Source: Sphaerochaetaceae bacterium
GTDB lineage: Bacteria > Spirochaetota > Spirochaetia > Sphaerochaetales > Sphaerochaetaceae
Direction of reading: 5' to 3'
DNA: 35,617 nt
NCBI GenBank assembly: GCA_028691695.1
Contig: JAQUYU010000004.1
Location: forward strand, 13,343 to 48,959
Notes under the pieces: generated by a model
What the model saw: only the letters and a program-made list of their open reading frames with translations
What the model was told of the DNA's origin: nothing
The model's database searches: none
Made by a program: the position numbers and the translations under genes
Shown here: positions 1 to 35,617 of the stretch, piece after piece
How the letters are laid out: every line of letters begins with the position of its first letter
Numbering within the stretch: the stretch's first letter is position 1

Positions 1-35
1 AGCAGGCTTCTGGCCTTTACAAGATCAAAATCCAT
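1..35 (-). CDS. 5' end of a further gene in the SbcCD-like operon (partial, runs off window; MDFDLVKARSLL...)
   Basis: ATG at 35..33 on the minus strand, open to the window edge, 2 bp after the stop of the ATPase gene; GGAGGAG-type RBS just upstream. Confidence 0.5.
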   Translation of the reverse strand, partial: MDFDLVKARSL

Positions 36-37
36 AA

Positions 38-3000
38 TCACTCCTCCGGGCAGAAAAGCTCAAGATAGCGCTTTGCGCAGCTTAATGCCCTGATCCCCAG
101 CTCTTCATGATGCAATGCCTCAAGAATCAAGGCATTGTCTTCGATGGTTCCAGAAGGATAATAACTACTCTCTTGAAGATAAGCTTCAATGGAAGGCGCA
201 AGATCCCTCAATTTCTTGGTTGAATCGGACTTAAGCTTATCAATGAAAGCCTTTCCATCAAAAGGCTCGCAATCTCTTGCCATCTGGAGAACATCATTCC
301 AGTATTTTGCTCCGGGCTTTGCATCAGGAAAGCCATGCAGGACAGCCTCTGTGACAGGCTTCGAGCGCCCTCTCTCTGCACGTCTCTGGGCAAATTTCAT
401 AGCCTTGATTGAATTCTGCACATCTTCATCGCTGCTGTACCTGACTGAATTTGCTGCCTGATACACATGCTCAAGGCCTGCATCCAAGCATTCAGCCAGC
501 TCCTCACTGCTTTCAAACAGGAACCAGCACGGAAGCTGGGCAATGGGAGTGAACAGAGTCCCTGAAGGAATATTGTTTTCCTTCATCCACTGTCCGTAGC
601 AGGCGGGGTATAGGAAGACCTTCTCAGGCTTCTTCTCATACGACAGCGCTTCAGTCAGATTCTGTCGCCCACCGATGGAAATCAGGTTGCAATTCGGGCA
701 GCTATGGGCAAGCCTTGAATACTCATCGTCCTGTGCTGTGAAGTAGAAGACCTGCCTGCTTTTTGCAATTTCGGAAATTGCCGAGCATAATGCAGAGGTT
801 CTGGGCTCATCGCTGGTGGCCATGAGCTCATCGAAGATAAGCGGATATCGCACCGTGGTTTCGGCAAGCTCGATTGCTGCAAGCCTGAGCGAGAGGAGCA
901 TCTGGACTCTTGTTCCACTTGAAAGCTCATCGAGAAGATAGGTCCGATCCTTCTTCGCATCGTATGATCTGAACTGAGAATCAGAGAAGCTTATATCATG
1001 CTGACCAGATGTGAATGTCTTCATCCAGGCACTTGCCTTGCTCAGAATTGCAGGACAGTCCGTTTTCTGAGACTCGGATTCAACAGCGGCGGATAGCAGC
1101 CCGACAGCTGTTGCTATGGCATATTCCTCCCATGAGTCGGATAGCTTCTGACGCTTTCGCTCAAGGTCAAGCTTAGCCTCGGAGACAGCGCTGGAATCAA
1201 TAAGTCCTTTGTATCTGGTCTTCAGGCTTCCTAGTTCCTGCATGGAGAATTCGCTATCAGCTATCTGCTTTTCCAACTCCTCCTTGCGAGCCTGAAGTTC
1301 TGTGCTGTCAAGGCTGCAAAGCTCATCATCGGCCTGAACCAGTGAAATCTGTGCAATCTGATTGCAGACTTTGGTATAATCGTCCAGCTCTGAACACAGA
1401 ATGGAAAGCTGCTGTTCATCTCCATCGGCAATTCCTGTCTGCTCCCAGAATCTTCCCATATCCTGCTTCGCCTTGCAAAGCGAATGCTCATCAGATTCAA
1501 TCAAGCGGGCAATCTGCTGCTGCTTTGCCTCGGCTTCTTTCAAACCAGCAAGCTGATCGGCCATTGCCTTCGCCTGAACTAAAGCGGCCTCGTAAGAAGC
1601 AAGATCTGTTTCAAGCATAAGGCCAATCTTCTGTATCAAGCTTTCAAGCTCAGACTTGCGATCTGAGGCGATCTTCTCGGCCTTGTCACGCTTTCCTATT
1701 TCATTTTGCCATCTGATGATCTCCGAAGAGAAGTTGAACAGTATTCCTGTTTCAAATGACGGAGACGAGGCATTGATTCCAAGAGCTTCAGCAGCCTCTT
1801 CTGAACCTTTTCTCCATGCATCGAACTGTCTTTGAGCTTCTTCCAGCTTAATTCTTGCATTCTCAAGTGCGTTAAGCTTCTGCTGATCTGCCAGCAAGCT
1901 ATCGATTCTGAGCCCGATCCTGGCAATTGCATCGAGGCACATCTGCTCCGTAATCCTTCCTGTGACACCATCGAAATTTCGTGACTTCAGAATCGGCGAA
2001 AGGCTTATCGGCTTCAAGCTTGAAAGGACTGAATACAATGCAACGGCAATTGCTGTCGCTGCACCTGCAATCCAGCTTCCAAGAACAGCGGCAAGAACAA
2101 TTCCAACTGCTGCAATGCAGATTGGAATCCAGATGCTGCTTCTGCTGGGCTTCATAGCCTGAGAGATAGCTTGCCTGTCAGCTTGAAGAGTCTCAAGCTG
2201 CTTTTGATCGAATGCTGATGGAGCATTGGCCTTGAGCTCATCATAGGTCTGCCTGGCAGTGATGAGATTTCCCCTTGCTCTTTCCGAATCCTGAGCCACC
2301 TTCTTGAGAGCTGTTGCCTTTTCCTGAAGGCTAGCAGTCTCAAGGTCTGCTCCCAGCCAGCTGTACTGCTTGGAAAGTATGCTGCATTCGGCTTGAGCAA
2401 GGAACAGAACATCATCGGCAGAGCTTGAGTTGCGCTTTGCGTCCCTAAGCTCATCCATCAGAAGCTCAAGGTTCTGCCTTGCATTTGAATCCGAACGAAG
2501 GCTTTCCGGTATGCTGAATCCAGCAATCGTCTGGTCGTTATCCTCCTGCTCCTGCCTTTCTGATTCAAGCTTCTTAGCAGAATCATCAAGGCTATGCCTG
2601 ATGGTCTTGTACAGGTTCATCGTATCGGATGTGATGCGATCCATGTTCTCTGGGAAGCTGCTCTTGCGAGCTTCAAGTGAATCAAGAAGAGCTTTCTGTT
2701 TTTGGAATTCAAGTGCCTTCGAAACTTGCTCAGACTGTAATCTAATCTCAGGAATCGATTGTGAAAGAGTTTCAAGTTCATGGATACGCTCAAGAACCTC
2801 AGTACCATGCGCCTGCTCATACTGAAGCTTAGTCAGGTTTGCCTGCGCCGCTTTGTATTCATCAGATAATGCTTTAGGGCCAGTCGGCTTGCATCCCGCA
2901 TCCGCTGCCGCTTTTGAAACATCTATTCCATAGTAAAGCTCGCCTTTGACTTTCTCTGCAAAAACACTGCCTTTCTCGGAATTCTGAAGAAGATCCACGA

Positions 3001-3334
3001 TGCTGAGGCTGTAGATATCATTTCCGCCATCCACAAGAGCCGGAAGCCCTGTGGAAAGATCTTTCTTGTTCTTCTGTGACAGGCTTCGGCCATAAAGAAG
3101 AATGCTGTACTGCTTTTCGGCGCATGAAGCCTCTGATTCTACTTCATAGCCTTCCTTCTTCTGGTTCCACAGCGAGCCTGAAATAGCTCTGGAAAGGGTT
3201 GTCTTTCCTGATCCGTTCGGACCTGTTACAACGTTGAGCCCATCAGTGAAATGCGGAACATCAGGAAATTCACCGGAAGCAAAACCTGGAGCCCGTATTA
3301 CTTTGATCTTGTCAATGCACAGCTTGTCGTTCAT
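38..3334 (-). CDS. SbcC/YhaN-like AAA (SMC/RecN-type) ATPase with long coiled coil, central hydrophobic hairpin and extra C-terminal domain
   Basis: Walker A GPNGSGKTTLSR, signature LSSGTRVQ, Walker B YPLIFDELMATSD, long helical Glu/Lys/Leu-rich middle; ATGA overlap with the upstream phosphoesterase gene. Confidence 0.85.
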   Translation of the reverse strand: MNDKLCIDKIKVIRAPGFASGEFPDVPHFTDGLNVVTGPNGSGKTTLSRAISGSLWNQKKEGYEVESEASCAEKQYSILLYGRSLSQKNKKDLSTGLPALVDGGNDIYSLSIVDLLQNSEKGSVFAEKVKGELYYGIDVSKAAADAGCKPTGPKALSDEYKAAQANLTKLQYEQAHGTEVLERIHELETLSQSIPEIRLQSEQVSKALEFQKQKALLDSLEARKSSFPENMDRITSDTMNLYKTIRHSLDDSAKKLESERQEQEDNDQTIAGFSIPESLRSDSNARQNLELLMDELRDAKRNSSSADDVLFLAQAECSILSKQYSWLGADLETASLQEKATALKKVAQDSERARGNLITARQTYDELKANAPSAFDQKQLETLQADRQAISQAMKPSRSSIWIPICIAAVGIVLAAVLGSWIAGAATAIAVALYSVLSSLKPISLSPILKSRNFDGVTGRITEQMCLDAIARIGLRIDSLLADQQKLNALENARIKLEEAQRQFDAWRKGSEEAAEALGINASSPSFETGILFNFSSEIIRWQNEIGKRDKAEKIASDRKSELESLIQKIGLMLETDLASYEAALVQAKAMADQLAGLKEAEAKQQQIARLIESDEHSLCKAKQDMGRFWEQTGIADGDEQQLSILCSELDDYTKVCNQIAQISLVQADDELCSLDSTELQARKEELEKQIADSEFSMQELGSLKTRYKGLIDSSAVSEAKLDLERKRQKLSDSWEEYAIATAVGLLSAAVESESQKTDCPAILSKASAWMKTFTSGQHDISFSDSQFRSYDAKKDRTYLLDELSSGTRVQMLLSLRLAAIELAETTVRYPLIFDELMATSDEPRTSALCSAISEIAKSRQVFYFTAQDDEYSRLAHSCPNCNLISIGGRQNLTEALSYEKKPEKVFLYPACYGQWMKENNIPSGTLFTPIAQLPCWFLFESSEELAECLDAGLEHVYQAANSVRYSSDEDVQNSIKAMKFAQRRAERGRSKPVTEAVLHGFPDAKPGAKYWNDVLQMARDCEPFDGKAFIDKLKSDSTKKLRDLAPSIEAYLQESSYYPSGTIEDNALILEALHHEELGIRALSCAKRYLELFCPEE

Positions 3335-4536
3335 ACTGCGGCCTCCTGTCGGAGCATCTGCCGAAGAAGCCGCTTTGCAGCCTCTTTGATTTCGTTGTCG
3401 AAGTCATTGTCTCCTTTGATGTCAAGGCAAGAGAAGTATGGACCGTTCTGCACTCTGGCAAGGCTTTCAGATATGCCATTCTCAATAGTATTCGACCTCG
3501 AAAGAAGGTATTTTGCAAGAACACCTATAGGGCCTGGCCTTCCCGAGAGCTGTTCAAGGTCTGTGTCAAACTCAGTGTGATCGGTGAATCCAGTAACAGA
3601 AACCTCGGTCTCTTCTATTGTCAATGAGAAATCCTTTATTCCAGCCAATGCCGAATCAAGATCAAGATTCCTGTCTGTTGCACCAGTGAATTCAAGGTTC
3701 AGGCCTACGCTCTTCAGGGGAATCGCTGAAGCATCCGACAGCGAATAGAAAGCAGCCTTGCACCCAGATGCAATCCTGTTTTCAAGTTCCTGCCTGTCAT
3801 GAACAGAACCTGCTTTTATTTCCCAGTCCGAATAGACAGCAGGGCTGATCTGGACAAATTCAGGAGAGAGAAGCACCCCGTTCTTCTCTTCAATGCTCCA
3901 GATTCCATGGAATCCCTTCTCTGACCGGTCCAGAGGTACCGGGGAACCGCAGTAGAATGCCTTGCCTTGAGCTCCGCTCTGGTGAATATGGCCAAGCATC
4001 CAGCAGCGGGCCTTCGTATTCTCAAGCTCAGAAGAGAGCACTCCCGCATAGTTAGAACCATGCAGAGAGCTCATCAAGTCGCAGTGAAGCAGTCCGATCA
4101 TAGGACCGCTGAAGTCTTCCAGCGTTCTATCGTATGACAGCATCGGGTCTGTCTTGAACCAGGAATCAGGGAACGACCATCCTATGAATCTGACTCCATT
4201 GAAGTCTTCGAAGCTCCACTTCCCATCATGTCCCAGAATCGAAAGCTTGTCGGAATCGCTTCCGGCAATCTGCGAGAATACTCTGAAGTCATGGTTTCCA
4301 GCCACTGCAATTACATGGACTCCTGCATTCTTAAGTCGCTGAAGCTGCAATACAAGCGGGCCGTAGCAGGAGAACCATGAATCTTCGCTGTCCATCACAT
4401 CTCCGGAGAGCAGCAGCACATCATAGCCATGGGCTATTACATAGTCAGCAACAAGCCTCATAGCATAGTCGCCTCCGCTTGAAAGGAAGGCAGGAACTCT
4501 ATCAAGATGAAGATCCGCACATGCCGCTATTTTCAT
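3331..4536 (-). CDS. SbcD/YhaO-like metallophosphoesterase (DNA repair exonuclease family)
   Basis: Motifs ADLHLD, LLSGDVMD, VAGNHDF, LGHIHQSG. Start placed at MKIAACADLH (4536), preceded by a GGGGG RBS, rather than the ORF start at 4554. Confidence 0.85.
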   Translation of the reverse strand: MKIAACADLHLDRVPAFLSSGGDYAMRLVADYVIAHGYDVLLLSGDVMDSEDSWFSCYGPLVLQLQRLKNAGVHVIAVAGNHDFRVFSQIAGSDSDKLSILGHDGKWSFEDFNGVRFIGWSFPDSWFKTDPMLSYDRTLEDFSGPMIGLLHCDLMSSLHGSNYAGVLSSELENTKARCWMLGHIHQSGAQGKAFYCGSPVPLDRSEKGFHGIWSIEEKNGVLLSPEFVQISPAVYSDWEIKAGSVHDRQELENRIASGCKAAFYSLSDASAIPLKSVGLNLEFTGATDRNLDLDSALAGIKDFSLTIEETEVSVTGFTDHTEFDTDLEQLSGRPGPIGVLAKYLLSRSNTIENGISESLARVQNGPYFSCLDIKGDNDFDNEIKEAAKRLLRQMLRQEAAV

Positions 4537-4557
4537 AAAGCCCCCTACAGACACGAA

Positions 4558-4578
4558 AAGGGCTGAATCCCAGCCCTT
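4558..4578 (-). terminator. Putative hairpin terminator between the repeat-protein gene and the SbcD-like gene
   Basis: AAGGGCTG-AATCC-CAGCCCTT perfect 8-bp inverted repeat just after the stop at 4597; followed on the minus strand by a short U run. Confidence 0.6.
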
Positions 4579-4596
4579 GTCATATAAAAAAGCTGC

Positions 4597-6003
4597 TCAG
4601 TTCTTGAGCTTGCTCTTGAAATCGGAAAGCACTGATTCCTTCAATGAAGATTCCTTCTCTGAATACTCCTGATCGGTGAGATCCTCTGTAGCTGCTGTGC
4701 CTGACAGCACATCAGAAGCATTGCTCTGGCTGCTCATGCTCTGAGCAATCGTAGGCTCAACTGGTGCAGCAGTTGCCGGCTCATCAATAGTAGGAGTCGC
4801 TGTTGTTGCTGTTGCGGAAGGCTCTGCAGTCTTGACTGCAGTTTCTGAAGCTGCTTCTGTAGTCTTGGCCGTAACTTCTGAAGTTGATTCCGTGGTCTTG
4901 GCCGTAACTTCTGGAGTTGATTCCGTGGTCTTGGCCGTAACTTCTGGAGTTGATTCCGTAGTCTTGGCCGTAACTTCTGGAGTTGATACCGTAGTCTTTG
5001 CTGTATCTGCAGCAGAAGCGGCAGGAACTACAAGCGGCTCGATTGCATCGGCTATTTCCTGCTTGTGCTCTAGGATAAGCGGAACCACTGCATCGGCTAT
5101 TTCCTGCTTGCTCTCAAGAACCAGAGCAACCAGCTTTTGAGCTATCGCAGGATCGGATTCAAGGGCAGAAACCACTAGGCCTGAAATGAACTGACTATTA
5201 TTCTCTTCAAGAGCAGTCACTATCGCAGGGCCAAGTGTGCCGGCATTTGCAGTGATAATTGAAACAACGGCATCCGATAGCTCCTTGGAGCTGACAATGG
5301 TGGATATGATGCTTGTAACAAGCTCATCCTGATTGGCAGCCATCCAGTCGACCATTGCTTTCTGAAGCTGACTGGAATCCGAAACTGTCTTCAAGACAGC
5401 CGACTGAACCACAGGGGTGACCTGTGCAATGATCTCTGGAATGCTCTTGGATATCTGATTTGAAACAGTAGCAGACAGGCTGGAATTCACTGCATCTGTA
5501 ATCTGAGGCACAAGCGGCTTGATGTCGTCCATGGTCACAGAAGGCTTTTCCACCTTGGCAGCTATTGCGTCAGTATCGACCTTGGCAGCAACGGCGGATA
5601 CATCAATCTTGGAAGCAGCCTTTGAGGCGATGGCATCAGTATCAATCAAAGCGGCAGCATCTGAAGCAACTGCATCAGTATCAATCCTTGATGCAGCTTC
5701 AGAAGCAATTGAATCGATATCAATCTTTGATGCAGCTTCAGAAGCAATGGCCTCAGTATCAACCTCTGGAACGGAGGAGAGAGCAAGCTGCTTGGAAACT
5801 TCCTCAGAAATCAATGCCCTTATCTGGTCATCCGTTGCTGAAGGTGCAGAAGGTGCTGATTGCACCGCAACACCTGTCTTCTCTGAAATCTTCTTCTGAA
5901 CCTTCTCATTGTAACCAGGCTGTGTCACGACAATGATCGCCAGAAGGTACACCAGAACCACAATAAGAACAGCGAGCAATATTTTCGGACCTTTTCTAGC
6001 CAT
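4597..6003 (-). CDS. Membrane-anchored repeat protein of unknown function (single N-terminal TM, helical repeats, Thr/Glu-rich tandem repeats)
   Basis: MARKGPKILLAVLIVVLVYLLAIIVV N-terminal TM; in-frame repeats. Start at 6003 (8-bp overlap with coaE) preferred over the ORF start at 6093, which lies in coaE. Confidence 0.75.
   Translation of the reverse strand: MARKGPKILLAVLIVVLVYLLAIIVVTQPGYNEKVQKKISEKTGVAVQSAPSAPSATDDQIRALISEEVSKQLALSSVPEVDTEAIASEAASKIDIDSIASEAASRIDTDAVASDAAALIDTDAIASKAASKIDVSAVAAKVDTDAIAAKVEKPSVTMDDIKPLVPQITDAVNSSLSATVSNQISKSIPEIIAQVTPVVQSAVLKTVSDSSQLQKAMVDWMAANQDELVTSIISTIVSSKELSDAVVSIITANAGTLGPAIVTALEENNSQFISGLVVSALESDPAIAQKLVALVLESKQEIADAVVPLILEHKQEIADAIEPLVVPAASAADTAKTTVSTPEVTAKTTESTPEVTAKTTESTPEVTAKTTESTSEVTAKTTEAASETAVKTAEPSATATTATPTIDEPATAAPVEPTIAQSMSSQSNASDVLSGTAATEDLTDQEYSEKESSLKESVLSDFKSKLKN
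4826..4990 (-). repeat. 33-bp tandem repeat, 5 in-register units (EVTAKTTESTP)
   Basis: Units 4826-4858 (diverged), 4859-4891, 4892-4924, 4925-4957, 4958-4990; two units are identical (gtggtcttggccgtaacttctggagttgattcc on +). Confidence 0.9.
5551..5760 (-). repeat. Degenerate 39-bp (13 aa) tandem repeat, four units plus two 27-bp units (DTDAIASEAASKI / DTDAIAAKV)
   Basis: Translation DTEAIASEAASKI-DIDSIASEAASRI-DTDAVASDAAALI-DTDAIASKAASKI-DVSAVAAKV-DTDAIAAKV. Confidence 0.85.
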
Positions 6004-6607
6004 GTTTAACCTCAGTTTCCCTGCTTCTGAAAAGTTTATCACAAATCCTATTGATTTGTCGATGCATTTTATTGCAGTTATTGCCATTATCAACGACGTA
6101 AACGGGAATGCCCGGACAGAAACAGCGACTGTTTATATCTCTCTGGCTCATGCATCGCCTGATGTAAGAATCCTTTGAAGTCCCGTTTCTGAGATATGCC
6201 CTATGCCATCTGACAGAGAACGGGCATTTGACAAAGATCACTGCATTGCATAAGCGGTCAAGCTTCATTCTATGCAGGATGGCAGCATTGATAATGACCA
6301 CATCGCTGGTGCATTCCGAAACTGTTGCAATCACCTTCTCAACCATTTTTGGGTGGACGATCCGCTCAAGAGCATGGAGCTTGGCAGGGTCTGAGAATGC
6401 AATCCTTCCAACAGCCTTCCGGTCGACCTTGCCATCAGGAAGAATCACATCACTCCCGAATGCTCTTGAAACCTCAGAGGCAGCCTGATCGATTACATCA
6501 TGACCCACCTCATCGACATCAATCGACTGCCAGTGCTTTTCCTGTTCCAGGTAGCTTACAACATAGTTCTTTCCGCTGCAGCTCTTTCCCGCAACCCCGA
6601 TAATCAT
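5996..6607 (-). CDS. coaE: Dephospho-CoA kinase
   Basis: MIIGVAGKSCSGKNYVVSYL P-loop-like N-terminus, DVDEVGHDVI, RIVHPKMVEKV; starts directly after the polA stop. Confidence 0.8.
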   Translation of the reverse strand: MIIGVAGKSCSGKNYVVSYLEQEKHWQSIDVDEVGHDVIDQAASEVSRAFGSDVILPDGKVDRKAVGRIAFSDPAKLHALERIVHPKMVEKVIATVSECTSDVVIINAAILHRMKLDRLCNAVIFVKCPFSVRWHRAYLRNGTSKDSYIRRCMSQRDINSRCFCPGIPVYVVDNGNNCNKMHRQINRICDKLFRSRETEVKHG

Positions 6608-6609
6608 CG

Positions 6610-9417
6610 TCAATGCATCTGCCCCCAATCGGTACCAGTCTCAATGCTGCAGCGAAGCGGCACGGAAAGCTTTGCAGCAGAAGTCATCACCCTGCTCACC
6701 ATCGCCTTCATCGATTCAACTTCAGCTTCAGGAACTTCGAATATAAGCTCATCATGAACCTGAAGAAGAAGCTTGGAAGAGAATTTCCCATCAATCAGCG
6801 TCTGGGAGACCCCTATCATCGCCTTCTTCATGATCTCGGCGGCAGTGCCCTGAATCACGGAGTTTACGGCAATGCGCTCTGCTCCTGCAAGCTCGACCTT
6901 GTTGGAGGAAGCCATCTGAGGAATAAGCCTCTGATGCCCGAACATCGTATGGATCATCAAGTCCTTCTTCGCCTGCTGCTGAGTCTGTTCAACGAACTTC
7001 TTCACTCCCTTGTACATCAAGAAATAGGAATCGATGAACCCCTGGGCCTCCTTTCGTGAAATGCCCAATTCATTGGAAAGCCTGAAGGCAGACATGCCAT
7101 AGATCACCCCGAAATTAATCGTCTTTGCAATCCGTCGCTGATCCGGAGTGACAAGCTCCGGCAGCTGTCCGAAAATCATCGATGCAGTGCGCCTATGGAC
7201 ATCCTCTCCGCTTCTGAAAGCATCAAGAAGCGCCGGATCATTGCTGTAATGTGCCAGAACGACAAGCTCGATCTGACTGTAGTCAGCCGAAAGAAGCACG
7301 CATCCAGGAGCTGAAGGGAATGCACCCCGGATCATCCTTCCTTCTTCTGTCCTTACCGGAATGTTCTGAAGGTTCGGATTCTTGCATGAAAGCCTTCCAG
7401 TCCCTGTTCCGGTCTGAAGGAAGCTCGGATGGATTCGTCCAGTAGATGGATTGACCAGCGCAGGAAGCCCTTCGCAGTAGCCCCGGAGCTTTGTGAGGAA
7501 ACGGCTTCGCAGGATAAGAGAAGGAACAGGATCATCTGTCTTATTGGCCAGATCCTCCAGCACATCAGAATCAGTGGAGAAGCCCGAACGGGTCTTCTTT
7601 CCGGTTGGAAGATTCCGATCGACGAACAGCACTTCCTGAAGCTGCTTCGGAGAATTGAGGTTGAACTCCTTTCCGCAGGCTTTGTAGACCTGCGCTTTTA
7701 TTCCGATCCTTTCGTCTTCAAGCGTCTTGGAAAGAGCTGCAATCTTGTCCGTATCAAGCAGGATGCCGTTGTATTCCATATCGGCAATCGTCTTCACAAG
7801 AGGCATCTCGATTTCAGTGAACACATTCATCAATCCCGCTTTCTCAAGCCTATGCCCGAAAAGCTGGTACAAGGCCCATGTGACATCGCTGTCCTCGGCA
7901 CCGTATCTGACAGAATCTGAAAGGCTGATGTCAGAGAATAGCTTTCCCTTTGGAACGACATCCTCGAATTTCACAGTGTCATAGGCAAGATTTCTCTTCG
8001 CAAGGTCGTCCATGTTGTACACCCCGCTGTCTGAAGACAGAAGCCATGCTGCAATCATCGTATCGAAATGAAGGCACCCAAGCACTAGCCCGGCACGCCG
8101 GAGCACATTGTAGTCATACTTTATGTTCTGACCTACGACCTTCACGCCCTCAAGCCTTCTGGAAAGAATCTCAAGGACCTTCTTCTCATCAAGCATCCGT
8201 CTTCCTTCGCATACGAGAGGAACATAATAAGACTTTCCGATCTGCGAGCAGAATGAGAATCCGACAAGACTTGCCTGCATCTCATCCACGCTGGTAGTTT
8301 CAGTATCCAAAGCCATGATGCCCAATGAGGCCGCTTCTTTCAATGTCCTGTCAAGCTCTTCTAGAGTTGTTATAGCCTTGTAATCGGGATTTAGAGACAT
8401 TGTTACTCGAAATCCATCATCTTGCATAGCAGCAGGCTCTGGATTGGCTTCTGGAGGGGGAGCCTCATGAGAGACACTCTTCCCGCTTATCCTGGCAGCA
8501 AGAGCTGCAAGGGTCTTGGATCCCGCCTGATAGAAGAGAGGAACAGCCTTGGACCAGTCCAGATCTTTTGCAGAGAATCCTTCCTTGTCAAAGTCATCAA
8601 CCTTGAACAGGTCATCCTTCAGGACTATCAACGTATGAGAAAGCCCAATGTGGTCCTTCGCCGCTTCGAGCTTGGCCTGCACAGAGGGAGAAAGCTCATC
8701 GATATGGCTGTACACGCTGCCAAGGGTGCCATACTGTCCAAGGAGTTTCTCTGCACCCTTGGGACCGAGCCCGTCTATTCCAGGAACGTTGTCCGAACTG
8801 TCACCTAGAATGGTAAGATAATCCACTATCTGATCCGGCTTCACTCCATAGATCTGAGGCACTTCATCCTTGGTGCAGAGCATGTAATCCTTCTCGCCTT
8901 TGCGGGGAGGCCTGAGGACGGTAACGCCATCCCCTACCAGCTGCATGAGATCCTTGTCGCCGGTGACGATGACTGTCTCAAGCCCGCTTCTTCCAGCCTG
9001 GCGGCAGAGAGTGGCAATGATGTCATCGGCTTCCATTCCGACCTGCATCCTGTATGGGATGCCAGCAGCCTTGAGGATATCAAGAATCATCGGAACCTGA
9101 GCATGAAGGTCCTCAGGTGCTGCATCGCGGTTTGCCTTGTACTCTGGGTACAGCTCATGGCGGAACGTCTTTCCATGGGCATCCATGGCAACCACAAGAT
9201 ATTCGGGGTTGTATTTCCCGATGATCATCATCAGAGTATTGAAGAATCCGAACACAGCCGACACGTTACGTCCCTGAGCATCAGTCAGCGGCCTGTTAAT
9301 GAAGGCGAAATACGAACGGTAAATAATCCCGTACCCATCTACTGCAAAGAGCCTTCCTTTTGCAGAAGGCTTGGCCGGCTCGTCATCAAAAAGACTGCCC
9401 TGTTCGTATCCGCTCAT
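6610..9417 (-). CDS. polA: DNA polymerase I
   Basis: 5'-3' exonuclease domain (VDGYGIIYRSYFAF...GDKDLMQLV), 3'-5' exonuclease (MALDTETTS), polymerase motifs (SADYSQIELVVLAH, RRIAKTINFGVIYGMS, LLQVHDELIFEVP). Confidence 0.97.
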   Translation of the reverse strand: MSGYEQGSLFDDEPAKPSAKGRLFAVDGYGIIYRSYFAFINRPLTDAQGRNVSAVFGFFNTLMMIIGKYNPEYLVVAMDAHGKTFRHELYPEYKANRDAAPEDLHAQVPMILDILKAAGIPYRMQVGMEADDIIATLCRQAGRSGLETVIVTGDKDLMQLVGDGVTVLRPPRKGEKDYMLCTKDEVPQIYGVKPDQIVDYLTILGDSSDNVPGIDGLGPKGAEKLLGQYGTLGSVYSHIDELSPSVQAKLEAAKDHIGLSHTLIVLKDDLFKVDDFDKEGFSAKDLDWSKAVPLFYQAGSKTLAALAARISGKSVSHEAPPPEANPEPAAMQDDGFRVTMSLNPDYKAITTLEELDRTLKEAASLGIMALDTETTSVDEMQASLVGFSFCSQIGKSYYVPLVCEGRRMLDEKKVLEILSRRLEGVKVVGQNIKYDYNVLRRAGLVLGCLHFDTMIAAWLLSSDSGVYNMDDLAKRNLAYDTVKFEDVVPKGKLFSDISLSDSVRYGAEDSDVTWALYQLFGHRLEKAGLMNVFTEIEMPLVKTIADMEYNGILLDTDKIAALSKTLEDERIGIKAQVYKACGKEFNLNSPKQLQEVLFVDRNLPTGKKTRSGFSTDSDVLEDLANKTDDPVPSLILRSRFLTKLRGYCEGLPALVNPSTGRIHPSFLQTGTGTGRLSCKNPNLQNIPVRTEEGRMIRGAFPSAPGCVLLSADYSQIELVVLAHYSNDPALLDAFRSGEDVHRRTASMIFGQLPELVTPDQRRIAKTINFGVIYGMSAFRLSNELGISRKEAQGFIDSYFLMYKGVKKFVEQTQQQAKKDLMIHTMFGHQRLIPQMASSNKVELAGAERIAVNSVIQGTAAEIMKKAMIGVSQTLIDGKFSSKLLLQVHDELIFEVPEAEVESMKAMVSRVMTSAAKLSVPLRCSIETGTDWGQMH

Positions 9418-9427
9418 TGATCCTCCG

Positions 9428-9901
9428 TCAGTTGATCTTGTCCATTATCGTATCGATAGCCCCTGAAGCAAACGAAGCAATGCTGGCTCCGAGCTTCTTG
9501 AAATCGATGCTCGAGATTGCCTTGCTGATGCTTTCGGCGCTGATGTTTATATCAAGCTCCTTGGCTGCATCCTTGACAAAGGAGGAAACCGCCTGTGCTC
9601 CATCGGAAGCCCCATCCTTGATTGTATCCCATACATCTGAATTCTTGAGCTCATCGATTATCTTCGAAATCTGCTCATCGGTAGCACCTGAAGCCTTCAG
9701 TTCTGTCTTGATATCAGCAACCATGTCAGTGATTTCTGCGGTGCTTGAAGCCATCTTGGCAGAGACATCACCGTTCTTGAAGCTCATCCCGAAGTACTTC
9801 TCGGAAGCATTCGGGAAAAGGAAATAAACCACCGCAAACATCACTGCGCACAGAATCAGCGCTCCAAGGAAACCTTTCATTACGCTTTTCTCTTTACCCA
9901 T
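9428..9901 (-). CDS. Small membrane-anchored helical protein of unknown function
   Basis: N-terminal TM (FLGALILCAVMFAVVYFLF) plus amphipathic helical region; RBS AGGAGG upstream; 10 bp from polA. Confidence 0.7.
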   Translation of the reverse strand: MGKEKSVMKGFLGALILCAVMFAVVYFLFPNASEKYFGMSFKNGDVSAKMASSTAEITDMVADIKTELKASGATDEQISKIIDELKNSDVWDTIKDGASDGAQAVSSFVKDAAKELDINISAESISKAISSIDFKKLGASIASFASGAIDTIMDKIN

Positions 9902-9934
9902 GGAAATCCTCCTGTCATGATAATACCATATAAA

Positions 9935-11149
9935 TCACTGCACGTGGAATACATGCTTTGAAAGCCTTGCAAATGCCTCTTGCACACGTGACAGAGGAAG
10001 CGCAAGATTCATCCTTATCGTGTGCTCTCCGCCGAACGGACGGCCATCCTGCCAGGCAACACCGACATCGCTGCCCGCCTTTAGAAGCTCATCAATTGTC
10101 TTTGAATGATCACGGCACCATGAAGAGCAGTCCAGGAACAGCATGTAAGTGCCTTGAGGCTTTGAAACCTCTATGCCTTCGTAATGAGACTTGATGTAAT
10201 CGAAGGCCCAGTTGATGTTGCCTGAAAGAACCTGGCAAAGCTCATCCACCCATTCATAGCCCTCGCTTCTGTATGCTCCGATGAGGGCATGCATTGAAAG
10301 CACATTCATATCGTTGTAGTGCGAGAGGCTCGATTCCTTGGCTACTCTGTCACGAAGCGCCGGATTGTATATGATCCTGTAGCTTCCGATCAGTCCAGCA
10401 AGGTTGAAAGTCTTCGATGGCGCATAGAGCGCTACCGTGTGGTTTCTTGCATAGTCGCTGACCATCTGAGTCGGTATGTGGGTATTGCCATTGAGGATGA
10501 TGTCGGACCAGATCTCATCTGAAACGATGTTGACCTGATGCTTCTCGAAGATCGCCATGGCCTTCTCAAGCTCCCACCTCTCCCAGACGCGCCCGCATGG
10601 GTTATGAGGAGAGCAGAACACAGCTGCATGGATCTTATTGTCGATGATCTTCTTTTCCATGTCCTCGAAGTCGATCCTCCAGATCCCCTTTGAATCAAGC
10701 TTCATCTGGTTATGGACGATATTGTATCCGTTGTTGCCAAGGGCATGGGTAAATCCTATATACGTCGGCCCCTGGAGAAGCACGTTGTCACCCTTGGAGC
10801 AGAACACGCCAAGCGCAGATACCACACCGCCAAGCACTCCGTTCTCGTAGCCGATGCATTCTTTCGAAAGGCCGGTTACTCCATGGCGCTTGCTCTGCCA
10901 TGCGATGATCTCATCGTAGTATTCATCTCTTGGAAGGAAATAGCCGAATGCAGGATGCTGGGTCCGTTCAATCACAGCTTGCTGGATAGTCGGAACAACT
11001 GGAAAGTTCATGTCGGCGACCCACATCGGGATCACATCGAATCCTTTCTCAGGCCTGCCTGGGGCAAAGCCATCTCTCATGCCCAAGGCATCTACTGCCA
11101 TGGCATCATTTCCTTTTCTGTCCAAAATGCTTGTGAAATCATACTTCAT
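9935..11149 (-). CDS. MalY/PatB-type PLP aminotransferase (cystathionine beta-lyase-like)
   Basis: VIPMWVADMNFPV, CSPHNPCGRVW, SDEIWSDI, APSKTFNLAGL motifs. ATG at 11149 has a GGAG RBS; ORF start is 11164. Confidence 0.9.
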   Translation of the reverse strand: MKYDFTSILDRKGNDAMAVDALGMRDGFAPGRPEKGFDVIPMWVADMNFPVVPTIQQAVIERTQHPAFGYFLPRDEYYDEIIAWQSKRHGVTGLSKECIGYENGVLGGVVSALGVFCSKGDNVLLQGPTYIGFTHALGNNGYNIVHNQMKLDSKGIWRIDFEDMEKKIIDNKIHAAVFCSPHNPCGRVWERWELEKAMAIFEKHQVNIVSDEIWSDIILNGNTHIPTQMVSDYARNHTVALYAPSKTFNLAGLIGSYRIIYNPALRDRVAKESSLSHYNDMNVLSMHALIGAYRSEGYEWVDELCQVLSGNINWAFDYIKSHYEGIEVSKPQGTYMLFLDCSSWCRDHSKTIDELLKAGSDVGVAWQDGRPFGGEHTIRMNLALPLSRVQEAFARLSKHVFHVQ

Positions 11150-11205
11150 GATAATTGTCTCCAAATATCAGCATGATACAGCTTTTCTGCGTTTATTGCA
11201 CCAGA

Positions 11206-11832
11206 TCATACAAGAGTCATCTGAAGAACAAGCGAGAAAGAACCTTCCTTGAGATTGTCGCTGTTTGGAATGAGCATGTTCATGTCATGCGTCTCAAGAG
11301 TGAAATCAGTCGGAAGCGTGAATGAAACGCCTAGCTTGATTACAGGGCCAAGGAAGAAATCCAAGGTCGTCCTTATATTGAAGTGGCTCTTGTTAAGAGC
11401 ATCGGTGAACGAAGCCGCCTCAATCGAATTTCCGTCAATCACAAGCGTGCCCTTCTTTCCATCATGCACATAGTCAACAACCGGGCCAAGGCAGATTCCA
11501 AGCCTTGCAGTTCCGAACAGGTCCTCAGAGATTCCAGCAACCAGCAGGCCGGAGAACTGAAGTCCATTGGATTCAGTGACGCCAAGCTCACCGGAGGCAT
11601 CAAGTTCCAGAAATAGCATCTTCGTCCTTAGCTCGACGCCGAAATTGATGTCCTTTGCCGTTATGTTCTTTATATCTGATAGTGAACTGAGGGCTCCGTC
11701 TCTGAAGGTGAAATTGAATCCGGCTGATAGGTCGAACCAGTTCCAGCTCTGATTTGAATTCCCATCATCCGCAGCATATGCACAGGAGCAGAGAATGCAA
11801 GCAATGATCAGAACAACAGCAAACTTCTTCAT
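11206..11832 (-). CDS. Secreted/outer-membrane beta-barrel-like protein (paralog of the next gene)
   Basis: Signal peptide MKKFAVVLIIACILCSCAYA, alternating beta-strand pattern, similarity to the 11980-12681 product (e.g. N[IV]R[TA]T[LV]DF[FL]LG...LP T[DN]). Confidence 0.7.
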   Translation of the reverse strand: MKKFAVVLIIACILCSCAYAADDGNSNQSWNWFDLSAGFNFTFRDGALSSLSDIKNITAKDINFGVELRTKMLFLELDASGELGVTESNGLQFSGLLVAGISEDLFGTARLGICLGPVVDYVHDGKKGTLVIDGNSIEAASFTDALNKSHFNIRTTLDFFLGPVIKLGVSFTLPTDFTLETHDMNMLIPNSDNLKEGSFSLVLQMTLV

Positions 11833-11852
11833 AAGTCAGGAACCGCCTTGAA

Positions 11853-11870
11853 AAGCAGAATAATCTGCTT
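11853..11870 (-). promoter_or_regulatory. Leader hairpin AAGCAGA-ATAA-TCTGCTT
   Basis: Perfect 7-bp stem with tetraloop, about 7 nt downstream of the predicted -10. Confidence 0.45.
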
Positions 11871-11877
11871 CCGTAAG

Positions 11878-11909
11878 AATATAACATTTCACTCTGAAAA
11901 AGGATACAG
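11878..11909 (-). promoter_or_regulatory. Putative promoter element CTGTATC-N16-TGTTATATT
   Basis: Same element and same spacing as upstream of the paralog at 12749-12780; TATATT as -10. Confidence 0.5.
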
Positions 11910-11918
11910 TTTTTATAT

Positions 11919-11955
11919 AAAAAAAAGACACCCCATCACAAGACAGGGCATCTTT
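11919..11955 (-). terminator. Rho-independent terminator for the 11980-12681 gene
   Basis: Minus strand AAAGATGCCCTGTC-TTGT-GATGGGGTGTCTTT: 14-bp stem with G-U pairs, followed by a U run. Confidence 0.8.
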
Positions 11956-11979
11956 GATCTTTCTGAAGGATTTGAAGTC

Positions 11980-12681
11980 CTAGATAAGATTGAATCCCAG
12001 GTAGATTCCAACCTGAGTCGCCTTCCAGTTGGTAGTAGCATCCTTGTAAGCGGCCTTCCATGCTTCACCATCGCTGATTGCAGCAATGCTGAGGTTGGTC
12101 GGAAGAACAGCATTCACGCCGAGCGTGATCGCATCGCCAAGAAGGAAGTCAACAGTGGCTCTTACGTTGATAGGAGCAGTAAGGGCCCAGTTTGCCATGT
12201 TACCGGCTCCGCCTTCCATGCTGGCAATCAGAGTCTGTCTCTTGGTATCTCCAACGGTCGAAGGTCCAATTATGAACTGCTGACCTTCTGGATTGGTAGG
12301 CTTGTATGCGAAGTCAAGTCCGGCTGTAACACCAAGACGGATGAAACCAAGAAGGTCAAATGAAAGACCTACGTTCCCGTAGCCTGAGTAATCGAACGTC
12401 TTGTAGAACTCTTTTGCACCAGATCCATTGGTGTTCATAAGAGCTCCGGCATCAATCTCGACGATTGCAAGACGAATCCTGAGTTCAGGTCCGAACTGGT
12501 AGTTGTCCAGCTTAAGGAAAGGAGAAGGATCTGTTCCAGCCTTGACTTCATCAATCATTTCCCCAAGTCCATAATTGTACTTTGCTACTGCGCCGATGAT
12601 GAGATCGAACGCGCCTCTTCCTGCAAACACTGCTGCTGGAATGAGCAGAGCAACCATTAAGACAATCAATGTTTTCTTCAT
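11980..12681 (-). CDS. Secreted/outer-membrane beta-barrel-like protein
   Basis: Signal peptide MKKTLIVLMVALLIPAAVFA; beta-rich; paralogous to 11206-11832. Confidence 0.7.
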   Translation of the reverse strand: MKKTLIVLMVALLIPAAVFAGRGAFDLIIGAVAKYNYGLGEMIDEVKAGTDPSPFLKLDNYQFGPELRIRLAIVEIDAGALMNTNGSGAKEFYKTFDYSGYGNVGLSFDLLGFIRLGVTAGLDFAYKPTNPEGQQFIIGPSTVGDTKRQTLIASMEGGAGNMANWALTAPINVRATVDFLLGDAITLGVNAVLPTNLSIAAISDGEAWKAAYKDATTNWKATQVGIYLGFNLI

Positions 12682-12697
12682 TTTCTATTTCTCCTTG

Positions 12698-12714
12698 TGA
12701 CGGCGAACCCGTCA
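12698..12714 (-). promoter_or_regulatory. Hairpin TGACGG-CGAAC-CCGTCA adjacent to the RBS
   Basis: Perfect 6-bp inverted repeat just upstream of the AAGGAG RBS. Confidence 0.4.
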
Positions 12715-12727
12715 TCAATTTGCAACA

Positions 12728-12743
12728 CGAAGCATACGCCTCG
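12728..12743 (-). promoter_or_regulatory. Leader hairpin CGAGGC-GTAT-GCTTCG
   Basis: 6-bp stem (one G-U) starting about 6 nt after the predicted -10. Confidence 0.35.
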
Positions 12744-12748
12744 CAATT

Positions 12749-12780
12749 AGTATAACAAGAGTCTTTTAAAAAAGATACAG
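12749..12780 (-). promoter_or_regulatory. Putative promoter element CTGTATC-N16-TGTTATACT
   Basis: Shared with 11878-11909 at identical spacing; TATACT as -10. Confidence 0.5.
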
Positions 12781-12943
12781 AAAAAAACTCAGAACTTATA
12801 GAATTTTCATACAGAACCAAAGAAAGCTGAGCTTTCTTGTGCAGCATCAATGACTATATCTTTTCTGCTTCTGAGGTTGATTTTTGGACCAGTTGGAAAT
12901 AGTATCAAGGCATGGCATGAAAGCATGCAGCCAGGAGGACATT

Positions 12944-14731
12944 ATGGAAGAGACAATCCGCTGGGATCTGAGCAACATCTACCCATCGATAGATTCAAAG
13001 CAGTACACAGCTGCTCTGGAGAATACAGCAAGAGACATCGAGGAATTCGAGAAAACTCTTAAGGGCTACAAGCCTGGAACGCTATCTGGAAAGGAATTCG
13101 AAGCCTTTGCAGTTCAGGTCATACGCCATTATGAAGCAATAATTGATTCATGTACCACCGCCAGTGCCTATGCATATGCATGCCTGACAGTAAACACCTC
13201 CGACAAGAAAGCAGTGACCGGAGTCAACAAAGCCGATGAGCTTTCAGTGAAGGCCGAGGGAGCAAGCGTCCTGTTTCACAAGTTCATAGCCGACAGCAAG
13301 GATGCTGTCCTTGCGCTTACAGCGAAAGGATGCGTGCTCGAAGAATACGGGTTTGTCCTGAAAGAGACCATCACCGAAGCGGCCCACATGATGAGCCCTG
13401 AGATGGAGAACCTGGCAAGCGACCTGAACAGAACCGGCTGCGATGCGTTCTCTAGGCTTCAGGAATCGATCTCATCAGTTGCAAGCGCCGAGATCGGTGG
13501 CGAAATGAAGACTGTGATCCAGCTTAGGACCATGGCCACTGATCCTGACCGTGCGGTGCGAAAGAAGGCATACGATGCCGAGGTTTCAATCTGGAAAGAG
13601 CATGAGGTCGCATTTGCAGCAGCGCTCAACGGCGTGAAAGGCAGCTGCCTGACCCTTGAGAAGAGGCGTCTCTGGAACGACCCGCTCGAACATGCAGCGT
13701 TCCTTTCAAGGGTGAACATGAAGGTCATCGACGCCCTCACAGGGACGATTGAGAAGAATTTCCCTACATTCAGACGCTATCTTCATCTAAAGGCCAAGGC
13801 ACTTGGGATCAAGCAGCTTGCCTACTGGGACCTGTTCGCTCCGATCGGCGAATCGGCAAGGAAGTGGACTTACGAAGAAGCTCAGAAGTTCATCGTCGAG
13901 CAATACACCGCTTTCAACCCCAAGCAGGGAGCATTTGTCCAGAATGCATTCGACAAGCATTGGATCGACCCATTCCCAAGAGCTGGAAAGACCGGTGGAG
14001 CCTATGATACCTACATGCCTGATGTAAAGGAATCAAGGGTATTCGCAAACTTCAACTACGATTATGACGGAGTGTTCACCCTGTCACATGAACTTGGACA
14101 TGCCTGGCACGACAGGATAGTAAGCACAAGACCGGCATTGCTTCGCGCCTACCCGATGACTCTTGCCGAGACTGCCTCGATCTTCGGAGAGTTCACGGTA
14201 TTCAAGGGCGCTGTTGCCGAGGCCAGCGACTGCGAGAAGGCAATCCTGATTGAGAACTACCTTTCAAGCGCCACACAGACATGTGTTGACATCCTGGCAA
14301 GGTTCTACTTCGAGCGCAATCTGTTCGAAGAACGGGCAAAGGGAGAGCTTGTTCCATCCGAGCTGTGTGAAATGATGGTTGCCGCCCAGAAGAAGGCATA
14401 TGGAGACGGACTTGATCCAGATACGATCCATCCGTACATGTGGGCTGTGAAAGGCCATTACTACAACGCAGGATACTCGTTCTACAACTATCCGTACGCA
14501 TTCGGGCAGCTGTTCGGCCTAGGGCTTTTCAAAGAAGCCCAGAAGAACGGAAGCAGCCATCCATTCTGCGAGGATCTAAACAGAATGCTGTCCATCACCG
14601 GACAGTACGATGCGATGACAGTCGCCGCAACAGGCGGGTGTGACATCCAGAGCCCGGAGTTCTGGCAGGAAGGCCTTGATATCATAGCTGACTACACCGA
14701 CCAGTTCGAAGAGCTCGTTGCAAAGAAGTGA
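12944..14731 (+). CDS. pepF: M3-family oligoendopeptidase F
   Basis: HELGHAWH zinc motif, FANFNYDYDGVFTLSHELGHAWH, C-terminal YNYPYAFGQLFGLGLF; ATG at 12944 after AGGAGG RBS. Confidence 0.92.
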   Translation: MEETIRWDLSNIYPSIDSKQYTAALENTARDIEEFEKTLKGYKPGTLSGKEFEAFAVQVIRHYEAIIDSCTTASAYAYACLTVNTSDKKAVTGVNKADELSVKAEGASVLFHKFIADSKDAVLALTAKGCVLEEYGFVLKETITEAAHMMSPEMENLASDLNRTGCDAFSRLQESISSVASAEIGGEMKTVIQLRTMATDPDRAVRKKAYDAEVSIWKEHEVAFAAALNGVKGSCLTLEKRRLWNDPLEHAAFLSRVNMKVIDALTGTIEKNFPTFRRYLHLKAKALGIKQLAYWDLFAPIGESARKWTYEEAQKFIVEQYTAFNPKQGAFVQNAFDKHWIDPFPRAGKTGGAYDTYMPDVKESRVFANFNYDYDGVFTLSHELGHAWHDRIVSTRPALLRAYPMTLAETASIFGEFTVFKGAVAEASDCEKAILIENYLSSATQTCVDILARFYFERNLFEERAKGELVPSELCEMMVAAQKKAYGDGLDPDTIHPYMWAVKGHYYNAGYSFYNYPYAFGQLFGLGLFKEAQKNGSSHPFCEDLNRMLSITGQYDAMTVAATGGCDIQSPEFWQEGLDIIADYTDQFEELVAKK

Positions 14732-15840
14732 AGATGAGAATCAGAATCACAGACCTGGTTCAGAAAGGACAGGGAATAGGACGCTGCGAGGACGGAAGAG
14801 TGATCTTCGTCTCGGGCGCCCTTCCCGGAGAGCTTGTAGATGTCCAGGTGACCAGGGAGAAGAAGGACTTCCTGATGGGAAATGCCGTTTCGGTGATCGA
14901 AAGCTCGCCGGACCGGACAGTCCCCGTCTGCCCGCTGTACGGAATCTGCGGAGGCTGCAACCTGATGCACCTCAGATACGAGGCGCAGCTTTCAGCGAAG
15001 AAGAAGTTATTCCTGGACACGCTGCACCAATTCCATGCGCTTGACAAGTCCCCGTCCTTCCAGATGGAGGCGCCGGCATCAGGCAAGAGCCTAGGCTACA
15101 GAACCAGAGTCCGATTCGAGATCAAGGACTCAAGCGCCGGTTTCTTCCGATCAGGAAGCAATGAATTCGTCGCTGTTCAGTCCTGCCCTGTGCTTGATCC
15201 CGAGATTAATGCCTTGCTCGTTCATCCTGAGAAGCTGGCTGCAGTGGCCAATGGAGGAGAAGCAGCAGTATGCATGAGTTCAAACGGTCCTCTTTTAGGA
15301 CGTGAAAACGGATTTGCGACCATCATGGGCAAGACGCTGCCTGTTTCAAACAGCGTGTTCTTTCAGTCAAACCTCTCTCTGCTGCCTGAGATGATTGATT
15401 ACATAGTCTCTCTCGTTCAAGGAGAGAACGTCATGGATCTGTTCTCTGGAATCGGAACGTTCTCTGCTTTCCTTGAGGACCATCACAAGGTCATCGCCGT
15501 TGAAAGGGATCCCCATTGCCTGGCTCTTGCCAGAATGCATCTGAAATCAACTGAGTTCTTCACAAGAAGCGTGGAGGATTTCAAGTTCACCAAGTGGGCT
15601 CAGACCATCATCGTCGACCCGCCTAGGACAGGACTTGACAAAAAAGTGCCTGCCCAGCTAGGAAAGCTCGGCGCAAGTCGTATAATATATGCAAGCTGCG
15701 ACAGCGTAACGTTCGCACGCGATGCCGCTTTGTTCAGCGAGCTGGGCTATGCCCTGACAAGCTCAAGGATATTTGATTTTTACCCGCAGACATCCCACAT
15801 GGAGTCTGTGAACGTTCTTGACAGGAGGACTGGGAAATGA
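14728..15840 (+). CDS. TrmA/RlmC/RlmD-family RNA (uracil-5-)-methyltransferase
   Basis: TRAM-like N-terminus, Cys cluster CPLYGICGGC, LFSGIGTFS, VDPPRTGLDK, YASCDSVTFARD. GTG start (GTGA overlap with pepF) or ATG at 14734. Confidence 0.88.
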   Translation: MKMRIRITDLVQKGQGIGRCEDGRVIFVSGALPGELVDVQVTREKKDFLMGNAVSVIESSPDRTVPVCPLYGICGGCNLMHLRYEAQLSAKKKLFLDTLHQFHALDKSPSFQMEAPASGKSLGYRTRVRFEIKDSSAGFFRSGSNEFVAVQSCPVLDPEINALLVHPEKLAAVANGGEAAVCMSSNGPLLGRENGFATIMGKTLPVSNSVFFQSNLSLLPEMIDYIVSLVQGENVMDLFSGIGTFSAFLEDHHKVIAVERDPHCLALARMHLKSTEFFTRSVEDFKFTKWAQTIIVDPPRTGLDKKVPAQLGKLGASRIIYASCDSVTFARDAALFSELGYALTSSRIFDFYPQTSHMESVNVLDRRTGK

Positions 15841-17744
15841 AAGACGGATTCATCAAGGTGGCTGCAGCCACTCCTTCGATAAGGGTGGCAGACTGCGTTT
15901 ACAACACATCCAAGATCCTTGAGCTCATCAAGAAAGCCCAGAGCGAAGACGTGAAGCTGCTTGTGCTTCCTGAGCTCTGCGTCACAGGCTACACCTGCGG
16001 CGACCTGTTCTTCCAGCAGGCGCTGATTGAAAGCTCAAGAGAAGCTGTAGGCAAGATTGTCGAAAGCGTTCCGAAGGATCTCATCGTGATATTCGGCTGC
16101 CCTGTGGAATTCCGCGGCAAGCTGTTCAACTGCGCCTGCGTTGCAAACGATGGCAGGATCCTCGGGCTGGTGCCCAAGGTCAACATCCCGAACTATCAGG
16201 AATTCTACGAATGCCGCTGGTTCACCCCTGCCCTGAGCCAGCCTCAGAAGATCAGCTTCGCGGGATACGATACCGTACTGTTCAACAAGCTCATCTTCGC
16301 ATGCAATCAGATTCCGCTGTTCAGGCTCTCGGTCGAAATATGCGAAGATATCTGGGTTCCGAATCCGCCTAGCGTATCTCATGTGGTAAATGGAGCCACT
16401 GTCATAGCAAACCTTTCCGCAAGCGATGAGTTTGCAGGCAAGTCCGCATACCGCTCAAGTCTCATTTGCGGGCAGAGCGCAAGGCTCATCTGCTCTTACA
16501 TCTATGCAGATGCCGGTGAAGGAGAATCAACATCCGATCTGGTGTTCGTAGGTCACAACATGATCTGCGAGGATGGCGAGTTTCTCGCCCAGCACAGGGA
16601 ATCCGAGGATAGCCTCCTGATCTCTGAGATCGATGTCAAGAAAATTGACCATGAGCGCAAGCTAAGGAACACTTTCGGCTGTGCAGACGACCCGACGTAC
16701 ATCTATGTCCCGTTCGACATGGATCTGGAGCAGACCGTTCTTACCAGGAAATTCGAGAAGTTCCCATTCGTTCCGGAGAAGGACTCCCAGCTCTATTCGC
16801 GCTGCAACAACATCATCAGGCTTCAAGCCCTGGCACTAAAGAGACGGTTCATCCATACCGGCTCCAAGACAGCCGTGATCGGGCTTTCAGGCGGTCTGGA
16901 CTCGACCCTTGCGCTTCTGGTGACAGTCAAGTCATTCGAAATGCTTTCAAAGAACCGCAAGGACATCATTGCTGTTACCATGCCATGCTTCGGGACAACG
17001 TCGCGGACCCGTTCCAATGCTGAGAAGCTTGCCCAGGCCTATGGCTGCACACTCAGGGTGATCGACATCAAGGATGCAGTGGACCAGCACTTCTCTGACA
17101 TCGGACATGACCCAGAGGTACACAACGTAGTATATGAGAACTCGCAGGCTCGCGAAAGGACTCAGATCCTTATGGATATTGCAAACGAACTCAACGGTCT
17201 GGTCATAGGAACGGGAGATCTTTCAGAGCTTGCTCTAGGATGGGCAACCTTCAACGGCGATCACATGTCCAACTATGCAGTCAACGCCGGAGTTCCAAAG
17301 ACCCTTGTAAGGGCGCTTGTGACGGTGATTGCCGACAATAGCTCTGGAGAACTCGCTGAGGTGCTGCATGACATTGTGGACACCCCTGTGAGTCCTGAGC
17401 TTCTTCCATCCGATCCGAACGGCAGGATAACCCAGAACACAGAGAATATCGTGGGGCCGTATGAGCTTCACGACTTCTTCCTCTACCATATGCTCAGATG
17501 GGGTCATGCGCCTTCAAAGATCTTCAGAATGGCCTGCTATGCATTCCAGGACACATATGCTCCAGAAATAATTGAAAAATGGCTTAGAATCTTCTATCGC
17601 AGGTTCTTCACCCAGCAGTTCAAGCGTTCATGCATGCCTGACGGACCTAAGGTAGGATCTGTTGCTCTTTCTCCACGAGGGGACCTGAGAATGCCGTCCG
17701 ATGCCTGCATGGCAATATGGATGGATGATCTGGAAGAAGTCTGA
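15837..17744 (+). CDS. nadE: Glutamine-dependent NAD+ synthase
   Basis: N-terminal nitrilase domain ([33 protein letters not shown]) and C-terminal synthetase ([38 protein letters not shown]). Confidence 0.95.
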
Positions 17745-19106
17745 TCAGATATCCAGATTGTACTCTGCAATCTTAGAAATAAGGGTTCGCCGGGTTATGC
17801 CAAGCTCTGAAGCAGCCTTCGTCCGGTTGCCTTCCCATCGGTGAAGTGCATTGATGATGGACTCTTTCTCAATTTCCTTGAGGCTTTTCTGAGGAGGAAG
17901 CTTTGAAGGAACCATCATTGCATCAGGTGCCTGCTCTGTGCCGGGGCGTGATACGCTGCCTCTGAGATCCAGGCAGTCTTCGTTGATCAGGTTTGAATCA
18001 GCAAAGATCACAGCCCGCTCGAGAATGTTCTCAAGCTCTCTGACATTGCCATAGAAGCTATGGTTCTTGAGCATGTTCATTGCCTCGACGGTGAATCCAT
18101 CGATATGCCGCCCCATCTCCTTGTTGAGCCTTGAGAGGATCTGAGCCGAAAGCGGCTCGATGTCCATGGGCCTTGCCCGAAGCGGCGGTATGATTATCCT
18201 CACAACATTTAGCCTATAGAACAGATCTTCACGGAAATCACCATTGCGAACCATCTCTTCGAGGTTCTTGTTGGTTGCGCAGATTATCCTTGCATTGATC
18301 GGAATCTGAACAGTGCCTCCGAGCCTGGTGATCTTGCGGTCCTGGAGAACTCTGAGGATCTTCACCTGCAGAGGACGAGGCATATCGCCAATCTCATCGA
18401 GAAACAGCGTTCCGCCGCTTGCAAGCTCGAACATTCCTACCTTGCGTGCAATGGCACCGGTGAAAGCGCCTTTCTCATGCCCGAACAGTTCGCTTTCAAG
18501 CAGGTTCTCAGGCACTCCGCCGATATTGATCGCCACGAACGGGCCGCCTGATACAAGCGAATGGCCGTGGATGCTTCTGGCGACTACTTCCTTTCCAGTG
18601 CCGCTCTCACCAGTGATGAGAACATTCGCATTGCTCTGCGAAACTTTGGAAATGACATCCCTGATCTGCATTATCTCCGGAGAAATCCCTGTAAGCATGT
18701 CTGCTGGGACATTCTTCAGCTCAGTGCTCTGGACCATCCTTGCCAGGTCACGGGCCTTCACAAGGGTCGAGATCCGAAGGATCAGCTCCTCGGGGTTGAA
18801 AGGTTTGACCAGATAGTCCTGCGCCCCTTCCTTGAGAGCCTCGACGGCATCGGATATCTCGCCATGAGCGGAAATCATTATAGCCGGCATTGAAAGCCCA
18901 TTGAGCCTCATCCATTTGAGCAGCTCGATTCCATCAATTCCCGGCATCTTGAGATCAATCACGCAGATGTCATAGGGACTGTCGCAGAGCATCCGCTGTG
19001 CCGAAAGTCCATTCTCGGCGCCATCGCACTCCATGCCCTCGACCTTGAGGTATCTTGCAAGCACATTTCTGATGTTATCTTCATCGTCTACAATAAGAAC
19101 TCTCAT
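17745..19106 (-). CDS. NtrC-type sigma-54-dependent response regulator
   Basis: Receiver domain (VDDED, DLKMPGIDG, VKPFNPEE), AAA+ (GESGTGKE, GAFTGA, GTLFLDEIGD), Fis-type HTH (RTKAASELGITRRTL). Confidence 0.95.
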   Translation of the reverse strand: MRVLIVDDEDNIRNVLARYLKVEGMECDGAENGLSAQRMLCDSPYDICVIDLKMPGIDGIELLKWMRLNGLSMPAIMISAHGEISDAVEALKEGAQDYLVKPFNPEELILRISTLVKARDLARMVQSTELKNVPADMLTGISPEIMQIRDVISKVSQSNANVLITGESGTGKEVVARSIHGHSLVSGGPFVAINIGGVPENLLESELFGHEKGAFTGAIARKVGMFELASGGTLFLDEIGDMPRPLQVKILRVLQDRKITRLGGTVQIPINARIICATNKNLEEMVRNGDFREDLFYRLNVVRIIIPPLRARPMDIEPLSAQILSRLNKEMGRHIDGFTVEAMNMLKNHSFYGNVRELENILERAVIFADSNLINEDCLDLRGSVSRPGTEQAPDAMMVPSKLPPQKSLKEIEKESIINALHRWEGNRTKAASELGITRRTLISKIAEYNLDI

Positions 19107-20464
19107 GTCGTGCTCCCTTTCCTTTCATCTTCTGCACGGGTCTTGAGCATAGCATGTGCGAACTTGATAGGAATCATTGAGATCACCACTTCAGCTTTCG
19201 TGCCGCCGCCTTCACGTTCGGAAAGCGTAACCGTGCCGCCGCGCGCTTTCAGAAACTGCCTGGTTATCGAAAGACCAATGCCGGATCCGTGTATCTTTGT
19301 CGTGAAGAACGGATCGAAGAACTTGCTCCTATCACCCTTTGGAAGCCCGTCGCCACGGTCGAGAACCGAAATCGAAAGCTGGCTCTTGCGGCGCTCGACG
19401 ATATCAACCTGGACCTGAGGATCACGGCCTGTGCAGCTTTCAGTGGCATTCTTAATCAGATTCTCGAACACAGACCTTGCACGATCGGGATCGAACTCAA
19501 TGTATGCCTCCTTGAGGCTTGAAGGCGTGAATTCAATCCTGTTCGGAAACAGATTCTTGATCCCTTCAAGAAAGCTTCGAACTTCAATCAGCGCAGGATC
19601 TCCAAGCGGGTTGCGCAGGAAATCGCTCACTTTATTGGTAAGCTGGGTAAGCCTCAGAATCTCCTGATCGATTACAGCAAGGTCGCTTCTGTACTCAGGA
19701 GGCAGCTCCTTCTTCAGCAGGGCAGTCTGGATGGTCATCGCCGAAAGCGGATTCTTTATTTCATGGGCAAGCGTCCTTGCAGCAGCTCCTAGGCTCACAA
19801 GGCTTTCCTGACGTGAAAGCATCTCCTTGTACTTGCGGTTGTTGTTGAAAAGCCTGATGAACACCAGAAAGACAAGAACAAGAGCTGCTAATGCGATTGC
19901 AGTGAGCAGCCAGATTCTTGTGACGGCCCGTGAATACGAGCTTCCATCCATCACGACATAGAGAATCTCCGGAAAATCAAGATCAGTGGAAAGCGAGCCG
20001 CTCTCATCGAGGACCAGAGCTCCGGCATCAAGGTCAATCGAAAGGCGTGCAAGCCTCATGTAACGAAGAACGCCTGTCTTGCGGTCAAAGCTGTAGATTC
20101 CATATGAGGCATCGCCATCCTGGGTGGAATTGAATTCCATGTTCCCATATGGAAGTGCATAAGGTACCGATCCGAGGTATCGATAAAGACGTCCAGTGCT
20201 GGAATAGATGCCGATTCCAATGACGCTTTCATCGCTCATGATCTGAGTGGCTTTGGTCGAATCCTGATTCTCCGACCATGCCATGTAAATCGAATTGAAA
20301 GAGCGCTCTGCTTCTGTCTTCATCAGAAGGCTCTCTTTCTCAACAGAAGAGAATCCGACGAAAAGAATCATCGCTGTGATCAGACAGAAGAGCAGTCCAA
20401 GCAGCACATACGCCACTATCTTGTCCTTGGAAGCAAAAAAATCAGCAAAGCTCTTTGTATTCAT
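19103..20464 (-). CDS. Membrane sensor histidine kinase
   Basis: Two TM segments, H-box LAHEIKNPLSAM, N-box FENLIKNATES, G-boxes DRGDGLP / GSGIGLSITRQ; ATGA overlap with the response regulator gene. Confidence 0.93.
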   Translation of the reverse strand: MNTKSFADFFASKDKIVAYVLLGLLFCLITAMILFVGFSSVEKESLLMKTEAERSFNSIYMAWSENQDSTKATQIMSDESVIGIGIYSSTGRLYRYLGSVPYALPYGNMEFNSTQDGDASYGIYSFDRKTGVLRYMRLARLSIDLDAGALVLDESGSLSTDLDFPEILYVVMDGSSYSRAVTRIWLLTAIALAALVLVFLVFIRLFNNNRKYKEMLSRQESLVSLGAAARTLAHEIKNPLSAMTIQTALLKKELPPEYRSDLAVIDQEILRLTQLTNKVSDFLRNPLGDPALIEVRSFLEGIKNLFPNRIEFTPSSLKEAYIEFDPDRARSVFENLIKNATESCTGRDPQVQVDIVERRKSQLSISVLDRGDGLPKGDRSKFFDPFFTTKIHGSGIGLSITRQFLKARGGTVTLSEREGGGTKAEVVISMIPIKFAHAMLKTRAEDERKGSTT

Positions 20465-20466
20465 CT

Positions 20467-21648
20467 CTATTCGTAGTTCAACGATTCAATAGGATCAAGC
20501 TTGGCTGCCTTCCTGGCTGGATACCATCCGAAGAACAAGCCGATGACCATTGAAAAGCCCACTGCAATAATATATGAAGAATACGAAATGTGCAACGTCC
20601 ATGAAACAAGGTTAGTCACTGCAACGCTTATTCCAGTGCCTAGGATTATTCCCAGGAAGCCACCAACAAGCGTAAGTGCAATCGCCTCGGTTATGAACTG
20701 TCCCATTATATCGGAATTGGTCGCCCCAAGAGCTTTGCGCACCCCGATTTCCCTGGTTCGCTCAGAGACGCTCACAAGCATTATATTCATGATTCCAATT
20801 CCGCCGACAACAAGCGAAATCGCCGCTATTGCCGCAAGGAAAGTGCTGAATGTCCCTGTTATGCTCTGAGCCATCTCGGCAAGAGTAGCTGGCGAAAACA
20901 GATTGTATGAATCGCTTCCAACAAGCGAATCAAGATAAGATGTGATCGAATCTCCGATGGCTATCGGATCCTCTCCATCGGCGGTCCTGACAACGTAGGT
21001 TCCAACCATGCTTACCTTTCGGAAACGCTGGGTGTATGTATTGTAAGGAACATAGACATAGTTATCGAACGCTACCGACAGCATGGCATCCTTGCTCTCC
21101 ATGACGCCAACCACCTGATAGCTCTTCGCCTGGGTTCGGAAGATGCTTATGTACTGTCCTACGGCATTGCCGTCAGGGAACAGCTCCTCTGCAACATCAG
21201 CTCCAAGAACGCAGACCTGACGCTTGAAGATATTATCCTCCTGCGAGAAGAATTCCCCGCTCTCGGCATCATAGTTCATGAGCTCAGCGTAGTTCGAAGG
21301 CACTCCTGCAAGCTGTGCAGTAGTCGTCTCCTGCTGATTCCTGAAATTGGCATTGCTCGTGTTCATGGGAAGCACGAAATCTATTCCGTTGATTTCGCTC
21401 TTCAGCGTCTCGCAGAACTGCTCATCGAACGTCTCAGAGCTCTTCTGTCCAGATACGGGGAAGATCGAGACCATCTCAAGCCCGCCTGCTGAAATGCTGT
21501 CAGTGATGCTCTCTGTAGCGCTGTTTCCAAGCGTCAGGATTGCCACTACGGCTCCGACGCCTATAATGATTCCCAGAAGAGACAGAAGCGTTCTCATCTT
21601 GTTGGCCTTCATCGAGGCAAATGCAAGCTTTGTATTCTCCCAGATCAT
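20467..21648 (-). CDS. MacB/FtsX-type ABC transporter permease
   Basis: MacB_PCD-like N-terminus (MRTLLSLLGIIIGVGAVVAIL), C-terminal FtsX TMs (SERTREIGVRKALGAT). ATG at 21648 with GGAG RBS. Confidence 0.93.
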   Translation of the reverse strand: MIWENTKLAFASMKANKMRTLLSLLGIIIGVGAVVAILTLGNSATESITDSISAGGLEMVSIFPVSGQKSSETFDEQFCETLKSEINGIDFVLPMNTSNANFRNQQETTTAQLAGVPSNYAELMNYDAESGEFFSQEDNIFKRQVCVLGADVAEELFPDGNAVGQYISIFRTQAKSYQVVGVMESKDAMLSVAFDNYVYVPYNTYTQRFRKVSMVGTYVVRTADGEDPIAIGDSITSYLDSLVGSDSYNLFSPATLAEMAQSITGTFSTFLAAIAAISLVVGGIGIMNIMLVSVSERTREIGVRKALGATNSDIMGQFITEAIALTLVGGFLGIILGTGISVAVTNLVSWTLHISYSSYIIAVGFSMVIGLFFGWYPARKAAKLDPIESLNYE

Positions 21649-21649
21649 A

Positions 21650-22327
21650 TCACTTCTCCAATTTCCCATCACGGATCAGAATCTGACGGGAACAAGCCAT
21701 TCCAAGCTCTCTGTTATGGGTGACGAGCACTATGGTCCTGCCCTCAGAGTTGAGCTGCTCAAACAGTTCCATTATCTGATTGCCTGTCTTCGTATCAAGC
21801 GCTCCTGTCGGCTCGTCCGCAAGGATCAGCGAAGGATTGTTCACCAGAGCCCTGGCTATTGCCACTCTCTGCTTCTGCCCGCCGGAAAGCTCATTTGGCT
21901 TGTGCTTCATCCTGTCTGCAAGCCCCACGCGCTCCAGAGCCTCAGTGGCAAGTTCACGCCGCTCTTTTGGACTGACTCTTGCATAAAGCAGCGGAGTCAT
22001 GACGTTCTCAAGGGCATTGAGCTTTCCCAGCAGGTTGAACTGCTGGAACACGAAGCCTATCTTCTCGTTTCTGAGGTATGCAAGATCCCGTTCTGAGAAA
22101 TCACTGGTGTCAGTGCCATCGATTTTAAGAATCCCGCTTGTCGGCCGGTCAAGACACCCGATCAAGTTCATCAGAGTGGACTTGCCAGAACCTGACGGAC
22201 CCATGATCGAGACGAACTCGCCTTTCCTGATGTCCACATCCACACCATCGAGCGCTTTTACCAGATAATCGCCCACTATGTAGTACTTGCGGACATCAAC
22301 TGCTTCAATTACCGAATCAGATGCCAT
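21650..22327 (-). CDS. MacB/LolD-type ABC transporter ATP-binding protein
   Basis: GPSGSGKSTLMN, LSGGQKQRVAIARAL, ILADEPTGALD. Confidence 0.95.
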   Translation of the reverse strand: MASDSVIEAVDVRKYYIVGDYLVKALDGVDVDIRKGEFVSIMGPSGSGKSTLMNLIGCLDRPTSGILKIDGTDTSDFSERDLAYLRNEKIGFVFQQFNLLGKLNALENVMTPLLYARVSPKERRELATEALERVGLADRMKHKPNELSGGQKQRVAIARALVNNPSLILADEPTGALDTKTGNQIMELFEQLNSEGRTIVLVTHNRELGMACSRQILIRDGKLEK

Positions 22328-22332
22328 TGGAT

Positions 22333-23484
22333 TTACCTCTGAGGCGGTTCTCCGCCGCCACCGCCTGGACCGCCGCCGGTATCGGAACCGCTGCTCATGC
22401 TCATCATCATCGAGGACGCTGCGTTAGTTGAAGCAGTGGTCTGCATCATCACAGTATCGCCATCAGCAATATCCCCAGAGAGAACTTGATAATACCCTTC
22501 TCCAAGGTACTTCACCGAAACCTCAACAGACTGAGTCGTTCCATCTGAAAGCTTCTTCTGGACGGTTGATACGCCTCTGGTCGTCTTGACTGCATTCTGA
22601 GGCACGAGGAGCATTGATTGAGGCTCCTGAACATCTATCACCCCTTCGAACGAGAACCCAGGCTTGAAAGCCTCTGGGAAGTCCTCGAAAAGGATCTCGA
22701 CATCCATTACTCCGATTCCAGAGCTTGTGTACCTTCCTACCATAGGAATGTATGACACTGTCGCCGTCATCGTCTTGCCGGGAACGCTGTCCGATGTCAC
22801 AGTGGCAGTCATTCCAACCTTGATGTTCTGAATATCAATCTCGTCGATCTCGACAGTTGCCTTCAGCTTGCTGTTGTCAATGATTGTAATGACAGAGCTT
22901 CCAGCCTCAAAGTAATCGTTCTCATCGACATTCACCGATGTCACGACTCCGTCGAAGTTCGCATATAGCTTGGTGTTCTCAAGAGCTTTCGTCTGGCTTT
23001 TCAGCTTCATTTCAAGCAACTTGAGCTGGCTGGCATTGCCATCGATCTTCGCAGCTTCGATGTCGTTTGTCGTGGATTCTATTGCATACTGGGCATCGCT
23101 GTCATCCAAAGTGGCAAGAAGCTGTCCTTTCGTGACCTTGTCGCCTTCAGATACAAGAACGGAAGTCACGGTTCCAGAGGACCTGAATTTCACCGACTGG
23201 GTGTCGTAAGCCTCGACCGAGCCGGAAATATCAACGGCAACCGAGTACTCTCGCTGTTCCACCTTGCCCTCTACGGTCTTCGTCACTGCTGGTGCCGCCG
23301 GCTCTTGCCATGGCAGCCTTAAGTTGACCTTGTAGAAATTGTACAGGTACACTCCGAATCCGATTATTGCAAGCACGATCACCCAGATGATGATCGAGCG
23401 GATTCTTCTCTTGGTCTCACGTTTCCTTCGATCCTGACGAATCTTGTCTTCCGTTGAAAGTACAGGTTTCGGATTATTTTCCAT
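22333..23484 (-). CDS. MacA/HlyD-type periplasmic adaptor subunit
   Basis: N-terminal TM, barrel-sandwich/lipoyl motifs (GTVTSVLVSEGDKVTKGQLLATLDDSD, ANFDGVVTSVNVDENDYFEAGS). Confidence 0.92.
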   Translation of the reverse strand: MENNPKPVLSTEDKIRQDRRKRETKRRIRSIIIWVIVLAIIGFGVYLYNFYKVNLRLPWQEPAAPAVTKTVEGKVEQREYSVAVDISGSVEAYDTQSVKFRSSGTVTSVLVSEGDKVTKGQLLATLDDSDAQYAIESTTNDIEAAKIDGNASQLKLLEMKLKSQTKALENTKLYANFDGVVTSVNVDENDYFEAGSSVITIIDNSKLKATVEIDEIDIQNIKVGMTATVTSDSVPGKTMTATVSYIPMVGRYTSSGIGVMDVEILFEDFPEAFKPGFSFEGVIDVQEPQSMLLVPQNAVKTTRGVSTVQKKLSDGTTQSVEVSVKYLGEGYYQVLSGDIADGDTVMMQTTASTNAASSMMMSMSSGSDTGGGPGGGGGEPPQR

Positions 23485-23495
23485 ATTCGTTCTCC

Positions 23496-24908
23496 TTAAA
23501 GCTGAAGAAGCGCAATCTTCTTGTTAAGCGATATTGCATCAAGATAATAGCATTCAAGTGCAGTCTCGGCTTTCTTCTGTGAAAAAACCGCATCATCGAC
23601 ATCGGTCTGGCTTGCAAGCCCAAGATCCAGCTTGGCCTGCTCGGTCTGGACAAGCTTCTCGGCATAGTCGACATCAGCCTGGGCTTTCTTGATATCCCCT
23701 TCAAGAACCCGGATTGAAGACCTCATGTCCACGGCATCGTCCAGATAGCCGGAAAGCTCATTCTCCCAGTCAAGCTGTGCAGTGAGCTTGTCATATTCAA
23801 GCTCCTTGATCTCAATCTGGTCTGTTTCATCGGTATTTGACGGGACGTACTTGCCGGACAGAGTCACGCTCGGACTGAAAGTCGAGCTGCTTATGTTCCA
23901 TCCCAGATCCACAGACCCGCTTGCCGTCCAGCCATTGCTTGTTGAATACTTCACCCCGGCCGAAGCAGCCAGCGAATCAGAAGACCCAGTGCCCATCCCG
24001 ACATTGCCTGAAAGCGAAGCCAGCGCATCAAGCGTCTTGGCTGTTTCAGTCTTGTTCCTGTATGCTTCCAGAGCCAGCTGGTATTTGTACCAAGCCAGCT
24101 TCACCGAGGAATTCCCATCTTCCAATGATTCAAAATCCACAATCTGCGTCTCGCTGATCTCAGGCCTGACATATTCAATTCCGTATTTGGTCTTGAAGTT
24201 CGCCTTTGCTATGTCAAGCTTGTCCTGAAGATTCTCAAGGGCAATCGTCTGCGAATCAATAGCATTCTGGAGGTTGGAATACTTTGAAGTTCCCTCTGTG
24301 ACAGTCTTGAGCGCAACTGCCTTGTCAAGCTGCTTCTGTGAATCATCGAGGGATCTCTGCGCACTTTCTATGTTGATTTCCTGGTTGATAAGAGCTTTGA
24401 GGGCATCAATGAAATTCATCTGGAACTCAAGCAGGCTTGTCTGGTAGGAAGTCTCGATTGAAAGCAGCTGCCGTGCCATCGTAATGTCGTCCACATCGTA
24501 TACGTATCCCAGGTCAAACTCCCATACCAAGCCGGCATTGGGCGAGATGCTGCCGGACGTGCTGGAATTCTTCACAAGAAGCGAGGTATCAAGCCCAAGC
24601 GAATAAGTGATTCCGCTGTCCGTTTCAGGAAACTTCAATGTGAAGCCAGGATTATAGCTCAGTACAGATTCCTCTGTCGGCTGATACTTCATGGTTCCTA
24701 GATCCACAGTCCATGCCATCCCGTCCTGGGCATCAATCTTGCTTACAGAAAGAAGGCTGTTCTCCCTGTTGATCTCATATCGCTTCACCTGAGTGCTTGA
24801 GCTTTGAGCCTCAGCCATAAGTTCTTCAGCAGTTCCTGCATAAAGCGAGAAGAAAGAAGCGGCAAGGACTGTTATCAAAGTACAGGCAATTCTGATTTTT
24901 CTGTTCAT
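23496..24908 (-). CDS. TolC-like outer-membrane efflux protein
   Basis: Signal peptide, long helices (QLDKAVALKTVTEGTSKYSNLQNAI...; AEKLVQTEQAKLDLGLASQTDVDDAV). ATG at 24908 after GAGGAA RBS. Confidence 0.85.
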   Translation of the reverse strand: MNRKIRIACTLITVLAASFFSLYAGTAEELMAEAQSSSTQVKRYEINRENSLLSVSKIDAQDGMAWTVDLGTMKYQPTEESVLSYNPGFTLKFPETDSGITYSLGLDTSLLVKNSSTSGSISPNAGLVWEFDLGYVYDVDDITMARQLLSIETSYQTSLLEFQMNFIDALKALINQEINIESAQRSLDDSQKQLDKAVALKTVTEGTSKYSNLQNAIDSQTIALENLQDKLDIAKANFKTKYGIEYVRPEISETQIVDFESLEDGNSSVKLAWYKYQLALEAYRNKTETAKTLDALASLSGNVGMGTGSSDSLAASAGVKYSTSNGWTASGSVDLGWNISSSTFSPSVTLSGKYVPSNTDETDQIEIKELEYDKLTAQLDWENELSGYLDDAVDMRSSIRVLEGDIKKAQADVDYAEKLVQTEQAKLDLGLASQTDVDDAVFSQKKAETALECYYLDAISLNKKIALLQL

Positions 24909-25000
24909 CTGTTTCCTCAACATATCGAAAAATAAAGCTTTATCAGCAAGTAATCAACAACCGCTGGTCAATTGCTCCATAAAAGTCCGTGTTTCTACAT

Positions 25001-25024
25001 AATCGGATTATTCATCTTCCGATT
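25001..25024. promoter_or_regulatory. Inverted repeat AATCGGA-N10-TCCGATT upstream of the efflux operon
   Basis: Perfect 7-bp arms, no U tract following; intergenic between feoB end and tolC-like start. Confidence 0.4.
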
Positions 25025-25089
25025 GCAGCACATAGAACTTTGACGTAGGAAACTTAAATGAGCTTTAAATCGATTCAATCTCCACGTTT

Positions 25090-27102
25090 TTACACAAAGA
25101 ACAGAAGCGCAGCCCTATAGACCAGCAAGGCAATCACCCAAGCCACTGTGCACTGAAACAGAATCATCAGCAATGTCTGATGAAGATTTCCGAGTTCTCT
25201 CCTGATAGCCGCAATTGCAGCCACGCATGGCGAATACAGCAAGGTGAACGTCAGAAACGACAGCGCAGAAGCCGGCGTGAAAAGCGCTGACAAAGCAACT
25301 GTCAATCCTGCAGTGGATGTATCAAGAAGCACGCCAAGAGTGCTCACCACTGCTTCCTTTGCGGTGAACCCTGTGATAAGCGCAGTAGTAATCCTCCAGT
25401 CAGTGAAGCCAAGCGGCTTGAATATCGGTGAAAAGACCCTTCCAAGCGCAGCCAGAAGGCTAGTGCTGTTGTCCATCACCACATTGAGCCTTGTGTCGAA
25501 TGTCTGCAGGAACCAGATGATCACAGTGGCGACAAGAATGACCGAAAAAGCCCTTTCGATGAAATCCTTCGCCTTCTCCCACATCAGGATCACAACAGAC
25601 TTGACCGAAGGCAGCCTGTAGTTCGGAAGCTCCATCACGAACGGCATTGAATTGCCCTTGAACAGCGTCTTCTTCCCTATAAGCGCAACAACAATCCCTA
25701 TTAGAATTCCCATGACGTACAGTCCGATCATCACCAGCGCCCTGTATCGCTGGAAGAATGCAGCTGTGAACACAGCATAGATAGGAACCTTCGCCGAGCA
25801 GCTTACGAACGGCACTAGCAGCATCGTCATCTTGCGGTCCCTCTCCGAGGAAAGAGTCCTCGTGGCCATGATTGCCGGAACGCTGCAGCCGAATCCGAGA
25901 AGCATCGGTACTATGCTCCGTCCGGACAATCCTATCTTCCTCAGCAGCCTGTCCATTACGAATGCTATTCTTGCCATGTACCCTGAATCCTCAAGAATCG
26001 ACAGGCAAAGGAAGAGAACAAGTATCACAGGCAGGAAGCTAAGCACGCTTCCGATTCCTGCAAATATTCCATCTATCACCAGGCTCTGCACCACTGGGTT
26101 GAGCTGATAAGCCGTCAGCCACCCATCTACCACCCCAGTGAACCAGTCTATCGCCTGAGCAAGCAGATCTGAAAGATTCTGTCCGACAAGATCGAATGTC
26201 AGATAGAACACCAGCAGCATTATTCCAAGGAATACAGGTATTCCCCAGTACTTGCTTGTCAGCACCTTGTCGATGCGCACGCTCTTCCTGCGCTGGATGC
26301 TTTCCGCCGGCTTCTTCACCGCTTCCTTGACAACCGTCTCTATGAAGTCGTACCTCATCGAAGCAATCGCCTCATTGCGGTCCATCTGGCTGTCAGTCTC
26401 CATCTCAAGAACGCTGTGCTCGATCAGATCATGCTCGTTCTCTGATATTGCAAGCAGCTTCTCAATCTGAGCATCGCCTTCCACGAGCTTTGTCGCCGCG
26501 AACCTCGGTGATATATGGCATCTTGCCGCATGGTCTTCGATTACATGGGAAACCGCATGGATGCATCTATGCACCGGTCCCGGTCCGCAGAAGTCAAGCT
26601 TCGCGGGAAGAATTCCATCATGCGCGACCTTGATCGCCTGCTCGACAAGTTCTTCTGTTCCCTGATTCTTCACTGCACTGATCGGGATGACCGGCACTCC
26701 GAGCATGTCGCTCATCTTCTCCGAATCCACGCTGCCGCCGTTGAGGACCACTTCATCCATCATGTTAAGTGCAACCACCATCGGAATGCGCATGACAAGC
26801 AGCTGCAGTGTCAGATAAAGATTCCTCTCAATATTCGTCGCATCAACGATGTTGATTATTCCATCGGGCTTTCCATTGATGATGAAATCCCTGGTAATGA
26901 TTTCTTCGTTTGTGAATGGCCTGAGCGAGTATATTCCAGGAAGATCCACTATGGTGCAGTCCTCATGCCCTTTGATCACTCCTGACTTCTGATCGACCGT
27001 CACGCCAGGGAAGTTCCCGACATGCTGATTCGCTCCGGTAAGCTGATTGAACAGCGTCGTCTTTCCGCAATTCTGGTTTCCTGCAAGCGCAAAATTCATC
27101 AC
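25090..27102 (-). CDS. feoB: Ferrous iron transporter FeoB
   Basis: G-protein motifs (GNQNCGKTTLFNQLTG, VDLPGIYSL, ALNMMDE) followed by multi-TM Gate/FeoB_C regions (GFGCSVPAIMATRTL). Confidence 0.96.
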   Translation of the reverse strand: MMNFALAGNQNCGKTTLFNQLTGANQHVGNFPGVTVDQKSGVIKGHEDCTIVDLPGIYSLRPFTNEEIITRDFIINGKPDGIINIVDATNIERNLYLTLQLLVMRIPMVVALNMMDEVVLNGGSVDSEKMSDMLGVPVIPISAVKNQGTEELVEQAIKVAHDGILPAKLDFCGPGPVHRCIHAVSHVIEDHAARCHISPRFAATKLVEGDAQIEKLLAISENEHDLIEHSVLEMETDSQMDRNEAIASMRYDFIETVVKEAVKKPAESIQRRKSVRIDKVLTSKYWGIPVFLGIMLLVFYLTFDLVGQNLSDLLAQAIDWFTGVVDGWLTAYQLNPVVQSLVIDGIFAGIGSVLSFLPVILVLFLCLSILEDSGYMARIAFVMDRLLRKIGLSGRSIVPMLLGFGCSVPAIMATRTLSSERDRKMTMLLVPFVSCSAKVPIYAVFTAAFFQRYRALVMIGLYVMGILIGIVVALIGKKTLFKGNSMPFVMELPNYRLPSVKSVVILMWEKAKDFIERAFSVILVATVIIWFLQTFDTRLNVVMDNSTSLLAALGRVFSPIFKPLGFTDWRITTALITGFTAKEAVVSTLGVLLDTSTAGLTVALSALFTPASALSFLTFTLLYSPCVAAIAAIRRELGNLHQTLLMILFQCTVAWVIALLVYRAALLFFV

Positions 27103-27323
27103 TGAACCTCCACTTCAATTTCACTGACGTCTTCCTTCCTCAGCGTCAGAGCATATCCTCTGACCTTGAGTTCTATAGGATCGCCCATTGGAGCAGTCTT
27201 CACGATAATGACCTTTGTTCTTGGAAGCAGTCCCATATCGAGCAGTCTCAGTCTGAATTCATCTTTTCCGCCTACTTTGGTGATTACCGCTTCCTTGCCT
27301 ACTGGCAGCTCGCTTAGTTTCAT
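27099..27323 (-). CDS. feoA: FeoA family protein
   Basis: 74-aa SH3-like FeoA (MKLSELPVGKEAVITKV...LRLLDMGLLPRTKV...LRKEDVSEIEV); ATGA overlap with feoB. Confidence 0.93.
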   Translation of the reverse strand: MKLSELPVGKEAVITKVGGKDEFRLRLLDMGLLPRTKVIIVKTAPMGDPIELKVRGYALTLRKEDVSEIEVEVQ

Positions 27324-27333
27324 TCTGTTCTCC

Positions 27334-27358
27334 TAGGTTAGCTATGACTAACTACCTA
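27334..27358 (-). promoter_or_regulatory. DtxR-like dyad operator in the feoA leader
   Basis: TAGGTTAG-CTATGA-CTAACTACCTA; resembles DtxR/IdeR box halves (TTAGGTTAG...CTAACCTAA); additional CTAAC at 27368-27372. Confidence 0.5.
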
Positions 27359-27365
27359 TACAAGA

Positions 27366-27394
27366 AACTAACACATCAAACCGCCCGATGTCAA
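27366..27394 (-). promoter_or_regulatory. Candidate feoAB promoter (TTGACA-N17-TTAGTT)
   Basis: Minus-strand -35 TTGACA (27394-27389), 17-bp spacer, weak -10 TTAGTT (27371-27366). Confidence 0.4.
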
Positions 27395-27440
27395 CAAATC
27401 AAGAATGATTTTCTGCCATAGTCGCCCACGGGTTGCCCTC

Positions 27441-27469
27441 TTGCAATATTCTTATTATAGTGCTATTAT
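27441..27469 (+). promoter_or_regulatory. Candidate promoter for the CDF-family gene (TTGCAA-N17-TATTAT)
   Basis: -35 TTGCAA 27441-27446 and -10 TATTAT 27464-27469 with 17-bp spacing. Confidence 0.4.
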
Positions 27470-27536
27470 ATAGAAACTAGGGGTTTTTAAATAAACTAAG
27501 CGCACCGTTTATTGCGCCAAGGAATTCTTTCTCATT

Positions 27537-28508
27537 ATGTGTCAGTCAAAGAAAGAGCTTCGCCTTATAAGGGGAGCTACTGTTGTCTGTTTCTTGTTCG
27601 GAATCCTTGGAGTTGTACTTTCAGTAGCATCATCTTCAAGATCCATTCTCTTCGATGGACTTCGGTCATTCATCCAGAGCGGCTTCATACTGTTCTCAGG
27701 ACTTCTTCTCAAGCTCCTGTACCGCGGTGAAACCAAGCAGTACCCATTCGGCTATTCAGCATTCGAGCCATTCTTCATCATAATCAGAGTGGTGATTCTC
27801 ATGTCTGCGAATATCTTCCTTCTGATCGGATCGGTCCAGGCGATATTCCAGGGCGGCTATATGATCAATACAGGCATAGCGCTGACATTCGCTGGGATTT
27901 CAATGACAGTATGCTTCGCCGTGTACATTGTACTCTCGAGAAATGCAAAGAAACTCGGATCGCCGATGCTGAAGAACGAAGCCATCAGCTGGCTTAACGA
28001 TACATTCCTCAGCGGAGCAATGCTCATAGCACTGGCTGTGATGAGCATACTTGAGCGAACCAGATTCGCATATCTGGCACCGTACACTGATCCTGCTGTA
28101 TCAATCATCTTCATTCTTACGATGTTCCCATCACTCTCTCGCCAGCTCATAAGCAACGCAAAGGAACTGCTGAATGCAGCCCCGCCTGAGAACATCCAGA
28201 AAGACCTTGAAGAAATAATCAAGTCCGAAGTGAAGCTGTTCGGGTTCAAGGACTTTGCCCTTTATTGCACGAAGTCCGGCCGGATGATCTCAGCAATAGT
28301 GTACATCACTCTGTTCAAGGAGCGCCCGATAGTGGAGCTCGATGCAATCAGAGCCAGAATCATCAGTGCAATGAAGGAATACTGGGAATTCTGCGACATA
28401 GACATAGTGTTCTCCATCGACACCAAGTGGATGGATCTCAATGAGCCGCCTCGCATCGACACAGAAGGCGATGATGACGAAGAAGACAAGGACAAGATAC
28501 TGGCTTAG
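27537..28508 (+). CDS. Cation diffusion facilitator (CDF) family protein, with degenerate metal sites
   Basis: CDF-like TM topology and YPFGYSAFEP (cf. HPFGHGKAE), KNEAISWLNDTFLSGAMLIAL, C-terminal ZT-dimer-like domain; acidic C-terminal tail. Confidence 0.8.
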   Translation: MCQSKKELRLIRGATVVCFLFGILGVVLSVASSSRSILFDGLRSFIQSGFILFSGLLLKLLYRGETKQYPFGYSAFEPFFIIIRVVILMSANIFLLIGSVQAIFQGGYMINTGIALTFAGISMTVCFAVYIVLSRNAKKLGSPMLKNEAISWLNDTFLSGAMLIALAVMSILERTRFAYLAPYTDPAVSIIFILTMFPSLSRQLISNAKELLNAAPPENIQKDLEEIIKSEVKLFGFKDFALYCTKSGRMISAIVYITLFKERPIVELDAIRARIISAMKEYWEFCDIDIVFSIDTKWMDLNEPPRIDTEGDDDEEDKDKILA

Positions 28509-28521
28509 CCAGTGAATGCAG

Positions 28522-28547
28522 AAAGGGATGCCGCAAAGCATCCCTTT
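28522..28547. terminator. Bidirectional terminator between convergent CDF and rlmKL genes
   Basis: AAAGGGATGC-CGCAAA-GCATCCCTTT perfect 10-bp stem. Confidence 0.75.
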
Positions 28548-28556
28548 CTTGTATAT

Positions 28557-30791
28557 TCAGTCTTCCTTATCCTGCTTGAGCTTTATTGAAACATTCTTCT
28601 TCAGGCGAATCTTCACCGGAACAGGAGCGAGCTTGTGCTTGCGGATCTCGAAGCAGTAGTGAATCTTACGATTGCGAGAGAAATCATCACCTATCGTCTC
28701 CTGGCTTATATCCTTCACATCGAAGATCTCTGCAATGTATTCATCGAGCTGGAAACGGGTGTAGTTGGTCGAGAAGATCAAAAGCCCGTCATCTGCAAGG
28801 TGAGCCATGCAAGACTTGATAAGCCGGCTGTGGTCATACTGGACATCAAAGCTGTCACGGCTCTTGCTATTTGAGAACGTCGGCGGATCGCAGAAGATCA
28901 GGTCGAACCTGTCACGCGTGCCGTCAAGATATCGCATGCAGTCATCAAGGTAGAAGAAGTGGTTGAGACTCTCAAACCCATTGATCTGCATATTCTTCTG
29001 CGCCCAGTCAAGGTATGTTCCGCTGGCATCTACGCTTACGGTTGACAGTGCCCCGCCAGCAGCGGCGTAGACAGTTGCAGTAGCCGTGTAGCAGAAGAGA
29101 TTGAGGAATCTCTTTCCCTTGGCCAAACCCTCGATCTTCGCCCGCACCGGCCTGTGGTCAAGGAAAATCCCGGTATCCAGGTAGTCGGTGAAGTTCACCA
29201 TGAACCTGTGCCCGCCCTCCCTGACAATGAAGAACCTGCTGTCAGAGGCATTGAGCTTGCTGTACTGTCTGTTTCCCCTCTGGATGGACCGCTGCTTCAC
29301 GAAGATGCAGTCCATATCGATTCCTGTAACACGCTCGGTTGCAAGCACAAGCTCGTCAAGCCGACGCTGTGCATCATCAGGATCGATTGTCGAAGGAGGT
29401 GCATACTCTTGGAGGCTTATCCATTTGCCTTCGTAGATATCGATGGCAGCCGAATACTCTGGCATGTCCGCATCATAGAGGCGATAGCAGCTTACACCCT
29501 CTTTATCCATCAAAGGCTTCAGGGCCTCAAGATTCTTCTTAAGCCTGTTGGCCGCCATCTGGGCACCATCGGAAAGAGGAGCGGAAAGCCTCTCCTCTCG
29601 CTTGGCCTTGGCACGTTCGATCAGAGCATTGCGCTCATCGTCAGTGTAGATGTAGTAGTGAGCAAGCTGGCATTCCATTCCGCCGTTGTACAGCGAATTG
29701 GTCCGGTCAGGCTTCATGTCCACGTAGCCAAGGAGGCTGCTGTCCCCGCAGAGAATAGAAGCATTCCATCCTCTGAAGCAATCAGTGATCACCTTTCCTA
29801 TTCCTGTATACAGCTTCTGGATCTGGACATCCGAATCACCCATCCGTATCCCATACGGAGGATCGGTAACAATGCAGCCTTTGCTGTCAGTCACATCGGA
29901 AGGCTTGGTATCGAGAAAGTCGCGGCACTGGAAGTCAATCAAACCGTCCACTCCTGCCGCCTTGGCATTGGCTTTTGAAATTCTGATAGCCTCAGGATCG
30001 ATATCCCATCCAATAATCTTGCACTTTGGAACAACGGTGCTATCATCAGCCTCGCTGAATACTTCGTTCCAGACCTTCTCGTCATGGAATGGAAGCTTGT
30101 AGAAAGCAAAGCGGTACGGATCGACCAGCCCAGGCGCAGAATGGGAAGCCGTCATCGCTGCTTCGATGCACAGCGTTCCGCTTCCGCAGAAAGGGTCAAG
30201 GAAAGTGCACTGCTGCCCATCCTTGAACCACTGGCTCCTGCATACGACCGAAGAAGCAAGGAACTCAGAAAGGCAGGCTTCAGTCTGCTGCTTGCGGTAG
30301 CCTCGCTTGGCAAGCGAACGGCCGGAGAAATCAATATAGTAGGAAACGCTGTCTCCATCTATATGGAGAGCGAATGCGATATCAGGATCATCGACATCCA
30401 CCGAAGGCCGCTGGTCATCGAACTTGTCTCGCATCCTGTCAACGATTGCATCCTTGAGCCTGATTGAAACAAAGTGGGTGTTCATCAGCCAGTTACAGCC
30501 GGAGACTGTCTCAGTCACTGCAAAAGTAGTATCAGGAGTAAGGAAATTCTCCCATGGAAGCTCGACGCTGTGGTCATAGAACTCATCAATCGAGGAGATC
30601 TCCGCCTGATGGAAAAGCACCAGAACGCGTGTTGCGCATCTTGTCCACAGGCAGAACCTGTATCCGACTCTCAGATCGCCTTTGAAGTACACTCCTCCGG
30701 ATGTGACCTTCACATCCTCGGATCCTGCCTGACGTGCCTCCGTCTCGACCAGATCAGTCTGGTTCGCTGAAGTTGCTGCAAAATAAATCAT
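28557..30791 (-). CDS. rlmKL: Bifunctional 23S rRNA methyltransferase RlmK/L
   Basis: N-terminal THUMP/RlmL (DPFCGSGTLCIEAA, VTDPPYGIRMG) and C-terminal RlmK-type domain (FLNLFCYTATATVYAAAGGA, FCDPPTFSNS). Confidence 0.93.
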   Translation of the reverse strand: MIYFAATSANQTDLVETEARQAGSEDVKVTSGGVYFKGDLRVGYRFCLWTRCATRVLVLFHQAEISSIDEFYDHSVELPWENFLTPDTTFAVTETVSGCNWLMNTHFVSIRLKDAIVDRMRDKFDDQRPSVDVDDPDIAFALHIDGDSVSYYIDFSGRSLAKRGYRKQQTEACLSEFLASSVVCRSQWFKDGQQCTFLDPFCGSGTLCIEAAMTASHSAPGLVDPYRFAFYKLPFHDEKVWNEVFSEADDSTVVPKCKIIGWDIDPEAIRISKANAKAAGVDGLIDFQCRDFLDTKPSDVTDSKGCIVTDPPYGIRMGDSDVQIQKLYTGIGKVITDCFRGWNASILCGDSSLLGYVDMKPDRTNSLYNGGMECQLAHYYIYTDDERNALIERAKAKREERLSAPLSDGAQMAANRLKKNLEALKPLMDKEGVSCYRLYDADMPEYSAAIDIYEGKWISLQEYAPPSTIDPDDAQRRLDELVLATERVTGIDMDCIFVKQRSIQRGNRQYSKLNASDSRFFIVREGGHRFMVNFTDYLDTGIFLDHRPVRAKIEGLAKGKRFLNLFCYTATATVYAAAGGALSTVSVDASGTYLDWAQKNMQINGFESLNHFFYLDDCMRYLDGTRDRFDLIFCDPPTFSNSKSRDSFDVQYDHSRLIKSCMAHLADDGLLIFSTNYTRFQLDEYIAEIFDVKDISQETIGDDFSRNRKIHYCFEIRKHKLAPVPVKIRLKKNVSIKLKQDKED

Positions 30792-31711
30792 TTGTCCTCC
30801 CCGAAGATCTCTTCCTTTGAAAACTCATAATCAGTCCCGCAGTTGAGGCATGAAACAGTCACAGGGAATTTGTCATCCTTGAGAATGCCGTCCTTCTCAT
30901 CCTGTGGAAGGCTCCGCAGATGAGCAAGGAAATTCCCTCTCGTGCATGGGCAGGAGAACCCGACGGCAGCCTTTGAAAGGAACTGGGGCTTAAGATCAGA
31001 GAACACTTCATCCACAAAAAATTTCATGTCTTCCCCTTCGCTGATCTTCTTTCCGACATACGGAAGCTTTGCTGAAAGCTTCTCCATCTTGTCAAGGCTC
31101 TCTTCAGAGCAGCCAGGAAGAACCTGAACAAATAGACCGCCGGCACCAATCAAAGTGCCTTTCTTGTCAAACTTCAGGCTTAGGTCGAATATAGAAGGAG
31201 TCTGCTCGCTCTGCTGGTAGTACAGAGCAAGATCCTTTGCAAGATCGCCGTACTCCATCATCACATTGCCGCAGAACGGCTCCTTGGATCCTTCGATGAT
31301 CTTCGTGATGCTCAAAAAACCAGGCCCGTAGAGAAGGTTAAGGTCCTTGCCCTCCATCGGCTTGTCCAATGGAATCGGAACCTGCTGAAGATACCCTCTT
31401 ACTGCTCCGCAAGCCCAGGCTTCAACGCTGAAGCCCTTTATCGGGCCGCCGCACTGGACTGTGAGAACAATTCTGTCGTTTCCCTTGACCTCGCCAGCAA
31501 GAAGCCCGCCGGCAACATAGGCCTGCCCGAGAACCCAGGTTTCAAGAAAGCCCAGGCCGAAGTTGGCCCTCATCTGATTCACCATCGCAGTGCATTGCAT
31601 TGCAGTCAACCGGAATTTCCCATCATCTAGCGTGTAGATGTAACGGGAATCTTCTGGCAGCTTGGAAAGCTGTTCCAGCACTGCAGCATCATCTATTTTC
31701 TTTTTTATCAT
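30788..31711 (-). CDS. hslO: Redox-regulated chaperone Hsp33
   Basis: GRFxxT-type N-terminus, C-terminal zinc/redox Cys (CPC ... CLNC). ATG at 31711 (MIKKKIDD) chosen; ORF start at 31750 is a TTG. Confidence 0.92.
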   Translation of the reverse strand: MIKKKIDDAAVLEQLSKLPEDSRYIYTLDDGKFRLTAMQCTAMVNQMRANFGLGFLETWVLGQAYVAGGLLAGEVKGNDRIVLTVQCGGPIKGFSVEAWACGAVRGYLQQVPIPLDKPMEGKDLNLLYGPGFLSITKIIEGSKEPFCGNVMMEYGDLAKDLALYYQQSEQTPSIFDLSLKFDKKGTLIGAGGLFVQVLPGCSEESLDKMEKLSAKLPYVGKKISEGEDMKFFVDEVFSDLKPQFLSKAAVGFSCPCTRGNFLAHLRSLPQDEKDGILKDDKFPVTVSCLNCGTDYEFSKEEIFGEDK

Positions 31712-31754
31712 AACTCTGGTAAATGTAGTGGAATAAAGCCTTTTATTCAATCGC

Positions 31755-32510
31755 TTACTGGACTACAACATCGCTCAGAACAGCCACAAGGCTCTGGTAT
31801 TCTCCATCAATCGCCGAAATATCGGCTTCAAGAAGACGGTCAGGATCCATTTCATACCATTTCACGTCATAGCCTGCATTCAATGTCAGAAGATAGAAGA
31901 ACAGCCTTGCCGTCCGTCCGTTGCCATCGGCAAACGGATGAAGCGCTTCGACTTCTCCCATGTAGAATGCAAGGTCGTTGATGAACTGATCACGTTCCCT
32001 GCCCTTGAGGTACCGGTCCGAAAGAAGCTTAGAGAATATGCTCTGCGACATCTGCCCGATGTATTGAGGCTTGCAGAACGAAGTCCGCTTTGAAGCATTG
32101 AACGTCCTGACCTCTCCTGCCGACGGATAAAGATCCCCGAACAGGGTTGAATGTATTTCCTTGAGGGTCTCGAAGTCGAACTTCAACGGAAGCGGTCTCA
32201 TGAGAATCTCCGCAAAGCGGAAAGGCACTATCTGGTTTTCCAGCATGCGGAGCCGGTCACGCTCCTGGATGTTGAAGTAATTAACCAGAGTCTTGGTGGA
32301 CGGATAACGACCGTTCTCCTCTTCGGAGGGAATGAAGTTATCATCAAGCGATGACTCCCTCACAATGGTCTCCACCGCATCGTCTGCGGAAAGATCACCG
32401 TCAAGCACAGAGCATATCTGCGACTCCTGCTCGTCTTCAAGCGAAGAGCCTTCAACCTCCAAAGAAAACCTTATCAAGTCGATGCAAGCCTGCATCTGGC
32501 CGCTTTTCAC
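31755..32510 (-). CDS. Fic-family AMP transferase with N-terminal VbhA-like antitoxin segment
   Basis: Fic motif HPFADGNGRTAR; N-terminal SLEVEG inhibitory motif. GTG at 32510 preceded by GGGGG RBS. Confidence 0.88.
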   Translation of the reverse strand: MKSGQMQACIDLIRFSLEVEGSSLEDEQESQICSVLDGDLSADDAVETIVRESSLDDNFIPSEEENGRYPSTKTLVNYFNIQERDRLRMLENQIVPFRFAEILMRPLPLKFDFETLKEIHSTLFGDLYPSAGEVRTFNASKRTSFCKPQYIGQMSQSIFSKLLSDRYLKGRERDQFINDLAFYMGEVEALHPFADGNGRTARLFFYLLTLNAGYDVKWYEMDPDRLLEADISAIDGEYQSLVAVLSDVVVQ

Positions 32511-32520
32511 AACAATCCCC

Positions 32521-33390
32521 CTAGAATTTATAGCTGAATGACAAACCGGCAGAGAACGTCTGCTCGGTAGTAAGAACATGGAAAAGTCCTTCTATTTCAG
32601 CCATGAAATGCTTTCCCATCATAAAGCCAATGTAAGCCCCTGCGCTGCCGCCGATCCCGAACTTGAACGAGCCTGTCTCAAGATTCCCTGCCATTTCGAT
32701 TCCGACAGGAATTCCTAAATACAGCTTATCGCTTAGCATCATAGACCAGACGCTCAGAGCTGAGACGTTGATTGAATCAAGCCTTGCAGGACTGCGCGGA
32801 TAGAAATCGGCAATCGCATTGAAACGAAGCCCCAGATTGAAGATCGTTCCGAACTTCCAAAGATTGGGCATTCCGAACACAGCGCCGGCTTCGAAAGTCT
32901 TGCCGGTATCTGAAGTCAGGTCGCTCTTGAGAAGAAGCCTCAGCCCAATGTCATATTTAGGAACATATTCTGCAATAACGGGAGTCTCTGCTTCCTCTAC
33001 TGGAGTAGATTCAACAACTGCTTCCTGTGCTGGAGATTCCTCTACTGCCTGCTCTGCTACAATCTCCTGCGCCGAAACAGAAACTTCGGAAACAAGAGAA
33101 GAAGACTCGCTCCAGTTGATGCCATCGTAGGATTGCTGGACATACAGCGTATGAGGAACACTGAGATCAATGCTATCGAAAGCGGCGGATGTTTCGTAAT
33201 ATTCGCACTCGGTCCAAAGCCCTTCAGTCTGCGCATCAAGCTGATAGCGGAACCTTGTCACATCAAAGTCATCCCAGTCCCACAGAAAGGTAAGTACCTG
33301 GCCTCCTGCAAAAAGAGACAGGCAAGCGACCAGCAAAGCTAAAGTGCAAAGAATACGTTTCAATTCAGAACCTCTTTCCTTCCCCCGCAA
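32521..33390 (-). CDS. Secreted protein: N-terminal beta-sandwich (FN3/Y_Y_Y-like), Glu/Ala-rich linker, C-terminal outer-membrane barrel-like domain
   Basis: Signal peptide; N-terminal domain similar to the neighbouring gene; C-terminal alternating beta pattern ending FSAGLSFSYKF. Confidence 0.7.
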   Translation of the reverse strand: MRGKERGSELKRILCTLALLVACLSLFAGGQVLTFLWDWDDFDVTRFRYQLDAQTEGLWTECEYYETSAAFDSIDLSVPHTLYVQQSYDGINWSESSSLVSEVSVSAQEIVAEQAVEESPAQEAVVESTPVEEAETPVIAEYVPKYDIGLRLLLKSDLTSDTGKTFEAGAVFGMPNLWKFGTIFNLGLRFNAIADFYPRSPARLDSINVSALSVWSMMLSDKLYLGIPVGIEMAGNLETGSFKFGIGGSAGAYIGFMMGKHFMAEIEGLFHVLTTEQTFSAGLSFSYKF

Positions 33391-33400
33391 TCATCATATA

Positions 33401-34192
33401 CTAAAGTGCAAACGACTTGAACGGATAGACATAGGTGAACTTTGCACCAATTGCGAATCCATCGGAGAATGCAAACCTCAGTCCTGCTTCTGCATAGGCT
33501 GAAAGATTGATCGAATCATGCACCTTCACATCCATGTCGCCCATTACTCCGGCGCCGGCTGCAAGAGAGAACTTCTTTCCGAGTTTAAATGCGAAATCCG
33601 GTCCTATCTTGACTCCGAACACAAGCGGCTTGTCCCAGAAGACACCAAGACTGTATCCCATGCCGAAATTCTTTCCTTCTTTGAAGAAATCCTGTGAGAA
33701 TGTTCCTGCAAGAGCCTTTGAATGGCCGGATCCAGTCTTATACATCACGAACGAGCCGTCAAGGCTAATCATACTCTGAAGCGAACTCTTCGTGTTGGAA
33801 ACGGCCTCGGTCTTCTCCACAGCTGCCTGCATCGGCTCTTCTACAGAGCTTGCCGGTTCCTCTGCTGAAACAGCAGAGGCAGGGGCAGATTCCGAAGCTG
33901 CAGCGGCAATGGCCACTGAAGAGGCCTTGCCATAGAGGGTTCCATCATAGGAAGCCTGTACATAAACAGTATGAGAAACCGTTTCATCAAGATTCAGAAG
34001 AATCCCGGAAGCGGATGCATCGCCAGCAGTCCAGCTGCCATCGGCCTGTCCATCCACCTGATATCTAAGATAGGTCGGAACAGGACTGATTCCTGTCCAG
34101 TCGAATGAGACGAAGACGTCGCCTGCAATCAAGGAAGCAGGAACGGCTGCAATCAATATAACCAAGACGAAAGTCCAAATTTTCCTTTTCAT
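33401..34192 (-). CDS. Paralogous secreted protein with the same three-part architecture
   Basis: Signal peptide MKRKIWTFVLVILIAAVPASLIAG; YLRYQVDGQADGSWT...VSHTVYVQASYDG parallels FRYQLDAQTEGLWT...VPHTLYVQQSYDG. Confidence 0.7.
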   Translation of the reverse strand: MKRKIWTFVLVILIAAVPASLIAGDVFVSFDWTGISPVPTYLRYQVDGQADGSWTAGDASASGILLNLDETVSHTVYVQASYDGTLYGKASSVAIAAAASESAPASAVSAEEPASSVEEPMQAAVEKTEAVSNTKSSLQSMISLDGSFVMYKTGSGHSKALAGTFSQDFFKEGKNFGMGYSLGVFWDKPLVFGVKIGPDFAFKLGKKFSLAAGAGVMGDMDVKVHDSINLSAYAEAGLRFAFSDGFAIGAKFTYVYPFKSFAL

Positions 34193-34220
34193 TTAAAAGC
34201 TCCTCGGCATCTGATGCCTG

Positions 34221-34250
34221 ATTAAACCAATATTACCCAAAACCTTTCAA
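34221..34250 (-). promoter_or_regulatory. Candidate promoter TTGAAA-N18-TTTAAT for the 33401-34192 operon
   Basis: -35 at 34250-34245, -10 at 34226-34221 on the minus strand. Confidence 0.35.
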
Positions 34251-34262
34251 TAAATCCACTGT

Positions 34263-35159
34263 TCAGCTCAAATCAGAGCTCGAAATTGACTTGAAACCCT
34301 CTCCAAGAACATTATAAGCATCCGAAACAATCATGAAAGCCTTAGGATCGGCTGAGTGAACGATTTTGGTAAGCTGGCTGATCTTGTTGTTCTTGATTAC
34401 AGTCATGATCACTGGACGATCCTGCCCGCTGTACATCCCTGTTCCGGCGAGAATCGTGCCGCCATGACCCAGCTGCTCGAGAATGAATTTCTGAATCACT
34501 TCCCTGTTCGGGCTTCCGCTGCAGATTATGAACACTGTCTTGGCATAGTTCTTACCGATAGAAAGCACCACCTTGTCAATCATAAGCCCTGTGATATAGA
34601 CAGTCATCACTGCATAAAGCGCGCTGGTGATGCCGAACACGAAGATCGATGAGAAGATGATCATGCCATCAACCAGAGTGAGAGCGGTCCCGAGAGTGAT
34701 CGGAGTGTACTTTGCAATGATCTGGGCTATGATGTCGGTTCCGCCTGTGTTGGCGCCGCTCTTCATCACAAGTCCCATTCCGGCGCCTGCGATTGCTCCG
34801 CCGAAGATTGCAGAGAGCATCACCGAAAGCGAGTCATTGTAGTCAAGAAAGCCCTGCGAACCGAAAGCCTTGATCAGAATTGAGGTGAATGCAGACAGGC
34901 ATACAGTTCCAAGTATCGACTTGAAGCCATAAGTCTTTCCGAATATTGCCAGCCCAGCGATGAAAAGCGGAACACTCAGGATGAAGATCATCTTTCCTGG
35001 CTCCCAGCCTAAGGTATGGAAGAGGATCGTAGCGATGCCGCTTACCCCGCCAGCTGCAATCTTTCCCGGGTTGATGAAGAACACTAGGGAGACCGCAGTC
35101 ACGAACGACCCGCATATGATGTACAGGTAGCCAGGCAGCTTCTCCTTACACCATGACAT
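34263..35159 (-). CDS. YitT-family (DUF2179) membrane protein
   Basis: Multi-TM (YLYIICGSFVTAVSLVFFINPGKIAAGGVSGIATIL; KSGANTGGTDIIAQI) plus C-terminal DUF2179-like domain; TGATG overlap with the upstream gene. Confidence 0.9.
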   Translation of the reverse strand: MSWCKEKLPGYLYIICGSFVTAVSLVFFINPGKIAAGGVSGIATILFHTLGWEPGKMIFILSVPLFIAGLAIFGKTYGFKSILGTVCLSAFTSILIKAFGSQGFLDYNDSLSVMLSAIFGGAIAGAGMGLVMKSGANTGGTDIIAQIIAKYTPITLGTALTLVDGMIIFSSIFVFGITSALYAVMTVYITGLMIDKVVLSIGKNYAKTVFIICSGSPNREVIQKFILEQLGHGGTILAGTGMYSGQDRPVIMTVIKNNKISQLTKIVHSADPKAFMIVSDAYNVLGEGFKSISSSDLS

Positions 35160-35617
35160 CAGTCCTTTGCCCATAGCTTCTCAGGGTAATACCCTGTCGC
35201 AGTCTTCTGCGAAAGGTTCTGATGAACGACTTCCTTGTCTTCCTTGTAAGTCATTCCGAACCACTTCTCAGGAGTGTTGAACACACGGATCCGCCCCTGC
35301 CCGCTCGTGACGATATCGCTGGCGGCGCTAGGAAGGAGGCTCTCGCCCTTCGGAGTATCCACATTGGCCTTGATGAAGTCCTGGAAGAACTTGCCGAAGC
35401 TGTCAAAGGCGACAGGTGTGAACCCGAAGAAATTCATCGAGACAGTCTCGTCTCCGGAAAGAATCGCATCGCCCTCAGGAAGGTGAGATACGATCTTCCC
35501 ATCTGGAGCGAACTCGATCTTGGTATTCTCCCTCATCGAAACGAGGAAACCGTCATTCACAATGCAGACTCCGCGTGAAACAGAACCCATCGGGCTCATC
35601 GTATTGCAGAGCTTGTA
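35159..35617 (-). CDS. Sugar nucleotidyltransferase-like protein, C-terminal part (runs off window)
   Basis: Open to the window edge; C-terminus ...EKWFGMTYKEDKEVVHQNLSQKTATGYYPEKLW resembles NTP-transferase-family C-termini seen in spirochaetes. Confidence 0.5.
   Translation of the reverse strand, partial: YKLCNTMSPMGSVSRGVCIVNDGFLVSMRENTKIEFAPDGKIVSHLPEGDAILSGDETVSMNFFGFTPVAFDSFGKFFQDFIKANVDTPKGESLLPSAASDIVTSGQGRIRVFNTPEKWFGMTYKEDKEVVHQNLSQKTATGYYPEKLWAKD

Follow-up and report, generated by a model that had tools for sequence, protein, structure and literature searches.

Class I Fic systems, such as the VbhA/VbhT, EcFicA/EcFicT and AntF/Fic-1 pairs, occur in a two-gene FicTA form, in which a three-helix antitoxin with an inhibitory glutamate is encoded directly upstream of the Fic enzyme. 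In the class II proteins SoFic, FICD/HYPE and Fic-2, the inhibitory helix is located N-terminal to the core in the same chain. According to the classes of Engel, an inhibitory helix at the N-terminus of the same chain is said to mark class II and not class I. In addition, antitoxin sequences fused to the N-terminus of a Fic domain are already known from Bartonella, where Bep3/1, Bep3/2 and Bep4 carry an N-terminally fused antitoxin copy before the Fic domain (PMC8401265), and a fusion as such is not unprecedented. No paper on the fused Fic family described below was found in the literature searched.

The window, which is the whole stretch of 35,617 nucleotides analysed here, carries a gene for a 28 kDa protein that is best read as a single-chain FicA-FicT, i.e., a FicT-type enzyme kept inactive by an antitoxin-like domain within its own chain (probability roughly 0.78). 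Its features are collected in Table 1. The GTG start is well supported because the orthologues begin at the same place in the alignment, with a shared MKSGR/MKSSQ opening, and the stop codon of the preceding gene overlaps the Shine-Dalgarno-like sequence. Between the N-terminal domain and the Fic core lies a linker of about 12-15 residues.

Table 1. Coordinates of the fused Fic gene, its parts and its neighbours in the window
Feature	Position	Strand	Details	Basis
Fused antitoxin-like/Fic gene	31755..32510	-	251 aa; GTG start at 32510, stop codon 31755-31757	ORF and translation
Shine-Dalgarno-like AGGGGG	32518..32523	-	upstream of the GTG start	sequence read
N-terminal VbhA/FicA-like domain	32340..32510	-	residues 1-57	HHalign, hmmsearch, AlphaFold secondary structure
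Inhibitory motif SLEVEG	32448..32465	-	residues 16-21	translation
FicT-type Fic core	31758..32306	-	residues 69-251	PF02661, NCBIfam VbhT model, PDB matches, Foldseek
Fic motif HPFADGNGRTAR	31905..31940	-	residues 191-202; H191 catalytic His, R202 the R2 Arg	translation
Upstream neighbour, outer-membrane-like protein	32521..33390	-	ends directly before the Fic gene	ORF, synteny
Downstream neighbour, Hsp33/HslO chaperone	30788..31750	-	NF001033 at 1.6e-52, below the curated cut-off	ORF

The Fic core is, as far as sequence and fold matches go, of the VbhT/FicT type. PF02661 matches the window protein at 8e-16 (59 bits; cut-off 24), while the NCBIfam VbhT model covers residues 71-246 at 4.5e-36, a match below its curated cut-off. 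The motif HxFx(D/E)GNGRxxR is present as HPFADGNGRTAR (H191-R202), and the claim of the sequence-only reading that the Fic motif is intact therefore holds. By sequence, the nearest solved relatives of the core in the PDB are Fic-1 (the best match, from the Fic-1-AntF pair), VbhT and EcFicT, and a Foldseek search against the PDB placed VbhT (3shg/3zc7) at the top, followed by Beps, EcFicT and Fic-1.

The sequence-only reading also held that the N-terminal stretch aligns without gaps to VbhA, with the inhibitory motif and a glycine 17 residues later coinciding. Both elements are present in the window protein, as SLEVEG, which agrees with the pattern (S/T)xxxE(G/N), and as G38, which follows G21 by 17 residues. 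The present alignment was made with real antitoxin sequences rather than with that VbhA sequence, and for 11 of 12 real stand-alone antitoxins it has no gap between EG and the Gly. The gap-free alignment thus holds, but Gly occupies position 38 in only 27 of 56 distinct orthologues and is not conserved in the family.

Searched as a single sequence, the N-terminal stretch returned nothing of note from Pfam, NCBIfam and the PDB, and neither residues 1-59 nor the whole window protein matched the VbhA family PF18495 at E<=1 in Pfam and NCBIfam. Pairwise BLAST between the N-terminal domain and some antitoxins was weak as well (E 0.01). These searches speak for an unrelated helical extension in which the SxxxEG string arose by chance, a reading that the family-level profiles make very improbable. 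The PF18495 model is narrow, because a real stand-alone antitoxin from the same class (L188) also escapes it; even so, it is matched by four of 39 orthologues (best E 0.008) and is the second commonest Pfam family among them after Fic. For the comparison, stand-alone antitoxins encoded directly upstream of FicT genes were taken from plasmid, viral and genome loci. A profile of 39 N-terminal domains aligned by HHalign to 12 antitoxins over 48 columns with Prob 96.9, P 1.8e-10 and a score of 48.4, against a best score of 18.8 among 200 column shuffles of the N-domain profile and 10.7 for the reversed profile. With residues 16-21 masked, the score was still 36.4 (P 1.4e-7), and when each antitoxin was left out in turn, P stayed at about 5e-9 or better. 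Since the comparison antitoxins had mostly been chosen with a motif filter, an unfiltered hmmsearch was added, in which the N-domain profile was run against all 2,339 six-frame ORFs of 40-200 residues from loci that carry the two-gene FicT form. Each of the 12 best-ranked ORFs was the small reading frame immediately preceding a FicT gene (best 6e-8). Moreover, the solved structures related to the core belong to exactly those enzymes that such antitoxins control. Because the profile-profile comparison with its controls and the unfiltered search agree, the homology of the N-terminal domain to VbhA/FicA antitoxins can be taken as established by profile at the family level, and a chance string on an unrelated extension is ruled against by the HHalign P value, the shuffles and the hmmsearch. 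The profile search of residues 1-60 against VbhA, proposed as a check in the sequence-only reading, thus failed for the single sequence (E<=1) and succeeded with family-level profiles.

The predicted structure is consistent with this homology. In VbhA and BiaA, the inhibitory motif is located at the end of helix 1 (PMC5033356, PMC8401265). The AlphaFold model, built from an alignment (pLDDT 93.9, pTM 0.92), has N-domain helices at residues 3-19, 26-36 and 42-52, with E20-G21 directly after helix 3-19, i.e., a predicted three-helix fold with the motif at the C-terminal end of helix 1. E20 is presumed to be the inhibitory glutamate. The high pTM argues for a fixed, though unspecified, position of the modelled N-terminal domain relative to the core.

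The antitoxin-like domain and the core share one continuous frame in the window and in the orthologues, rather than the helix being on a separate protein as in class I, and the motif (residues 16-21) precedes a Fic core that begins at about residue 69 of the same chain. As judged from this domain order, the architecture is that of class II with an antitoxin-like αinh domain, while the parts are those of class I. The sequence-only reading had described a single-chain form of the two-gene class I system: its single-chain VbhA/VbhT form is borne out by the homology and by a two-gene form in related spirochaetes, but the class I label is not, given the architecture.

Compared with the class I pairs, the window protein appears to share a core of the same group and a homologous three-helix antitoxin with an inhibitory glutamate, but it is one polypeptide, encoded by a chromosomal, single-copy gene that is vertically inherited in one family, and at 251 aa it lacks a BID domain or any other secretion domain. 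The three Beps, which are compared here by their literature description, likewise have an antitoxin sequence fused N-terminal to the Fic domain; they are secretion-system effectors of another phylum, whereas the window protein is too short to hold a BID domain, and its gene has a conserved chromosomal neighbourhood. As in SoFic, FICD/HYPE and Fic-2, the inhibitory helix precedes the core within one polypeptide. However, its core matches FicT enzymes far better than SoFic or FICD, its inhibitory domain is recognisably VbhA-like, and neither a winged helix nor a TPR is present.

Other spirochaetes encode VbhA-like/Fic/winged-helix proteins of about 360-417 aa (L044, L045, L047 and L050), in which an N-terminal VbhA-like domain (PF18495 E 6.8e-5 to 0.018) and a Fic domain are also joined in one chain. 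Unlike the window protein, these have Asp as the inhibitory residue (VDG), a Fic motif HPFxEGNTRTTA without R2 and a C-terminal winged helix, and their N-terminal domains are only distantly similar to those of the window family (HHalign Prob 12.6). Such winged-helix fusions were also seen in L048, L052 and L060 (444 aa in L060), from other spirochaete families.

In wider searches, PF18495 had only three matches over its cut-off across 296 genomes of the phylum, and most of the matches below the cut-off are probably due to chance, because 11 of 14 control genomes also give such signals. A plasmid search with the Paracoccus VbhA found only itself, and no match among phage and viral records covered the N-domain motif. 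A Mycobacterium gordonae plasmid match that at first sight spanned residues 3-250 falls into two segments, and the only gene annotated under them is 195 bases long, which leaves a fusion there unsupported. As a separate observation, the genome of the window encodes another FicT-like protein (L112, G000:C139), which, like its counterpart in a relative (L102), is about 287 aa long and has an N-terminal extension. The Fic motif of L112 is canonical, that of L102 has GNCR, and the extension of G000:C139 reached only Prob 5 in HHalign against the antitoxins.

In the same class but outside the family, FicT-type matches begin at about residue 60-70, mostly in frames of about 200 residues, which corresponds to the two-gene form, and this form, with an antitoxin directly upstream of FicT, occurs in related spirochaetes. 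In four of these genomes (G350, G593, G601 and G603), the antitoxin ORF runs up to the FicT frame or slightly into it and carries motifs such as SMKMED; such a two-gene layout is a simple starting point for a fusion. The stand-alone antitoxins of two-gene FicTA systems in L187-L190 have SMKMED or TMAMED, with E-D replacing the published E(G/N). In a tree with outgroups, the cores of the fused proteins group in a single clade (95/98; recovered in 96% of bootstrap trees) inside the FicT radiation, with an open backbone and very long-branched outgroups; a midpoint-rooted tree, whose members include one very long degenerate row, shows the fused clade less clearly. The distribution favours fusion from a two-gene pair, while the tree backbone does not settle fusion versus fission.

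The fused gene is widespread in the Sphaerochaetaceae-type family, with one orthologue each in 95 of 139 genomes at E<1e-40. In 94 of them the frame is open over both domains, and the one remaining copy lies at a contig edge with its N-terminal domain uncovered. Among the 56 distinct orthologues, F15, H191, G196, N197 and R202 are invariant, and position 20 is always acidic (E in 46, D in 10), its acidity being the most constant part of the inhibitory motif. Position 21 is G in 53 of the 56 and D or E in the other three, and position 16 is S/T in only 25. For pairs with measurable dS, dN/dS was about 0.03-0.37 in the N-terminal domain and 0.01-0.10 in the core, and both domains are under purifying selection. 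In the Fic-1-AntF pair, the serine of the antitoxin matters for binding and the glutamate for catalysis (PMC13327609); by analogy, a relaxed serine together with a kept acid would be what tethering of the antitoxin is expected to bring.

Both motifs vary in parts of the family. One fused lineage has the Fic motif form HPFxDGNTR; in one lineage of fused orthologues (L088-L095 and L098), the motif reads HPFLDGNTRTMR, and D or E replaces G21 in L091, L094 and L095. In another fused lineage (e.g., L032, L082 and L087), Asp replaces the inhibitory Glu, and in a few orthologues N, S or T stands in place of the D/E of the Fic motif. Given such altered motifs, not all members need be AMPylators. In G082 and G083 (L104 and L105), the locus is conserved and the frame is open, while the inhibitory motif is lost and so is the Fic motif, R2 included (HPFARGNRM), and this joint loss would fit a functional link between the two motifs. 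The motif-less copies in these two genomes, together with the altered Fic motif of several lineages, might also suggest a decaying toxin-antitoxin remnant that a frameshift or the loss of a stop codon had joined and that is now drifting. However, 94 genomes with an open frame across both domains (and one more copy at a contig edge), dN/dS far below 1 in both domains, the invariance of F15, H191, N197 and R202 in 56 orthologues and a conserved gene neighbourhood make general decay highly unlikely, and for the lineage of the window it is refuted by purifying selection and intact frames.

In most genera, outer-membrane-like genes are followed by the Fic gene on the same strand, with yitT, hslO and rlmKL often near, while in the genus of the window the Fic gene lies between an outer-membrane-like gene and hslO, all on one strand. 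Related genes thus precede the Fic gene across most of the family; the upstream neighbour in the window had no NCBIfam match, and the longest hslO ORF starts 4 nt past the Fic stop. No small antitoxin gene is present directly before the Fic gene, this position being taken by the outer-membrane-like gene. A consensus promoter was looked for between the Fic gene and its upstream neighbour and not found, which is uninformative. The context is that of a resident chromosomal gene rather than a mobile module, and the family keeps the fused gene as a vertically inherited chromosomal gene, not as a mobile toxin-antitoxin pair. Elsewhere in the window, the ORF at 4597-6093 (minus strand) encodes a low-complexity, imperfectly repeated protein (IDTDAIASEAAS..., TPEVTAKTTES...).

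By analogy with VbhTA, EcFicTA and Fic-1-AntF, from which docking, autoinhibition and target are drawn, the first helix of the three-helix VbhA-like domain, which is inhibitory and carries SLEVEG, would dock on the FicT-type core, and E20 would pair with R202 (R2), keeping bound ATP non-productive, so that the enzyme would be inactive from its synthesis on and need no separate protein to restrain it. Displacement of the helix may then lead to AMPylation of a partner, by analogy GyrB/ParE, while with the inhibitory helix in place, removal of AMP may be possible. An autoinhibited AMPylator, as proposed in the sequence-only reading, is plausible on this basis.

The chief rival, which is compatible with autoinhibition, would make the tethered form a deAMPylase, as is the Fic-1-AntF complex, whose deAMPylase activity needs AntF Glu28 (PMC13327609). 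Among PDB sequences the core matches Fic-1 best, position 20 is acidic in all 56 orthologues, another FicT-like enzyme of the same genome (G000:C139) has a canonical motif, and GyrB of this genome keeps the target tyrosine segment NAYKVSGGLHG. However, the intact HPFADGNGRTAR fits AMPylation as well, the lineages that have E20D or DGNTR are difficult to interpret, and a target shared with the other Fic enzymes of the genome is an assumption, leaving deAMPylation by the tethered form a possible but unlikely account. Slightly less probable still, and rather speculative, is a broader proposal for the single-chain FicA-FicT, according to which the family-wide, vertically inherited protein is no longer a toxin-antitoxin system and might reversibly switch a housekeeping target (DNA gyrase or topoisomerase IV) by AMPylation and deAMPylation, with the tethered glutamate taking part in catalysis.

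Since fused and two-gene forms occur within one class, the effect of tethering (relaxed serine, kept acidic residue) is directly comparable, and assays should be simpler with a single 28-kDa protein than with a complex of two. Finally, because a whole bacterial family keeps this single chromosomal gene, the fused protein suggests a tamed toxin-antitoxin pair that was turned into a self-regulated enzyme.
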